NCBI RefSeq assembly: GCF_016863275.1
Contig: NZ_BOOO01000004.1
Location: 124,001-188,000 of the forward strand
DNA from: Planotetraspora mira
Lineage (GTDB): Bacteria > Actinomycetota > Actinomycetes > Streptosporangiales > Streptosporangiaceae
Reading direction: 5' to 3'
DNA: 64,000 nucleotides
A model generated the notes under the pieces. It was not told the DNA's origin. It did not search any database and saw nothing but the letters and a program-made list of their open reading frames with translations. Each line of letters begins with the position of its first letter. Position 1 is the first letter of the stretch. Shown here one piece after another: positions 1 to 64,000 of this stretch. The translations under genes were made by a program, and so were the position numbers.

Positions 1-737
1 GTCCCGACGCCGAAGTGGATCCGCGGCACTTCGAGATCGGCCAGCTCGGTGAAGATCCGGCCGGTGTGGGGGAGGACATAGGTGCGGTAGTCCTCAGGGG
101 CGACGGCGCCGACCCAGGAGTCGAACAGCTGCAGCGCGGAGGCGCCCGCGGAGGCCTGAACGCGCAGGAACGCCAGGGTGATCGTGGTGAGCCGGTCCAT
201 CAGCTCGTGCCACAACTCGGGCTCGCCGTACATCATGGCCTTGGTCCGGTCGTGGTTCTTGGAGGGGCCGCCCTCGATCAGGTAGGACGCGAGCGTGAAG
301 GGCCCTCCCGCGAAACCGATGAGCGGGGTCCCGTCGAGTTCCTTGACGAGCGACTCCACCGCCTCGGTGATGTAAGGGACGTCGTCCGGCTCCAGAGCCC
401 GCAGGCGCGCGACTCCCGCGTGGTCCCCGATCGGCGACTCCACGACCGGGCCGACGCCGGGCTTGATGTCCAGGTCCACCCCGATGGCCTTCAGGGGCAC
501 CACGATGTCGCTGAAGAAGATCGCCGCGTCCACGCCGTACCGGCGGACGGGCTGCATGGTGACCTCCACCACGAGATCCGGTGTGGCGCACGCGGTGAGC
601 ATCGCGTGGCCCTCCCTGACGCGCCGGTACTCGGGCAGCGACCGGCCGGCCTGGCGCATGAACCAGACGGGCGTATGCGGGACGGGCTCGCGCCGGCAGG
701 CGCGGAGAAAGGCGGACTCGGCCAGCTGGGGATTCAC
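1..737 (-). CDS. hemE: Uroporphyrinogen decarboxylase, C-terminus off the left edge
   Basis: Decarboxylates the four acetate side chains of uroporphyrinogen III to give coproporphyrinogen III, in the cytosol. About 245 of roughly 350 residues are present. The N-terminus reads [20 protein letters not shown] and runs on to AGRSLPEYR (residues 10-38), the family's porphyrin-binding signature; FFSDIVVP supplies the conserved catalytic Asp (about residue 76), and [12 protein letters not shown] follows near residue 130. The GTG start at 737 is the only start after an in-frame TGA; a GGAGGA lies directly against it, which is unusually tight spacing. A ferrochelatase at 62284 belongs to the same pathway. 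Confidence 0.95.
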
Positions 738-1066
738 TCCTCCAGCGTCCCACGCCGGGCGACCGGCCGGTGCGCCAACCTCTCACCTGGGGACGGCAAC
801 GGGATGATCTTCATGAGATGATCTTCGTCGGCCTCGGCACGGCGCGGCACGCCGGGCACCAATGATCGGTATGGTGGGCCCACCCCGCCCTGCGAATTCC
901 TTCACAGCTCGGCAAAATGTTCGCCAATCGACTATCCGGCATCGATTCCAATGCCACTTTCGAGACACGCCGAGCGCGTTGCGGGGAAATGTCGGCGGGA
1001 CGTGCCAACGTCGGAGCAGTCCTGAGCAACCGACACGACCGCGGATCCGACGAGAGGCCCGGAGCG
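738..1066. other. Intergenic region upstream of hemE
   Basis: This stretch lies between the divergent hemE (-) and a possible small gene (+). It should hold the hemE promoter. I see no clear gene, strong hairpin or operator in it. Open frames on both strands have no recognisable protein content. Confidence 0.5.
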
Positions 1067-1198
1067 ATGACTTCGATGTGGAGTTCCCCCGAACGCCGCA
1101 CTGAGCACTGTGCCGGCTACGACGCCGAGCGCACGTTCGAGCACCCGCCCTGCCCGGCCTGCGGGGGCGCGCTGCTGGTTGTGACGGCGACGGCTTGA
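1067..1198 (+). CDS. Possible small protein with a CPAC cysteine pair, 43 aa
   Basis: Not recognised. ATG at 1067 follows a weak GGAG (1061-1064). The reading includes the segments EHCAGYDAERTFEHPP and CPACGGALLVV, so one Cys-x2-Cys pair plus an upstream His-Cys, which could bind a metal ion. It ends 69 bp before the DUF3000 start, in the same direction. Length and composition alone do not prove it is translated; the best argument is the short zinc-ribbon-like end. It could equally be chance open frame in GC-rich DNA. Confidence 0.3.
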   Translation: MTSMWSSPERRTEHCAGYDAERTFEHPPCPACGGALLVVTATA

Positions 1199-1267
1199 CG
1201 ACCATCCATGCCCCCCATCGCCACCCCCCTGCTTCGCGCCATCCCGAATCCGACCTACTCTTCGGTC

Positions 1268-1864
1268 ATGACCCTCGGTGAACCGCCAGCGCCTCCCGCC
1301 GCCTTCCGGCGCGCCCTGGAGACGCTGCGCCCCGCCGAGGTCAGGCCGGAGATCGAACTGGAGGACATCCCCGCCCCCCAGCGCCTCGCGCCCTATTCGG
1401 GAGCGGTCGGAGCCTCCGTGTACCGCGAGGACGACGAGCTCGCCGTCGGCCGCCTGATCATGCTGTTCGACCCGGACGGCCAGCGAGGCTGGGAAGGCCC
1501 GTTCCGCCTGGTCGCCTACGTCCGCGCCGACATGGAACCAGAGATCACCTCCGATCCGCTGCTCGGGCCGGTAGCGTGGAGCTGGCTCACCGAGGCGCTC
1601 GACTCCCACGGCGCGAACTACGCAGCCGCCGGCGGCACGGTCACGCGCGCGGTGTCGGAGGGCTTCGGCAACAAGTCCGAGGATCCCGTCACCACCGAGC
1701 TGGAGCTGCGGGCGTCCTGGTCGCCGCTGGACGAGGACCTGTCCGCACACGTCGCCGCCTGGTGCGACCTGATGTGCCTCGCGGCGGGCATCCCGCCGCT
1801 GCCCCCCGACGTCGCGGCGCTTCACCCGCGCCCGGCCCGCCGAGATGATCCGAAAGTTCCTTGA
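1268..1864 (+). CDS. DUF3000 family protein
   Basis: A 198-aa cytosolic protein of unknown function, conserved in actinobacteria between hemE and the RNase D gene, exactly as here. Recognisable segments are RLAPYSGAVGASV, the GWEGPFRLVAYVRADMEPE stretch, and a C-terminal SWSPLDEDLSAHV-CDLMCLAAGIPPLP. I chose the ATG at 1268 over the in-frame ATG at 1208 because family members begin near this point and TACTCT at 1256-1261 sits 6 nt before it, as in a leaderless actinobacterial promoter. The next gene follows after 17 bp, so the two are probably co-transcribed. Confidence 0.85.
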   Translation: MTLGEPPAPPAAFRRALETLRPAEVRPEIELEDIPAPQRLAPYSGAVGASVYREDDELAVGRLIMLFDPDGQRGWEGPFRLVAYVRADMEPEITSDPLLGPVAWSWLTEALDSHGANYAAAGGTVTRAVSEGFGNKSEDPVTTELELRASWSPLDEDLSAHVAAWCDLMCLAAGIPPLPPDVAALHPRPARRDDPKVP

Positions 1865-1881
1865 CCTGTGACCGAGAACCT

Positions 1882-3105
1882 GTGACAGAACCCGAAGTCC
1901 AGCCCCTGTTGGAGCCGCGAGAAGGTATCCCGCCCGTCATCGAGGACCCGGCGGCGCTCGAGGCTGTCGTGCGCGCCTTCGCCGGGGGCACCGGCCCCGT
2001 GGCCGTCGACGCCGAGCGCGCGTCGGGCTACCGCTACAGCGGCCGGGCCTACCTCGTCCAGCTTCGCCGTGCGGGCGCGGGCAGCGCGCTCATCGACCCG
2101 ATCGGCTGCTCCGACCTGAGCGGGCTCGACCACGTCCTCGAGGACGCCGAGATCGTGCTGCACGCGGCGACACAGGACCTGCCGTGCCTGTCCGAGCTCG
2201 GCTTCCGGCCGCGGCGGCTGTTCGACACCGAGCTGGCGGGCAGGCTGCTGGGCTACGAGCGCGTCGGGCTCGGCACGATGGTGGAGGTCGTCCTCGGGCT
2301 GCGGCTGGAGAAGGGGCACTCGGCGGCCGACTGGTCGACCCGGCCCCTTCCCGAGGCCTGGCTGCGGTACGCCGCGCTCGACGTCGAGGTGCTGATCGAG
2401 CTTCGCGACGCCCTGTATGCGGAGCTCGGCTCCACCGGCAAGCTCGACTGGGCGCTGGAGGAGTTCGCCTCCATCGTGGCCGCTCCCGCGCACCCTCCGA
2501 GGAGCGATCCGTGGCGGCGGACCTCCGGGATACACCGCGTGCGCACGCTGCGCGGGCTCGCCGTCGTGCGCGAGTTGTGGACGCTCAGGGACGAGATCGC
2601 GCGGACCTCCGACCTCGCGCCCGGCAGGGTGCTGCCGGACTCGGCGATCGTGCAGGCCGCGCTCGACCAGCCGCGCACCACCAAGGCGCTGACCGAGATC
2701 GCCCCCTTCACGGGCCGCAGCGCCCGGCGGCACCTGCGCGACTGGCTCGGCGCCGTGAACCGGGCGCGCGGGCTGGCCGAGTCGGAGCTGCCGCAGCCGG
2801 TCGGGCCGGGAGACGGCCCGCCCCCCGCCAACCGGTGGGCCGACCGCGATCCCGCCGCCGCGCGACGGCTCGCGGCGGTTCGCACGGTGGTCGCGGCGCT
2901 CGCCGACGCCCACCGCATGCCGATCGAGAACCTGCTCCAGCCGGACGCGGTGCGCCGGCTCGCGTGGGAGCCGCCCGCCGATCTGTCCGAGGAGGCCGTC
3001 GCCGACCGGCTGCGCGGGCTCGGAGCCCGGGAGTGGCAGATAACGCTGACCGCTCACCCGATGGCCAAGTCCCTCGAACGCCTGGAGATCAAGGGCGAGG
3101 TCTGA
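1882..3105 (+). CDS. rnd: Ribonuclease D-like 3'-5' exonuclease with HRDC domain
   Basis: Predicted DEDDy-type 3'-5' exoribonuclease for tRNA or stable RNA trimming. The exonuclease domain spans about residues 15-195: VAVDAERAS (the D-x-E pair), HAATQDLPCL, and the YAALDVEVLIEL motif with its Tyr and Asp. An HRDC-like helical domain follows (RTLRGLAVVRELWTLRDEIAR, about 220-300), then a second helical repeat to residue 407. The GTG at 1882 is preferred; a TTG at 1861 that overlaps the DUF3000 stop would add seven residues. Forms a likely two-gene unit with DUF3000. Confidence 0.9.
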   Translation: MTEPEVQPLLEPREGIPPVIEDPAALEAVVRAFAGGTGPVAVDAERASGYRYSGRAYLVQLRRAGAGSALIDPIGCSDLSGLDHVLEDAEIVLHAATQDLPCLSELGFRPRRLFDTELAGRLLGYERVGLGTMVEVVLGLRLEKGHSAADWSTRPLPEAWLRYAALDVEVLIELRDALYAELGSTGKLDWALEEFASIVAAPAHPPRSDPWRRTSGIHRVRTLRGLAVVRELWTLRDEIARTSDLAPGRVLPDSAIVQAALDQPRTTKALTEIAPFTGRSARRHLRDWLGAVNRARGLAESELPQPVGPGDGPPPANRWADRDPAAARRLAAVRTVVAALADAHRMPIENLLQPDAVRRLAWEPPADLSEEAVADRLRGLGAREWQITLTAHPMAKSLERLEIKGEV

Positions 3106-3189
3106 CCGGCTCCTCTCTCGTACGTCCGTGAGCTTTGTCCTGGTCTGACCCCTTGTGTGATGCCTGTTTCCAGCGGTGTTATTCTCGGT

Positions 3190-3205
3190 GGGAAAGCGCT
3201 TTCCC
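3190..3205. promoter_or_regulatory. LacI-type operator before the sugar-catabolic operon
   Basis: GGGAAAGCGCTTTCCC is a perfect 16-bp palindrome with the CG-centred core typical of LacI/GalR-family operators. It lies 23 bp before the ATG of the oxidoreductase, just downstream of a possible -10 (TATTCT, 3180-3185), a position suited to repression. A near copy precedes the LacI gene at 8746-8759, which points to that protein as the ligand. Confidence 0.75.
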
Positions 3206-3228
3206 CTCGTCGATCAGGAGTGCTTCGG

Positions 3229-4374
3229 ATGAGCGACCGCGTTCTCGGCGTCGTGATGAGCGGTGTGACCGGGCGGATGGGATACCGCCAGCATCTGGTC
3301 CGCTCCGTTCTCGCCATCAACGAGCAGGGCGGGGTGACCCTGTCCGACGGCAGCCGGGTGCGCCTGCGGCCCGTGCTCGTCGGCCGCACCCTCGGCAAGC
3401 TCGCCGACATCGCCGCCCGGCACGGCGTCGCCGACTACACCACCGACCTCGACGCCGCCCTGGCCGACCCGGCCAACGAGATCTACTTCGACGCCCAGGT
3501 AACGCAGGCCCGCGTTCCCGCGACGCTCAAGGCGATCGCGCGGGGCAAGCACGTCTACACCGAGAAGCCGACCGCCGAGACCGTCGCCGACGCCGTACGG
3601 CTGGCCCAGGCGGCGCAGGACGCGGGAGTGAAGAACGGCGTCGTCCAGGACAAGCTCTTCCTGCCTGGCCTGCTCAAGCTCAAGCGCCTCATCGACGGCG
3701 GGTTCTTCGGCCGGATCCTCTCAGTGCGGGGCGAGTTCGGCTACTGGGTGTTCGAGGGCGACTGGCAGCCGGCGCAGCGCCCTTCGTGGAACTACCGGGC
3801 CGAGGACGGCGGCGGCATCGTGCTCGACATGTTCCCGCACTGGGCCTATGTGCTGGAGAACCTCTTCGGCCGGGTGGAGTCGGTGTACGCGCATGTCAGC
3901 ACGCACATCTCCGAGCGCTGGGATGAGAGCGGCAAGCCGTACGAGGCGACCGCCGACGACGCGGCCTACGGCGTCTTCGGACTCGAAGGCGGGATCGTGG
4001 CCCAGATCAACTCCTCCTGGGCGGTCCGGGTGAACCGCGACGAACTGGTGGAGTTCCAGGTGGACGGAACCCACGGCAGCGCGGTCGCCGGGCTGCGCGA
4101 GTGCCGGATCCAGCACCGCGCGGGCACGCCCCGGCCGGTGTGGAACCCCGACCTGCCCGTCACCGAGTCGTTCCGCGACCAGTGGCAGAGGGTGCCGGAC
4201 AACACCGACTTCGACAACGGCTTCAAAATCCAGTGGGAGATGTTCGTCCGGCACGTGCTGGAGGACGCCCCCTTCCCGTATTCGTTCGCCGCCGGCGCCC
4301 GTGGCGTGCAGATCGCCGAGCTCGGCCTCCGCTCGCACGCCGAGGGCCGCCGTCTCCAGGTGGAGGACCTGTGA
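3229..4374 (+). CDS. Gfo/Idh/MocA family oxidoreductase
   Basis: Predicted NAD(P)-dependent sugar or cyclitol dehydrogenase, 381 aa. The Rossmann fold opens with VVMSGVTGRMGYRQHL; GKHVYTEKP (about residues 104-112) holds the family's EKP motif, in which the Lys contacts the cofactor. The C-terminal alpha/beta domain carries GGGIVLDMFPHWAYVLENL with the expected D-x3-H. ATG at 3229 has CAGGAG at 3215-3220. The stop overlaps the next start (GTGA). Neighbours indicate catabolism of a specific sugar, which I cannot name. Expression is probably under the operator at 3190-3205. Confidence 0.88.
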   Translation: MSDRVLGVVMSGVTGRMGYRQHLVRSVLAINEQGGVTLSDGSRVRLRPVLVGRTLGKLADIAARHGVADYTTDLDAALADPANEIYFDAQVTQARVPATLKAIARGKHVYTEKPTAETVADAVRLAQAAQDAGVKNGVVQDKLFLPGLLKLKRLIDGGFFGRILSVRGEFGYWVFEGDWQPAQRPSWNYRAEDGGGIVLDMFPHWAYVLENLFGRVESVYAHVSTHISERWDESGKPYEATADDAAYGVFGLEGGIVAQINSSWAVRVNRDELVEFQVDGTHGSAVAGLRECRIQHRAGTPRPVWNPDLPVTESFRDQWQRVPDNTDFDNGFKIQWEMFVRHVLEDAPFPYSFAAGARGVQIAELGLRSHAEGRRLQVEDL

Positions 4375-5546
4375 GCCCGGGAGGGCCGGTCATCTCGCTG
4401 CCGGGGGTGCGAGAGCCGTACGAACTGGGGGAACCCGTCACCTGGACGCGCCCGGGCGGCCCGCCGGCCCGGCGGGTCGCCTACGCGGCGGCGCACGTGG
4501 TCGCGGACGTCCACGGGGGCAACGGCCCCGGCCGGCCGGCCGCGGTCGACTGGGACGCCACGCTGCGTTTCCGGCGGCACCTGTGGGCGTACGGCTTCCG
4601 CGTCGCGGACGCCATGGACACCGCGCAGCGGAACATGGGCCTCGACTGGGCGGCGACGCGCGAGCTGATCGCCCGCAGCGCGGCCGAGGCCCGTTCGCTG
4701 GGCGACCCCGCCGACCTGGTGGCCTGCGGCGCGGGGACCGACCACGCACCGGACGCCGGCTCGCTCGATGAGATCACCGCCGCCTATCTCGAGCAGGTGG
4801 AGACCGTCCGCGCGGCGGGGCCCGGCGTCATCCTGATGGCCAGCCGCCAGCTCGCGCGGGTCGCGCGGGGGCCCGAGGACTATCACACGGTGTACGGCAG
4901 GCTGCTCGGCCAGGCGGACCGGCCGGTGATCCTGCACTGGCTGGGCGAGATGTTCGACCCCCGGCTCGCCGGGTATTGGGGGTCGCCTGATGTGGAGACG
5001 GCCACCGAGTCGTTCCTCGCCCTCATCCGCGAGCACGCCTCCAAGGTGGAGGGCGTCAAGGTGTCGCTGCTGGACGAGGACCACGAGGTGCGCCTGCGCG
5101 CGGCCCTGCCGGAAGGCGTGCGGCTGTACACGGGGGACGACTTCAACTACCCCTCGCTCATCAGGTCGGGGTCGGACGCGCTGCTGGGGATCTTCGACGC
5201 CATCGCGCCGGCGGCCGCGGCCGCGCTGGAGGCGCTGGATCGGGCCGAGTCGGCTGCGGATGAGACCACTCAAGCCCGGAATTTCGGCATTTATGAGGGG
5301 ATATTGGGGCCGACGGTGGCGTTGTCGCGGAAGATCTTCGAGGTGCCGACCTACCACTACAAGACGGGGATCGTCTTCCTCGCCTGGCTGGCGGGGCACC
5401 AGGACGACTTCGTCATGGTGAACGGCGCCCAGACGGCCCGGTCGATCGAACATCTCGCCGAGGTGTTCCGCCTCGCCGACAAGGCCGGCCTGCTCCCCGA
5501 CCCCGAGTTGGCCGCCCACCGAATGACCACCCTCACCCGGGCGTGA
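4371..5546 (+). CDS. DUF993 family protein (aldolase/DapA-like fold)
   Basis: A 391-aa protein of the DUF993 family, which resembles dihydrodipicolinate synthase-type TIM barrels and commonly sits beside Gfo/Idh/MocA dehydrogenases. Visible features are YAAAHVVADVH near the N-terminus, RPVILHWLGEMFDP, and SKVEGVKVSLLDED, where a Lys occupies the position expected for a Schiff base. It starts with GTG at 4371, overlapping the previous stop by 4 nt, so translation is coupled. Its TGA (5544-5546) lies inside the first 19-bp unit of the repeat array that follows. The reaction is unknown. Confidence 0.8.
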   Translation: MSPGGPVISLPGVREPYELGEPVTWTRPGGPPARRVAYAAAHVVADVHGGNGPGRPAAVDWDATLRFRRHLWAYGFRVADAMDTAQRNMGLDWAATRELIARSAAEARSLGDPADLVACGAGTDHAPDAGSLDEITAAYLEQVETVRAAGPGVILMASRQLARVARGPEDYHTVYGRLLGQADRPVILHWLGEMFDPRLAGYWGSPDVETATESFLALIREHASKVEGVKVSLLDEDHEVRLRAALPEGVRLYTGDDFNYPSLIRSGSDALLGIFDAIAPAAAAALEALDRAESAADETTQARNFGIYEGILGPTVALSRKIFEVPTYHYKTGIVFLAWLAGHQDDFVMVNGAQTARSIEHLAEVFRLADKAGLLPDPELAAHRMTTLTRA

Positions 5547-5909
5547 TCATGCACAGGTTCGGGATCATGCCACTCGACCAGGCACTCCCCTGGTGGTGAT
5601 CATGCACAGATTCGTGTGCGGCACGCCTGACCTGCAAAAACACCCGCCGTGATCATGCGCAGATTCGCGCACACCCGACCCGACCTGCGGGAACATCGAC
5701 CGTGATCATGCAATTGGCCTGGGCGTCCATCAGGCCAATTGCATGATCACCACTTGTGTCGGCCCAGTTCAGACGACCTGATCGCGAAGCTGTGCATGAT
5801 CACCGATTGGATACGCCCAGGCCAGGCGGCTTGATCACGAACCTGTGCATGATCACCACAAAGAAAGGGGCTGGTGAGGGGCCATGTTGACGAACCTGTG
5901 CATGATCAC
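5543..5909. repeat. Palindrome-centred 53-bp repeat array 1
   Basis: Three forward copies of GTGATCATGCACAGGTTCG or close variants start at 5543, 5596 and 5649. A central palindrome occupies 5702-5750: GTGATCATGCAATTGGCCTG, nine unpaired bases, then its exact reverse complement. Three inverted copies follow, ending at 5803, 5856 and 5909. Every step is exactly 53 bp and all units are symmetric about 5726. Linkers are 34 bp and partly conserved; the outermost left linker matches the reverse complement of the outermost right linker at about 21 of 34 positions, so the whole element is an imperfect inverted repeat of 367 bp. The first unit includes the DUF993 stop codon. Confidence 0.95.
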
Positions 5910-5927
5910 GCCGGAGGGGTGGGGGCG

Positions 5928-6764
5928 GTGAAGCGGTTGGCGTTGAACCAGTGGACGACCAGGCGGTGGTCGGTGGCGGAGGCCGTCGACGGGTGTGTAC
6001 GGCACGGCCTTGAGGCCATCGGGCTCTGGCGGCAGGACGTGGCCGCGCAGGGGCTCGGCGAGACGATCGCGCTCGTCCGGAACGCGGGCCTGCGCGTGTC
6101 GTCCCTCTGCAGGGGCGGGTTCCTCACCGCGCCCGGCTTCGAGGAGGACAACCGGCGGGCCATCGACGAGGCGGCCGCCCTGGAGGCCGCATGCCTCGTC
6201 ATGGTGGTCGGCGGGCTGCCGGGGGTGGTCCCCGGCGAACCCCTCGGTGAGATCTCCCGCGACCTCACGGCCGCCCGGAACCACATCGCAGAAGCTCTCA
6301 CCCTGCTCGTCCCCTACGCCGCCGAGCGCGGCGTACGGCTGGCTCTGGAGCCGCTCCATCCCATGTACTGCGCCGACAGGGCCGTCCTGTCGACCCTCGG
6401 CCAGGCGCTCGACCTCGCCGAACCGTACGCCCCGGAGACGGTCGGGGTGGTGGTCGACACCTTCCACGTGTGGTGGGATCCCCAGGTCTTCGAGCAGATC
6501 GAGCGGGCGGGGGCGGAGCGGCGCATCGCCTCCTACCAGGTCTGCGACTTTCTCAGCCCGCTTCCCGCCGACGTGCTGCTCGGCCGCGGCATGATGGGCG
6601 ACGGGGTGATCGACTTCGGACCGCTGACCGACGCCGTCGCCGCGGCGGGATACAGGGGCGACGTCGAGGTCGAGATCTTCAACGCGGACGTCTGGGCCGC
6701 GGACCCCGACGAGGTCGTGACCACGATGAAGGCCCGCTACGCAAGCCTCGTCAGCAGGGTGTAA
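5928..6764 (+). CDS. Sugar phosphate isomerase/epimerase (xylose isomerase-like TIM barrel)
   Basis: A 278-aa AP endonuclease 2/IolE-type TIM barrel, predicted to isomerise a sugar or keto-inositol intermediate with a divalent metal. Metal and substrate motifs are visible: LALEPLHPMYC (Glu), VGVVVDTFHVWWDP (Asp, His), SYQVCDF, and DVEVEIFNADVW (Glu) near the end. The GTG at 5928 has GGAGG at 5913-5917; the gene begins 19 bp after repeat array 1. Function with the two genes before the array is inferred from direction and family. The array may separate or modulate its expression. Confidence 0.85.
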   Translation: MKRLALNQWTTRRWSVAEAVDGCVRHGLEAIGLWRQDVAAQGLGETIALVRNAGLRVSSLCRGGFLTAPGFEEDNRRAIDEAAALEAACLVMVVGGLPGVVPGEPLGEISRDLTAARNHIAEALTLLVPYAAERGVRLALEPLHPMYCADRAVLSTLGQALDLAEPYAPETVGVVVDTFHVWWDPQVFEQIERAGAERRIASYQVCDFLSPLPADVLLGRGMMGDGVIDFGPLTDAVAAAGYRGDVEVEIFNADVWAADPDEVVTTMKARYASLVSRV

Positions 6765-6906
6765 GCGGCTTGGCCGAGGTTCGCTTCGGTACGGCCGTGC
6801 CCGATAGGGGCGCCGGGATCAGCGGCGCACTTCGCCGCGCCCGCGTGGCACCGTAACCCGAAAAGGCAGTGGCCGCGCGGGCTCGGGGCCACATACGTTC
6901 GCCTCC

Positions 6907-7671
6907 ATGGTTGACGCAACTTTCGGGCATCCGCGCCTCGCCGCCATCTACGACCCACTCGATCCGGACCGCAGCGATCTCGACGCGTATCTCGCGATGG
7001 CGGAGGAGTTCGGCGCGCGGTCCGTGCTGGACATCGGGTGCGGTACGGGCGTGTTCGCGCTGCTGCTCGCCGAGCGCGGGATTGCGGTCACCGGGATCGA
7101 TCCCGCGCGGGCGTCCGTCGACGTCGCGCGTGGCAAGCCGGGCGCGGAGCGGGTGCGCTGGCTCGACGGCGACGCGGGGGACCTGCCGCCCATGCAGATC
7201 GAGCTGGTGACGATGACCGGGAACGTCGCCCAGGCGATCGCCGATCCGCAGGCATGGCGTACGACGCTGCGCGGCGCGTACGAGGCGCTGCGGCCCGGCG
7301 GGCGGCTTGTCTTCGAGACGCGCGACCCGGCGCAGCGCGTGTGGGAGGAGTGGGCGGAGTGGACGCGCGAGACCACGTACCGCATGACGGACATCCCGGG
7401 CGTCGGCCACGTCGAGACCTGGGCCGAGCTGACGGACGTGAGCCTGCCGCTGGTGAGCTTCCGGGGTACGCACGTGTTCGCTGTGGACGGGGACGTACTG
7501 ACCTCGGAATCGACACTTCGCTTCCGCGAACGTGCGGAGATCGAGCGGGACTTGCACGAGCACGGCTTCGTCGTCGAGGACGTACGCGACGCACCCGACC
7601 GGCCGGGCAGGGAGTTCGTGTTCGTGGCGCGGCGCGATACCGCGAAGCCCCTCCCTCCCGGAATGCCCTAG
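6907..7671 (+). CDS. Class I SAM-dependent methyltransferase
   Basis: A 254-aa methyltransferase of the small-molecule type. Motif I is SVLDIGCGTGVFALLLAERG (about residues 39-58), followed by an acidic GIDPARASVDVAR loop and the post-motif ALRPGGRLVFETRDP. The substrate cannot be predicted. TACGTT at 6894-6899 lies 7 nt before the ATG, so it is probably transcribed leaderless from its own promoter rather than with the isomerase 142 bp upstream. It converges on the LacI gene. Confidence 0.85.
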   Translation: MVDATFGHPRLAAIYDPLDPDRSDLDAYLAMAEEFGARSVLDIGCGTGVFALLLAERGIAVTGIDPARASVDVARGKPGAERVRWLDGDAGDLPPMQIELVTMTGNVAQAIADPQAWRTTLRGAYEALRPGGRLVFETRDPAQRVWEEWAEWTRETTYRMTDIPGVGHVETWAELTDVSLPLVSFRGTHVFAVDGDVLTSESTLRFRERAEIERDLHEHGFVVEDVRDAPDRPGREFVFVARRDTAKPLPPGMP

Positions 7672-7725
7672 GGAGCGTGCGCACCACACAGCGCCGGGCA
7701 GACGGGACTTTCCAGACTCAGAAGA

Positions 7726-8724
7726 CTAGGGCAGGTGGCGGACGCTGTCCCGCAGGACGACCCGGCCCTCGACCCCGGCCACGACCGGCGGATCACCGTG
7801 GTCGCCCGACAGGGCCAGTTCGACCGCCCGGGCCCCCATGTCCGCCAGCGGCAGCCGTACGGTCGACAGGGCCGGCGTCAGGTCCCGCAGGGTGGCGATG
7901 TCGTCGAAGCCCGCCACCGAGACGTCGTCCGGCACCCGCACTCCCCGTTCCCGCAGGGCGGCGAGCGCGCCGACGGCCATCACGTCGTTGACGGCGAACA
8001 CGCACGTGGCGTCCGCGACCTCCTGGACCGCGGTGTAGCCGCCACCCCGGTCGAACGAGCCGTACACGATCTGCGGCTCGGGCAGGCCGAGGTCCGCGAG
8101 CGCCTCGGCGAAGCCGGTGCGGCGGTCGACCGCCGTGACCAGATGGGGCGGGCCCGCCAGCACGGCGAACCTGGTGTGCCCGAGCGCGGCCAGGGCCCTC
8201 GCCAGGTCGGCCGCCCCCTCCCGGTTGGCGGGGGCGACGGTCGCCACGCCGAGCAGATCCTGCCCGACGCAGGCGACGCGGCCGCCCGTCTCCTGGTAAC
8301 GGCCGAGCTCGGCCCTCAGCCGGTCGGTCACGGCGGCGTCGGTGACGCGGGATCCGGCGATCAGGACCGCCCGCACCCGCTGCGCGTGGAGGGTCGACAC
8401 GTAGGCGATCTCACGCTCGGGGTCGCGGTGGGTGGTGCCGACCATGACCATGTGACCGCGGGCGTCGGCGGCCCGCATGGCGCCGTCGGCGATGGCCGCG
8501 AAGTAGGGGTCGACGAGGTCGTGGACGACCAGCCCGATGACGTCGCTCGCGCCGCGGGCGAGGGTCTGCGCGGCCACGTTGGTCCGGTATCCGAGCTCGG
8601 CGGCGGCCTTCTCTACCCGCTCCCGCATCGCCCGCCCGACCTGGCGCGAGCTGCCGTTGAGCACGCGCGACGCCGTGGCGAGCGAGACCCCGGCATGCCG
8701 GGCCACGTCCTCGAGTGTGACCAC
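7726..8724 (-). CDS. LacI family transcriptional repressor
   Basis: A 332-aa DNA-binding repressor. The N-terminal HTH VTLEDVARHAGVSLATASRV and the hinge region are canonical, followed by a periplasmic-binding-protein-like ligand domain (DVIGLVVHDLVDPYFAAIADG; VAGFDDIATLRDLTPALSTV). GTG at 8724 follows GGGAGG. Upstream at 8746-8759 is a near-perfect copy of the palindrome found before the oxidoreductase operon, so it likely represses both its own gene and the 3229-6764 genes, released by the sugar substrate or a derived intermediate. Confidence 0.93.
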   Translation of the reverse strand: MVTLEDVARHAGVSLATASRVLNGSSRQVGRAMRERVEKAAAELGYRTNVAAQTLARGASDVIGLVVHDLVDPYFAAIADGAMRAADARGHMVMVGTTHRDPEREIAYVSTLHAQRVRAVLIAGSRVTDAAVTDRLRAELGRYQETGGRVACVGQDLLGVATVAPANREGAADLARALAALGHTRFAVLAGPPHLVTAVDRRTGFAEALADLGLPEPQIVYGSFDRGGGYTAVQEVADATCVFAVNDVMAVGALAALRERGVRVPDDVSVAGFDDIATLRDLTPALSTVRLPLADMGARAVELALSGDHGDPPVVAGVEGRVVLRDSVRHLP

Positions 8725-8745
8725 ACGACCTCCCGCCGACGATCA

Positions 8746-8759
8746 GGAAAGCGATTTCC
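8746..8759. promoter_or_regulatory. LacI-type operator (autoregulation)
   Basis: GGAAAGCGATTTCC differs from a perfect palindrome at one symmetric pair. It shares GGAAAGCG and TTTCC with the palindrome at 3190-3205. It lies 22 bp upstream of the lacI GTG, on the side facing the divergent thiolase gene. Confidence 0.7.
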
Positions 8760-8857
8760 AGTATGGCAAGGCGGTCCGCGGACCCCCCGATCCGGGCGCT
8801 GGTTACTGGCCAGTAGCATTGGCTTCGGAAGCTGCCGAGCAGTAGGAGCGAAACCCC

Positions 8858-10042
8858 GTGCCCGCATCCCGTGAAGTCGTCTTCGTCGACGGCGTTCGGA
8901 CACCTTTCGGCAAGTCGGGCCCCAAGGGCCTGTACGCCGAGACGCGTGCCGACGACCTGGTCGTCCGTGTCATCCGTGAGCTGATGCGGCGCAATCCGAA
9001 CCTTCCGCCCGACCGGGTGGACGAGGTCGCCATCGCGGCGACCACGCAGATCGGCGACCAGGGCCTGACCATCGGCCGGTCGGCGGCCGTGCTGGCCGGG
9101 CTGCCCAAGTCGGTGCCCGGCTACGCCATCGACCGCATGTGCGCCGGCGCGATGACCGCCGTCACCAGCGTCGCGGGCGGCATCTCGTTCGGCGCCTACG
9201 ACGTGGCCATCGCCGGCGGCGTCGAGCACATGGGCCGCCACCCGATGGGCGAGGGCGTCGACCCCAATCCCCGTTTCCTGTCCGAGCAGCTCGTCGACGG
9301 CTCGGCCCTGGTCATGGGGATGACCGCGGAGAACCTGCACGACCGGTTCCCCTCCATCACCAAGGACCGCGCCGACGCGTTCGCGGTGGCGTCGCAGGAG
9401 AAGGTCGCCAAGGCGTACGCCGACGGCAAGATCCAGCCCGACCTGGTGCCCACGGCGACGCGCAAGGCCGCCGAGGGCTGGGGCCTGGCCACCGTCGACG
9501 AGGCCCCGCGCCCGGGCACCACGCTTGAGGGGCTGGGGGCGCTGAAGACCCCGTTCCGCGCGCACGGCCGGGTCACCGCGGGCAACGCCTCCGGCATCAA
9601 CGACGGCGCGACGGGCTGCGTGGTCGCCGCCGAGGAGGTCGCGCGGGAGCTGGGCCTGACCCCGCGCATGCGGCTGGTCTCCTACGCGTTCGCCGGAGTG
9701 GACCCCGAGGTCATGGGTGTCGGTCCCATCCCCTCCACCGAGCGGGCGCTGCGCCTCGCCGGGCTGTCGATCGGGGACATCGGCCTGTTCGAGATCAACG
9801 AGGCGTTCGCCGTCCAGGTGCTCGCCTTCCTCGAGCACTTCGGCATCGCCGACGACGACCCCCGCGTGAACCCGTACGGCGGCGCGATCGCGTTCGGCCA
9901 CCCCCTCGCGTCCTCGGGCGTGCGGCTGATGACGCAACTGGCCCGCGAGTTCTCCGAGCGGCCCGACGTCAGGTACGGGATCACCACGATGTGCGTGGGC
10001 ATGGGCATGGGCGGCACTGTCATCTGGGAGAACCTGGCATGA
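8858..10042 (+). CDS. fadA: Acetyl-CoA acyltransferase (3-ketoacyl-CoA thiolase)
   Basis: Thiolytic cleavage of 3-ketoacyl-CoA in the last step of fatty acid beta-oxidation; 394 aa. The catalytic Cys is in IDRMCAGAM (about C95), the catalytic His in AFGHPLASSG (about H348), and the second Cys in TTMCVGMGMGG (about C379). EINEAFAVQ is the conserved NEAF motif. GTG start at 8858 after AGGAG. Its stop overlaps the fadB ATG (ATGA), so the two make a beta-oxidation operon and the products probably form the usual alpha2-beta2 complex. Confidence 0.95.
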   Translation: MPASREVVFVDGVRTPFGKSGPKGLYAETRADDLVVRVIRELMRRNPNLPPDRVDEVAIAATTQIGDQGLTIGRSAAVLAGLPKSVPGYAIDRMCAGAMTAVTSVAGGISFGAYDVAIAGGVEHMGRHPMGEGVDPNPRFLSEQLVDGSALVMGMTAENLHDRFPSITKDRADAFAVASQEKVAKAYADGKIQPDLVPTATRKAAEGWGLATVDEAPRPGTTLEGLGALKTPFRAHGRVTAGNASGINDGATGCVVAAEEVARELGLTPRMRLVSYAFAGVDPEVMGVGPIPSTERALRLAGLSIGDIGLFEINEAFAVQVLAFLEHFGIADDDPRVNPYGGAIAFGHPLASSGVRLMTQLAREFSERPDVRYGITTMCVGMGMGGTVIWENLA

Positions 10043-12147
10043 GCGACGTCGAGCAGTGGAAGTCCCTCCTCGCGGGGAAGAACGCCGACGAGGTCGTCAC
10101 CGACGCACTCGTGCGCGACGTCGACCTGCCGTACGGCGCGGGCACGATGGCCCTGATCACGCTGGACAACGGCTTCGACCACACCAAGCCGAACACCTTC
10201 GGCCCGCTCGGCCTCCTCGCCCTCGACGAGGCCCTCGACGGCATCGCCGGGCGGACGGACGTCGTGGCCGTAGGCGTCACCGGCAAGCCGTTCATCTTCG
10301 GCGTCGGGGCTGACCTCAAGGGGGCGGTCGCGGTGACCTCCCACGAGGAGGCCGCGGCCATCGGCGCGCTCGGCCACCACGTCTTCCGCCGGCTCGGTGA
10401 GCTGGGCGTCCCGTCGTTCGCCTTCGTCAACGGCGCGGCGATGGGCGGCGGCCTGGAGATCGCCCTGCACTGCGTCTACCGGACGGTCTCGTCCGGCATG
10501 CCGGCGATCGCGCTCCCCGAGTGCTTCCTCGGTCTGGTGCCCGGCTGGGGCGGAACCCAGCTCCTCCCCCGCCTCATCGGGCCGGAGAAGGCCATCAAGC
10601 TGATCATCGAGAATCCGCTCTCGCAGAACCGGATGATCAAGGGCCGCGACGCGTTCGAGCTGGGCGTCGCCGATGCGATGTTCGAACCTGCGGACTTCCT
10701 GGAGGAGTCGCTGCGCTGGGCCGCCCAGGTGCTGCGCGGGGAGATCACCGTACGGCGGGCGCCGCACACCGACGCCGACTGGACGCCCGTGATCGACCAG
10801 GCGCGCACGCTGGTCGACCTCAAGCTCCGCGGCGCCTCCCCCGCGCCCTACCGCGCGCTCGACCTCATCGCCCTGGCCCGTACGGCGTCGCGGGACGAGG
10901 GCTTCGCGGCCGAGGACGAGGCACTCGCCGACCTCCTCATGGGCGACGAACTGCGGGCGGGGCTGTACGCGTTCGACCTGGTCCAGCGCAGGGCCAAGAG
11001 GCCCGCGGGCGCACCGGACAGGGCGCTCGCCCGCAAGGTCACCAAGGTCGGCGTCGTGGGCGCCGGACTGATGGCGTCGCAGCTCGCGTTGTTGTTCGCG
11101 CGCAGGCTCGAGGTCCCCGTCGTCCTGACCGACCTCGATCAGGACCGCCTCGACAAGGGCGTCGGCTACGTCCACGCCGAGGTCGGCAAGCTGCTGGCCA
11201 AGGGCAGGATCTCCGGTGACCAGGCCAATCGGCTGAAGGCCCTGGTCACCGGCTCGCTCACCAAGGACGCGTTCGCGGACGCCGACTTCGTCATCGAGGC
11301 CGTCTTCGAGGACCTCAAGGTCAAGCAGCAGGTGTTCGCCGAGGTCGAGGCCGTCGTCTCCGAGACGTGCGTGCTGGCCACCAACACGTCCTCTCTGTCC
11401 ATCACGGAGATGGCCTCCGGGCTGCGGCACCCCGAGCGGGTCGTGGGCTTCCACTTCTTCAACCCGGTCGCCGTGCTGCCGCTGCTGGAGATCGTCCGGG
11501 GCTCGGCCACCGACGACGCGACGCTGGCGACGGCCTTCTCCGTCGCCAAGTCACTCAAGAAGTCGTCGGTTCTGGTCAAGGACGCCCCGGCGTTCGTCGT
11601 CAACCGGCTGCTGACGCGCTTCATGGGCGAGGTGATCGCCGCCGCCGACGAGGGCACGCCCCTGGAGACGGCCGACCACGCGCTCGACGGCCTCGGACTG
11701 CCGATGACCCCCTTCGCCCTGCTCCAACTCGTCGGCCCGGCCGTCGCGCTGCACGTGGCGGAGACCATGCACGCCGCCTTCCCCGACCGCTACGGCGTCT
11801 CGGCGAACCTGGCCAGGCTCGTGGCGGCGGGCAAGCCGGGCGTCTACGGGGCCGACTTCCAGATCGACCCCGAGGTGCGGGCGCTGTTCGAGGGCGGCAC
11901 GCGGCCGTCCACGGGCGACGAGGTACGGCTCCGCGCGCTCAGGGCGCTGGCTCAGGAGATCAGGCTCATGCTCGACGAGGGCGTCGTGTCGGCGGCCGAG
12001 GACATCGACCTGTGCATGATCCTCGGGGCCGGCTGGCCGTTCCACACCGGCGGCGTCACGCCGTATCTGGACAGGACCGGCATCTCCGAGGAGGTCACCG
12101 GCGGCCGCTTCCTGGCCCCCGGCGTCGCGTCCGTCCCCGCGGCCTGA
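10039..12147 (+). CDS. fadB: Fatty acid oxidation complex alpha subunit (enoyl-CoA hydratase/3-hydroxyacyl-CoA dehydrogenase)
   Basis: A 702-aa bifunctional enzyme. The N-terminal crotonase domain (about 1-230) has GKPFIFGVGADLKG and the oxyanion-hole loop NGAAMGGGLEIALH, with LPECFLGLVPGWGG following. The central NAD-binding domain begins VGVVGAGLMASQLALLFARR (about residue 337) and includes VVGFHFFNPVAVLPLLEI with the conserved His. A duplicated C-terminal dehydrogenase helical domain follows. ATG at 10039 overlaps the thiolase stop. Hydration and oxidation of enoyl-CoA feed the thiolase encoded just upstream. Confidence 0.95.
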   Translation: MSDVEQWKSLLAGKNADEVVTDALVRDVDLPYGAGTMALITLDNGFDHTKPNTFGPLGLLALDEALDGIAGRTDVVAVGVTGKPFIFGVGADLKGAVAVTSHEEAAAIGALGHHVFRRLGELGVPSFAFVNGAAMGGGLEIALHCVYRTVSSGMPAIALPECFLGLVPGWGGTQLLPRLIGPEKAIKLIIENPLSQNRMIKGRDAFELGVADAMFEPADFLEESLRWAAQVLRGEITVRRAPHTDADWTPVIDQARTLVDLKLRGASPAPYRALDLIALARTASRDEGFAAEDEALADLLMGDELRAGLYAFDLVQRRAKRPAGAPDRALARKVTKVGVVGAGLMASQLALLFARRLEVPVVLTDLDQDRLDKGVGYVHAEVGKLLAKGRISGDQANRLKALVTGSLTKDAFADADFVIEAVFEDLKVKQQVFAEVEAVVSETCVLATNTSSLSITEMASGLRHPERVVGFHFFNPVAVLPLLEIVRGSATDDATLATAFSVAKSLKKSSVLVKDAPAFVVNRLLTRFMGEVIAAADEGTPLETADHALDGLGLPMTPFALLQLVGPAVALHVAETMHAAFPDRYGVSANLARLVAAGKPGVYGADFQIDPEVRALFEGGTRPSTGDEVRLRALRALAQEIRLMLDEGVVSAAEDIDLCMILGAGWPFHTGGVTPYLDRTGISEEVTGGRFLAPGVASVPAA

Positions 12148-12155
12148 TCAGCGTC

Positions 12156-12181
12156 GTGCCGCGGCCTCCTGGTCGCGGCAC
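12156..12181. terminator. Bidirectional hairpin between fadB and the LuxR-type regulator
   Basis: GTGCCGCG and CGCGGCAC form an 8-bp stem around a short loop. It lies 8 bp after the fadB stop and touches the stop codon of the convergent regulator gene. There is no U-tract, as is common in high-GC actinobacteria. Confidence 0.6.
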
Positions 12182-15051
12182 TACGCGTCGCCGCCGTCCG
12201 GCGAGTCGATCAGGTGTCCTTTGACGGTGAGCCGGGCGAGTTCGACGCGGGACGCGATGCCGAGCTTGCTGAAGACATGGCGCAGGTGGGTGGACACCGT
12301 GTGGGGCGACAGGAACATCTGCGCGGCCGCCTGCCTGTTGGTCAGCCCCTTGGCGATCAGTGCCGCGACGGCGCGTTCGGTTTCGGTCAGACTGTCCCAG
12401 CCGGTGTTCGGCCGGTCGGCACGCGTCCAGTGGCGGCGGCGGACGCCCAACTCCCGCAGCCGGGCCCTGACCCGGGCCGCGTCACGCGACGCGCCGATCC
12501 GGTCGTAGTGGTCGAGCGCACACTCGAGGCTGTCGACGGCGGCCTGCCGACTTCGGCGGCCCGGGCCCTCGAGCAGGACGACGCCGAGGTCTTCGGCGGC
12601 CGACGCCCGGCCCCACGGGTCTGGAAGATCGGCGGCAGCCCTGGTCAGAGCCGTCGTGTCCCGATGAAGGACGCCACAGGCATGAGCGGCCGCGGCGGCC
12701 AGCACGGGGAAGCCGGCGTTGTCCCGAGCCAGCGATTCCGCCACCTCGACGATCTCCTCCGCGTACCGCCGGTTCTCGGTGGCCAGCGCCAGCCTGGTCA
12801 TCCAGGCGGCCGCGGCGGGCTCGACGAGGAGCGTCCAACGCCTTTCCCGCGCATCGGTGTAGGCGATCCGGATCACCTCCATCGCCCGATCGGGCTCTCC
12901 CTGGCCCTCCGCGACCACCGCCCTCGCCCATCTCCCCCATGCCGCGCCGTACATCATCCCGCTGTCGCCGCGCTCGCATTGATAGCGGTCGATGTACCGG
13001 GCCGCGGATTCGAGGTCGCCGCGCCGTACGGAGACGATCGCGAGCACGTAGAGCCCCGCGAGGTCGAATCCATGAGTGCCCAGTTCCTCGGCGATCGTCA
13101 GCCCGGCCTGGGCCTCGGCCACGGCGTCGTCCAACCGGCCCTCGGCCAGCCTCAGGCAACTGCGGAAGAACGCGGGCTGCGCGGCCTGCACGGTCTGCCC
13201 GAGCGCCTCGATTTCCTCGGCGAGCGTCTCAATGCTGGACTCGGCCTCCGCGAACTGCCGCATGAACTTGTGGTTCAGGCTCAGCAACATGCGCGGGAAC
13301 GGGCGCTCGATGGCCTCCACCGCGCCTGTGCCCGCGATCCGCACCGCCTCCTCCAGGTGGCTGAAGGACTCGGAGACCTTCCCGTCGACCATGGCGAACT
13401 GGCCGAGCACCATGTGGGCCCCGACCAGGGCCGTGTCGTCGCGCGGCTCGCGGTCGGCCAGGACGGCCTCCGCGCGCCGCCGGCCCTTCCAGAAGTCGGA
13501 GAGCGACAACAGTCCCCAGAAGAGGGCTGCCTCCGCGACGCCGCGAAGATCGTCGGACACGTCTCGCCGGGCGAGCACGTCTTCGGCCTCGGCCACCGCG
13601 TCGGCGGGCCGGCCACTCAGCAGCAGCGTGTACGCCAGCGCGCAGCGCAGGCGTAGGCCACGACCGGGCGAAGCCGTGCCGAGCGCTTCGCGTGCGAGCT
13701 GGATCGCCTCCGGCACCTGTCCGGTGACCGTCAGGGCGTGCACCGCCGTCGCGATGCGGTCGAACCGATCGGGGTCGGTGAGATCACTGATCTCGACGGC
13801 CCGCATCGCCAGCTCGAGAGCGGTGTGCGGGGAGGTCGCGAGCACCTCCCGCGCCGCGCGGTCCAGGCCGCGGACGGCTCCGGCGTCACCGGGAAGGGCA
13901 CTCTTGATGAGGTGCGGGGCGGCCGGGACGGCGGAGCCGCGGCTGTCGAGCAACATCTGCCCCGCCTCACGGTGGAGCGCCAGCCGGACCGGCGGGGTCA
14001 GCGTCTCGAGCACCGCGTGCTGCAACAGCTCATGCCGGAAGGCAAGCTGATCCGCACCGGCCACCAGGATGCCCGCCGCCATCGCCTCGTCCAGCTTCGA
14101 GATCAGGCCACTGATCGGCTTGCCCAGCATCGTGGCCAGATCGCGGACCGGCACCGTGCGGCCCAGGATCGCAGCCACCTGGAGCAGGTTGCGGGTCTGC
14201 GGGGACAGCTCGTCGATGCGCTTGCGCGTGATCATTTGAACGCGCGGCAGCTGTTCCGACGCCAGCCGCGCGTGTCCGCCGGCCACCTCCACCAAGCCCT
14301 CAGAACTCAGCTGCTCGAGCGACTCGACCAGCAGGAAGGGGAGCCCCTCCGCCAGCGCGGCCACGGCGAGCACGTCAGGTGCGGGCACGGCGCCCAAGAC
14401 GTCTGCGGCGACCTCGGCCACCGCCTGATCGTCCAGTGCCTCCAGCATGATCCGGGTGGCGTCGTCGCGCTCCAACCTGTCGTACAGATTGTCCAGAGGG
14501 GACGCGGGCGCGCCCTCCGTGGTGCGCGACAACATCCACACGAGCGGGTAGGAGGCGAGCTCTCGCACCAGTGACCGTATCGCCAGCAGGGTCAGCGGAT
14601 CGGCCCACTGCAGATCGTCGAGCACGAGCAACGCCGGCCCCTGCGCGACCAGCCCCTCCAGCGGTTCGGCCAACTGCCTCACCATCAGGAGCCGCATATC
14701 AGCGGAAGCCGGGGTGTCCGTATGTCCGATGGCGAGTGGAGCGCCGGAGATCTCCTGCAACGCCGATCTCAGGGGGGCCAGCGGAGCCAGGTCCAGCTCG
14801 TCCGCGGCGCCCCTGCCGACTGGGAACCTCGCCCATTCCGCGGCGCCGGCCGCCTCGCCGAGCAGGCTGCTCTTGCCCATCCCCACCCGGCCCTCGACCA
14901 GCAGGACGCTTCCTTGGCCGGCGCGGGCCTCCCGCAGCGCCTTCGCCACGAGGTTCCACTGGCGCGCACGGCCACGCCACTCCGGCCATGACGACCATCC
15001 GGAGTCGAGCCCGCCCGCGGCCGCCCACTCGTGCGTACAAGCGCCCGCCAC
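12181..15051 (-). CDS. LuxR family transcriptional regulator with AAA ATPase domain (LAL type)
   Basis: A large ATP-binding regulator of about 956 aa. The N-terminal NTPase has a Walker A, EGRVGMGKSS (about residues 53-62), and a Walker B, ALLVLDDLQWAD. The middle is a long alpha-helical, TPR/MalT-like sensor region. The C-terminal LuxR helix-turn-helix reads LTETERAVAALIAKGLTNRQ and continues to THLRHVFSKLGI. The start is uncertain: GTG at 15051 has AGGGG upstream, and in-frame extension reaches 15141. LAL regulators often control degradation or secondary metabolite genes; the target here is unknown. It is divergent from a histidine kinase with no paired response regulator. Confidence 0.9.
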   Translation of the reverse strand: MAGACTHEWAAAGGLDSGWSSWPEWRGRARQWNLVAKALREARAGQGSVLLVEGRVGMGKSSLLGEAAGAAEWARFPVGRGAADELDLAPLAPLRSALQEISGAPLAIGHTDTPASADMRLLMVRQLAEPLEGLVAQGPALLVLDDLQWADPLTLLAIRSLVRELASYPLVWMLSRTTEGAPASPLDNLYDRLERDDATRIMLEALDDQAVAEVAADVLGAVPAPDVLAVAALAEGLPFLLVESLEQLSSEGLVEVAGGHARLASEQLPRVQMITRKRIDELSPQTRNLLQVAAILGRTVPVRDLATMLGKPISGLISKLDEAMAAGILVAGADQLAFRHELLQHAVLETLTPPVRLALHREAGQMLLDSRGSAVPAAPHLIKSALPGDAGAVRGLDRAAREVLATSPHTALELAMRAVEISDLTDPDRFDRIATAVHALTVTGQVPEAIQLAREALGTASPGRGLRLRCALAYTLLLSGRPADAVAEAEDVLARRDVSDDLRGVAEAALFWGLLSLSDFWKGRRRAEAVLADREPRDDTALVGAHMVLGQFAMVDGKVSESFSHLEEAVRIAGTGAVEAIERPFPRMLLSLNHKFMRQFAEAESSIETLAEEIEALGQTVQAAQPAFFRSCLRLAEGRLDDAVAEAQAGLTIAEELGTHGFDLAGLYVLAIVSVRRGDLESAARYIDRYQCERGDSGMMYGAAWGRWARAVVAEGQGEPDRAMEVIRIAYTDARERRWTLLVEPAAAAWMTRLALATENRRYAEEIVEVAESLARDNAGFPVLAAAAAHACGVLHRDTTALTRAAADLPDPWGRASAAEDLGVVLLEGPGRRSRQAAVDSLECALDHYDRIGASRDAARVRARLRELGVRRRHWTRADRPNTGWDSLTETERAVAALIAKGLTNRQAAAQMFLSPHTVSTHLRHVFSKLGIASRVELARLTVKGHLIDSPDGGDA

Positions 15052-15276
15052 ACCCCTGAGCTTACGGTTCGGCGGTTTTCGTCCGATCTCCCGACCCCAT
15101 CGTGAGCCAGCTGTATGCGGTATGCAATGTCGCGCGAACATGCGATGTGGTGGCCGCCGTCCCAGGCCACGATGCTCAGAGCCGCCCTCGATCCAGGCGG
15201 GCCCGGCAGTCGCACGGCGTACGGGCTCACGAGGGTGGTCACGGCAGAACGCCGACGATCAGGCGAGGAGGTCTTC

Positions 15277-16707
15277 GTGCGCGCGATATCGCTGCCCACC
15301 CCGTTCGCACCGCCGTTCCCACGGTCCATACGCTCTCGCACGGCCCTGCTGATCACCGTGTTGTTCGTGCTCCTCATGGTGCCCGCGTGTGTGCAGAAGG
15401 AGCTGTTGACGCGTCAGGCGGAGCGGCAGACCGCCTGGCTGGCCGTCCAGCGCCAGGCCGTGCTGACCGCGGACTCCGTCCGTTTCGGCCATCTGCGGAA
15501 TCCGGTGCAACCAGAGGTCCTCGGCGTCGACCTGATCCAGGTCGTCAGCATGCGCCGCCGAATACTCGCCGCGACGACGGCCGCTCGCGGGCTCGCCCCG
15601 CTGACCCAGGTGTGGCCGTCGTCACGCAATCCGCGGCAGGACGTCCGCACGTGTGCGCAGCGGCGTCTCGGGTGCCTCTACGTCGCGGCCTTCAGGGTCG
15701 ATCCCGCCATGGGCTCCGCCGTCGTCTACGCGGCCCGGCGGGTGCCGGACGGAGCCTCCCTCTCGATGGGCGGACTCCTGTTCGTCGTCCAGGCGGCTGT
15801 GCTGGTCACGGTGGCCACCTGGGCGATCTGGACCGTCACCGGTCGCCTCCTGTCCCCGATCGAGGCCATCAGCACGCAGCTGTCCACGATCACCGCGGAT
15901 GACCTCGGCCGCCGCGTTTCCGAGCCACGGGGGATGACCGAGGTCGCCCGGCTCGCCAAGACGATCAACGGGACTCTCGGCCGGCTGGAGGAGGCCGGTG
16001 GGCGTGCCGAGCAGGAGTTGACGCGGCAGCACCGGTTCGCCGGTGACGCCTCGCACGAACTGCGCACGCCCCTCGCCGGATTGCGCGTCCTCCTGGAGGA
16101 GGCGCGGCTGCATCCCCGTCAGGCGGAGCGGCCCCTGGTGATCCGCGATGCTCTGAGCGCCGTGGACAGGCTGCAGGCGATCACCGGTGACATGCTCCTG
16201 CTCGCACGGGTGGACGCGGGGGCACCGGCCGCACGCGAACTCGTGGACCTGCCCGGATTGGTCGGCGAGGAGATCTCCCGACGCCATGACCGGATTCCGG
16301 CGCGGCTTCGGCTCGAGCCCGGAGTGACCGTTCACGCGTCACGGGTCCAGATGACCCGCGTGCTGACCAATCTGCTCGACAACGCCCAGCGGCACGCGGC
16401 GCACGTCGTCCAGGTCGAGGTGCGCCGCGACGGCCGCTTCGCCGAGTTGTCGGTCTCCGACGACGGATCGGGAGTCCCAGAAGCGGAGCGAGACCGGATC
16501 TTCGAGCGGTTCACCAGGCTGGACGCCGCGCGCAGCCGAGACCGGGGAGGCAGCGGCCTGGGCCTGGCCATCGCCCGCGACGTCGCCCACGCCCACTGGG
16601 GGACGCTGACAGTCGGGAACTCACCCCTCGGCGGCGCCCGATTCGTCCTGCGCATCCCCATCGACGGATCCGCCCGGCCCACGACTCCCGGCCCGCGGCC
16701 GGTCTGA
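15277..16707 (+). CDS. Sensor histidine kinase without a neighbouring response regulator
   Basis: A 476-aa membrane kinase. TM1 is TALLITVLFVLLMVPACV (about 20-37), then an extracytoplasmic domain containing two Cys residues (TCAQRRLGC), TM2 (LFVVQAAVLVTVATWAIW), a HAMP linker (RLLSPIEAISTQLS), HisKA with the phosphoacceptor His in FAGDASHELRTPL, and HATPase with NLLDNAQRHA, DDGSGVP and GGSGLGLAIA. GTG at 15277 has GCGAGGAG before it. No response regulator is adjacent; the divergent neighbour is the LAL regulator. The cysteine pair could be a redox sensor, which is inference. Confidence 0.9.
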   Translation: MRAISLPTPFAPPFPRSIRSRTALLITVLFVLLMVPACVQKELLTRQAERQTAWLAVQRQAVLTADSVRFGHLRNPVQPEVLGVDLIQVVSMRRRILAATTAARGLAPLTQVWPSSRNPRQDVRTCAQRRLGCLYVAAFRVDPAMGSAVVYAARRVPDGASLSMGGLLFVVQAAVLVTVATWAIWTVTGRLLSPIEAISTQLSTITADDLGRRVSEPRGMTEVARLAKTINGTLGRLEEAGGRAEQELTRQHRFAGDASHELRTPLAGLRVLLEEARLHPRQAERPLVIRDALSAVDRLQAITGDMLLLARVDAGAPAARELVDLPGLVGEEISRRHDRIPARLRLEPGVTVHASRVQMTRVLTNLLDNAQRHAAHVVQVEVRRDGRFAELSVSDDGSGVPEAERDRIFERFTRLDAARSRDRGGSGLGLAIARDVAHAHWGTLTVGNSPLGGARFVLRIPIDGSARPTTPGPRPV

Positions 16708-16792
16708 ATGGACGGCCGCGGACGGGGCCGGCTCGACTGCGGGCGGCCCTCTCGATAGCCTCCCCCGGAACATCTATCTGGAGGGGCGCCGC

Positions 16793-17407
16793 GTGACGGA
16801 GTTGCTGCTGGGGCTCAGCCTCGGGCTGGGAGCCGGAGTCACTCCGGGCGCGCTGCTGAGCCTCGTGATCGCGGCCAGCCTGCGCGGCGGCTTCCGGTCC
16901 GGAGTGCGCCTGGCCTGTGTGCCGCTCCTGTCGGACCTCCCCGTGGTGCTCCTGTCCCTCACCGCCGTCGGGGCGATGCCCGGCACGTTCGTGCGCGTGT
17001 TGTCGGCCGTGGGCGGGCTCTACGTCGTCTACCTGGGCGTCTCGACCATCCGCGAGGCCCGTACGGCCGAGCCGCCGCGGCCCGGCGACGCCGAGCCGTC
17101 CTCTGCGCGGCAGGTCCTGAGCGCGGTCGCGGTGAACCTCCTCAACCCCCACCCCTGGCTGTTCTGGATCGCCGTCGGCGCACCGGCCTTCGACGCCGCG
17201 TGGGAGCACTCCCCCGCGTCGGCCCTGGCCTTCGTGGGCGGTTTCTACCTGGTCCTGTGCGGCTCCAAGGTGGCCCTCGCCTGGGCGGTGGGGGCGGGCA
17301 GGCACCGTCTCAGCCTCAGGGGCTACCGGCTGCTGCTGGGCGGCAGCGGGCTCCTGCTGACCGCCGCGGGCGCCGTCCTCAGTTTTCGAGGACTGGCTCC
17401 TCAGTGA
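16793..17407 (+). CDS. LysE family amino acid exporter
   Basis: A 204-aa inner-membrane protein with about six hydrophobic segments. LGLSLGLGAGVTPGALLSLV carries the family's G-x-TPG motif in TM1, and NLLNPHPWLFWIAVGAP matches the conserved N-P-x-x-x-x-F region. Predicted to export an amino acid or derivative; substrate not predictable. GTG start at 16793 after GGAGGGG. Its last 29 bp overlap the end of the convergent permease gene. Confidence 0.88.
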   Translation: MTELLLGLSLGLGAGVTPGALLSLVIAASLRGGFRSGVRLACVPLLSDLPVVLLSLTAVGAMPGTFVRVLSAVGGLYVVYLGVSTIREARTAEPPRPGDAEPSSARQVLSAVAVNLLNPHPWLFWIAVGAPAFDAAWEHSPASALAFVGGFYLVLCGSKVALAWAVGAGRHRLSLRGYRLLLGGSGLLLTAAGAVLSFRGLAPQ

Positions 17408-18854
17408 CCGACACCCGGCTGCGGCGGCGGCCGTACCCGAAGTAGACGCCGGCCCCGATGACCATCCACACCAGGAACCTGAGCCAGGTCTCCACCGGCA
17501 GGTTCAGCATCAGATAGACGCACGAGAGCACCGCCAGGACCGGCACGAACGGCACCCACGGCGTCCGGAAGGCCCTCGGCAGCTCCGGCCGGGTCCGCCT
17601 GAGGATGATCACCGCGATCGAGACCACCACGAACGCGAACAACGTGCCGATGTTGACCAGTTCGGCGATCGCCGCGAGCGGGATGAACGCCGCGAGGAGC
17701 GCCGTCACCACCCCGATGACGATCGTGATCCGGTACGGCGTGCGGAACCTGTCGTGGACGCGGGCGAGAGACCGCGGCAGCAGGTTGTCCCGGCACATCG
17801 CGAACAGCACCCGGCTCTGTCCCAGCATGAGGATCATCACGACCGTGGTCAGCCCCGCGATGCCGCCCACGCTGATCAGCGTCGCCAGCCAGGGCGCCCC
17901 CACCGCCCGGAAGGCGTCGGCGAGCGGCGCCGACACGCTCAGCGAGGAGTAGTGCTGCATGCCGACCACGACGAGGGAGACCACGACGTAGAGGATCGTG
18001 CAGACGGCCAGCGAGGCGATGATGCCGATGGGGAGGTCGCGCTGGGGCCTGCGGGTCTCCTCGGCCGCCGTGGCGACCACGTCGAATCCGATGTAGGCGA
18101 AGAAGACCAGCGCCGCGCCCGTGAAGATCCCGAATACGCCGAAGACCGCCGGCTGCACGCCGAACAGCACCTGGATGAGCGGCGCGGCGAGCCCGCCCTT
18201 GCCCTCGACCGCGTGGGACGGCGGGATGAACGGCTGGTAGTTGGCGCCCTTCACGTAGAAGAGCCCGGCGACGATGACGAGCAGGACGACCGCCATCTTG
18301 ATCGCCACCATGGTCGCGTTGAAGCGCGCCGAGAGCTTGATCCCGGCGACCAGGACGCCCGTCAGCGCCAGCACGATCAGCGCCGCGGGCACGTTGACCA
18401 CGGCGGCGTCGCCGGCCAGGGAGGCCGGCAGGTCGATCCCGAAGTTCTTCAGCAGCGACGTGAGGTATCCCGACCAGCCGGAGGCGACGACGGCGGCGCC
18501 GAGAGCCATCTCGAGCATGAGGTCCCACCCGATGATCCACGCGGGGAACTCCCCGATCGTCGCGTAGGCGAAGGTGTAGGCCGACCCGGCGACGGGCACG
18601 GTGGACGCGAACTCGGCGTAGCAGAGCGCCGCGAGGGCGCAGGCGATGCCGGCGACGACGAACGACAGCGCCACGGCCGGACCGGCCGTGTTGCGCGCCG
18701 CCACGCCGGTCAGGACGAAGATGCCCGTGCCGACGATGACGCCGATTCCGAACACGGTCAGGTCGAGGGCGCTCAGGGTCCGCTTCAGGCGATGCTCGCC
18801 GCCCTCGGCGTCCTGGATCGACTGCTCAACCGTCTTGGTCCGGAACACGCTCAT
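17379..18854 (-). CDS. APC family amino acid permease
   Basis: A 491-aa cationic amino acid transporter-like permease with about 12 membrane segments. TM1 FGIGVIVGTGIFVLTGVAA holds the GxG substrate-binding loop; YAEFASTVPVAGSAYTFAY and FFAYIGFDVVATAAEETRRP are signatures of the CAT/YfnA branch. The ATG at 18854 (MSVFRTKTVEQ) has GAGGAG upstream and is preferred to 18869. It is transcribed toward the LysE gene and overlaps it tail to tail. Its start lies upstream of dxs in the opposite sense of transcription order (dxs lies upstream of it on the same strand). Confidence 0.9.
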   Translation of the reverse strand: MSVFRTKTVEQSIQDAEGGEHRLKRTLSALDLTVFGIGVIVGTGIFVLTGVAARNTAGPAVALSFVVAGIACALAALCYAEFASTVPVAGSAYTFAYATIGEFPAWIIGWDLMLEMALGAAVVASGWSGYLTSLLKNFGIDLPASLAGDAAVVNVPAALIVLALTGVLVAGIKLSARFNATMVAIKMAVVLLVIVAGLFYVKGANYQPFIPPSHAVEGKGGLAAPLIQVLFGVQPAVFGVFGIFTGAALVFFAYIGFDVVATAAEETRRPQRDLPIGIIASLAVCTILYVVVSLVVVGMQHYSSLSVSAPLADAFRAVGAPWLATLISVGGIAGLTTVVMILMLGQSRVLFAMCRDNLLPRSLARVHDRFRTPYRITIVIGVVTALLAAFIPLAAIAELVNIGTLFAFVVVSIAVIILRRTRPELPRAFRTPWVPFVPVLAVLSCVYLMLNLPVETWLRFLVWMVIGAGVYFGYGRRRSRVSVTEEPVLEN

Positions 18855-18976
18855 CCGCAGGCTCCTCATCGCTTCGATGACCTGCAGACTTCCCGTAATC
18901 GCCGGTGTTACGCCCGGTTCACGCCGACGGGCGCGGACCCGGCGGACGGGTCCGGCGCCGCCGGATCACACACCGG

Positions 18977-20881
18977 TCACTGCGGCTGGCGCGCGGGATG
19001 CCGCTCCAGCACGGGCGAGCGCTTGGCGACCGCCTCGGTGATCTCCCGGGCGAGGTCCTGACCGGTGAGACCGATCTCGGCGAGGATCTTCTGGCGCTTG
19101 GCGTGGTCGAGGAACCGCTGGGGGATTCCGTAGGTCCGCACCGGCACGTCCACGTCGGCGTCGCGCAGCATGCGGGCGACGGCGTCGCCCACGCCCCCGG
19201 ACCGCCCGCCGTCCTCGACGACCACGACCAGTTTGTGCGCCGCCGCCGCGAGCACCAGGGCCTCGTCGAGCGGCTTGGCCCAGCGGGGGTCCACCACCGT
19301 GGCGGAGATGCCCTGGGCGTCGAGCAGGGTCGCCGCGTCCATGCAGATGTCGGCCATGGGGCCGACGGCGACCAGCAGGACGTCGGGGTCGCCCGCGCGC
19401 AGCACGTCCATCCCGCCGAGGTGGCCGACGGCCTCGATCTCCCGCGGCAGCGCGCCCTTGGGGAAGCGGACGACCGACGGGCCGCCCTCGACGGCGACCG
19501 ACTCGGCGAGCAGTTCGCGCAGCCGTACGGCGTCGCGGGGCACGGCGATCGACAGGCCGGGGATCACCTGGAGCATCGACAGGTCCCACATGCCGTTGTG
19601 GCTCGGCCCGTCGTCGCCGGTGACGCCGGCGCGGTCGAGCACGACCGTGACCGGAAGCCGGTGCAGGGCGACGTCCATCAGAAGCTGGTCGAAGGCCCTG
19701 TTGAGGAAGGTCGCGTAGATCGCGACCACGGGGTGCAGACCGCCGAGGGCGAGACCGGCGGCGCTGGTCAGCGCGTGCTGCTCCGCGATGCCCACGTCGT
19801 AGATCCGCTGGGGGTAGGCGTCGGCGAAGGCGGCGAGCCCGACCGGGTGGAGCATCGCCGCGGTGATCGCGACGACGTCCTCCCGCTGCGCGCCGATCTT
19901 CACCATCTCCTCGCTGAACACGTTCGTCCAGCTGTGCGGCCTCGCCCGCTCCTCACCCGTCTCGACGTCGAAGGGCTGCGGGCTGTGGAAGCAGTCCTCG
20001 TCGTGGTTCTCCGCGTGCGCGTACCCGTGTCCCTTGTGCGTGAGCACGTGGACGATGACCGGCCCGCGGTAGGCCCTCGCCCGGCGCAGCGCCGCCTCGA
20101 CCGCCGGCTCGTCATGGCCGTCGATCGGGCCGACGTACTTCAGGCCCAGGTCCTCGAACATGACCTGAGGGGTGAAGATGTCCTTCAGCCCCTTCTTGAC
20201 CCCGTGCAGCGTCTCGTACAGAGGCGCGCCGACGACGGGCACCCGGCCGAGGTTGTTCTTGACGAGCTCCAGCGCCTGCTCGTACCGCTGGGTCATCCGC
20301 AGAGTCGAAAGGTGCGAGGCGAGGCCGCCGATCGTCGGGGAGTAGGAGCGCCCGTTGTCGTTGACCACGATGATCAGGGGCAGGTCCTTGCGCGCGGCGA
20401 TGTTGTTCAGCGCCTCCCAGGCCATGCCGCCCGTCAGCGCGCCGTCGCCGATCACCGCGACCGCGGTGCGGTCGGTCTCGCCGCGGAGCGTGAACGCCTT
20501 GGCCAGGCCGTCGGCGTAGGACAACGCGGTGGAGGCGTGCGAGTTCTCGATCACGTCGTGCTCGGACTCCGCCTGGCTGGGGTAGCCGGACAGCCCGCCC
20601 TCCTGCCGCAGCGTGCCGAAGTCGCCCGCGCGGCCGGTCAGCATCTTGTGCACGTACGTCTGGTGGCCGGTGTCGAAGAGGATCCGATCGCGCGGCGAGT
20701 CGAAGACGCGGTGCAGGGCGATGGTCAGCTCCACCACACCGAGGTTGGGACCCAGGTGGCCGCCTGTGCGGGCCACGGCGGAGACCAGCAGGTCCCGGAT
20801 CTCCATGGCGAGCTCCGGCAGATCGCCGGCGGCCAGGTTCTTCAGATCGAGCGGGTCCTTAATCGTCTCCAGAATCCCCAC
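18977..20881 (-). CDS. dxs: 1-deoxy-D-xylulose-5-phosphate synthase
   Basis: Condenses pyruvate and glyceraldehyde 3-phosphate with thiamine diphosphate, the first step of the MEP isoprenoid pathway; 634 aa, normal length. Visible are [19 protein letters not shown], the ThDP motif [18 protein letters not shown] (G-D-G to N), the YVGPIDGHD segment, the transketolase Tyr/His region [17 protein letters not shown], and the C-terminal [15 protein letters not shown] at 20881. Gene order beside a permease and the ROK-xyl genes matches the Streptomyces chromosome. Confidence 0.96.
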
Positions 20882-21097
20882 CGAGTCATCCCTTTCGCTC
20901 GTCTTCGAACAGACCAGAGTGTAGTTCGCGAGAGCGTCTCTCCCTCTAGGAACCGCACTGAACCTTCACACCCCGAGAGGGAATTCTCGTTAATTGTGCT
21001 TTACCACCCATTCACCTCGACATCGGGGGTCCCCCCATCCCCGTACGGCGCTTCCATATGGGGTGGGATGCCCATTCGCGCTTCGTCTTAGGCTTTC

Positions 21098-21113
21098 GCC
21101 CGACTTCGCGGGC
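21098..21113 (-). terminator. Weak hairpin downstream of the ROK gene
   Basis: GCCCG and CGGGC pair around a 6-nt loop, 13 bp beyond the ROK stop codon. A second small stem, GTGAC-CCAA-GTCAC (21116-21129), overlaps that stop. The rest of 20882-21097 holds the dxs upstream region, in which I see only an imperfect CGAGA/TCTCG repeat and no gene. Confidence 0.4.
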
Positions 21114-21125
21114 CTGTGACCCAAG

Positions 21126-22334
21126 TCACGAGGTCTGGCGGGACAGGACGTCGAGAGGGTCCGCGAGCACCTTGCCGAAGGCGAGTTCAGCGGCTCCCAG
21201 CAGGGGCGCGTCGTCCCCCAGTCCCGACGTGCGCAGCCGCAGGTTCTCCCTCGACGCGCCCAGGGTCCCGGTGTTGATCTGGCTGCGGACCTGGGCCGCG
21301 GACCCCAGGTACATCTCTCGGAGCGTGCCCCCGAAGATCACCATCTCGGGGTTGAAGATGTTGACCAGGTTCGCGACGCCGAGGCCGAGCCAGTTGCCCA
21401 CCCCGTGGAGCGCCTCCTGGGCGACCACGTCGCCCCGGTCGGCGGCGTCGACCACGGATCGCACACCGTCCCTGCCGACCGCCCCACCGCCGTCGCGCCC
21501 GGCGTGCTCCATCAGCGCCCGCTCCCCCACCTCGGCTTCGAGGCAGCCCCGGGAGCCGCAGGCGCACGGCCGGCCGCCGGGGTTGACGATCATGTGGCCG
21601 ACCTCTCCCCCGTAGCCGGCGAACCCCCCGAGGAGCTGGCCGTTCACCACGATGCCGCCGCCGATCCCCACGTCGCCGTGCAGGTACACCAGATCGCGGC
21701 AGCCCAGGCCGATCCCGCGCGTGTGCTCGGCGAGCGCACCGAGGTTGGCGTCGTTCCCGACGTTCACAGGCAGCCCGAGCGCGAGCTTTCCGGAGAGCTC
21801 CTCGCCGAAGGGCATCTCCTCCAGGCCGATGTTCGGCCCGATCCTGACGACCCCGTCCGACTTCCGTACGGCGCCGCAGAACGCCGCGGCCGCCCCGACG
21901 CAGATCGTGTCGGGGCGCGTCTTGCGGAGCATCTGCCTGGCGAACCCCGCCAGGATGGCGACGACCTGCGGCATGTCGAACGACCCGCGTTGCCGCAGGG
22001 CGACCCGGCGGTCCAGGATCACCCCGCCGAGGCCGACGCGGGCCGCGGCGAGCCGGTCCACGCCGACGTCGAACGCCAGCACGTAGACCCTTGACGACTC
22101 CGGCCGGACGACCAGCGACGGGCGCCCCGCCTTGCCGGTGTCCTTCGGGAGCTCCTCCCTGACCAGGCCCGCGGCCGTCAGGTCGGCGGTCAGCGCCATG
22201 ATGGTGCTGCGGTTCAGCCCCATCAGGCTGGTCAGCTCCGCCCGGGAGGTGGGCCCTCCCAGGTGGACATGGCGGAGCAGTGTGCCGAGGTTGTGCTTGC
22301 GGATCTCCTCCTGTGAGGGACCTGCGCGCATCAT
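21126..22334 (-). CDS. ROK family transcriptional regulator (Rok7B7/XylR-like)
   Basis: A 402-aa regulator. The N-terminal winged HTH reads GGPTSRAELTSLMGLNRSTI, and the ROK sugar-kinase-like domain has DVGVDRLAAARV, GNDANLGALAEHT, HGDVGIGGGIVVNG and the zinc motif CACGSRGCLEAE. It sits 84 bp downstream of a XylFGH-like ABC transporter on the same strand. In Streptomyces the ROK protein Rok7B7 is encoded beside xylFGH, and the same order is seen here. It probably controls the transporter in response to a sugar. Confidence 0.9.
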   Translation of the reverse strand: MMRAGPSQEEIRKHNLGTLLRHVHLGGPTSRAELTSLMGLNRSTIMALTADLTAAGLVREELPKDTGKAGRPSLVVRPESSRVYVLAFDVGVDRLAAARVGLGGVILDRRVALRQRGSFDMPQVVAILAGFARQMLRKTRPDTICVGAAAAFCGAVRKSDGVVRIGPNIGLEEMPFGEELSGKLALGLPVNVGNDANLGALAEHTRGIGLGCRDLVYLHGDVGIGGGIVVNGQLLGGFAGYGGEVGHMIVNPGGRPCACGSRGCLEAEVGERALMEHAGRDGGGAVGRDGVRSVVDAADRGDVVAQEALHGVGNWLGLGVANLVNIFNPEMVIFGGTLREMYLGSAAQVRSQINTGTLGASRENLRLRTSGLGDDAPLLGAAELAFGKVLADPLDVLSRQTS

Positions 22335-22417
22335 CTGGACAGCCTCGGTTCTCCTCGGGGGTCAGGGACCGGTGATCACCTTACGGCGGCGATCACCTTG
22401 TTGTGTTCATAGGGGGT

Positions 22418-23664
22418 TCATCGTCGGCCGGTCGAGGCCGCCCGCTTCCTGGACAGGGCGTCGACCCCGGCGGCGAGCAGCAGCACCGAACCGGTGACGA
22501 CGTACTTCACACCCGCGCTGTAGCCCATCAGGCCCATGCCGTTCTGGATGACGGCCACGACGGCGCCGCCGAGCACCGCGTCGAGGGCCCGGCCCTTGCC
22601 GCCGAACAGGCTGGTGCCGCCGATGACGGCCGCTCCCACGGCGAACAGCAGCACGTCGCTGCCGCCCGTGTTCGGGTCGACCGAGTTGGCGCGGGACGCC
22701 GCGATGATGCCGCCGATCGACGCCATGAACGAACAGATGACGAACGCCGAGATGCGGATGCGGTCCACGTCGATGCCGGCGCGGCGCGAGGCCTCGGCGT
22801 TGCCGCCGACGGCGTAGATGTGCCGGCCGTACGCCGTGCGGCGCAGGACGAACGTCCACACGAACAGCAGCACCACGATGACCGGGACCACGATCGGCAC
22901 GCCCTTGAGCGACACGATGAGGGCGTTGCGGCTGCGCTCGAGGTTCAGCACGTAGACCGCCACACCGCTGATCACGGCGAGCGACAGGACGCGGAACGCG
23001 ATGAGCGCGAGCGGGTCGGCCAGCAGTCCGCGGCCGATGCGGCGGCGGGCCCTGAAGAGCTGGATGCCCGCGTAGACGACCACGCCGACGACCAGCACGA
23101 TCCAGCTCACGATCGGCGGCACGTTCTTGTTGGCGATCGCCAGGATCGTGGTGTCCCTGATCGAGATGTTCGTGCCGCCCTTGACCAGCAGCAGCAGTAC
23201 GCCCTGGAAGCCCAGGAACGCGGCCAGCGTGACGACGAACGAGGGGACGCCCAGCTTGGCGACCAGCGCGCCGAGGACCAGGCCGATGACGACACCGGTC
23301 AGCATGGCGGCGGCGACGGCGGTGTACCAGGGCCAGCCGTTGTTGGTGAGCGACACGGCCAGGACGGCCGCGCAGACGCCGCTGGCGTAGCCCGCGGACA
23401 GGTCGATCTCACCGAGGAGGAGAACGAAGATCAGGCCCATCGCGATGACCACGACCGCCGCGCCCTGGGTGAACAGGTTCGCGAAGTTCCCCGGCGTCAG
23501 GAAGGCGGGCCGGAGGATCGAGAACAACACGCAGAGCACGATGAGGCCGAAGACCGCGGGCAGGGCGCCCAACTCGCCGCCGCGGACCCGGTCGAGGTAG
23601 TTCTTCACATAGCCGCCGATGGACGCGTCGGCTTTGTGCGCCTGCTCCGGGAGCGTTTCCGTCG

Positions 23665-23668
<4 letters not shown>
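22418..23668 (-). CDS. xylH: Sugar ABC transporter permease (XylH-like)
   Basis: A 416-aa inner-membrane permease of the ribose/xylose class with 8-10 hydrophobic segments. GLIFVLLLGEIDLSAGYASGVCA is the family hallmark (E-I-D-L-S), and LFGGKGRALDAVLGGAVVAVIQNGM is the conserved C-terminal stretch. Its start (ATG at 23668) overlaps the stop of the ATPase gene (23665), so they are translationally coupled. Xylose is inferred from neighbours; other pentoses are possible. Confidence 0.88.
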
Positions 23669-24441
<773 letters not shown>

Positions 24442-24464
24442 GATGGATGACTCCGTACTTCAAG

Positions 24465-24494
24465 GGGCCGGTACGGCTGCTGCCGTACCGGCCC
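24465..24494 (-). terminator. Intercistronic stem-loop between xylF and xylG
   Basis: GGGCCGGTACGGC and its exact reverse complement form a 13-bp perfect stem around TGCT. It starts 13 bp after the binding-protein stop. Such hairpins in ABC operons commonly cut read-through or protect the 3' end of the binding-protein message, giving more binding protein than membrane components. Confidence 0.8.
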
Positions 24495-24507
24495 GATCGG
24501 GTGGAAC

Positions 24508-25623
24508 TTAGCTGACGCCGGCCTCGGTGCACTTGGCGGCGAAGTCGCCGGTGCACAGCTCGTCCTTGGTCACGTAGCCGTCGGCGACGACGTCCTTGAC
24601 GCTGTCGAAGTAGATCGGCTGCGGGTCGAGCAGGACCGAGGGGACGTCACGGCCCGACTCCGGGTCCTTGGTGTTCGCGGGAGCGGCCGGCTTCTCACCC
24701 TTGGCGAGGGCGATGGCCAGCTGCGCGGCGGCGTCCGCCTCCTTCTTGATCGCCTTGTAGACCGTCATGCACTGGTCGCCGGCGAGGATGTTCTGGAGGC
24801 CCTGCACGGTCGCGTCCTGGCCGGTGACCGGGACCTTGCCGTTGAGCTTCTCCTTCTTCAGCACCGCGATGGCGGCGTTGCCGAGGCCGTCGTTCGCGGC
24901 GAGGACGCCGGCGATCTTGGGCTCCTGGGTCAGCATCGTCTCGAAGATGGTGCCGGCCTGCGCGTTGTCCCAGTCGGGAACCGACTGGTCCGGACCCTTG
25001 ACGTAGTCGCCGGAGTCGTACTTCGCCTTGAGGACGGAGTCGTAGCCGTTCTTGAACAGCGTCGCGTTGTTGTCGGTCGGCGAGCCGTTCAGCTCGGCGA
25101 TGATCGGCTTGTCGGCCTTGTCGTCGGTGAGGCACTTCACCAGGCCCTCACCCTGCAGCTGGCCGACCTTCTCGTTGTCGAACGACACGTAGTAGGAAGC
25201 GCTGCCGCCGAGGGTCAGGCGGTCGTAGTCGATCGTCGCGACGCCCTGCGACTGGGCCTTGTCCAGCACGGCCTTGCCGGTGCCGCTGTCCAGGTTGACG
25301 ATCACCAGGACCTTGGCGCCGTTCGTGATCATCTGGTCGGCGATCGTCTGGAACGCGGTCTTGTCGCCCTGGGCGTTCTGGATGTCCGACTCGACACCGG
25401 CCGCGTCGAAGGCCTCCTTGAGGTACTTCCGGTCGGCGGTCTCCCACCGGGCCGACGACTTGCTGTCGGGGAGGATGACGCCGATCTTGCCGACCGAGGC
25501 GGCGGTCGCCGACGGCGCTCCGCTCGCCGAGGCCGAGGTGCCACCGTCATCGCCCCCGCAGGCGGTGAGACCAAGGGAGAGCGCCGCCACGGTGGCGCCG
25601 ATTGTGAGGATCCCCTTGCGCAT
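24508..25623 (-). CDS. xylF: Sugar ABC transporter substrate-binding lipoprotein (XylF-like)
   Basis: A 371-aa exported binding protein. The N-terminus is a lipoprotein signal: MRKGILTIGATVAALSLGL followed by the lipobox TACGG, with Cys 22 as the likely lipidation site, then a Ser/Ala-rich linker. The mature domain is periplasmic-binding type I (GKIGVILPDSKSSARWETAD; IVNLDSGTGKAVL; AGVLAANDGLGNAAI). First gene of the xylFGH-like operon. Possible ROK operators lie upstream at 25764-25778 and 25824-25842. Confidence 0.92.
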   Translation of the reverse strand: MRKGILTIGATVAALSLGLTACGGDDGGTSASASGAPSATAASVGKIGVILPDSKSSARWETADRKYLKEAFDAAGVESDIQNAQGDKTAFQTIADQMITNGAKVLVIVNLDSGTGKAVLDKAQSQGVATIDYDRLTLGGSASYYVSFDNEKVGQLQGEGLVKCLTDDKADKPIIAELNGSPTDNNATLFKNGYDSVLKAKYDSGDYVKGPDQSVPDWDNAQAGTIFETMLTQEPKIAGVLAANDGLGNAAIAVLKKEKLNGKVPVTGQDATVQGLQNILAGDQCMTVYKAIKKEADAAAQLAIALAKGEKPAAPANTKDPESGRDVPSVLLDPQPIYFDSVKDVVADGYVTKDELCTGDFAAKCTEAGVS

Positions 25624-25763
25624 TGGCGTGGGTCCTTTCTGACTGGGGGTCTATGAAGAGGTGCGGCCCACCACGCGTGCGATCTCAGAAGCCGGCACTG
25701 AGATTGCTGGTCGACCGCCCGGTTCGGCAACGCCGGGTCACGGCACTCACCGCTCCAGGGAAT

Positions 25764-25778
25764 GTTGTTTGGGACAAC
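25764..25778. promoter_or_regulatory. Candidate ROK/XylR-type operator
   Basis: GTTGTTTGGGACAAC has 5-bp arms (GTTGT/ACAAC) around TTGGG. It resembles the centre of the known XylR operator of Bacillus (GTTTGGGCAAC core). A second, looser inverted repeat TTGTT-n9-AACAA follows at 25824-25842. Both lie in the 248-bp gap between the TauE gene and xylF, about 140-220 bp before the xylF start. The rest of the gap shows no gene. Confidence 0.5.
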
Positions 25779-25871
25779 GTAAGTCAGAACCAAAGGGGGA
25801 GGTAAGACACAGGACGGTAACTTTTGTTGTCCGCGGTAACAATGAAGAAACGAGAGTTGGCCGGGCCGTCA

Positions 25872-26606
25872 TCACCTGGCAAGACTCTGGCCGATGAGCG
25901 TGCACGCGGACACGGTCGCGACCGCGAGCACCGCGACGCGCAGCCTGCCGCCGTCGAGGCGGCGGCGGAGGGGGCCCGACACGGCGAACCCGAGGATCAT
26001 GAACGGAATGAGAGCCGCCCCGGTCCCGAGCGCGCGGGCGGGCAACTTGCCGACGAGGGCGAGGACGCCCAGCGACTGTACGGCGCTCACCAGGAAGAAC
26101 AGCGCCAAAGTGGCCCTGATCTGCGGCCCCCGGGCACTCTGGTAGACCAGCCCCATGGGCGGGCCGCCGATGCCGGTCGCCGTCCCGGTGATCCCGGAGA
26201 GGAACCCGGCCGCCGTGACCGTGATCCCGTTGCGCGGCACCGCCGGCGCCCGCGCCGTCAGCGCGACCGCGGCCACCACCATCACCCCGACGAGGACGCC
26301 CAGCGCACTGGTGCTCACGTAGACCACGACGACGGCCCCGATGACACTGCCGGGCAGCCTTCCCAGGAGGGCGAAGCCGAGGCCGCGCCAGTCGATCCGG
26401 CGCCACTCGACGGCCAGCGTGAACAGCGGCAGCGTGGCGTTGACGACCTGGACGGCGCCCGGCATGACACCCGGGTTCGTGATGGCGATCAGCGGTGAGG
26501 CCATGAGCCCCAGACCGAATCCGATCCCTCCCTGGACCACCGCACCCACGAAGACCGCCACACCACCCGCGAGCAGCGGGAACAGCTCAGACCACATGCT
26601 GGGCAA
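25872..26606 (-). CDS. TauE/SafE family membrane transporter
   Basis: A 244-aa membrane protein with about seven or eight hydrophobic segments. The two family repeats are visible: FVGAVVQGGIGFGLGLMASP near the N-terminus and FLSGITGTATGIGGPPMGLV in the middle, each with the G-x-G-G-G/P pattern. Predicted to export sulfite, sulfonate or another small anion. It lies upstream of the xylF promoter region but is separated by 248 bp, so it is probably not part of that operon. Confidence 0.85.
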   Translation of the reverse strand: MPSMWSELFPLLAGGVAVFVGAVVQGGIGFGLGLMASPLIAITNPGVMPGAVQVVNATLPLFTLAVEWRRIDWRGLGFALLGRLPGSVIGAVVVVYVSTSALGVLVGVMVVAAVALTARAPAVPRNGITVTAAGFLSGITGTATGIGGPPMGLVYQSARGPQIRATLALFFLVSAVQSLGVLALVGKLPARALGTGAALIPFMILGFAVSGPLRRRLDGGRLRVAVLAVATVSACTLIGQSLAR

Positions 26607-26762
26607 CCCTGCCGCCCGCCGCCGTCCCCCGGCAACCGGTTAAGCCCTCAATCACCGTCAGTAATCGAATTCTCTTGCGAACACCAACCGGCGACTCGTA
26701 TGGTTGTATCTCGATGACGTCGACATAGACCCATCTGTAGACATCGGCGTAGCCTCTTTCGT

Positions 26763-27086
26763 ATGAACGGCGAGCAGAAGCACACGACGATCAGGGTCAC
26801 CACCGTTACTCGCGACAAGATCGCGGACATCGCCGAACAGGAAGGCAGACCCATGACCGCAGTGATCGACGACGCCGTCGCCGACTACGAGCACAAGAAG
26901 TTCATCCAGGAGTCCGCGGCAGCGGTCGCGCGCACTCAGGCGGATCCCGAGGCCTGGGCCGACTATCTCGCCGAAACCGCGATCTTCGACAACGCCGTGG
27001 CGGACGGCCTCGAGCCGGAGGACTTCTCCCATCTCACCCCTCAGGAGCACGATGAGAATCGATCAGGGCGACATCTGGCTGGCTGA
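26763..27086 (+). CDS. Ribbon-helix-helix antitoxin (MazE-like)
   Basis: A 107-aa protein with an N-terminal RHH DNA-binding segment (HTTIRVTTVTRDKIADIAEQ, then EGRPMTAVIDDAVADY) and a C-terminal acidic tail (ETAIFDNAVADGLEPEDF) suited to wrapping a MazF toxin. The 3' end overlaps the toxin gene by 35 nt, which suggests coupled translation. TAGCCT at 26750-26755 is 7 nt before the ATG, so the transcript is probably leaderless. Like other antitoxins it should repress its own promoter. Confidence 0.85.
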   Translation: MNGEQKHTTIRVTTVTRDKIADIAEQEGRPMTAVIDDAVADYEHKKFIQESAAAVARTQADPEAWADYLAETAIFDNAVADGLEPEDFSHLTPQEHDENRSGRHLAG

Positions 27087-27390
27087 CTACGGCAGGCCGC
27101 TCGGCCGAGAGCAGGCCGGCACACGGCCTGCGGTGATCATGAGCGGCCCAGCGCTCAACAGTCTCCCCTTCGGCCTCGTGATCACGGCACCCGTCACCAC
27201 GACGCGGCGTGACTGGCCGTTTCACGTCGCGGTCGACACCCTGGAAACAGGTCTGGACAAGCCGAGTTGGGCCATGTTGGAGCAGTTGCGGAGCGTATCC
27301 GTGCGCAGGCTCCATCGGCGGCTGGGGCATGTGGACGACGCGGTCTTCGACCAGTTGAAAGGCGTTCTCCAGCACCTGCTGCGGAAGTGA
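27052..27390 (+). CDS. mazF: MazF/PemK family endoribonuclease toxin
   Basis: A 112-aa toxin. [20 protein letters not shown], then PAVIMSG, is the canonical MazF start with the catalytic Arg; [19 protein letters not shown] is the second conserved strand pair carrying the Thr, and [12 protein letters not shown] is the typical C-terminal motif. It would cleave single-stranded RNA at a short sequence when freed from the antitoxin encoded just upstream. Followed by a strong bidirectional terminator. Confidence 0.93.
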
Positions 27391-27398
27391 CAAACCAG

Positions 27399-27430
27399 TG
27401 AGCCGCCCGGACGGAGGTCCGGGCGGCTCA
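27399..27430. terminator. Bidirectional terminator between mazF and acnA
   Basis: TGAGCCGCCCGGAC and its exact reverse complement make a 14-bp stem with a GGAG loop. It lies 9 bp after the mazF stop and 13 bp beyond the acnA stop on the other strand, so it can serve both convergent transcripts. Confidence 0.88.
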
Positions 27431-27442
27431 AGGCGGTTGAGG

Positions 27443-30247
<2,805 letters not shown>

Positions 30248-30317
30248 TCACGTTGTATGCATCCTGCCGCACCTGCGGTACGCGCCGGGCAACGAGGTGC
30301 GCCTTACGCGTTGGATG

Positions 30318-30358
30318 TCTCGACATCAAGATATCTCGGAAGATATCTCGACATCAAG
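30318..30358. promoter_or_regulatory. Tandem 13-bp repeats upstream of acnA
   Basis: TCTCGACATCAAG occurs at 30318-30330 and again at 30346-30358, 28 bp apart, separated by ATATCTCGGAAGA with partial inverted symmetry (GATATCTC). Each copy is an imperfect palindrome of the form TCTyGAn-nTCrAGA. They lie 104-144 bp before the acnA start in AT-richer DNA, and suit a dimeric repressor of aconitase. Confidence 0.65.
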
Positions 30359-30383
30359 TTACTAGCTAGTACGCCGGACCTGA

Positions 30384-31103
30384 TCAGGCGGGGATCAGGC
30401 GAAGACAGAGCAGGGCGACCACCGCCACGGACAGGGCCGGGCCGAGAATCTTGTTCTCGAAGGTCTTCCCGGTCTTGATCCCGATGTCGAACGGCAGCAG
30501 CCACCGCGTCTTGATGGGCCAGAGCACGGGGCACCCCCGCTCGGTCAGGCAGTCGCCGATCACGTGCGCGAGACAGCCGACCCCGATCGCGAATCCCAGC
30601 CAGGAGTACGTGACGCCCAGCATGTGGAACAGGATGAACATCGCGGCGGTGAGGGCCACGTTGACCACGGCGGAGGTGATCGTGCGACCGGGGACGCCGA
30701 TGCCGATGGCACGCAGGGCCAGGCCGATCATCAGCACGATGAGGACGTCACGCCCGATCGGGGAGTACTGCCCCAGCAGGTGGGCGCCGACGCCCGCGAA
30801 CGCGGCGAACAAGAGGGAATGAGTGGCGTGGCGGTGCCCCCCGCTGACGAAGTTGACGCCCTTGCTGAGCAACCAGGTGGCCGGACCGAAGGTCTGCGCG
30901 ATGGTCGCGCTGGGATGGTCCAGATCGGGCAACATGGCCGCGCCCGCACAGACGACGGCGCCCGCGATCAGCTCCGGCGGGCTCAGCACCGTCCCCGTCA
31001 CCGTGGCCAGTTCCGGCGAGGTCAGACCAGGTAACGCTATGAGTGCCGGCGTGACCGCCAGCCAGACGACAGCCCCACTGAGGGCATGGGAATGCCCCAT
31101 CAT
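30384..31103 (-). CDS. Metal-dependent membrane hydrolase (YdjM/LexA-binding family)
   Basis: A 239-aa membrane protein of the YdjM-type family. MGHSHALSGAVVWLA holds the first His pair, MLPDLDHPSATIAQTFGP the D-x-D-H motif, and GGHRHATHSLLFAA the H-R-x-x-T-H-S motif, a zinc-hydrolase pattern. Four or five hydrophobic segments follow. ATG at 31103 (or 31100) is chosen because homologues begin at this MGHS; the frame is open to 31235 but that stretch is the inverted repeat described below. No good ribosome site is visible. Cellular role not known. Confidence 0.8.
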   Translation of the reverse strand: MMGHSHALSGAVVWLAVTPALIALPGLTSPELATVTGTVLSPPELIAGAVVCAGAAMLPDLDHPSATIAQTFGPATWLLSKGVNFVSGGHRHATHSLLFAAFAGVGAHLLGQYSPIGRDVLIVLMIGLALRAIGIGVPGRTITSAVVNVALTAAMFILFHMLGVTYSWLGFAIGVGCLAHVIGDCLTERGCPVLWPIKTRWLLPFDIGIKTGKTFENKILGPALSVAVVALLCLRLIPA

Positions 31104-31203
31104 GACAAGATCACGGCGGAGATCGTACGGCACCGGGCCGACAAAATCACCGAACCGGTCATTTGCCGCGTGTCGCCCGATATGGGCGAGGACCCCGGAG
31201 ATA

Positions 31204-31273
31204 CAGCAGACGGGATTGTTCCTCTCCGAGAGCACCCCCCAGCCCTCTCAGAGCAGAACAATCCCGTCTGCTG
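31204..31273. terminator. 18-bp inverted repeat, probably a terminator for the MFS gene
   Basis: CAGCAGACGGGATTGTTC (31204-31221) is repeated as its exact reverse complement at 31256-31273, with 34 bp between. Inside, CTCTCCGAGAGCA and CTCTCAGAGCA are direct near-repeats flanking a GC-rich loop. It begins 17 bp past the stop of the MFS gene (-), as a terminator would, but the long loop is unusual and it also resembles the ends of a small non-autonomous element. Confidence 0.6.
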
Positions 31274-31290
31274 GAGATAACGTGCCGGTC

Positions 31291-32652
31291 TCAGGTCCTG
31301 TTCCCGTTTGGGCGGATATTCTCGTGATCTGCGTCACTATCCCCCTCGTTATCCGATTCGGCTGCTCGGCGCAGTTGCACCGCCGTGATGTTCCACAGGA
31401 ACGGTACGGTCAGCGCGGCCACCGCCACGGCGAAAACGGCGAAGGCCACGCGGAGGCCGTAGACGTCGGCGAGCACTCCGGCAAGCGCCGCGCCGAGGGG
31501 CAGCGTCCCCCATCCGAGCAGGCGGGCCGCCGAGCCGTACCTGCCGAGGAGGTGGTCGGGCACGAGCGCCTGGGCGATCGTGCGGGAGTTCACCGTCCAG
31601 AGGGTGCCGCCCATCCCCCCGGCGAACGCGGCGACGCCGACGGCCCAGGCGGCCGGGAACACCGCGGGGACGACCATCATGAGGAAGGTGCCGACCAGGT
31701 CGGCGAACAGCGCCCATCGCACGCCCAGCAGCCGGTTGACCACGGCGACCAGCCCCGCGCCCGCGAGCCCGCCCAGGCCGATGGCGCTGATCAGCAGGCC
31801 GTATCCGCGAGGCTCGGCCTCCAGCACCGCGGTCGCGTAGGACGGCATGAGCGCCAGCCACGCGCTCCACGCTCCCGCGAGAACGGTGATGGTCAGGGAG
31901 AGGGTCCGCAGCAGCCGGTCGCGCCACAGGAAGCGCAGCCCCTCCCCGATCTCGGCGAGCATGCCCGCCACGCCCTCCCGCGCCCCGGGCTCAGGCCCGG
32001 ACGTGGGCCCGACGGCTCCCCGACGGACGGGCCGGAACGAACCGGCGAGCAGGGCGATCAGCACGGCCCCCGCGGCGAACGCCCCGGCCGAGGACCCGAG
32101 GGCGAGCGCGGCCCCGACGCCCACGAGCAACCCGCCGACCGCGGGCCCGCAGAACTCGTTGGCCAGGGTCTCCACGCCGGCGATCCACGCGTTCGCCCTG
32201 GCCCGGCGACGCCGGGGGACGGCCGCGGGCACGATGGCGCCGGTGGCCGTGTTGGCCACGACCTCGGCGACGCCGATGACCAGTCCCGCCGCGTACAGGG
32301 CCGCCATGGACAGCCCGTCGCCGGTGGCGACGACGAGCAGGGCCAGCGCCGCGGCCAGGCGCACGAGGTCGGCGAGGATGATCAACCGCCGCCGGTCCGC
32401 CCGGTCGGCGAGCACGCCCACGGGAAGCGAGACGAGCAGCCAGGGCAGTGTGAGCGTGAGCCCGACGACGGCCACCTGTCCAGGAGTGCCGCCGAGCCCG
32501 ACGGCCAGCAGCGGCAGCGTGATCTTCAGGACGCCGTCGGCCATGTTCGTCGTCGCCGTGAAGGCGACCAGCACGACCTCGTTGCGGCCGGGGCGCGCTC
32601 CCTCCGTGCCCGGGGACGCGACCAGGGCCTGACCCGCCGGTGTGTCGCTCAC
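31291..32652 (-). CDS. MFS transporter
   Basis: A 453-aa major facilitator of the enterobactin-exporter-like (MFS_3) type with about 12 membrane segments. The loop 2-3 motif appears as GVLADRADRRRLIILADL, and a second half-motif precedes RIAQ-like NSRTIAQALVPDHLLGRYGSA. Probably a drug or metabolite exporter. It is divergent from a CGNR zinc-finger regulator across a perfect palindrome (32672-32706), which likely represses both genes. Confidence 0.88.
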   Translation of the reverse strand: MSDTPAGQALVASPGTEGARPGRNEVVLVAFTATTNMADGVLKITLPLLAVGLGGTPGQVAVVGLTLTLPWLLVSLPVGVLADRADRRRLIILADLVRLAAALALLVVATGDGLSMAALYAAGLVIGVAEVVANTATGAIVPAAVPRRRRARANAWIAGVETLANEFCGPAVGGLLVGVGAALALGSSAGAFAAGAVLIALLAGSFRPVRRGAVGPTSGPEPGAREGVAGMLAEIGEGLRFLWRDRLLRTLSLTITVLAGAWSAWLALMPSYATAVLEAEPRGYGLLISAIGLGGLAGAGLVAVVNRLLGVRWALFADLVGTFLMMVVPAVFPAAWAVGVAAFAGGMGGTLWTVNSRTIAQALVPDHLLGRYGSAARLLGWGTLPLGAALAGVLADVYGLRVAFAVFAVAVAALTVPFLWNITAVQLRRAAESDNEGDSDADHENIRPNGNRT

Positions 32653-32671
32653 GGCACTCCCAACCTTCTAT

Positions 32672-32706
32672 CCACTTAGACGGTTAGAGGCTAACCGTCT
32701 AAGTGG
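32672..32706. promoter_or_regulatory. Perfect 16-bp inverted-repeat operator between MFS and CGNR genes
   Basis: CCACTTAGACGGTTAG, AGG, then the exact reverse complement. It lies 20 bp before the MFS start and 28 bp before the CGNR start. The AT-rich arms overlap probable promoter positions for both genes (for example TTAGAC/GTCTAA). The CGNR protein is the obvious ligand. Confidence 0.85.
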
Positions 32707-32733
32707 TTTGATGGAAGACATGAAGGCAGGGTG

Positions 32734-33276
32734 ATGAACATGACCGAGCCGTCCCGGCATGCGGCGCTGATCCGCGACTTCGCCAACACGGTGGACGTCG
32801 AGGAGGGCACCGACACGATCACGTCGCCGGAGGGTCTGGCGGCCTGGCTGCGGGAGCAGGGGCTCTCCCCCGGCGGAGTGGACGAGTCCGCCCACCGGCA
32901 GGCGATCGTCCTGCGCACCGGCCTGCGGGCCCGGCTGCTGGCCAACAACGCCGGGGCGGCCGATCCGCGGGCGATAGAGGCGGCCCAGGCCGTCCTGGAC
33001 GGACTCCCGCTCAGGGTGCTCCTCGGGACGGAGCACGAGCCGGGCGAACCCTTGCGCGGCGCCGGGCCGCTCGCCGCGATCGGCGCGGCGTGGGCGCTCG
33101 TCGTGGCCGGCGGGGAGTGGCGGCGCCTCAAGCAGTGCCCGGACCATTCGTGCGAGTGGGTGTTCTGGGACGCCACCCGGAGCCGCACCCGGCGCTGGTG
33201 CACGATGCGGGTCTGCGGCAATCGGGCCAAGTCGCGGGCGTACGCCGATCGCCAGAAGGCGGCACGCGACACCTAG
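32734..33276 (+). CDS. CGNR zinc-finger / ABATE-domain regulator
   Basis: A 180-aa stress-type regulator. The N-terminal ABATE region begins ALIRDFANTVDVEEGTDT; the C-terminal CGNR zinc finger reads KQCPDHSCEWVFWDATRS and continues to WCTMRVCGNRAKSRAY, giving four Cys ligands and the CGNR motif. ATGs at 32734 and 32740 are both possible (GGCAGG upstream). Probably represses itself and the divergent exporter through the palindrome between them. Confidence 0.88.
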   Translation: MNMTEPSRHAALIRDFANTVDVEEGTDTITSPEGLAAWLREQGLSPGGVDESAHRQAIVLRTGLRARLLANNAGAADPRAIEAAQAVLDGLPLRVLLGTEHEPGEPLRGAGPLAAIGAAWALVVAGGEWRRLKQCPDHSCEWVFWDATRSRTRRWCTMRVCGNRAKSRAYADRQKAARDT

Positions 33277-33303
33277 ATCCGGGCAATCACGAGATTTGGG
33301 GTT

Positions 33304-33348
33304 GTTCTTTAGAACGATCGCGATATATCTTTGAAGCATCAAGAGATA
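33304..33348. promoter_or_regulatory. Two palindromes upstream of the PadR gene
   Basis: GTTCTTTAGAAC (33304-33315) is a 12-bp inverted repeat. TATCTTTGA-AGCA-TCAAGAGATA (33326-33348) is a second one with a one-base slip. They lie 28-72 bp before the PadR ATG and are candidates for autoregulation. Confidence 0.5.
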
Positions 33349-33375
33349 GTCGAGACCGTTCGAAGGAGGACGACC

Positions 33376-34098
33376 ATGACAACGCCTTTCGTCATGGACG
33401 GGCCATGGGCCCATCGAGATGAGTTCCGCCGGTTACGGCATGCGCTGCGTGCCGCCATGAGAGGAGCAGCCATGTGGCAGGACGAGCATCACAATCCCGG
33501 TCCGCACGAGCATCGGCACAGGGGCGGCCACCGGGGGCGCGGCCCGTGGGGCGGCTTCGGGCCGGGCGGGCCGTTCGGACCGGGAGGACCGTTCGGACCG
33601 GGCGGCACGCCGTTCGGCCGGGGGTTCGGCAGGCCCAGGAAGGCCAAGCGCGGTGACGTCCGCGCCGCCATCCTCGCGCTGCTCGCCGAGGAGCCCCGCA
33701 ACGGATACCAGATCATCCAGGAGATCGCCGAGCGCAGCGAGGGCGGCTGGAAGCCCAGTCCCGGCGCGGTCTACCCGGCTCTCCAGCAGCTCACCGACGA
33801 GGGCCTGGTCCGCACCGAGGAGACGGACGGCCGCAAGACCTTCCAGCTCACCGAGGCCGGCCGCGCGTACATCGAGGCCCACCCGGACGAGGTGCGAGCA
33901 CCCTGGGAGGACATGACGCCGGACATCGGGGACAACGTCCACGAGTTGTTCGACCTGTCCCGCCAGGCCGCCTCGGCCCTGTTCCAGCTCGCGCAGACCG
34001 GGACCGACGGCCAGGTCAGGCAGGCCAAGCAGGTGCTGACCGAGACCCGGCGCAAGCTCTACCAGATCCTCGCAGACGGCGACCCAGCCGGGGAGTGA
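33376..34098 (+). CDS. PadR family transcriptional regulator with Gly-Pro-Phe repeat linker
   Basis: A 240-aa regulator. The first 85 residues are unusual: His- and Arg-rich (HNPGPHEHRHRGGHRGRG) then a (F-G-P-G-G-P) repeat. The PadR winged helix follows (about 90-165): KRGDVRAAILALLAEEPRNG, YQIIQEIAERSEGGWKPSPG, AVYPALQQLTDEGLV. A dimerisation helix pair ends the protein. ATG at 33376 has AAGGAGGA. The next gene overlaps by 4 nt. The His-rich region could bind metal; that is inference. Confidence 0.9.
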   Translation: MTTPFVMDGPWAHRDEFRRLRHALRAAMRGAAMWQDEHHNPGPHEHRHRGGHRGRGPWGGFGPGGPFGPGGPFGPGGTPFGRGFGRPRKAKRGDVRAAILALLAEEPRNGYQIIQEIAERSEGGWKPSPGAVYPALQQLTDEGLVRTEETDGRKTFQLTEAGRAYIEAHPDEVRAPWEDMTPDIGDNVHELFDLSRQAASALFQLAQTGTDGQVRQAKQVLTETRRKLYQILADGDPAGE

Positions 34099-34640
34099 CG
34101 GCAATGGCCTCTCAGGACGAGATGCGGATCGGCGACAAAGAGCGCGACGAGGTGACCCGGAGCCTGCACGACGCGTTCGTGCAGGGCCGGATCACCCGCG
34201 ACGAACTCGACCAGCGCCTCGACGCCACCCTTTCCGCCCGCACCGTGGGCGACCTCCGGCAGATCACCGCCGACCTCCCGGGCGCCTACGTGCCGTACGG
34301 CTCGCGCACCGCGCATCGCGACCCCGCCCCCGGACCGCACGGAATGCCGTGGGAGGGCGGGCCGCCCTGGCGCCGGGATCACGGAGACCTCGCGACCTGG
34401 GGAGTGCACCTGGCCGCGGCACGCCGGCGGGCCCACCGCGGGCACACGCACCGGGGCAGGCCTCCGATCCCGTTCATGGTCATCGGGGCCCTGGTGGTCC
34501 TCGCGGTGCTGACCGGTACGGCATGGCCGCTGTTCGCCGTGATCAAGGTCCTGTTCTTCGTCTGGCTGATCATGGCCGTGGCAGGCCTGATCCACCATCG
34601 CCGGGGTCACGGCCACCGGCGGTCCGGAATTGGGTCTTGA
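34095..34640 (+). CDS. DUF1707 (SHOCT-like) membrane protein
   Basis: A 181-aa protein. The N-terminal DUF1707 reads MRIGDKERDEVTRSLHDAFV, then QGRITRDELDQRLDATLSART, followed by VGDLRQITADLP. The C-terminal third has two hydrophobic segments (PFMVIGALVVLAVLTGTAWP and the FAVIKVLFFVWLIMAVAGLI that follows). GTG at 34095 overlaps the PadR stop (GTGA); an ATG at 34104 is also possible. Likely co-expressed with and controlled by the PadR protein; function unknown. Confidence 0.85.
   Translation: MTAMASQDEMRIGDKERDEVTRSLHDAFVQGRITRDELDQRLDATLSARTVGDLRQITADLPGAYVPYGSRTAHRDPAPGPHGMPWEGGPPWRRDHGDLATWGVHLAAARRRAHRGHTHRGRPPIPFMVIGALVVLAVLTGTAWPLFAVIKVLFFVWLIMAVAGLIHHRRGHGHRRSGIGS
34625..34640 (+). 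promoter_or_regulatory. Duplicated promoter-like element, copy 1
   Basis: CGGAATTGGGTCTTGA occurs here, overlapping the DUF1707 stop, and identically at 35902-35917 before the small peptide gene. TTGAAC/TTGACC at its end could be a -35. It lies 152 bp before the E1-like gene. A partial copy, GGGCCTTGACGCGGG, is found near 36178 before the DUF6879 gene. Confidence 0.55.
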
Positions 34641-34791
34641 ACAACCGGGCCCCAGATGATGACTTGGCGAGCGGGGCCTGTCTCGGTCGGCTGCAGACAC
34701 GTCGCGACAACGGTTCCGGCCGCGTGACCTCCGAGCAGACGGCGGAGCGGGCGCCCGCTCCGCCGGCCGTCTCGCGAGGGGAACCGGACAG

Positions 34792-35895
34792 GTGCTGCTG
34801 CCACGGGTCAAGCGGAGGCACGAGCCGCACCGGCTCGACGACGGCACCGTGCGCATCGGAGGCGAGATCTACGGGCTCGCCTCGGAGATCACCGATCCGC
34901 TCGGGGGGGCGTGGGCCGCGCTGTCCCTGATGGACGGCACGCGGACGCCCGACGACATCGCCGAGATCATCTGCGGCTCCGTGCCCGGCCTCTCGGCGCC
35001 GGAAGCTCGGGAGATCGTGAGCATCCTGATCGATTCCGGCCACGTGGAGGACGCGTCCGCCCGGGTGCCCGACGAGATCAGCGTGCGGGAGCGCGATCGG
35101 TACGGCAGGAGCCAGGCGTTCTTCCACCTCGTCGACCTGACCCCGCGCCCACACGCCTGGGAGGCCCAACTGCGCCTCAAGAAGGCCCGGGTCGTGGTCC
35201 TCGGTCTCGGCGGCACCGGCAGCCACGCCGCGTGGGCGCTCGCGGCGACCGGAGTCGGGCGCATCCACTGCGTCGACGCCGACGTGGTGGAGTTGTCGAA
35301 CCTCAACCGGCAGGTCCTCTACACCGAGGACGACATCGGCCGCATGAAGGTCGACATCGCCATGGAGAGGCTGCGCCAGCTGAACTCCGACATCGAGATC
35401 ACCGGCGAGAGCCGCAGGGTGGACGGCGAAGCGGGCTTCCGGCGCCTCCTCGAGGACTGCGACGTGCTCGCGTTGTGCGCCGACGAGCCGCGAGGCCGCG
35501 GCCTGGCCGAAGGGATCAGCATCTGGGCCAACCGCATCTGCGCGAGCTTGGGCGTTCCCTGGGTCGGCGGTGGATACAACGGCCCACTGGTCACCGTGGG
35601 AACGTTCGAACGCGGGCGCGGAGCCTGCTTCGAGTGCCTCATCGAGGGGGAGGCCCGCAGGCGGCGGCCCGATCTTCCCGTGGACCTCGGAGGGCCGGGT
35701 GTGATGGCCATATCAGCCGGAATCTCCGGTCAGCTGGTCGCCCACGCCGTGATCTCCTTGATCACCGGCGTGCCTCAACCCACGACGGGAACGTTCCTGG
35801 GGCTGAACCTCATCGCCCCCGAACACCACGTATGGGTCCGCCACCCGCCGCGCCCCGACTGCCCCGTGTGCGCGCCCTCCGGCCTGACCGCGTGA
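34792..35895 (+). CDS. ThiF/MccB-type E1-like adenylyltransferase with N-terminal PqqD/RRE-like domain
   Basis: Predicted to adenylate the C-terminus of a peptide or protein; 367 aa. Residues about 8-95 (HRLDDGTVRIGGEIYGLASE, then DGTRTPDDIAEIICGS) look like a winged-helix leader-binding domain of the PqqD/RRE kind. The E1 fold starts KKARVVVLGLGGTGSHAAWA (nucleotide-binding glycines), followed by DADVVELSNLNRQVLYTEDD (conserved Asp, Arg finger), MKVDIA (Lys) and LCADEP (Asp). Two Cys pairs, CFEC and CPVC, form the structural zinc site. GTG at 34792. Together with the small peptide downstream it suggests a modified-peptide locus; sulfur-carrier activation is the alternative. Confidence 0.82.
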   Translation: MLLPRVKRRHEPHRLDDGTVRIGGEIYGLASEITDPLGGAWAALSLMDGTRTPDDIAEIICGSVPGLSAPEAREIVSILIDSGHVEDASARVPDEISVRERDRYGRSQAFFHLVDLTPRPHAWEAQLRLKKARVVVLGLGGTGSHAAWALAATGVGRIHCVDADVVELSNLNRQVLYTEDDIGRMKVDIAMERLRQLNSDIEITGESRRVDGEAGFRRLLEDCDVLALCADEPRGRGLAEGISIWANRICASLGVPWVGGGYNGPLVTVGTFERGRGACFECLIEGEARRRRPDLPVDLGGPGVMAISAGISGQLVAHAVISLITGVPQPTTGTFLGLNLIAPEHHVWVRHPPRPDCPVCAPSGLTA

Positions 35896-35901
35896 GCGGT
35901 A

Positions 35902-35917
35902 CGGAATTGGGTCTTGA
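35902..35917 (+). promoter_or_regulatory. Duplicated promoter-like element, copy 2
   Basis: CGGAATTGGGTCTTGA, identical over 16 bp to 34625-34640, 82 bp before the 41-aa peptide gene. TTGACC as a -35 would place a -10 near 35937 (AAACAT). The shared element implies joint control of enzyme and peptide. Confidence 0.55.
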
Positions 35918-35998
35918 CCGGTCGTGGCCCACGGCGAAACATCAACCTGTCGCTTTCGGGGGGAACGGGCGCGGCCACACCGAACAACGGAGGGCGAG

Positions 35999-36124
35999 AT
36001 GCACCCGACCGAGGCAGAGCCCGAGCCAGAGGACCGGAACGAGCGGCAGGCCACCACGAAGATCCTGATCAGAAAGCTGGACACGACGGAGACGACCGTG
36101 TGCAGCAACTCCACAGGGAACTGA
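35999..36124 (+). CDS. Small peptide, possible RiPP precursor ending in Asn, 41 aa
   Basis: Not recognised as a known family. A strong GGAGGG (35989-35994) precedes ATG at 35999. The first half is acidic and hydrophilic (MHPTEAEPEPEDRNERQ), the middle is TTKILIRKLD, and the C-terminal tail TTETTVCSNSTGN is rich in Thr/Ser with one Cys and ends in Asn. This leader-plus-core layout, 104 bp after an E1-like enzyme with a leader-binding-type domain, fits a RiPP precursor. MccB enzymes adenylate a C-terminal Asn (the MccA peptide ends in Asn), so the terminal Asn is suggestive. Translation is not proven. Confidence 0.5.
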   Translation: MHPTEAEPEPEDRNERQATTKILIRKLDTTETTVCSNSTGN

Positions 36125-36230
36125 AGACCACCACGTTCGTCAGGACGAACCGCGGCGAGGTTCCACATCCGGGCTGGGGCCTTGACGCGGGTCCCACGAC
36201 TCGATCTCGGCGTATGCCGGAGGAGACCCC

Positions 36231-36845
36231 ATGCCCGGAGAGGCGATCGAACGCGTCAGACAGGTCCCAGGAGAGATCCTGCCCGTCGCCGACTACCTCG
36301 CGGAATTCTACGAGTGCTTCCAGGACGTCGAGGGAGTCGTCTGGAAGCTCGAACGAGCGCAACACTTCCACGAGCCGGACGTGCCGAGCTGGGTCGCCAT
36401 GATGGAGGGCGACTGGGGCCGCGCCCTGACGCTGATCGAGGAGATGCGCTTCGCCCGCGACCTGCCGTCCCAGATCCAGCTCCGCCGTCTGCGGATCGTG
36501 GAGACGCCGCTCACGCCGTACATGCACTGGGAGTTGGTGCTGCTCGCGGCACGGACCCGCGCGGGTGAGCGGGCCCGGGTGCTGCCCGCGCCGGCGGTGC
36601 GGTGGCTGGAGCGCGCCGCCCCGCTCCCCGAACTGGTGGTCCTGGGGCCCGATCTCATGTACGAGGTGCTCTACGACCGGACGGGCGCCCACACCGGAGG
36701 GCGGCGGATCACCGACCCCCTCGTGATCGGGGAGTGCGTGGGCATCATGGCCGAACTGTACGGCGCGGCAGAAGAACTGCTCGACCACTACGAGCGGGAG
36801 GTCGCCCCGTTGCCACCACCGGTGATCAGCCCGGTCTCCTCCTGA
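36231..36845 (+). CDS. DUF6879 family protein
   Basis: A 204-aa cytosolic protein. FYECFQDVEGVVWKLERAQH, then FHEPDVPSWVAMMEGDWGRA, looks like the DUF6879 domain common in actinomycetes near XRE regulators and small peptides. ATG at 36231 follows GGAGGAG. Its 3' end overlaps the convergent DNA glycosylase gene by 58 bp. It may belong with the E1-like gene and peptide upstream, since all three are co-directional; its role is unknown. Confidence 0.65.
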   Translation: MPGEAIERVRQVPGEILPVADYLAEFYECFQDVEGVVWKLERAQHFHEPDVPSWVAMMEGDWGRALTLIEEMRFARDLPSQIQLRRLRIVETPLTPYMHWELVLLAARTRAGERARVLPAPAVRWLERAAPLPELVVLGPDLMYEVLYDRTGAHTGGRRITDPLVIGECVGIMAELYGAAEELLDHYEREVAPLPPPVISPVSS

Positions 36846-37378
36846 GCGCCGGGGCGCAGGCGGGCCATCTCCGCGGCGATGGCCTCCAGCCGCCAGTGGG
36901 CGTTGAGGCCGCTCGGGTTGGGCAGGACCCACAGGGCCGCGCCGCCGACCACGTCGTCCTGCGGGCCGATCGCCGCCCTGGGCCGGCCGAAGGCGACGCG
37001 GTAGGCGGACACGCCGGCAACGGCCACCACCCGGGGGCCGTGCTCCCGCACGAGATCCGCGAGCAGCACGCCGCCCTCGCGGATCTCCTCGGGCGTGAGC
37101 TCCTCGGCCCGTGCGGTCGCCCTGGCCACCAGGTTGGTGATGCCGAGGCCGTACGACGGGAGCAGTCCCTGCTCGTGCGGCGCCAGCCTGCGCGGGACCA
37201 GGCCCGACAGGTGCAGCGCGGGCCAGAAGCGGTTACCCGGGCGGGCGAAGTGGTGGCCGGTCGCCGCGGAGTACAGGCCCGGGTTGATCCCGCAGAACAG
37301 CACGTCGAGGCCGGGCCCGATCACGTCGGGGATGGTCGCGTCCCTGGCCGCCTCGAGCTGGGCCTTGGTCGGAGGCAT
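36788..37378 (-). CDS. mug: G/U mismatch-specific uracil-DNA glycosylase (Mug-type)
   Basis: A 196-aa base-excision repair enzyme removing uracil or alkylated bases opposite G. DVLFCGINPGLYSAATGHHF with FARPGNRFWPALHLSGL is the Mug/TDG active-site block (G-I-N-P-G, H-F-x-x-P-G-N-x-F-W); LPNPSGLNAHWRLEAIA is the second conserved loop. ATG at 37378. Converges with, and overlaps, the DUF6879 gene. Confidence 0.92.
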   Translation of the reverse strand: MPPTKAQLEAARDATIPDVIGPGLDVLFCGINPGLYSAATGHHFARPGNRFWPALHLSGLVPRRLAPHEQGLLPSYGLGITNLVARATARAEELTPEEIREGGVLLADLVREHGPRVVAVAGVSAYRVAFGRPRAAIGPQDDVVGGAALWVLPNPSGLNAHWRLEAIAAEMARLRPGAQEETGLITGGGNGATSRS

Positions 37379-37453
37379 GACCAGATCGTAGGCCTCACCG
37401 CCTCACCGGTGCGGGGCGAGGTGGTGAGGCCCGCGATCACCGGCCCCTACGGG

Positions 37454-39937
37454 TCACAGGCGCGGGTCGACGGGCTCGGACTCCAGCGCGAGCACGGCGA
37501 ACACCGTCTCGTGCACGCGCCACAGCGGGTCGCCCTCGGCCAGGCGGGTGAGCGCCTCCAGCCCGAGGGCGTGCTCGCGCGACGCCAGCGACCGCTTCCT
37601 GCCGAGGAAGCGCCCCCGCAGGTCGCCGAGCGACTCCGTGTAGTCCGGACCGTAGATGATCCGCAGGTACTCGCGCCCGCGCACCTTGATCCCCGGCTGC
37701 ACCCGGCCGGGCGTGTGCTCGACGGGCTTGACGACCATGCCCTCTCCCCCACCTGCGGTCAGCTCCGACCACCAGGCGACCGCGGCCGCCCGCTCCTCCT
37801 CCGAGTCCAGCGACACGAACACATGCCGGGTCGGCGCGAGGATGCCGGAACTCAGGCGCCCAAGGACGTCGAGGTGCCAGGAGTGTGGTTCGAGCACGGC
37901 CGTCGCCCGGCCCTCGCAGGCGAGGATCTGGAACGGCGCGAGCCGTACGCCGTCGAGCCCGGAAACCGGCCAGCAGTACCGCGCATAGGCGTCGCGGAAC
38001 AGGGCAGCGTTGTCGGCACGGCGTCGGGTGCGGTCCAGTAACCCGCCTACATCCAGGCCGCGCCCGGCCGCCGTCTCCAGGAGCGCCACCGCCTCGGGCA
38101 GGGCGACCCGCGCCGCGGCGCCGACGGAGGCGTACTGGTCGCGGATCAGCCCCTCCGCCTTCGCCGACCAGGGAAGCAGCTCGCAGTCGAGCACCAGCCA
38201 GTCGGTTCCCAGCTCGTCCCAGAGCGGGCTCACCGCCTCGCGGAGCCGGTCGACGAGCTCTCCGGTGAGAGCGTCGAAGAAGGGCCGCCCGGTGCGCGTG
38301 TAGACGCTGCCGGTCGTGCCGTCCGTGACGCCGAACCGTTTGGCCGCCGCCTCGGGAGTCCTGGCCAGTACGGCTATCGCCCGCGAGCCCATGTGCTTCT
38401 CCTCGCACACGACGCGGGACACTCCGGCCCTGGCGTACTCCTCGAACGCCTGGTCCGGGTGCTCGAGGAAGCCGTCGAGCGCCGAGGTCTCCGGCGGGGC
38501 CATGGTCGGCGGAAGGTAGACGAGCCAGCGGGGATCCACGGAGAACCGGCTCATGATCTCCAGCGCCGCCGCCGAGTTCTCCTCCGCGATCTTGACGCGC
38601 CCGCCGTACCTGGTCTCCACGTACCGCGTGCCGGTCACGTCGCCGATGTCGAGGACTCCGGGGTCCCTGGCGTACTGCGACGTGAGCGGCCTGACCGGCT
38701 CGTACCAGACCTTCTCCGCCGGGACCGAGACGATCTGCCGCTCGGGGTAGCGGAGCGCGGTCAGGCTTCCGCCGAACACGGCTCCCGTGTCCAGGCAGAT
38801 GGTGTTGTTGACCCACTCGGGCTCCGTGGTCGGCGTGTGGCCGTAGACGACCATCGCGCGCCCCCGGTACTCGTTCGCCCACGGGTACCGGACCGGCAGG
38901 CCGTACTCGTCGGTCTCGCCCGTGGTGTCGCCGTAGAGCGCGAACGAGCGGACCCGGCCGGACGCGCGCCCGTGGTAGGCCTCCTTGAGCCCGGCGTGCG
39001 CGACGACGAGGGCGCCTCCGTCGAGCCGGTAGTGGCTGATGAGGCCGTCCATGAACGTCTTCGCGGCGTCCCGGAAGTCCTCGGGCTCGGCGGCGAGCTG
39101 CTCCAGCGACTGCTCCAGGCCGTGGGCGACCCGGACCTTGCGCCCGTTGAGCGCGCGGACGAGTTTCTGCTCGTGGTTGCCGGAGACGCACAGCGCCGTC
39201 CCCGCCTCGACCATACCCATGACCAGGCGCAGCACGCCCGGGGTGTCGGGGCCGCGGTCGACCAGGTCGCCGACGAACACGGCCGTCCGTCCTTCGGGGT
39301 GGACGGCGCCCGTGGGCGTCACCGTCCAGCCGAGGGTCCGCAGCAGGGTCTCCAGCTCGGAACGGCAGCCGTGGACGTCGCCGATGATGTCGAAGGGACC
39401 GGTGAGCTCGGTCCGGTCCGACCACGCCCTCTCGTAGGCGATGACGGCGTCGTCGATCTCGTCGCCGCGCAGCACGTGAACCCGGCGGAAGCCGTCCCTG
39501 TTGATCTTGCCGAGCGAACGGCGCAGGTCCTTCTTCTGCCGGGTGACGACGTGCGGGCCGAACGCACGGTCGGCCCTGGTGGCGTTGCGGGCGATCGCCA
39601 CGTCCTCAGGGACGTCGAGCACGATCGCGTCGACCAGCACGTCATGGCTCTTGGCCAGCTCGATGAGCTGCTTGCGGGCCTCCCACTGGACGTTGGTGGC
39701 GTCGACGACCGTCAGCAGGCCACGCCTCAGCCGGGTGCCGACGATGTAGTGGAGGACGTCGAAGGCGTCGGGCGTGGCCGACTGGTCGTTCTCGTCGTCG
39801 GAGACCAGGCCACGGCAGTAGTCCGAGGAGATGACCTGAGTGGGCGCGAAATGCCGGGCGGCGAATGTCGACTTCCCGCTGCCCGAGATCCCGACGAGCA
39901 CCACCAGTGCCATCCGCGGAACACCGATCTCAATCAC
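37454..39937 (-). CDS. pnkP: Polynucleotide kinase-phosphatase-ligase, RNA repair (Pnkp)
   Basis: An 827-aa three-domain RNA end-healing and sealing enzyme. The kinase P-loop is VGISGSGKST (about residues 13-22). The metallophosphoesterase has FDIIGDVHGC (about 188), FVGDLVDRGPDT and SGNHEQKLV. The C-terminal ligase/adenylyltransferase has CEEKHMGSRAI, with the lysine that takes AMP near residue 513. GTG at 39937 with GGGAGG is preferred over 39952. Known Pnkp works with Hen1 in a heterotetramer that repairs ribotoxin-cleaved tRNA, and hen1 is the next gene upstream. Confidence 0.95.
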   Translation of the reverse strand: MIEIGVPRMALVVLVGISGSGKSTFAARHFAPTQVISSDYCRGLVSDDENDQSATPDAFDVLHYIVGTRLRRGLLTVVDATNVQWEARKQLIELAKSHDVLVDAIVLDVPEDVAIARNATRADRAFGPHVVTRQKKDLRRSLGKINRDGFRRVHVLRGDEIDDAVIAYERAWSDRTELTGPFDIIGDVHGCRSELETLLRTLGWTVTPTGAVHPEGRTAVFVGDLVDRGPDTPGVLRLVMGMVEAGTALCVSGNHEQKLVRALNGRKVRVAHGLEQSLEQLAAEPEDFRDAAKTFMDGLISHYRLDGGALVVAHAGLKEAYHGRASGRVRSFALYGDTTGETDEYGLPVRYPWANEYRGRAMVVYGHTPTTEPEWVNNTICLDTGAVFGGSLTALRYPERQIVSVPAEKVWYEPVRPLTSQYARDPGVLDIGDVTGTRYVETRYGGRVKIAEENSAAALEIMSRFSVDPRWLVYLPPTMAPPETSALDGFLEHPDQAFEEYARAGVSRVVCEEKHMGSRAIAVLARTPEAAAKRFGVTDGTTGSVYTRTGRPFFDALTGELVDRLREAVSPLWDELGTDWLVLDCELLPWSAKAEGLIRDQYASVGAAARVALPEAVALLETAAGRGLDVGGLLDRTRRRADNAALFRDAYARYCWPVSGLDGVRLAPFQILACEGRATAVLEPHSWHLDVLGRLSSGILAPTRHVFVSLDSEEERAAAVAWWSELTAGGGEGMVVKPVEHTPGRVQPGIKVRGREYLRIIYGPDYTESLGDLRGRFLGRKRSLASREHALGLEALTRLAEGDPLWRVHETVFAVLALESEPVDPRL

Positions 39938-39964
39938 GACAACCCCTCCCACAACCCATTAGTG

Positions 39965-40370
39965 GTGATCATGCACACCTTCGCCAAATCCCCCACCCAC
40001 CAGCCCCAACCTCCCCCGTGATCATGCACACCTTCGTGATCACGCCGTCCCACGTGCGCAAACGCTCCCCGTGATCATGCACAGGTTCGGCGGCACCCGG
40101 CCTGACCAGCCCAAACCCCCGTCGTGATCATGCACGGATTCGTTCTCGCGCGGTCCCACCTGGCCGAACTCATTTCGTGATCATGCACGCACCCCATCGG
40201 TGCCAGATCACGAAGGACATCTCCGCAGCCAGAAGCGGGTGCGCACGAATCCGCGCATGATCACGACCCGCGTCCGCGCTGGTCAGGGGGTGATTCCACA
40301 AACCCGTGCATGATCACCACCCATGAAGGGGCAGGTCGTCGGCATGATCACCGAACCTGTGCATGATCAC
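39965..40370. repeat. Palindrome-centred 53-bp repeat array 2, inside the hen1-pnkP operon
   Basis: Four forward 19-bp units start at 39965, 40018, 40071 and 40124. The central element 40177-40211 (35 nt) has GTGATC...GCACC on the left and GGTGCCAGATCAC on the right, a less perfect hairpin than in arrays 1 and 3. Three inverted units end at 40264, 40317 and 40370. All steps are 53 bp and paired units share midpoint 40194; the outermost left unit has no partner because its place lies within hen1. The last unit codes for the final residues of Hen1 (DHAQVR). Confidence 0.95.
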
Positions 40371-41856
40371 GGCGAAAGGGGTTGGGGGGTTGGGTGGGGA
40401 GGTGGAATATGGCCATCTGGGTGGGCGGGCCCACTTCTGGGTCGTCCTCCCCCACTGGCCTGAAGGTCACCTCGTACCCGTACGCCTCGCAGACCCCCGC
40501 CGCCCACGTGGTGAACTCGGCCCTGGTCCACTCGAACCGGTGGTCCGGATGACGCCTGTGCGAGGGCCCGCCATCCGTACCCGCCAGGCCTTCATATCGA
40601 ACGTTGTACTCCACGTTGGGCGTGGTCACGACGACGTGGGGCGGCCTGGCCACCCCGAAGACCACCCGCTCCAGAGCGGGAAGCCGCGGCGGATCGACGT
40701 GCTCGACGACCTCCATGAGAACGGCCGCGTCATGTCCGGCGAACCGGGCGTCCGTGTACGTCAGCGACCCCTGGAACAGCTCCAGCCGCGCCCGCTTGGC
40801 GTCCGGCATGCGCTCCAGCCTGAGCTTCCGCGCGGCTATGGCGAGCGCCCGCGCCGACACGTCCACTCCTGTGACCTTGGCGAACGACGGCCGGCCCAGC
40901 AGCGCCGACACCAGTTGCCCCGGACCACAGCCGAGGTCGATCACGGAGCGGGCGCCGATCTCCTCCAGCACCGACACGACCGCGTCACGCCGAATGGTGT
41001 TCAGTGGTGTACGCGGCTCGGGGACCGGAAGCGTCTCAGCCACACCATCGGCGTCGTCGACGGCCGGCGCCTCCGTGACCTCCTCCTCGGAGGGCGGCTC
41101 CAGCGACTCCTCGACGTCGTCGCCGATCTCGGCCAAGCGGGCGAAAGCCGTACGGGCCAGGGCCCAGCGGCGGCCGAGGTAACGGCGCGTGATCAGCACG
41201 CGCTCCGGATGGGCGCCCAGCCAGCCCCCACCGGCCCGGATGAGCTTGTCCACCTCGTCGCCCGCGATCCAGTAGTGCTTGGCGTCGTCCAGCACAGGAA
41301 GCAGCACGTAGAGGTGGTTGAGCGCGTCGGCCAGGCGAACCTCGCCGCGCAGCGTCAGCCGGACATAGCGCGAGTCGCCCCATTCCGGGAAGTTCTCATC
41401 GAGCGGCACGGCCGTCGCGTCCACCTGCCAGCCGAGGGGCTCGAACAGCCTGCGCGCGAGATCGGCGCCGCCCCTGCAGGGCAGCGCGGGCAGGCCGAGT
41501 TCCAGCGGGATCGGCCGGTCGGCGAGCTCCTGCCGGGAGGCGCACCGCCCGGTCCTCGCCGTACGGAACACGTCGGCGAGGGCGACCGCGAGCAGCGACG
41601 ACGCGGCGTACGGCCGGTCGTTGACGTACTGCCCGAGCGAGAAGTCGGGCGACGACTTCCCCCGGGATCGGACGAGCCGGATCGGATCGACCTCCAGCAG
41701 CAGCGCGGCCGTGCACCGGTGCTCGCTCGCCTCGGGATACAGGACGCGGGCCGTGCCGAACGACTGGCCGAACTCCTGCACGCGGTCTGGATGCTTGTGC
41801 AGGAGGAAGCCGAGGTCCGTGGCCGGCGACAGGGTCGTCGAGATGGTGAGGAGCAC
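40348..41856 (-). CDS. hen1: 3'-terminal RNA ribose 2'-O-methyltransferase Hen1
   Basis: Adds a 2'-O-methyl group at the cut 3' end before Pnkp seals the RNA, making the repaired site resistant to recutting; 502 aa. The N-terminal half is the bacterial Hen1 activator/ligase-partner domain (TISTTLSPATDLGFLLHKHP; SLGQYVNDRPYAASSLLAVA). The methyltransferase begins SVIDLGCGPGQLVSALLG (about 302); metal ligands are in LMEVVEHVDPPRL (E-x-x-E-H, about 380) followed by the HRRHPDHRFEW segment. The last residues and the stop come from repeat array 2. pnkP lies 411 bp downstream. Confidence 0.95.
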   Translation of the reverse strand: MLLTISTTLSPATDLGFLLHKHPDRVQEFGQSFGTARVLYPEASEHRCTAALLLEVDPIRLVRSRGKSSPDFSLGQYVNDRPYAASSLLAVALADVFRTARTGRCASRQELADRPIPLELGLPALPCRGGADLARRLFEPLGWQVDATAVPLDENFPEWGDSRYVRLTLRGEVRLADALNHLYVLLPVLDDAKHYWIAGDEVDKLIRAGGGWLGAHPERVLITRRYLGRRWALARTAFARLAEIGDDVEESLEPPSEEEVTEAPAVDDADGVAETLPVPEPRTPLNTIRRDAVVSVLEEIGARSVIDLGCGPGQLVSALLGRPSFAKVTGVDVSARALAIAARKLRLERMPDAKRARLELFQGSLTYTDARFAGHDAAVLMEVVEHVDPPRLPALERVVFGVARPPHVVVTTPNVEYNVRYEGLAGTDGGPSHRRHPDHRFEWTRAEFTTWAAGVCEAYGYEVTFRPVGEDDPEVGPPTQMAIFHLPTQPPNPFRRDHAQVR

Positions 41857-41951
41857 CCGGCAAAGTGTGCCGGATGCCCCTTTCGTCCGCGACCGATTTG
41901 TGCCCAGAACGTGCCGAGCGTTCCCCAGACGCGGGGTACGGCGTCCGCCGC

Positions 41952-42869
41952 TCAGACGTGCGGCATGACCTCGGCGGCGAGCAGCTCCAGATGGTCGAGG
42001 TCGGCCAGGTCGAGCACCTGGAGGTACATCCGCTCCGCGCCCTGCTCGGCGAACTCGCCGATCTTGTCGATGACCTCCGCCGGCGTCCCGGCCACCCCAC
42101 TCCTGCGCAGCCCCGCCACGTCTTGGCCGATGGCCTCGGCCCGCCGGGCGATCTCGGCCTCGTCCGTCCCCACACAGACGGTCTGGGCGGCCGACAACAG
42201 CACGGCGTCGCGCCCGGCCTCCTCACACGCCGCCCGTACCCGGGTGTAGGCGGCGCCGGTCTCCTCCACGCTCCGGAACGGCACGTTGTACTCGTCGGCG
42301 AACCGGGCGACCAGCCGGGGTGTCCGCCGCGCGCCGGCGCCGCCCAGGATGATCGGCGGGCGCGGGCTCTGGACAGGCTTGGGCAACGCTGGAGAGTCCA
42401 CCAGGCTGTAGTGGGTGCCCTCGAACGAGTAGGGCTTGGTGGCGGACCAGAGACCGGTGATGATCTCCAGCTGCTCCTCCAGCCGCTCGAACCGCTCACC
42501 CACCGCGGGGAACGGGATGCCGTACGAGTGATGCTCGTCGTCGAGCCAGCCGGTGCCGAGCCCGAGCTCGACCCGGCCGCCGCTCATCTGGTCGACCCCG
42601 GCGACGCTGATCGCGAGCGGACCCGGGAACCGGAAGGTCACAGGCGTGACCAGCGTGCCCAGCCGGATGCGCGAGGTCTCCCTCGCGAGGCCCGCCAGCG
42701 TCACCCACGCGTCCGTCGAGCCGACACCCGGGTCGCCCGGGCCGATCCGCTGGTAGTGGTCGGACCTGAAGAACGCGTCGAAACCCAGCCGCTCGGCCGC
42801 CTGGGCGACCCCGAGGAGATCGTCGTAGGTCGCACCCTGCTGCGGCTCAGTGAAGATCCTCAATTTCAT
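41952..42869 (-). CDS. LLM class F420-dependent oxidoreductase
   Basis: A 305-aa luciferase-like monooxygenase-fold enzyme, likely coenzyme F420-dependent. Family marks are GFDAFFRSDHYQRIG, RIRLGTLVTPVTFRFPG, MSGGRVELGLGTGWLDDEH and RPPIILGGAGARRTPRLVA. GATAAT lies 6 nt before the ATG, so it is probably leaderless. Substrate unknown. It lies upstream of hen1 on the same strand across a gap of about 95 bp. Confidence 0.9.
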   Translation of the reverse strand: MKLRIFTEPQQGATYDDLLGVAQAAERLGFDAFFRSDHYQRIGPGDPGVGSTDAWVTLAGLARETSRIRLGTLVTPVTFRFPGPLAISVAGVDQMSGGRVELGLGTGWLDDEHHSYGIPFPAVGERFERLEEQLEIITGLWSATKPYSFEGTHYSLVDSPALPKPVQSPRPPIILGGAGARRTPRLVARFADEYNVPFRSVEETGAAYTRVRAACEEAGRDAVLLSAAQTVCVGTDEAEIARRAEAIGQDVAGLRRSGVAGTPAEVIDKIGEFAEQGAERMYLQVLDLADLDHLELLAAEVMPHV

Positions 42870-42962
42870 CCGCCCATTATCGCCTCCGCTCCAGAGAGCG
42901 ATTGCTAAAGTGCAAGCCTCCTGTGCGCAACGTAGTCACAAGACGACTGAGGGTGGCGAACG

Positions 42963-44036
42963 GTGGACTCGGCACGGCATACCCGCGAGGCGGGGAACCC
43001 ACCTCGTCTCCTGGTGATGCTGGGCGCGGTCGCACTGGTCACGACCACGGGGGTCGCCCTCTGGCTGCTTCCCGCACAGATGCGCGCCGACTGGGGCTCG
43101 TCGCCGGAGCCCACGAGGTCGCTGGCGGCCGCGCAGCCGCCCCTGACGGCCGACCCCGGAACGCCTTCCGCGCCGCCCTCCGGCGCCCCCACGCCCGGCC
43201 GGGCCCACACCAGCCGCCCTTCCGGCTACGTGGGGTTCGTGGACGCCACGCGCAACCCGAGGTTCGACCTGTCGGCCAACGCACGGCGCACCGGGATCCG
43301 GTGGTACATGGTCGGCCATCTCACGGCGGGCCTCGACGGCTGCTCCCCCATCTGGGACGGCGCGCCCGGCAGGGACGACCTGGTCGCCGATCGCATCGAC
43401 CGGCTGAGGGCGCAGGGCGGGGACGCCGGGCTGGCGTTCGGCGGGCCGTACGGTCCGGAACTGTCGGCCACCTGCCCGAGCCAGGCCCGCCTGACGGAGG
43501 CCTACCAGCAGATGATCGACGCCTTCCGGCCCATCGCGATCGACTTCGAACTCGGCGACCAGGGTGACGGCGCCACCGTCGAGCGCCGGGGCGTGGTCAT
43601 CGCGACCCTCCAGCACGAGGCACAGGACGCCGGACGCCCGCTCGGTGTCACCTTCACGCTCCCCGTGACCGAGGACGGCCTGGCGCCCGCCCACGCCGAC
43701 ATGTTGCGCGCGACCCACGAGGCGGGAGCGGAGATCGACACCGTCAATCTGCTCATGAGGTTCGTCCCCGGCTCCCGTGACAACCTGCGCAGGCTCTCCG
43801 TCGCCGCCAGGTCGGCACACGCCCAACTCGAGCAGGCCCTCGGCGTCGGCGGCCGGGCGGGCTGGCAGCGGATGGGGCTCACCCCCGTCCTGGTGAGCCC
43901 GGACGACCTCAGCGTCTCCGAGGCGGAGAGGCTCCTGGCGTTCCGATCGAGGACCGGGCTCGCCTGGCTGTCGGTCCGGGGGGCCCGGCCGGCGGACGAC
44001 GTCCTTCGCCTGCTCAGCGCCCCGACCTCCACCTGA
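42963..44036 (+). CDS. Membrane-anchored or secreted GH18-like TIM-barrel protein
   Basis: A 357-aa protein. The N-terminus has a cytosolic stretch and one TM/signal anchor (LLVMLGAVALVTTTGVALWL, about 16-35), then a Pro/Ser/Thr-rich linker to residue 85. The barrel begins GYVGFVDATRNPRFDL. AIDFELGDQG sits where GH18 chitinases have D-x-x-D-x-D-E, but the acidic pattern is incomplete, and AEIDTVNLLMRF matches the later GH18 strand. It may be a non-catalytic carbohydrate binder. GTG start at 42963. Confidence 0.65.
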   Translation: MDSARHTREAGNPPRLLVMLGAVALVTTTGVALWLLPAQMRADWGSSPEPTRSLAAAQPPLTADPGTPSAPPSGAPTPGRAHTSRPSGYVGFVDATRNPRFDLSANARRTGIRWYMVGHLTAGLDGCSPIWDGAPGRDDLVADRIDRLRAQGGDAGLAFGGPYGPELSATCPSQARLTEAYQQMIDAFRPIAIDFELGDQGDGATVERRGVVIATLQHEAQDAGRPLGVTFTLPVTEDGLAPAHADMLRATHEAGAEIDTVNLLMRFVPGSRDNLRRLSVAARSAHAQLEQALGVGGRAGWQRMGLTPVLVSPDDLSVSEAERLLAFRSRTGLAWLSVRGARPADDVLRLLSAPTST

Positions 44037-44104
44037 CCTCCCGCTCCGGAGCAACAGATGATCCAAGCCGACGGGCGGCCCCCCTCAGGCGAGCCGCACC
44101 GACG

Positions 44105-45346
44105 CTAGACCGGCTCCTTGACCAGCAGCGCCACGCACTCCACATGGTGGGTCATCGGGTACTGGTCGAACGCCCTCAGCCCGTCCACGCGATAGCCGTG
44201 CCCGGCGAACCAGGCGATGTCACGCGCCAACGTCGCGGGGTCGCAGGAGACGTAGACGATCCTCGACGCGCGCAACGACGCGACGCGGTCGACGACGGGA
44301 CGGCCGAGACCGGCCCTGGGTGGGTCGGCGACGACGAGATCGGCCACCTCGAGGTCCAGCCGGTCGAGGGCCTCCTCCACCTTGCCGCGCTCGAACGTGG
44401 CCTGTGGCAGGTCACGCAGGTTCCAGCGGGCGTCCTGGACGGCCTGCGGCTCCGACTCGATCCCCAGCACCGCCCCCTCGGGCCCTACGGCACGAGCCAG
44501 GCCGGCGGCGAACAGGCCGGCGCCGCAGTAGAGGTCGAGGGCCCACTCCCCCTCCTTCGGCTGCGCGAAGTCGAGCACCGCGTCGAGCAGCGTCTCCGCC
44601 GCCCCGGGGTGGACCTGCCAGAAACCGCTCGCCGTCACCCGGAAGTCCCGGTCGCGGACCCGCTCGACCAGCGACGCCTGTCCCCGGAGCGCGCGTGTTC
44701 CGCGCTTGCCCTCGTCGAGGAGGACCGACGCGTCCACGTCCGGTACGGCCACGCGGCGGTGAGGCCGGGGTTCCACGATCACCGCCCGGTCGCCGCCCCC
44801 CGCCGCGACCACTTCGACCGACGCGCCCCCGGGCCAGTTGAGGGTCTCGGCTCCGATCTCCTCGACGGCGGGATGGGCGATCAGGCACCGGTCGATGTGC
44901 TCGATGTCGTGGGACCGATGGCGGCGGAGGCCCGCGGAGCCGTCGGTGTCGACGGCGAACTGCACGCGCGTGCGCCAGCCGAGCCCGTCCGGCGCGCCCG
45001 GCACCTCCTCGACCACGACCTTCCACTCGAGTCCGGCCAGCCGCTGAAGCTGCTCGGCGACGACGTCGGCCTTCATCCGCCGCTGCGCGTCGAGTGACGC
45101 GTGTTGCCAGTCGCAACCGCCGCACCGTCCGGGCCCGCTGAAGGGGCACGGCGGCGTCACCCGGTCAGGGGAGGCCTCGAGGATCTCGACGGCGTCGGCT
45201 CTGAGGAACCGGGCGGTCTCCTCGGTGATCTCGGCCAGGACCCGCTCCCCTGGCAGGGCGTGCCGTACGAACACCACGCGGCCCTCGTGCCTGGCCACGC
45301 ACCAGCCGCCGTTGGCGACTCGCTCCACGGTCAGCTCAACCGGCAC
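44105..45346 (-). CDS. TRAM-domain RNA (uracil-5-)-methyltransferase (TrmA/RlmD type)
   Basis: A 413-aa 5-methyluridine RNA methyltransferase. The N-terminal TRAM domain reads LTVERVANGGWCVARHEGRV. A [4Fe-4S]-type Cys cluster follows: CPFSGPGRCGGCDWQH. The SAM fold has LDLYCGAGLFAAGLARAVG, the DPPRAGLG motif with the base-flipping Asp, and SCDPATLARD with the nucleophilic Cys. MTHHVECVALL is the conserved C-terminal end with the general-base Glu. Whether the target is tRNA or 23S rRNA cannot be told. Confidence 0.93.
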   Translation of the reverse strand: MPVELTVERVANGGWCVARHEGRVVFVRHALPGERVLAEITEETARFLRADAVEILEASPDRVTPPCPFSGPGRCGGCDWQHASLDAQRRMKADVVAEQLQRLAGLEWKVVVEEVPGAPDGLGWRTRVQFAVDTDGSAGLRRHRSHDIEHIDRCLIAHPAVEEIGAETLNWPGGASVEVVAAGGGDRAVIVEPRPHRRVAVPDVDASVLLDEGKRGTRALRGQASLVERVRDRDFRVTASGFWQVHPGAAETLLDAVLDFAQPKEGEWALDLYCGAGLFAAGLARAVGPEGAVLGIESEPQAVQDARWNLRDLPQATFERGKVEEALDRLDLEVADLVVADPPRAGLGRPVVDRVASLRASRIVYVSCDPATLARDIAWFAGHGYRVDGLRAFDQYPMTHHVECVALLVKEPV

Positions 45347-45376
45347 CGTGGCCTCCTTCGCATGTCATGCGGTCAA

Positions 45377-47422
45377 TCATGCCTTGACCTGATCGTCCTT
45401 CGGCGCGGGCGTCGAGTATGAGCGCCGGGCCGCGCCGGGAGCGAGGCCGACCGGGCGGCCCTTGAGGCGATCGGAGGAGGCCAGCTGCCACGGCACGCTG
45501 GTCACCATGACGCCGGGCTTGAACAGCAGCCGGCCCTTGAGCCGCAGCGCGCTCTGGTTGTGGAGCAGGTGCTCCCACCAGTGGCCCACGACGTATTCGG
45601 GGATGTAGACGCTGACCACGTCGCGAGGCGAGCGGCGGCGCAGCGACTTCACGTACTCGAGCACCGGGCCGGTGATCTCACGGTAGGGCGAGTCGAGGAT
45701 CTTCAGGGGCACGGGGATGCCCCGACGGTCCCATTCCTCCTGCAGCCTGGCCGCCTCGTCGGAGTCGACGCTCACCGTGACCGCCTCCAGGGTCGAGGGG
45801 CGGGTCGCCTTGGCGTACGCCAGGGCGCGCAACGTCGGCTTGTGAATCTTGGAGACGAGCACGACGGCGTGGTTGCGCGCGGGGAGCATCGACTCGTCGG
45901 TCTCGCCCTCCTCCGGCGCGGCCAGTTCGGCGGCGACGCGGTCGTAGTGGTGGCGGATGCCCTTCATCATCAGGAACAGGACGGGCATGGCGATGCAGAC
46001 GATGTACGCGCCGTGGGTGAACTTGGTGAGCAGGACGACGACCAGCACGATGCCGGTCATGATGCCGCCGAAGCCGTTGATGACCCGCGCCCGCAGCATG
46101 CGGAACCGGGCCTTGGGATCGGTCTCGGTCTTCAGGTGGCGGGTCCAGTGCCGCACCATGCCGAGCTGGCTGAGCGTGAACGAGACGAAGACGCCGACGA
46201 TGTAGAGGTTGAGCAGCTTGCTCACATCGGCGTTGAAGGCCCAGATCAGCAGTCCCGCACCGGCGGCCAGCAGGACGATGCCGTTGCTGAACGCGAGGCG
46301 GTCGCCCCGGGTGTGGAGCTGGCGCGGGAGGTAGCGGTCCTGGGCGAGGATCGAGCCCAGCACGGGGAAGCCGTTGAAGGCCGTGTTGGCGGCGAGGAAG
46401 AGGATCAGCGCGGTCACCGCCGAGATCACCACGAACAGGGCGGAGCCGTCGCCGAAGACGGCCGACGCGACCTGCGCGATGATCGGCTGCTGGTAGTAGC
46501 CCGGGCCGGCCGGGTGGCCGTTGATCAGGATGTCCCTGGCGGCGTTGGCGGGCTCGGTGACCTTCACCCCGGACTTGAGCCCCAGGAAGATGATCCCGCT
46601 GAACATGGTGACCGCGATGCCGCCCATCAGCAGCAGTGTCGTGGCCGCGTTCCGGCTCTTGGGCTTGCGGAAGGCCGGCACGCCGTTGCTGATCGCCTCG
46701 ACGCCGGTCAGGGCGGCGCACCCGGACGAGAACGCGCGGAGGACGAGGAAGGCGAGGGCGAACCCGGCCAGGTCCGCCTGCTCGGACACGATCTTGTAGT
46801 CGGCCGTCGGCGCCCGCAGATCGTCCCTGAGCACGAGTAGCCGGAACATGCCCCACAGGACCATGCCGATGACCGCGATCATGAAGGCGTAGGTGGGGAT
46901 GGCGAACGCGACACCGGACTCGCGCAGGCCGCGCAGGTTGATGACGGTCAGGATGACCACGATCCCGATCGCCACCAGCGGACGGTGCTCGGCCACGAAC
47001 GGAATTGTGGCGCCCACGTAATCGGCGCCGTTGGCCACCGACACCGCGACCGTGAGCACGTAGTCGACGAGCAGCGCGCTCGCCACCGTCAGCCCGGCGT
47101 TGGCCCCGAGGTTCGTGGTCGCCACCTCGTAGTCGCCGCCACCGCTGGGGTAGGCGTGGACGTTCTGCCGGTACGACGCGACGACGACCAGCATCACGAG
47201 GACGACGGCGGCCGCCACCCACGGGCTGTAGCTGTAGAAGGTGGCGCCTGCCAGTGACAGGATGACCAGGATCTCCTGCGGCGCGTAGGCCACGGAGGAC
47301 AGCGCGTCGCTCGCGAAGACCGGCAGGGCCACGCGTTTGGGCAGCAGCTGATCGTGGAGCTGCGTGCTTCGTAGAGCGCGCCCCACGAGGAGCCGTTTGA
47401 CAAGATCCGTCACCTTTGACAC
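45377..47422 (-). CDS. APC family permease, KimA-like potassium transporter
   Basis: A 681-aa membrane protein: about 12 TM segments then a cytosolic domain of about 200 residues. LPVFASDALSSVAYAPQEIL and YPSGGGDYEVATTNLG near the N-terminus are hallmarks of the KimA (YdaO) branch. The GTG at 47422 is chosen because TAGGCT lies 8 nt before it, as in a leaderless promoter; the frame is open further to 47518. It diverges from two TrkA-type regulatory proteins, so a role in K+ uptake is likely. Confidence 0.85.
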   Translation of the reverse strand: MSKVTDLVKRLLVGRALRSTQLHDQLLPKRVALPVFASDALSSVAYAPQEILVILSLAGATFYSYSPWVAAAVVLVMLVVVASYRQNVHAYPSGGGDYEVATTNLGANAGLTVASALLVDYVLTVAVSVANGADYVGATIPFVAEHRPLVAIGIVVILTVINLRGLRESGVAFAIPTYAFMIAVIGMVLWGMFRLLVLRDDLRAPTADYKIVSEQADLAGFALAFLVLRAFSSGCAALTGVEAISNGVPAFRKPKSRNAATTLLLMGGIAVTMFSGIIFLGLKSGVKVTEPANAARDILINGHPAGPGYYQQPIIAQVASAVFGDGSALFVVISAVTALILFLAANTAFNGFPVLGSILAQDRYLPRQLHTRGDRLAFSNGIVLLAAGAGLLIWAFNADVSKLLNLYIVGVFVSFTLSQLGMVRHWTRHLKTETDPKARFRMLRARVINGFGGIMTGIVLVVVLLTKFTHGAYIVCIAMPVLFLMMKGIRHHYDRVAAELAAPEEGETDESMLPARNHAVVLVSKIHKPTLRALAYAKATRPSTLEAVTVSVDSDEAARLQEEWDRRGIPVPLKILDSPYREITGPVLEYVKSLRRRSPRDVVSVYIPEYVVGHWWEHLLHNQSALRLKGRLLFKPGVMVTSVPWQLASSDRLKGRPVGLAPGAARRSYSTPAPKDDQVKA

Positions 47423-47529
47423 GTCTGTTGAGCCTAGTACGCGACGGCCCTCCCGGCGCACATGGTCTGGACGAGAGCGCGACATACTGTCTGCAACAGG
47501 AGTCCGCCACAAACCCACGGCGGGAGAGT

Positions 47530-48198
47530 ATGCATATCGTGATCATGGGGTGTGGACGGGTCGGCTCGACCCTTGCCCACATTCTCGAGGACAACGGCCA
47601 TTCGGTCGCCATCATCGACCGCGACCCGCAGGCCTTCCGCAGGCTCCGCGCGGGCTTCCGCGGCCGCAGGGTGACCGGCATGGGCTTCGACCGCGACGTG
47701 CTCGGGGAGGCCGGCATCGAGTCCGCGGCCGCCTTCGTCGCCGTCAGCAGCGGCGACAACTCCAACATCATCTCGGCGCGGGTCGCGCGGGAGATGTTCG
47801 GCGTCGAGAACGTCGTCGCCCGCATCTACGATTCCCGCCGGGCCGAGGTGTATCAGCGGCTCGGCATCCCGACCGTCGCCACCGTCCGCTGGACGGCCGA
47901 CCAGATCCTGCGCAGGGTCCTTCCCGAGGGCGCGGAGCCGCTCTGGCGCGACCCCACGGGCACGGTGATCCTGGCCGAGGTGCCCTTCCACCCCGGGTGG
48001 ATCGGCTTCCGGAGCATGGCCGTCGAGAGCGCCGCGGGCGCACGCGTGGCCTTCGTCAACCGCATGGGTGAGGCACTGGTGCCCAAGGACGACACCGTGG
48101 TCCAGGAGGGCGACATCCTCCATCTGATCGCGGCGGAGAACGACATGGAGCGGATCAACAAGGTGCTGTCCAGCGCGCCGTCGGACGAGGAGCACTGA
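47530..48198 (+). CDS. ceoB: TrkA family potassium-uptake regulatory protein (CeoB-like)
   Basis: A 222-aa RCK protein. The Rossmann RCK_N opens MHIVIMGCGRVGSTLAHILE with DRDPQAFRRL at the adenine-binding strand; the C-terminal RCK_C follows after about residue 140 (TVILAEVPFHPGWIG; GDILHLIA). ATG at 47530 with GGGAG. Ends 1 nt into the next start (TGATG). Presumably gates the divergent K+ transporter by NAD(H), ATP or c-di-AMP. Confidence 0.9.
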   Translation: MHIVIMGCGRVGSTLAHILEDNGHSVAIIDRDPQAFRRLRAGFRGRRVTGMGFDRDVLGEAGIESAAAFVAVSSGDNSNIISARVAREMFGVENVVARIYDSRRAEVYQRLGIPTVATVRWTADQILRRVLPEGAEPLWRDPTGTVILAEVPFHPGWIGFRSMAVESAAGARVAFVNRMGEALVPKDDTVVQEGDILHLIAAENDMERINKVLSSAPSDEEH

Positions 48199-48857
48199 TG
48201 CGCGTCACCATCGCGGGCGCAGGCGCCGTGGGCCGCTCCATCGCGGCCGAACTGCTGGAGAACGGCCACGAGGTCCTGCTCATCGACATCGACCCCAGAG
48301 CCATCAAGATCGACAGTGTCCCTCGGGCCGAGTGGCTCCTCGCCGACGCCTGCGAGATCTCCTCGCTCGACGAGGCGGGGCTCAACGGCTGCCAGGTGGT
48401 GATCGCGGCCTCCGGCGACGACAAGGTCAACCTGGTGGTCTCACTGCTCGCCAAGACCGAGTACGGCGTGCCCCGCGTGGTCGCCCGGATCAACCACCCG
48501 AAGAACGAGTGGCTGTTCAACGAGTCATGGGGGGTGGACGTCGCGGTCTCGACCCCACGTCTGCTGTCCGCGCTGGTCGAGGAGGCGGTCAGCGTCGGAG
48601 ACCTGGTCCGGCTCATGACCTTCCGCCAGGGCCAGGCGAACCTCGTCGAGCTCACCCTCGCCGAGGACGCACCCGTGGTCGGGCAGCGGGCCGGGTCCGT
48701 GCCGTGGCCGGAGGACGCCGCTCTGGTCGCCATCCTCCGCGAGGGCCGGGTGCTCGTCCCCTCGGCCGACGATCCGCTGGAAGCGGGCGACGAGCTGCTC
48801 TTCGTGGCCAACCAGGAGGTCGAGCACGAGCTCGCCCACCTGCTCTCGTCCCACTGA
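48198..48857 (+). CDS. ceoC: TrkA family potassium-uptake regulatory protein (CeoC-like)
   Basis: A 219-aa paralogue of the preceding protein with the same layout: MRVTIAGAGAVGRSIAAELL and LLIDIDPRAIKID in RCK_N, then RCK_C (VELTLAEDAPVVGQRAGSVP; GDELLFVA). The two are translated from one message and probably form a hetero-oligomer. A strong terminator follows. Confidence 0.9.
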   Translation: MRVTIAGAGAVGRSIAAELLENGHEVLLIDIDPRAIKIDSVPRAEWLLADACEISSLDEAGLNGCQVVIAASGDDKVNLVVSLLAKTEYGVPRVVARINHPKNEWLFNESWGVDVAVSTPRLLSALVEEAVSVGDLVRLMTFRQGQANLVELTLAEDAPVVGQRAGSVPWPEDAALVAILREGRVLVPSADDPLEAGDELLFVANQEVEHELAHLLSSH

Positions 48858-48874
48858 CACGCCGATCCGCGGGT

Positions 48875-48900
48875 ACGGCCGCCGTCTCGGCGGCGGCCGT
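48875..48900. terminator. Bidirectional terminator between ceoC and the DUF3159 gene
   Basis: ACGGCCGCCG, TCTCGG, CGGCGGCCGT: a perfect 10-bp GC stem with a 6-nt loop, 17 bp after the ceoC stop and 2 bp from the stop of the convergent DUF3159 gene. Confidence 0.85.
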
Positions 48901-48902
48901 GC

Positions 48903-49586
48903 TCAGCTCGCGGGCCGTGCCGTACCGGGTTGAGCGGGCTGCAGGGGCGTGCGGCCCCGGGTGAGCAGCCAGAGCATCGCGGCGAGCCCGGCGACCTGGA
49001 GCGGCCAGCCCAGCGCGAGCTTGGCGATGCCGAGGGTGGCCACCTGGCCCGACCAGTAGAGCGGAAGCTGCACCACGACGCGCAGCAGGCACGGCAACAT
49101 CAGCAGCCACGTCAGCCGAGTGCAGAGGCGGACCAGGCCGGGGTCCTTGTGCCACGCCGTCGGGTCGCCGGTGACCGATCCGACGAGGAAGCCGACGATC
49201 GGCCAGCGAACGATGATCGACAGGAGCATCCCCGCGGCGTAGACGCCGTTGTAGTAGATGCCCGGCAGGAAGACGTCCTTGGCCTCGCCGGTGCGGGCCG
49301 CGAAGAAGGCGCCGACGCCGATGCCCACGAGGCTGTTGAGCACGAACTGCGGTGTGCTCCGCTGGACCAGCCGTACGACCAGGAGGACCACCGAGGCCGC
49401 GATGCTGACGATCAGCGACGCCTTCAGCTCGTTGGTCGTGATCCACATCGCGGTGAAGGCGACCGTGGGAACCGCCGCCTCGACGATTCCCCGCTTGCCG
49501 CCCAGCGCCTTCGACAGCTGGGCACGGACGGCCGATTCAACGGTTGCGTGCGCCTCCGGCGCGGCCGTCGTGTCCGCTGTGCTCAT
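48903..49586 (-). CDS. DUF3159 family membrane protein
   Basis: A 227-aa membrane protein with about six hydrophobic segments and a hydrophilic N-terminus (VRAQLSKALGGKRGIVEAAV, then PTVAFTAMWI), typical of DUF3159. RWPIVGFLVGSVTGDPTAWH is a conserved loop. ATG at 49586 has CAGGAG. Downstream of the OB-fold gene by 16 bp, so co-transcribed. Function unknown. Confidence 0.87.
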   Translation of the reverse strand: MSTADTTAAPEAHATVESAVRAQLSKALGGKRGIVEAAVPTVAFTAMWITTNELKASLIVSIAASVVLLVVRLVQRSTPQFVLNSLVGIGVGAFFAARTGEAKDVFLPGIYYNGVYAAGMLLSIIVRWPIVGFLVGSVTGDPTAWHKDPGLVRLCTRLTWLLMLPCLLRVVVQLPLYWSGQVATLGIAKLALGWPLQVAGLAAMLWLLTRGRTPLQPAQPGTARPAS

Positions 49587-49602
49587 ACCGTCTCCTGAAA
49601 GA

Positions 49603-49995
49603 TCAAGGGCCACCAGCAGGGCGCAGCTCGTAGCGAGGATTGAACATGACCTTGCGGCCGTCCTGGAGACTCACCAGGCCCTCGGCCCGTACGACGCGGC
49701 CGGGCTCGATTCCGACGATCTTCCGACGGCCCAGCCAGACCAGGTCGATCACATCCGACCCGTCGTACAGCTCGGCCTCCAGAGCAGGCGCACCCCCGCG
49801 CGGCCGCAACGTAACGGTACGTAGCGTACCCGCCACACAGAACCGGCGGCGTTCGCCACACGCGGCGATGGGGGTGGCTCCTTGCCGCCCCAGGTCCTCA
49901 CGCAGCTCAGCCGCCTCAAGGTCGGCCTGGCTGGTGGCCAGCCGCTGAAAGAAACCCCGCAGTCCGCCTCGTTTGGCAGGCTCCGGCGTGCTCAT
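49603..49995 (-). CDS. OB-fold nucleic acid binding domain protein
   Basis: A 130-aa protein. The single OB fold covers most of it: FCVAGTLRTVTLRPRGGAPA, then ALEAELYDGSDVIDLVWLGR and IVGIEPGRVVRAEGLVSLQD. In actinobacteria a protein of this type sits between DUF3159 and DUF3710/dut, as here. Nucleic acid binding is inferred from the fold. Confidence 0.85.
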   Translation of the reverse strand: MSTPEPAKRGGLRGFFQRLATSQADLEAAELREDLGRQGATPIAACGERRRFCVAGTLRTVTLRPRGGAPALEAELYDGSDVIDLVWLGRRKIVGIEPGRVVRAEGLVSLQDGRKVMFNPRYELRPAGGP

Positions 49996-50142
49996 CGGTC
50001 GCTCACCAGCTTCCCAGCTCGCAGTTAAGAGGACCCGTCATCATGCCTTCAAGCGTAGGGGACGCTCTCATCGCAGACTACTTGAGCACATCCGAAGCCT
50101 AAAGGACAAGAATGGACGATCTCCGCACCGCGGACAGGGCCG

Positions 50143-50808
50143 TCAGCGCGTCTCGGTGATCTCCGGGCCACGCTCGAACGGGTACTTCGGCTGCTGGGCG
50201 GCCTGCTCCTCCATCGCCTGCCTGGCCTCGGCCGGCAACCTGAGCTGGATCGGGTCCTTGGGAGCCATGGGCTCCTCACCCCGGACCACCACGATGTCCC
50301 TGACGACGTTCTCCAGGGTCTCGGCCACGGCGGGGTCGACGGCCGCGCGCCCGCTGATGACCGCCCTGAGGAACCAGCGAGGGCCGTCGATCCCGATGTA
50401 CCGGACGGGCTGCGGTTCCTGACCCTGCGTCGGGACCACGGCCGCCAGTTCGGTGCCGAACGGGCCCTCCTGCTCCTGGACCGTGCCGCCCACGGCCACG
50501 ACCTCACGGGAGAGCTCGGTGCGAACCTCGTCCCAGATGCCGCTGCGCTTGGGGGCCGCGAACGCGTGCACCTGGAGCGCACTCTCGTTCACCAGGACGA
50601 GAGCGCCGTCGATCTGGTCCCCCGCCAGGCTGAGCTGCACCTCGAACCCCGGGCCGATGGGGAGGTGGAGACCTCCGAGATCGACCCGCTCGGCCTCCGG
50701 GTAGCCCTCCTGGGCGTCCCACGGGCCCGATGTCCGCGCGGGAGCGGGCCGGTCCTCCGAGACGGCCGGTGCCGCCTCCACCTCCGCGCTGCGCCTGCGT
50801 CGGAACAC
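50143..50808 (-). CDS. DUF3710 family protein
   Basis: A 221-aa cytosolic protein of unknown function, conserved next to dut. Recognisable are RVDLGGLHLPIGPGFEVQLS, HAFAAPKRSGIWDEVRTELS and RYIGIDGPRWFLRAVISGRA. I prefer the GTG at 50808 (MFRRRRSAE), 10 nt after GAGGAG, over the GTG at 50817, which sits only one base from that site; homologues begin with a similar short basic run. Confidence 0.85.
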   Translation of the reverse strand: MFRRRRSAEVEAAPAVSEDRPAPARTSGPWDAQEGYPEAERVDLGGLHLPIGPGFEVQLSLAGDQIDGALVLVNESALQVHAFAAPKRSGIWDEVRTELSREVVAVGGTVQEQEGPFGTELAAVVPTQGQEPQPVRYIGIDGPRWFLRAVISGRAAVDPAVAETLENVVRDIVVVRGEEPMAPKDPIQLRLPAEARQAMEEQAAQQPKYPFERGPEITETR

Positions 50809-50824
50809 GTCCTTCACACTCCTC

Positions 50825-50844
50825 TATATGCCTTTATATGCCTT
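50825..50844. repeat. Tandem 10-bp repeat TATATGCCTT
   Basis: Two perfect copies side by side just upstream of the DUF3710 gene. On the gene's strand this reads AAGGCATATA twice, a rare AT-rich patch that could hold a promoter (TATAAAG-like -10). Confidence 0.45.
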
Positions 50845-50861
50845 GCCGTGATTCACGGCTC

Positions 50862-51299
50862 TCAGCTGCCCGTGGATCCGAATCCGTTGGCCCCGCGCGC
50901 CGATCCCGGCAGACGCTCCACCTCGTGGAACGCGGCCTTCTCCACGCGCTGGACGACCAACTGGGCGATCCGGTCGCCTCGCTTGAGCCGTACCGCCTCT
51001 TTGGCGTCGGTATTGATCAAGGTCACCTTGATCTCCCCCCGGTACCCCGCGTCCACCGTCCCCGGAGCGTTCACGAGCGTGACGCCGAACTTGGCGGCCA
51101 GCCCTGAGCGGGGATGGACGAACGCCGCGTAGCCGTCGGGAAGCGCGATGGCGATCCCGGTTCCCACCACGGCCCGCTCTCCGGGCAGCAGTTCGACGTC
51201 CACCGTGGCGCACAAATCCGCCCCTGCGTCACCCGGATGGGCGTACGACGGCAACGGAAGCCCAGTGTCCAGCCGATGGATCAGGACCTCAACGCTCAT
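50862..51299 (-). CDS. dut: dUTP diphosphatase
   Basis: Hydrolyses dUTP to dUMP, keeping uracil out of DNA and feeding thymidylate synthesis; 145 aa, a trimeric dUTPase of normal size. The five motifs are present: [50 protein letters not shown] and the C-terminal [14 protein letters not shown] at 51299. Gene order dut-DUF3710 matches other actinobacteria. Confidence 0.97.
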
Positions 51300-51310
51300 G
51301 AGGCAAGACC

Positions 51311-52579
51311 CTACCCGTTGTGCTGCGGAGACACCGCGCCTCCCGCGTTAGACGACGGTTGCTCCTGATCCGGGGCGGTGGGTTCGGGAACCGACGGCCG
51401 CACGTCCGGCCGCGTCCGCTCCGAGGAGGGTTCCGGGGCCTGTGGAGGGACCTCAGGGGACGGCGTGTCGCCGGTTCCCGTGGCTTCGCCGGAGGACGGG
51501 CCGGATTGCGGCGGGGTCTCGGGCCGGCCGCGCCTCAGCTCGGGCAGCGCACGGTAGATCACGGCCGTCACGGGCACCGCCACCGCGGCTCCGGCGATTC
51601 CGCCGAGCACACCGCCGACGGCGAGGACCAGGATGATCGCGAGAGGGTGGAACGCCAGTGCCCGCCCGACGATGAGCGGCTGGAGGACGTGGTTCTCCAG
51701 TTGCTGCTCGACGACGAGGACTCCCACGAAGATCAGGGCGTACAACCAGCCCTGCGAGCCGAACGTCACGAGGGTCGCGATGGTGCCGGCGAAGAAGATG
51801 CCGACGATCGGAATGAAGCTGGCCAGGAACACCACCACGGCCAGCGGCGCCCAGAGCGGGACCTGCATGCCGGCGAGGACGACTCCGATGACGACGCCGT
51901 GGATCGCCGCGACGGTCACGGTGCCGTGGACGTAGTGGGAGATCGTGACCCAGGCGGCGCGCCCGGCGCGGTCGACGCGCGGCGACGTCCTGCCGAACGC
52001 GCGCAGGAACCAGGCCCAGATGCGGTCGCCATCCTTGAGCAGGAAGAACGTCACGAACAACATCAAGACGATGGACGTGAGCACCTCGACGATCGCCGTG
52101 GCCCCGGTGAGCAGGGTGTCGGTGATCCGGCTGCGCTGGTCGTTGACCTGCTGGGTCAGCTGGTCGACCATGTCGGCCAGCTGGGCCTCCTTGAGCTGGA
52201 GCGGCCCGTGGAGCAACCAGTCCTGCACGCTGCGGGCGGTCAGCTGGATCTGCTCGACCAGCCGCGGGAACTCCTCGTTGGCCCGCAGGCCGATCATGAA
52301 GCCGACGCCGACGATGATCGCCAGGCCGAACAGCATGGTGATCCACGTCGCGTAGATGGGGCGCAGGCCGAAGCTGCGCAGCCGCCTGGTCATCGGGAAC
52401 AGCAGTGCGGTGAGGAGGAAGGCGATGGCCACCGGCAGGACGACGAAGCTCAGCCGCCCGATGATCAACGCGAAGACATAGATCATCGCGCCGAGCAGCA
52501 GCATGCGCCAACTCCATGCGGCCAGCGTGACCAGAACGCGGGGAACCGCGGCGTCTTCACGCTCACTAGGCGAGATCAC
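51311..52579 (-). CDS. AI-2E family transporter
   Basis: A 422-aa membrane protein of the AI-2E/UPF0118 family with seven or eight hydrophobic segments: [40 protein letters not shown] (the conserved FFLLKDG), [20 protein letters not shown] (with the E-Q-x-x-E-N-x-x-x-P motif). A Pro/Ser/Glu-rich tail of about 75 residues is likely cytosolic and disordered. Despite the name, substrates vary (Na+/H+ antiport, small molecules). GTG start at 52579. Confidence 0.9.
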
Positions 52580-52688
52580 GCGTCAAGCCTGGCATGTTCT
52601 CCGCCCAAACGCGCACGACTTTTGTTCACGCTCTGCATTTGCCATGAACGCAGCGTCCGCATGAGGTAATGCACACCCCCCACCGGGC

Positions 52689-53147
52689 GTGATCATGCAC
52701 ACCTTCGTGAAGTGATGCCCCGACCAGCCCCAACCCCCGGCGTGATCATGCACAGGTTCGTGGACGTATGGCTTGACCTGCCACTTCACCGGGCGTGATC
52801 ATGCACAGGTTCGGAAAAGCGCACCGCGACCTGGCCTTTTCCGCTTCGTGATCATGCGCAGGTTCGCGGAAGTGTGCCCTGACGTGCATAAACACCTTCT
52901 GTGATCTGGCAATGACAGCGGGATTGCCAGATCACGGCGCAGCCCGCACCAGCTCAGACGGCGTATTCGCGAATCTATGCATGATCACGCTCGGCTTCTG
53001 CGCAGGTCGGAGGGTACGTTTCCGAACCTGTGCATGATCACGACCGGTGACGACGCAGGTCAGAGCGCACATCCCCGAACCTGTGCATGATCACGGCCAA
53101 GGAAGGGGCTGGTCCGCAGGGAGATCTACGAATGTGTGCATGATCAC
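52689..53147. repeat. Palindrome-centred 53-bp repeat array 3 (complete form)
   Basis: The most complete array. Four forward 19-bp units start at 52689, 52742, 52795 and 52848. The central palindrome 52901-52935 is GTGATCTGGCAAT, nine bases, then the exact reverse complement. Four inverted units end at 52988, 53041, 53094 and 53147. Every step is 53 bp and the whole is symmetric about 52918. It fills the divergent gap between the AI-2E gene (-) and the DUF4235 gene (+), so promoters for both must lie in or beside it. 52580-52688 shows no gene. Confidence 0.96.
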
Positions 53148-53208
53148 GCCGTATGGCGTGGGGGTGCTTGCGAAGGGTAGACACTAAGGTCATCACTGAG
53201 GAGGAACC

Positions 53209-53508
53209 ATGGCGGACAATACGCGGGCTGACGCGGACAAGCCCGACATGCAGTGGCGGATCGTGGGCGGTCTCGTGGGGCTCGCCGTGGGCTTCGCCTC
53301 ACGCAAGGTGCTCTCGTACGCCTGGGAGAAGTCCACGGGCAAGAAACCCCCGGCGAGCGCCGACTCGCTGGAGATCAGCCTCGGCGAGGCCATCGCCTAT
53401 GCCGTCGTGATGGGCCTCGGCATGGAGGTCGCCCGGATCGTGGCCACCCGCGCCGCCGCCAGGAAGTGGCGGTCGTGGAAGGACGCGGCGAAGGACATCC
53501 AGCCCTAG
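53209..53508 (+). CDS. DUF4235 family small membrane protein
   Basis: A 99-aa protein: [20 protein letters not shown] is a hydrophobic segment followed by [13 protein letters not shown], and [20 protein letters not shown] is a second one, ending in a basic tail. This two-helix pattern is DUF4235. ATG at 53209 has GAGGAG. Its stop overlaps the convergent otsA stop by 4 nt. Function unknown. Confidence 0.88.
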
Positions 53509-54881
53509 TGGGCGTCGAGGGCCGTGAGGAAGTCGCTGGCCCACTTGTCGACGTTGTGCGTCGCGACCCTGCGCCTCAGTGAACGCATCCTGCGGCCCAG
53601 TTCGTGCGGGGTCGCCCGCATGGCCGCGAGCATGGCCCGTTTCATCCCCTCGATGTCGTACGGGTTGACCAGGAACGCCTGCCGCAGCTCGTCCGCCGCC
53701 CCGGCGAACTCGCTCAGCACCAGCGCGCCCCGCAGGTCGTGCCGGCACGCGACGTACTCCTTGGCCACCAGGTTCATGCCGTCACGCAACGGGGTGACCA
53801 CCATGACGTCGGCAGCGCAGTAGAGCGCCGCCAGTTCGGCCTTGCTGTACGACTGGTGAAGATAGGTGATGGGCTGGCTGCCCAGCATGCCGTGCTCGCC
53901 GTTGATCCGGCCCACCTTCAGCTCGATGTCGTTGCGCAACCGGATGTACTCCGCGACCCGTTCCCGCGTGGGCGTGGCCACCTGCACGAACGCCGCCTCG
54001 CCCGGCTTGACCGTGCCGTCGCCGAGCAACTCGCCGAACGCCTTGAGCCGCTGGCCGATGCCCTTGGTGTAGTCGAGCCGGTCCACACCGAGCAGCACAT
54101 GTTCGGGATCGCCGAGTTCCGCCCTGATCTCCTTGGCCCGGGCCTGGATGCGCGGCTCGCGGACCATCTGGTCGAGCTCGCCGAAGTCCACGGAGATCGG
54201 GAACGCGTCGGCGCGGACGGTCCGGCCGTCGACGAGGATCTCGTTGCGGTGGTTCTGCAGGCCGAGCAGGCGCCGGCAGAGCCTGATGAAGTTCGAGGCG
54301 CCACCGGGTCGCTGGAATCCGACGAGATCGGCGCCCAGCAGGCCCTCGAGGATCTCGTTGCGCCAGGGAAGCTGCCAGAACAGCTCCGCGGGCGGGAACG
54401 GGATGTGCAGGAAGAACCCGATCTTCAGGTCGGGGCGCAGCCTGCGCAGCATGGCGGGCACGAGCTGGAGTTGATAGTCCTGCACCCACACGACGGCCCC
54501 TGGGGCGGCGGCGTCCGCGGCGGCGCGGGCGAACCTGTCGTTGACCGCCCGGTAGGCGTCCCACAGCACGCGCGAGTAGACCGGGGCCGCGACCACGTCG
54601 TGGTAGAGCGGCCACAGGGTCGCGTTGGAGAAGCCCTCGTAGTAGAGCTCGACTTCGAGGGCGGACATCGGCACCGGGATCAGGTGCATGCCGTCGTCGT
54701 CGAAGGGTTTCAGCTCCTCCTCGGCGGCGCCGGTCCAGCCGAGCCAGGCCCCGTTGCGCCGCTGCATCACCGGCGCGATCGCCGTGACGAGTCCGCCGGG
54801 GCTGCGCCGCCATTCCTTCTCGCCCACGCGGTCCACGGGTAGCCGGTTCGCGACGATCAGAAACGAGCTGGTGCCATGCAT
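53505..54881 (-). CDS. otsA: Trehalose-6-phosphate synthase (OtsA)
   Basis: Transfers glucose from a nucleotide sugar to glucose 6-phosphate for trehalose synthesis; 458 aa, GT20 family. Marks: [70 protein letters not shown] (Arg and Lys binding phosphate), and [16 protein letters not shown] (D-G-M-N-L). ATG at 54881 with AGGGG. No phosphatase (otsB) is adjacent. A perfect palindrome upstream at 55021-55032 may be an operator. Confidence 0.95.
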
Positions 54882-55020
54882 GAAGCCCCTCCAGGGTCGC
54901 CTGTGCCCCACCATATGAAAGGCCACTGCGATCGCCCATACCCGTAAGGACGTGCACAATTCGCAAAGAGCGATGTGAGGATGATCTCACGCAGCTCACA
55001 GCCGCCCGCCAAGAGGTTTA

Positions 55021-55032
55021 GACCAATTGGTC
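55021..55032. promoter_or_regulatory. 12-bp palindrome upstream of otsA
   Basis: GACCAATTGGTC, perfect, in an AT-richer context (TTTA before, ATAC after). It lies 140 bp before the otsA start, in the gap to the next gene upstream. It resembles TetR- or GntR-type operators (for example the GGTC...GACC class), without a candidate regulator nearby. Confidence 0.5.
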
Positions 55033-55091
55033 ATACTTCGCTACCGGGCTTCACGGGCCTGCCCCAGATCAAGCGAGGGACAGGCCGGAAA

Positions 55092-55844
55092 TCAGGGGGG
55101 AGGCAGGGCCCGTTGCCGGCGCAGATCCGCGCGTACGGCTTCCGCGAGCCTCTTGGTGGCCGCCCGGTTGAGCGCGCCGCCGGCGACCGCGCCGGTGAGG
55201 AAGGGGCCGAGGGTGGTGAGGTGCCTGCCGAGCGTCCGCATCAGGCGGTTGCGCAGCGCCGTCTTCGCCGCCGCCCCCAGAGCGAAGGTGGCGGAGCCGG
55301 GAGTCAGGGGGTTCACACCACGCTGCTTCGACCAGGCCATGGTGTAGGCGGCCGCCCGCTGAGAGCCGTTGCCCTCGACCGGCACGCCGTACACCTCGTG
55401 CAACTCGGCGAGGAGCTTGACCTCGATCGCGGCGACGACCAGCGTCTCGGCCACGAGCTGCGCCGGAGCCGACAGCAGCAGGGGTGGAGCCGCGAACTCG
55501 GCCGCGGCGAGGGCTCCCCCCACCGCGCCGATGGCCGTCGTGGCCTTCGCCGCTGTACGGACCAGATCGTCGGCCAGTTGCTCTCCCGTCAGGCCGTAAT
55601 GGTGCTCCTGCAAGGTCGCGTAGTCGCGGATCGGCAGCCTTTGGGCGATGTTGACGAACACGTCGGCCAACCATCGTCCCCGCCCCGCACCTGACCCGCG
55701 GGCGTTGTTCGCAGACCTCGCGAGCGCCTTGCTGAGGCGGCCGAGCAGCCGACGCCGCTCGGCCCCGTCCGCCTCCTCAGGGGCCACTAGCTTGCCGACC
55801 AGGTCGGCGACCTCTTCGTTCGATCGATCCGTTTCGGGAGTCAA
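55092..55844 (-). CDS. Conserved protein of unknown function (EcsC-like?)
   Basis: A 250-aa protein not confidently placed. It is rich in Ala and has amphipathic or hydrophobic helices (TTAIGAVGGALAAAEFAAPP, then LLLSAPAQLVAETLVVAA; FLTGAVAGGALNRAATKRL), suggesting membrane association. DYATLQEHHYGLTGEQLADD and NPLTPGSATFALGAAAKTAL are distinctive. The overall plan recalls EcsC-domain proteins. The next gene upstream, DUF4193, is co-directional at 21 bp. Confidence 0.7.
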   Translation of the reverse strand: MTPETDRSNEEVADLVGKLVAPEEADGAERRRLLGRLSKALARSANNARGSGAGRGRWLADVFVNIAQRLPIRDYATLQEHHYGLTGEQLADDLVRTAAKATTAIGAVGGALAAAEFAAPPLLLSAPAQLVAETLVVAAIEVKLLAELHEVYGVPVEGNGSQRAAAYTMAWSKQRGVNPLTPGSATFALGAAAKTALRNRLMRTLGRHLTTLGPFLTGAVAGGALNRAATKRLAEAVRADLRRQRALPPP

Positions 55845-55865
55845 CGGACCCTCCTCAAGAGACTC

Positions 55866-56165
55866 CTAGGCCGCACACTCTCGGCAGACCTGCTGACCGT
55901 TCTTCTCGGAGGCCAGCTGGCTGCGGTGATGCACCAGGAAGCAGCGAGAGCAGGTGAACTCGTCCGCCTGCCGCGGAATCACACGAAGAGACAGCTCCTC
56001 GTTGGAGAGATCAGCCCCCGGCAGCTCCAGCGACTCGGCAAGATCCGTCTCGTCGATGTCGATGCTGCCCGACGACTTGTCACTGCGCCGCGCCTGAAGC
56101 TCCTGAAGGCTGTCCTCATTCAGGTCGTCATCAGTCTTGCGCGGGCTGTCGTAGTCGGTTGCCAT
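55866..56165 (-). CDS. DUF4193 family zinc-finger protein
   Basis: A 99-aa actinobacterial protein. The N-terminal half is acidic (MATDYDSPRKTDDDLNEDSL); the C-terminus has two Cys pairs, FTCSRCFLVHHRSQL and QVCRECAA, forming a zinc ribbon. Small, abundant DUF4193 proteins are near-universal in actinomycetes and usually neighbour this two-component system. ATG at 56165; the gap to the kinase gene (56166-56425) shows only a CCAAATATGG box in a likely promoter. Confidence 0.9.
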   Translation of the reverse strand: MATDYDSPRKTDDDLNEDSLQELQARRSDKSSGSIDIDETDLAESLELPGADLSNEELSLRVIPRQADEFTCSRCFLVHHRSQLASEKNGQQVCRECAA

Positions 56166-56425
56166 TTGCGTACTCCATCCCCCTCATCTATCTGTCTGCG
56201 CCTACGTCGCGCGTCTTCAACGCTCGGGAGGCGGAAATTGTGCCCGTCGCCGCCGGGAGATTTGCAATCGGTACCCGCATCGACGAACACTCAACCTCCC
56301 AACACGAGAGGGGCATCCCGCACTAGGCTCTGGTTAGCCAAATATGGCGAAAACCACAGTATCGACGGTATGACCCACCGCGTTTCGACGGCACATCCAA
56401 CCACATGTGCGGCGCGGGCGCTCCA

Positions 56426-57868
56426 TCAGCGCGCCGACTGCACCCCACCGGTGGTCACCCCGACCCCCGACAGACGCACCGTCATCACGAGTCCTCCGCC
56501 GTCACGGGGGACGGCGCTCACCGATCCGCCGTGCGCACGGACGATCCCGCGCACGATGGACAGGCCGAGACCCGCGCCTTTGGCCGACTGGATCCGGTCG
56601 GCGTTCAGTCTCCTGAACGGCTCGAACAGACTGTCCACCTCGTACGCGGGGACATGCGGTCCCGTGTTCGCGATCTGAACAACGGCACCCCCGTCGACAA
56701 TTCCCGTCCGGACCCACACTTTTCCTGAAGGACCGGCATTGTGCTTGATGCCGTTCTCGATCAGGTTCGAAACGCAGCGTTCGAGAAGAACCGGATCGCC
56801 CGTTGTGGGCGCGGGATGAAGGTCGTATTCGACGGCGATCTCTTCCTCCGCCGCGAACGAGGCGAGTTGGTCGATGGCCGTCCTCGCGACCTCCTGAATG
56901 TCCACCGGTTTGCGTACGGACAACTCCCGATCGCTTCGCGCGAGCAACAGCAGTCCCTCGATCAGACGCTCGTTGCGCGCGGTGGTCCCCAGAAGAGTAC
57001 GTCCGAGCACCTTCAGGTCCTCGGACGCCTCGGGATCGGCGAGCGCGACCTCCAGAACCGTCCGGTTGATGGCGAGGGGCGTCCGGAGCTCGTGGGAGGC
57101 GTTGTCGACGAACCTGCGCTGAGCGTCGAAGGCGGTGTTGAGCCTGATCAGCATCGCGTCGAAGGTGTCGGCGAGCTCCTTGAGCTCGTCGTCGGGGCCG
57201 GTCAGGTCGATGCGCTCGTGGGCGATCGAGGTCTCGGAGAGCTTCCGCGCCGTGGCCGTCATCTGCTTGATCGGGCGCAACGCCCGGTCGGCCACGACGT
57301 ATCCGAGGATGAGCGCGATCACGCCGACACCCAGGAGCGCGAGCAGTGATCTCCTGAGCAGCTCACCCCTCGCGGCGTCGATGGCCTCCGCCTGCACCTC
57401 CAGGTACTGCTCCTTGATCTGGTCGGCCACGCTCGCCGACACGTTGCCCACGTAGATGTTGCTGGGCCAGCCGGCGTCGATGGCCTGGCCCACCAGCACG
57501 TACATGACCGTGAGAAGAAGGGCGCCGGCGAAGAACACGAGGGCGGCATATGTGATCGTCAGCCGCCATCGGATGCTCATGCGGTCCGACAGGGCCTTGA
57601 TCTGGTCGAGGAGGCCCACCTTCACGGGGTTGGCCACGAGGGGTGGCGGTCCGTCCCAGGCGGGCGGGCCGCTGGGAGGCGGCGGGACCTGGCCGCGATA
57701 GTGCCCACCGGCGCCTGGCCCGGACCGCCTGCCGCCTACCGCGACGGGCAGTTCCTCGGTCCGCTGACGTTCCTCCACGCGCGGCGCCACGGCGGGCGGG
57801 GAGAGCATCGGCGGGCTCTCCGTCCTGTCCCCCGGGCGGCCACCGGGCTCATCCGGTCCGCTCACCAT
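56426..57868 (-). CDS. cutS: Sensor histidine kinase (CutS-like)
   Basis: A 480-aa membrane kinase. A Pro/Gly-rich cytosolic N-terminus of about 85 residues precedes TM1 (TITYAALVFFAGALLLTVMY), a short extracytoplasmic loop, TM2 (SLLALLGVGVIALILGYVVA), HAMP (LRPIKQMTATARKLSE), HisKA with the phosphoacceptor His (FVDNASHELRTPLAINR) and HATPase (NLIENGIKHNAG; KGAGLGLSIVRGIV). Streptomyces CutS has extracellular cysteines; none is seen here. The CutRS name rests on synteny with dut, DUF4193 and ferrochelatase. The response regulator gene lies 52 bp upstream. Confidence 0.85.
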   Translation of the reverse strand: MVSGPDEPGGRPGDRTESPPMLSPPAVAPRVEERQRTEELPVAVGGRRSGPGAGGHYRGQVPPPPSGPPAWDGPPPLVANPVKVGLLDQIKALSDRMSIRWRLTITYAALVFFAGALLLTVMYVLVGQAIDAGWPSNIYVGNVSASVADQIKEQYLEVQAEAIDAARGELLRRSLLALLGVGVIALILGYVVADRALRPIKQMTATARKLSETSIAHERIDLTGPDDELKELADTFDAMLIRLNTAFDAQRRFVDNASHELRTPLAINRTVLEVALADPEASEDLKVLGRTLLGTTARNERLIEGLLLLARSDRELSVRKPVDIQEVARTAIDQLASFAAEEEIAVEYDLHPAPTTGDPVLLERCVSNLIENGIKHNAGPSGKVWVRTGIVDGGAVVQIANTGPHVPAYEVDSLFEPFRRLNADRIQSAKGAGLGLSIVRGIVRAHGGSVSAVPRDGGGLVMTVRLSGVGVTTGGVQSAR

Positions 57869-57920
57869 GTCACCTCGAACTCCTGGCGGCCGCGGAAGCC
57901 CCTGCCGCCGACCTGCCCGT

Positions 57921-58574
57921 TCACAACCGGTATCCCACCCCTGGGACGGTCTCGATGGCCTGGGGCTCACCGAGCTTCTTTCGCAGGGTCATCATGGTCA
58001 CCCGTACGACATTGGTGAACGGGTCGATGTGCTCGTCCCACGCCTTGTCGAGGAGATCCTCCTGGCTCACGACCGCGCCCTCGGCGCGCATCAGCTCCTC
58101 GAGGACCGCGAACTCCTTCTTGGTCAGGGCGATCTCCTTGCCCTCCCGCGCGACGAGTCGCTTGCCCGGGTCGAGGCGGATCCCCGCCCGCTCGAGCACG
58201 GGGGGCAGAGGCGGCGCGGACCTGCGGCCCAGCGCCCGCACCCGGGCGACCAGCTCCATGAAGGCGAACGGCTTGGCGAGATAGTCGTCGGCGCCCAGTT
58301 CCAGGCCCTCGACCTTGTCGTCCACGTCGCCGGCGGCCGTCAGCATGATGATCCGCGACCCCGACCGCTGGGTGACGAGCTCGCGTGCCACCTGGTCACC
58401 GTGGACCTTCGGCAGGTCGCGGTCGAGAACGATCACGTCGTAGTCGATGTAGCCGGTCTTCTCCAGCGCGGCGGCACCGTCGTACGCCACGTCCACGGCC
58501 ATCGCCTCGCGGCGCAGCCCGGTCGCGATGGCATCCGCGAGCACACGCTCGTCTTCCACCACAAGCACGCGCAT
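57921..58574 (-). CDS. cutR: OmpR-type response regulator (CutR-like)
   Basis: A 217-aa regulator. The receiver domain starts MRVLVVEDERVLADAIATGL, with the phosphoacceptor D51 in VIVLDRDLP and the conserved Lys in DDYLAKPFAFMEL. The C-terminal winged helix has IALTKKEFAVLEELMRAEGA, then VTMMTLRKKLGEP and ETVPGVGYRL. ATG at 58574 has GAGGAGG; an in-frame start at 58607 is less likely. Cognate of the kinase just downstream. Confidence 0.93.
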   Translation of the reverse strand: MRVLVVEDERVLADAIATGLRREAMAVDVAYDGAAALEKTGYIDYDVIVLDRDLPKVHGDQVARELVTQRSGSRIIMLTAAGDVDDKVEGLELGADDYLAKPFAFMELVARVRALGRRSAPPLPPVLERAGIRLDPGKRLVAREGKEIALTKKEFAVLEELMRAEGAVVSQEDLLDKAWDEHIDPFTNVVRVTMMTLRKKLGEPQAIETVPGVGYRL

Positions 58575-58814
58575 GTTGGTCCTCCTCAGCTGGAATGACG
58601 TCCTCATTCTCCCAACACCCGGCGTAAGACTGCGGTAAGCGGTTCCCCGCGATCACGTGATGCAGAGCACATGAATTGGGTGGTTTGCGGCAAGCCCGTC
58701 AATGGGTACTGAGGGTCTACACCCCAATTGTCGTGTGCCGGGGAAGGTTTTCCCTCCCCAGGATCCGCTGCGGGGTCTGCGCACGGCATGTTTCGCCCCG
58801 AGAAAGAAGGTGAG

Positions 58815-58979
58815 ATGGGCGAGTTCACCAGCACGATCGAATCCCGGCTCGACCAGGCCTACAAGGGTCTCGAGGAAGCCAGGTCGAGCGGAGACGCTTT
58901 CCTCGCCGACGCCCTCACCGCCGAGATCGAGGACTTACGCCGCCTGGCCGACGATCACGGCATCCTGATCCAGCGATAG
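58815..58979 (+). CDS. Small conserved actinobacterial protein, 54 aa
   Basis: MGEFTSTIESRLDQAYKGLE opens a helical, acidic 54-residue protein whose end, FLADALTAEIEDLRRLADDHG, I recall as conserved in Streptomyces. ATG at 58815 after GAAGGTGAG. Likely a coiled-coil or helical hairpin; function unknown. The upstream gap (58575-58814), divergent from cutR, has no other gene. A terminator follows. Confidence 0.8.
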   Translation: MGEFTSTIESRLDQAYKGLEEARSSGDAFLADALTAEIEDLRRLADDHGILIQR

Positions 58980-58997
58980 GACGGCACCACACCTCAG

Positions 58998-59024
58998 GGG
59001 GCTCGCCAGTACGGCGGGCCCCCT
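58998..59024. terminator. Bidirectional terminator after the small protein gene
   Basis: GGGGGCTCGCC, AGTAC, GGCGGGCCCCC: an 11-bp stem with one G-T pair, then TTCGCCGTCTT. It lies between the small gene (+) and the convergent inositol monophosphatase gene (-). Confidence 0.8.
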
Positions 59025-59044
59025 TCGCCGTCTTCGGCCGGCGC

Positions 59045-59836
59045 TCAGTCGTGGTCCGGGTCGAGCGGGGCCAGCAGGTCGTGCAACTCCTCGAACAGCC
59101 CAGGTGCGGCACACATGACCAGGTCGGGATGGACCGGCCTGCCGTACAGGCCGTCGATCCTGGCGCCGGCCTCGGTCGCGATCAGGCCGCCCGCCGCGTG
59201 GTCCCAGTAGTTGGTCCCGCGCTCGAAGTAGGCGTCGACCCGGCCGGCGGCGACGGAGCACAGGTCGACGGCACAGGAACCCGACCTCCGGATGTCCCGG
59301 ATCCGCGGCATGACCTGGGCGAGCACCTCGGCCTGTACGCGTCGCCTGTCGGCTCCGTAGCCGAAACCGGTGGCGACGAGCGCCCGGTCGAGAGGGACGC
59401 CGGTGTTGCACCACAGGCGCTCGCCGTCCAGCCACGCCCCCTCGCCCTTGGAGGCGCTGAACAACTGGCCGCGGGGGATGTTGTTCACCACTCCGGCGAC
59501 GATCTCGCCGTCCACCTCAACACCGATGCTCACCGCCCAGTCGGGCAGGCCGTACAGGAAGTTGACGGTGCCGTCGATGGGGTCCACGACCCAGCGGACA
59601 CCGCCCTCGCCAGGGGTGTCGCCGCCCTCCTCACCGAGTACGGCGTCGCCCGGCCGGGCCTGGGCGATACGGGCGCGGATCAACTCCTCCGCGGCCTTGT
59701 CCAGGGCGGTCACGACGTCGGTCGGGCTGGATTTGGTCGTCAGGACCTCGGGCCGTGCGGGGCGCTTGGCGAGGAGCATCTCCCCCGCCTCACGGGCGAT
59801 GTCGGTCGCCAGCGCCAGCAACTCCCCCGCCGTCAC
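59045..59836 (-). CDS. Inositol monophosphatase family protein
   Basis: A 263-aa Mg2+-dependent, Li+-sensitive-type phosphatase. Metal motifs: GDAVLGEEGGDTPG (Glu-Glu), WVVDPIDGTVNFLYGLPDWA (D-P-I-D-G-T) and NYWDHAAGGLIATEAGARID (W-D-x-A-G). Substrate may be inositol 1-phosphate, histidinol phosphate or another sugar phosphate. The start is uncertain: GTG at 59836, GTG at 59857 and upstream codons to 59893 are in frame, and this stretch is the left edge of repeat array 4, whose first unit begins 10 bp before 59836. Confidence 0.88.
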   Translation of the reverse strand: MTAGELLALATDIAREAGEMLLAKRPARPEVLTTKSSPTDVVTALDKAAEELIRARIAQARPGDAVLGEEGGDTPGEGGVRWVVDPIDGTVNFLYGLPDWAVSIGVEVDGEIVAGVVNNIPRGQLFSASKGEGAWLDGERLWCNTGVPLDRALVATGFGYGADRRRVQAEVLAQVMPRIRDIRRSGSCAVDLCSVAAGRVDAYFERGTNYWDHAAGGLIATEAGARIDGLYGRPVHPDLVMCAAPGLFEELHDLLAPLDPDHD

Positions 59837-59845
59837 CCCTTCGCC

Positions 59846-60203
59846 GTGATCATGCACACCTTCGCGATCATCCACGGTGACCTGCCCCCTCACATTTGGT
59901 GATCATGCGCAGATTCGAGATCATGCCCCGCCACCTGCGCGAACTCCTCGCATGATCATGCAGTCCGGATATTTCCGGACTGCATGGTCACGAACGACAT
60001 CCTCCCAGACCAGCGTCCGCCGGCCCGAGGACGTGCATGATCACGGTCTGCGACGCCGCAGGTCACGACACTGATCCCCGAACCCGTGCATGATCACGGA
60101 CAGCATCGGTGCAGGTCACCGGGGATACGGCCGAACGTGTGCATGATCACGCGCGGAGGGGCGGGAGGTCAGGACAGATGAACACGAACCTGTGCATGAT
60201 CAC
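59846..60203. repeat. Palindrome-centred 53-bp repeat array 4
   Basis: Two forward 19-bp units start at 59846 and 59899. The central palindrome 59952-59991 is ATGATCATGCAGTCCGG, ATATTT, CCGGACTGCATGGTCAC, with 17-bp arms and two mismatches. Four inverted units end at 60045 (degenerate), 60097, 60150 and 60203. Steps are 53 bp except a compensating 54/52 pair; 59846 and 60097 are symmetric about the palindrome's midpoint. The two outer right units have no left partners because their places fall inside the inositol monophosphatase gene. Confidence 0.94.
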
Positions 60204-60223
60204 CACAAATGTTCAGGGGGAAT

Positions 60224-62194
60224 TCAGCTCAGGGACTCGGGGGGTGTCCAGGGGGTGCCGAGAACGTGGTGGGACAGGAAGGCCAGCACGGTGTCGTACC
60301 AGGCGATGGCGTTTCCCGGCTTGAGGACCCAGTGGTTCTCGTCGGGGAAGTAGAGGAACTTCGACTCGACGCCCGACCGCTGGAGGTCCCACCAGAGCCG
60401 CAGGCCCTCCCCGATCGGCACCCGGTAGTCCTTGTCGCCGTGGATCACGAGCATCGGGGTGGTGATCTTGTCCAGCGAGTTGTGCGGCGACAGCCGTGCG
60501 TAACGGTCGGAGCCAGGCGCGCCGAACTCCCGCTGCCAGTACATCGAGGCGTCCGTGGTCCCGGCGAACTGATCCAGGTTCCACAGGGAGGCGTGGGTGA
60601 CGATGGCCTTGAACCGGTCGGTGTGCCCGGCGACCCAGTTGGCCATGTATCCGCCGAACGATCCGCCCATGGCCGCGATCCGCTGGTCGTCGATCTCCGG
60701 CCGCTTGAGGCACTCGTCAGTGATCGCCATCAGGTCGGCGTGCGTGACCGGTCCCCAGTCGCCCCAGCCTCTGTCGATCATCGACTGGCCGTATCCGGTG
60801 GACAGCGCCGGGTCCGGAAGCAGCACGGCGTAGCCGTTCTTGGCCATCAGCCACGGGTTCCAGCGCCAGGACCAGTCGTTCCAACTGGACACCGGGCCGC
60901 CGTGGATCCACAGGAGGAACGGCGCCGGGTTCTCCGCCGTGGCCTCGGAGGGCACGACGAGCCAGCCCCGGATCTCCGTCCCGTCCTCGGCGGTGGCGCT
61001 GACCTCGGTCAGCGTGCCGGGCAGGTCCAGGGACGGCGTGGGCGAGGGCAGGTCGGCGACGGAGCCGTCCGGGGAGATCCGCACGGGGCGGGGGGCCGAG
61101 TCGACGGCGCTGCGCAGGGCGTAGAGCGAGCCGTCGGGGGCCGGGCACAGCTCCTGGTACGCCCCGTCGTCCGAGGTCAGCCGGGCGACGACACCATCGA
61201 GCGAGATCCGGAACACCGGACGGCGACCCAGGTGATCGGCCACGATGTAGATCGCGTCCGACGACGGCGCCCACGCGACGGCGGTCGGGAACAGTTCGCC
61301 GCCCAGCGCGCGGCCCTCTCCGGTTTCCAGGTCGACGACCCACAGGTCGAGTGACGTCGAGAGTTCCCGGTCGCCCAGTCGCTCCCGCGTGCAGGCGACG
61401 TGACGGCCGTCCGGCGACACCGCCACGGGGCCGCCGAACTCGTGCCCCTCGGAGGTGGCCAGGGTGCGCCGTGCCCCCGTCGCGATGTCGATGGCGACGA
61501 GGTCGGCCCGCATCTCGCCGTTGGGGAGGAAGACCTGCCAGGTCGTGATGACCGAGGCCCCGTCGGGGGTGACGGCGAACGACGCCCTGTCCAGCGCCCG
61601 TCCCGGCTCCGGCGTCAGGTCGGCGGCGTCGTCCAGGCCGTCCCGTACGGCACCGGCGAGCAGGCGGGTCTGCGCCGGCCCGAGGTCGTGGTCCCAGTAA
61701 CGGATGGGGTACTGCTCGTGCAGGATCGCGCTGATGCCGGCGTCCTTGCGAGCCTTCCGGCGGTCCTCCTCCGTGGCGGAGTCCCCGGGGAGCACGTCGG
61801 CGGCGAAGACCACCACGCCGCCCGCGGCCTGCACGCCGCCGATCCCGCCGGGCCTGGACGCGATCCGGCGGGGCTCGCCGCGCTCGGGCAGCAGCCACAA
61901 CGCCGGGACGTTCTCGTCGTTGTCCTTGACGGTCTCGTCGGGCCGCCGGGAGACGAACAGCAACTCACCCTCAGCGGTGAACTCCGCGCCCGCCTCTCCC
62001 TTCGCGGACCGCGTCAGCCGGTACGGCTCCGCCCCGGCGTCGAGGGGGATCTCCCACAGCGCGGTGCCGTACGACGAGCGGTCGGGGCTGAGTGACTGGA
62101 CCACGGACACGAGCCTGGTCCCATCAGGGGAGAGCCGCAGCGACACCACGCGCGGCAGGGCAACGTATTCACGGATGTCCGGAAATTGGCTCAC
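60224..62194 (-). CDS. S9 family prolyl oligopeptidase-type serine peptidase
   Basis: A 656-aa peptidase. The first 370 or so residues form a WD-like beta-propeller (TRLVSVVQSLSPDRSSYG; SPDGRHVACTRERLGDRELS; FRISLDGVVARLTSDDGAYQ). The alpha/beta hydrolase follows: FLLWIHGGPVSSWNDWSW, nucleophile Ser in AAMGGSFGGYMANWVAG (about 508), Asp in TPMLVIHGDKDYRVP and His in FPDENHWVLKPGN. No signal peptide, so cytosolic. GTG at 62194 lies 6 nt after TAGGTT, a leaderless promoter pattern. Confidence 0.93.
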   Translation of the reverse strand: MSQFPDIREYVALPRVVSLRLSPDGTRLVSVVQSLSPDRSSYGTALWEIPLDAGAEPYRLTRSAKGEAGAEFTAEGELLFVSRRPDETVKDNDENVPALWLLPERGEPRRIASRPGGIGGVQAAGGVVVFAADVLPGDSATEEDRRKARKDAGISAILHEQYPIRYWDHDLGPAQTRLLAGAVRDGLDDAADLTPEPGRALDRASFAVTPDGASVITTWQVFLPNGEMRADLVAIDIATGARRTLATSEGHEFGGPVAVSPDGRHVACTRERLGDRELSTSLDLWVVDLETGEGRALGGELFPTAVAWAPSSDAIYIVADHLGRRPVFRISLDGVVARLTSDDGAYQELCPAPDGSLYALRSAVDSAPRPVRISPDGSVADLPSPTPSLDLPGTLTEVSATAEDGTEIRGWLVVPSEATAENPAPFLLWIHGGPVSSWNDWSWRWNPWLMAKNGYAVLLPDPALSTGYGQSMIDRGWGDWGPVTHADLMAITDECLKRPEIDDQRIAAMGGSFGGYMANWVAGHTDRFKAIVTHASLWNLDQFAGTTDASMYWQREFGAPGSDRYARLSPHNSLDKITTPMLVIHGDKDYRVPIGEGLRLWWDLQRSGVESKFLYFPDENHWVLKPGNAIAWYDTVLAFLSHHVLGTPWTPPESLS

Positions 62195-62283
62195 CGTTCG
62201 AACCTACCCGGATCTTCACGTGATCCCCAACGGAGCACACCTCCGGAGGAGACCGGACCGGATCCTGCGTAGGCTGGACGGTC
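62195..62283. promoter_or_regulatory. Divergent leaderless promoters for the S9 peptidase and hemH
   Basis: Within 89 bp two -10-like hexamers face apart: TAGGTT on the minus strand 6 nt before the peptidase GTG, and TAGGCT on the plus strand (62270-62275) 8 nt before the hemH ATG. Neither gene has a convincing Shine-Dalgarno sequence. Confidence 0.6.
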
Positions 62284-63255
62284 ATGGGGAGCACCTTGCC
62301 TTACGACGCCTTGCTCGTCGTCTCGTTCGGCGGGCCGGAGAAGCCTGCCGACGTCATGCCGTTCCTGGAGAACGTCGTGCGCGGCCGGGGAGTGCCACGC
62401 GAACGGCTGCTCGAGGTCGAGGCGCACTACCAGGGCTTCGGCGGGGTCAGCCCGATCAACCAGCAGTGCCGTGACCTGATCGACGCGCTCGACGTCGACC
62501 TGCCGATCTACTGGGGCAACCGGAACTGGCACCCCTTTCTGGAGGACACCGTCCGCCAAATGAAGGCCGACGGGGTCAGGAAGGCGGCGGCGTTCGTCAC
62601 GGCCGCCTACAGCTCCTACTCGAGTTGCCGCCAGTACCTCGACGACATCGTCCGCGCGCGTGCCGCGGTCCCCGGAGCACCCGAGATCGTCAAGCTGCGG
62701 CACTACTACGACCACCCCGGCTTCATCGCGGCGATGGCCGACCACACCCGCGCCGCCCTCGACGCCCTTCCCGCGGCCGTACGGGACACCGCACGATTCG
62801 TCTTCACCGCGCACAGCATCCCGGTCTCGATGGCGAGGACCGCGGGCCCCACGGGCGGGGCGTACGAGGCCCAGCTCAGGAAGGCCGCCGCGCTGGTCAC
62901 CGAGCAGGTGGACGCCGGCCGGCCCTGGGATCTGGTCTGGCAGAGCCGGAGCGGCCCGCCGAGCGTCCCCTGGCTGGAGCCGGACGTCTGCGCCCACCTG
63001 GAGGCGCTGCACGAGTACGGCGTCCGCGCGGTCGTGGTGGTGCCGATCGGGTTCGTGTCCGATCACATGGAGGTCGTCTACGACCTCGACGTCGAGGCGA
63101 CGACCCTGGCCGAGAAGCTCGGCATGGCGCTCAGCAGAGCGGCCACGGCGGGCACGCACCCGCGCTTCGTCTCCATGGTGAGCGAGCTGCTGGCCGAGCC
63201 CGAGCCCGTCCCCTGTGCCGCGACCTGCTGCCCGGCGCCGATCCGCCGGCCCTGA
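62284..63255 (+). CDS. hemH: Ferrochelatase (coproporphyrin-type)
   Basis: Inserts Fe2+ into the porphyrin during heme synthesis; 323 aa. Actinobacteria use the coproporphyrin-dependent route, so this is probably coproporphyrin III ferrochelatase (CpfC). Marks: DALLVVSFGGPEKPADVMPF, GGVSPINQQCRDLIDAL, VFTAHSIPVSMA (catalytic His), WQSRSGPPSVPWLEPDV and VPIGFVSDHMEVVYDLDVEA (Glu). The Cys-rich end CAATCC could complete a [2Fe-2S] site, as known in actinobacterial ferrochelatases. The other heme gene of the window, hemE, is about 61 kb away. Confidence 0.95.
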   Translation: MGSTLPYDALLVVSFGGPEKPADVMPFLENVVRGRGVPRERLLEVEAHYQGFGGVSPINQQCRDLIDALDVDLPIYWGNRNWHPFLEDTVRQMKADGVRKAAAFVTAAYSSYSSCRQYLDDIVRARAAVPGAPEIVKLRHYYDHPGFIAAMADHTRAALDALPAAVRDTARFVFTAHSIPVSMARTAGPTGGAYEAQLRKAAALVTEQVDAGRPWDLVWQSRSGPPSVPWLEPDVCAHLEALHEYGVRAVVVVPIGFVSDHMEVVYDLDVEATTLAEKLGMALSRAATAGTHPRFVSMVSELLAEPEPVPCAATCCPAPIRRP

Positions 63256-63282
63256 GGCCGGAACCGATCCGCCGGCCCTGAG
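63238..63282. repeat. 19-bp direct duplication at the hemH stop codon, with a small hairpin
   Basis: CCGATCCGCCGGCCCTGAG occurs twice, 26 bp apart, and the first copy contains the hemH TGA. CCGGCC-CTGA-GGCCGG (63246-63261) is a 6-bp hairpin across that stop codon and may terminate transcription. The rest of the 63256-63355 gap holds GC-rich imperfect repeats (CACCGGGC) and no gene. Confidence 0.6.
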
Positions 63283-63355
63283 CGTCCACCAGGCTGGGGG
63301 CCACGGGGGGCTGAACGTCACCGGGCTGAGCGCCACCGGGCGGGAATCGGGCCGC

Positions 63356-64000
63356 TCAGGGATACTTCCGCGCGTACGACGTCGCCAGGCCGAGGACCCT
63401 GTCCACGTACGACCATGAGTGGTTGTAGAACCAGACGGCCTTCCTGAGCTTGTCGCCGCCGCGCCCGGCGCCGTTCGCGCAGAGGTATTTCGCGGCCGCC
63501 GGGACGGCGTCGTAGGGGCTCCATATGTCCGACTCGCCGTCGCCGTCGCCGTCGACGCCGTAGGACTTCCACGTGGCGGGCATGAACTGCATCGGCCCGA
63601 GCGCGCCCGCCGAGGACGGCCCGTTGTTGCGCCCGTGGCCGCTCTCCACCTGCCCGGTGGCGGCGAGGACGGTCCACGACAGGCCGGGGCAGACCGTCGC
63701 GGCCCGCTGGTAGAGCTCCAGGTAGCTGCCCGGCCGTCCGACCAGCCCCGACGTCGAGGTGGTCTTCCCCGGGGTGGTGGCGGGTGCGCGGCTCGCGCCC
63801 ACGGTCACGATCTGTGCCTTCTGCCCGAGCAGCCGGCCGACCGCGCGCTTGTCGGGCGTGCCACGATCCGCGTGGATGAGGACCACGACGTCGGCGGCGA
63901 GCCCCAGTCGCCGTCCCAGGTCGGTGCTGACCAGGCCGTCGACGCCGGGCAGTCCGAGCGGCGCGGACGCCGCCAGGCGCACCCGCGGGCCGCCGTCGAT
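63356..64000 (-). CDS. Lytic murein transglycosylase, N-terminus off the right edge
   Basis: The frame is open through the window end; 214 residues of the C-terminal part are seen. An earlier domain (LGLAADVVVLIHADRGTPDK, then RAVGRLLGQKAQIVTVGA) is not assigned. The catalytic domain, about 130 residues, starts YQRAATVCPGLSWTVLAATG and has the catalytic Glu in GQVESGHGRNN, then GPMQFMPATWKSYGVDGDGD and AAAKYLCANGA, as in SLT/MltB-like lysozyme folds. It would cleave peptidoglycan outside the membrane; its signal sequence would lie beyond the window. It converges with hemH. Confidence 0.88.
   Translation of the reverse strand: MDGGPRVRLAASAPLGLPGVDGLVSTDLGRRLGLAADVVVLIHADRGTPDKRAVGRLLGQKAQIVTVGASRAPATTPGKTTSTSGLVGRPGSYLELYQRAATVCPGLSWTVLAATGQVESGHGRNNGPSSAGALGPMQFMPATWKSYGVDGDGDGESDIWSPYDAVPAAAKYLCANGAGRGGDKLRKAVWFYNHSWSYVDRVLGLATSYARKYP

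Follow-up and report, generated by a model that had tools for sequence, protein, structure and literature searches.

An intergenic stretch of a Planotetraspora chromosome carries a 19-bp motif at regular steps, pointing inward from both sides to a central palindrome. What kind of element is this array, and what may it be for? The window, namely the whole 64-kb stretch of DNA that was analyzed, is part of contig C4 of G000, a 9.03-Mb Planotetraspora genome. The original prediction described four such arrays with 27 flanking units. A motif search found 26 copies in the window at three or fewer mismatches, against 0.02 expected. These copies form four arrays with 53-bp steps, in which plus-strand units lie on the left, minus-strand units on the right and an inverted element in the center; the 27th unit is a degenerate copy. 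The predicted inward arrays were borne out by the motif count and the layout, and their extent is larger than was described.

Arrays in the window and anatomy of the unit

The arrays were delimited by the motif search and the unit and linker layout, and their central elements were compared with each other. The type array A3 (52689..53147) has four plus units, a central palindrome (GTGATCTGGCAATGACAGCGGGATTGCCAGATCAC, 52901..52935) and four minus units with exact 53-bp steps on each side, which confirms its predicted composition. An example unit on the plus strand (52742..52794) comprises Box 1, the 19-bp motif (52742-52760), and a 34-bp linker with Box 2 (TTGACCTGCC). Array A1 (5543..5909) has three plus and three minus units around a palindrome with the first letters GTGATCATGCAATTGGCCT (5702..5750, stem of approximately 20 bp). 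Array A2 (39965..40370), for which gene calls and Pfam were also used, has four plus units, the central element GTGATCATGCACGCACCCCATCGGTGCCAGATCAC (40177..40211) and three minus units. Array A4 (59846..60203) has two plus units, a central palindrome starting with ATGATC (59952..59991), three minus units and the degenerate unit (60026-60044, minus strand), which was recognized from the layout.

The unit was characterized in 160 copies picked by their core bases; the next unit along, which was not picked, has the core bases at 89-97%. Positions 1-10 (GTGATCATGC) are near-invariant. The unit end GTGATC[A/T]TGC is constant and is followed by 4-5 bases that form a lineage dialect. Variation at positions 11-15 is limited, positions 16-19 (TTCG) are strongly conserved, and 87% of the units have C at position 53. 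A second box, TGACCTGC, occupies positions 33-40, where information peaks; the predicted linker box CCTGACCTGCC is therefore real. The weaker GATCATGCC described after the unit is also real. It is a secondary core at an offset of approximately +18, which accounts for recurrent 18/35 steps. Mutual information exceeded the shuffle maximum mainly between positions two or fewer apart, with 12-33 and 33-38 borderline; therefore, there is no clear RNA stem within the unit. A hairpin within the unit at the RNA level (pairing of GCRCAGGT with ACCTGYGC) was rejected because no covariation was seen.

In the central element, two inner half-units face each other, and this explains the inversion of its outer 10-12 bp. 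Only some arrays have a long stem of complementary arms at the center, and many central elements pair over just 10-12 bp. In the window, the stems of A1 and A4 are approximately 18-20 bp, that of A3 is 13 bp, and A2 has a short one only. Arm complementarity in 52 loosely chosen elements, among which non-central pairs were a contaminant, showed no excess (3.29 versus 3.25 of 10). The facing distance at the center is often 35 bp and varies widely, unlike the same-strand step.

Number, orientation and spacing in the genome

The pattern GTGATCATGCRCNNNTTCG has 618 matches across the G000 genome, and the reversed control has none. In an 846-kb sample of this genome, the count was 29 arrays and 187 units; two or more units, including one good unit, were required to call an array, isolated weak matches were dropped, and some inner half-units were counted. 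Units point strictly inward in 28 of the 29 arrays, and 131/139 same-strand steps measure exactly 53 bp. Every one of the 128 exact copies in the sample belongs to an array (0/128 outside). Since these 128 of the 618 exact matches fall in a sample holding 29 arrays, the whole genome should contain approximately 140 arrays. The palindrome-centered, two-sided plan of the original prediction holds in the window. However, it is not general: 17/29 arrays in the sample are two-sided and 12/29 one-sided, with two to six units per occupied side, and a long central palindrome is not the rule. Arrays are spread slightly more evenly than they would be if placed at random in intergenic DNA (CV 0.69 versus 0.93), a weak effect (p = 0.04). 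When a looser core was used, 130 of 147 Planotetraspora arrays were inward; the other 17 were mixed, as scored by pattern alone.

Perfect cores on the same strand followed each other at 40-66 bp in 547 cases, and in 514 of these the step was exactly 53 bp. In non-array intergenic DNA, comparisons of G000 with G003, G004 and G001 gave 0.144, 0.121 and 0.168 indels per substitution, respectively. Neighboring units on one side of an array share approximately 49% linker identity (G000, innermost units left out). By our own arithmetic, at least two length changes would be expected in each unconstrained linker, whereas few were observed. That spacing is kept more strictly than the local indel rate would allow is our strongest indication of function, although tandem duplication gives equal lengths from the outset. 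The original prediction also placed all motifs on one face of the helix. This fits the 53-bp step (5.05 turns) and a genus with 41-bp steps (3.9 turns), but not the non-modal steps, in which no 10.5-bp phase was found (R = 0.06, n = 117).

Gene context

Genes were called with a purpose-made codon-usage caller instead of being taken from annotation. Of the occupied sides in G000, 29 face gene ends and 17 face gene starts (p = 0.10); arrays are over-represented in convergent gaps and under-represented in divergent ones (p of approximately 0.03-0.04). The bias was clearer in 74 arrays from named Planotetraspora loci, with 25/74 in convergent gaps (p = 5e-6), depletion of divergent gaps (p = 7e-4) and 73 gene-end to 45 gene-start sides. 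A second set, which overlaps the 74-array set in species, had 14/29 arrays in convergent gaps (p = 5e-5). The bias also appears in genus g86 (12 arrays) and is weak or absent in g80 and g72. The window itself runs counter to this trend, with three gene-end and five gene-start sides. On 17 of the 29 gene-end sides in G000, the first unit lies 11-28 bp beyond the stop codon, and on six of the 29 the GTGA of the unit provides the stop codon. Sense orientation is not required, since 17 of the 46 occupied sides are at gene starts.

The idea that arrays mark divergent promoters, which came from raw ORFs, was not supported by the retrained gene caller. Genes enclosed between arrays were considered as cargo; the examples inspected, whose identities we assumed by our own recognition, look ordinary. 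In the window, A2 lies between a hen1-like gene (40348-41856, minus strand, Pfam Hen1_L) and a pnkp-like gene (37454-39937, minus strand, Pfam PNKP_ligase), two RNA-repair genes on the same strand (37454-41856). The hen1 and pnkp genes usually form one operon, and A2 appears to divide it.

Stability of loci and dialects in related genomes

The genomes G000 to G004 are all Planotetraspora, with G003 matching P. kaengkrachanensis and G004 P. silvatica. When array positions were compared between species, units were found at the corresponding position in G003 for 12 of the 13 arrays on contig C1 of G000; only G004 shares the remaining one. G002 has 0 to 4 units at the ten corresponding places that could be located, indicating that arrays can shrink. 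At G000:C1:60118-60491, G000 and G004 carry an array; in G003 and G002 this place is taken by more than 800 bp of other DNA, and the end of the gene differs. No clean empty site was found for this locus in the species comparison, and arrays may sit at local rearrangements.

The G000 form of the motif was present in 5 of the 60 genomes searched (G000 included), all Planotetraspora, and a scan of named contigs returned Planotetraspora species only among the matches listed. When positions 11-15 were freed, G000, G001, G002, G003 and G004 had 658, 713, 178, 535 and 646 copies, of which 618, 10, 155, 498 and 623, respectively, carry [A/G]C at positions 11-12. With only 10 of 713 such copies, G001 has a different spelling, which is mostly GTGATCATGCAGAAGTTCG in the units inspected.

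At a few orthologous units, the spelling was changed in place. Three collinear orthologous units keep their linkers (30, 28 and 23 of 34 bases), and their dialect becomes AGAAG or AGATG in G001; a fourth switched unit sits at the threshold (22/34). Other pairs in the list of switches (coding matches, central elements and non-collinear pairs) were left out. In a looser alignment of 25 units, many of which are possibly not one-to-one orthologs, the core changed at 11%, position 12 changed from C to G in 19 units and position 14 became A in 16.

One array has a counterpart at the corresponding position in G085, a member of genus g80, with both flanking proteins 88-90% identical. This result concerns a single locus; tested in general, such sharing did not reach significance (p = 0.056). 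In the last full unit of the shared locus, the linker end CTGGGAAAACTGTATTG is alike in G085 and G001, while G085 and G000 have the dialect ACAGG and G001 has AGATG. Since G085 belongs to another genus and has ACAGG at this locus, the comparison suggests that the G001 dialect is the derived state.

In a dialect-blind search for two tandem cores, 41 of 297 family genomes had a match. At least ten matches were found in 13 genomes from five genera (g1, g55, g72, g80 and g86), four to six in G076, G115 and G222, and one or two in the rest. The search for the unit among related Streptosporangiales thus yielded inward arrays in Planotetraspora and in the three further genera inspected, with g55 represented by its count alone: in fetched stretches, strictly inward arrays were 12/13 in g80, 10/12 in g86 and 4/6 in g72. 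In these stretches, g80 and g86 mostly have 53-bp steps with a tolerance of approximately one base. Genus g72 has 41-bp steps, and its Box 2 is reversed (GCAGGTC) relative to the 53-bp form (e.g., loci L359-L362 of G077). Arrays are present in 5 of 15 sampled g86 genomes. GTGATCATGC and GTGATCTTGC are mixed inside the arrays of this genus; a uniform dialect is therefore not universal.

Across Actinomycetes, single palindromes with the same ends have a patchy distribution. Such palindromes, with genome-specific arms, were found in 22 of the 394 genomes from this class, and 13 of the 22 have two or more; G388 has 46 copies and its genus-mate G344 none. Some distant carriers have short tandem rows with steps of 32-57 bp. 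At a few loci, genus g71 has head-to-head and alternating copies (alternating at L226) and g69 has single palindromes of approximately 39 bp.

RNA folding and symmetry of the arrays

A transcript of A3 would fold extremely well, with -281 kcal/mol compared with -172 +/- 6.8 in shuffled sequences (z = -16), which is in keeping with an inverted array. Mirror units were more alike than in shuffled order in 73 pooled arrays (p < 0.0005); the mirror-linker signal was present in G000 taken by itself (p < 0.0005) and in named loci (p = 0.01), and was not significant in that register in smaller sets. Much of the initial signal came from the innermost half-units and array-level similarity, and a smaller residue remains. 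The native unit order folded better than permuted orders in 21 of 26 arrays (p = 1.2e-4); these were the first 26 that qualified, and one repeats a locus. Compensatory double changes in orthologous arrays were not in excess (22/177 mirror versus 64/641 control). We read the mirror symmetry as a residue of array growth or of rank-specific units, and not as proof of a selected hairpin. The long hairpin RNA of the original prediction is physically possible, and the unit order is partly mirror-symmetric, but selection for pairing found no counterpart in the compensatory changes.

A predicted protein-read platform and its alternatives

We tentatively favor the reading that the arrays act at the level of DNA, as platforms to which a putative sequence-specific protein binds, and regard this as close to an even question. 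It starts from the observed anatomy, orientation, spacing, conserved loci, genome-wide dialects, in-place switch of a few units and indel-resistant spacing. The conserved core, the dialects rewritten in place, spacing kept while linkers drift, indifference to sense and the lack of pairing within the unit all point to a DNA-binding reader. The binding platform was one of the options in the original prediction and is favored on these grounds; the overall interpretation is partly supported. In the unit, Box 1 (GTGATC[A/T]TGC, the dialect bases and TTCG) and Box 2 would be the two contact sites. Their centers are approximately 26.5 bp apart, and we therefore propose that the putative reader would load in regular steps, as an evenly spaced directional row running from each flank to the center, where the half-units meet. 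The chromosome would be marked by approximately 140 platforms, most of them beside gene ends in convergent or tandem gaps and few in divergent promoter gaps. We infer protein reading, cooperative binding and a possible role in chromosome organization or in the insulation of transcription at gene ends.

Several points qualify this proposal. The in-place switch concerns three or four units, tandem duplication alone gives equal steps at birth, and short-tract gene conversion could homogenize the 19-mers without a reader. The unphased non-modal steps, the 32-57 bp steps in distant relatives, the mixing in g86, the shrinkage in G002 and the REP-like gene context also need to be weighed. A wider claim is that these chromosome-wide, directional, stepped platforms and their putative reader are gained and lost between actinobacterial genera and co-evolve, with the sites being rewritten in place. 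We consider this possible, although we lean against it. If true, it would represent a new kind of bacterial chromosome-organizing or insulating code, and, if the reader exists, a chromosome-scale protein-DNA system would be added to this group of soil actinobacteria. Bacterial extragenic repeats have mostly been ascribed to a transposase or left without explanation. The fixed geometry in several genera, together with lineage-specific letters, makes a trans-acting reader directly testable, and comparing close relatives that have arrays with those that lack them should lead to the gene of such a reader.

The main alternative is a selfish, formerly mobile repeat of the REP or MITE type with later fixation, which we regard as unlikely but which, as an account of how the element arose, could be true alongside the platform. 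In this view, a palindrome with conserved ends would have been spread by a putative transposase, settled at the least harmful places (gene ends and convergent gaps) and been amplified in tandem in some genera, and the dialect would be the homogenized sequence of the active population of each lineage. The patchy palindromes (22/394 genomes, 46 copies in G388 against none in G344) are consistent with this, as is the locus with an array in G000 and G004, none in G003 and G002 and an altered adjoining gene end. The gene context is REP-like according to passages of PMC3733652; REP repeats of other phyla share it, and it therefore cannot separate the two explanations. However, 12 of 13 loci are stable between G000 and G003, one locus is common to another genus, and the dialect switched in place with the linkers retained. 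Among 25 chosen genomes, the Y1 transposase (PF01797) was found in 3/17 carriers (G001, G114 and G232) and in 2/8 others, and the search found none in G000, G002, G003, G004, G388, G447, G535 and G329. BLAST gave no significant match in phages or plasmids. The small mobile palindromic elements of the original prediction are weakened by the same stability, transposase and BLAST results.

The arrays could also be bidirectional 3'-end RNA elements, the units and central hairpin of which fold in the transcript and terminate or protect the flanking mRNAs. The fold of A3, the better folding of native order in 21/26 arrays, the similarity of mirror linkers, the enrichment in convergent and depletion in divergent gaps and the first unit at 11-28 bp past the stop codon on 17/29 sides agree with this. 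Nevertheless, 12 of the 29 arrays are one-sided and hence have no hairpin partner, many centers pair over 10-12 bp only, 17/46 sides are at gene starts, compensatory changes are not in excess, and A2 lies between the same-strand hen1 and pnkp genes; we consider this explanation improbable. A role as DNA uptake signals (DUS/USS-like), with species dialects recognized by a competence receptor, appears very improbable. Inverted pairs of units at gene ends resemble DUS terminators, but uptake signals are not known to form stepped directional arrays. The arrays share with DUS and USS a short core with species dialects, similar to DUS dialects in the portions of PMC3630211 that describe them, as well as many copies and inverted pairs near gene ends. 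However, uptake sequences also occur within genes, as stated in part of PMC2346458, whereas in the 846-kb sample the copies are intergenic and at a fixed step, with 0/128 exact copies outside arrays. Protein-read platforms remain our preferred explanation.

Comparison with known repeats

The arrays resemble mycobacterial MIRU in description, namely intergenic tandem units of actinobacteria with a 53-bp form and stop-codon overlap; MIRU are not known to have units inverted on two sides of a central element, or to switch dialect. Pneumococcal BOX elements are modular intergenic repeats in which a variable number of repeat modules lies between two unlike ends. By this description, they differ from the arrays, in which like units flank the center in inverted orientation.

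CRISPR-like spacers were rejected because the linkers carry a consensus; as originally stated, the arrays are unlike CRISPR, since orientation inverts at the center and the linkers share Box 2. Rfam covariance models gave no match at the gathering score in the window, and no known RNA family was assigned. The statement that the arrays are unlike REP and BIME is correct for sequence, orientation and enzyme, but not for gene context. REP, BIME and REPIN are extragenic inverted pairs, lineage-specific and near 3' ends or convergent genes, and BIME-2 binds gyrase, according to sections of PMC2817692, PMC3733652 and PMC3116915. The arrays are similar in having hundreds of extragenic inverted, lineage-specific copies at gene ends and in convergent or tandem gaps. 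However, REP carry an unpaired GTAG or CGTC tag at one end of the hairpin (described in part of PMC3733652), whereas the units start with GTGATC and are themselves no hairpin. The arrays point inward (28/29 in G000) rather than alternate as in BIME, although g71 does alternate (L226); they hold a fixed 53-bp step over variable linkers; and a cognate RAYT is lacking, since Y1 is absent from 14 of 17 carriers. RAYT/REPIN were thus rejected, PF01797 being unassociated with the repeats over the 25 chosen genomes. Y1 (IS200-type) transposase fragments occur at G001:C12:169185, C42:67776 and C55:87578, in G001 only among the five Planotetraspora searched. A phage or plasmid origin was rejected on the BLAST result; a pattern scan of viral contigs gave 41 with one palindrome each, a raw pattern count without a chance baseline.

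The original prediction did not recognize the arrays as described. In agreement with this, no description was found in open-licence PubMed Central, judged mainly by title; literal motif strings returned no bacterial repeat study by title among the matches listed.

Related elements outside the arrays

At the edge of an array in G003 (G003:C1:28555-28640, L058), we observed a 30-bp mini-tandem (GTGATCATGC.CAGGTTCGACCCCCTTGGC), as if array edges seed other periods. Related palindromes starting with GTGATCTTGCTGTTTTCCCC or GTGATCTTGCTCTTGGTGGC were found at L264 and L265 (G068) and at L266 and L267 (G232), in genera g63/g67. They are alike within a genome, and tandem arrays were not seen at L264-L267. 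In g71, palindromes at L216 (G115, 1755-2564) lie within a reading frame, which we take to resemble a urease-accessory protein.
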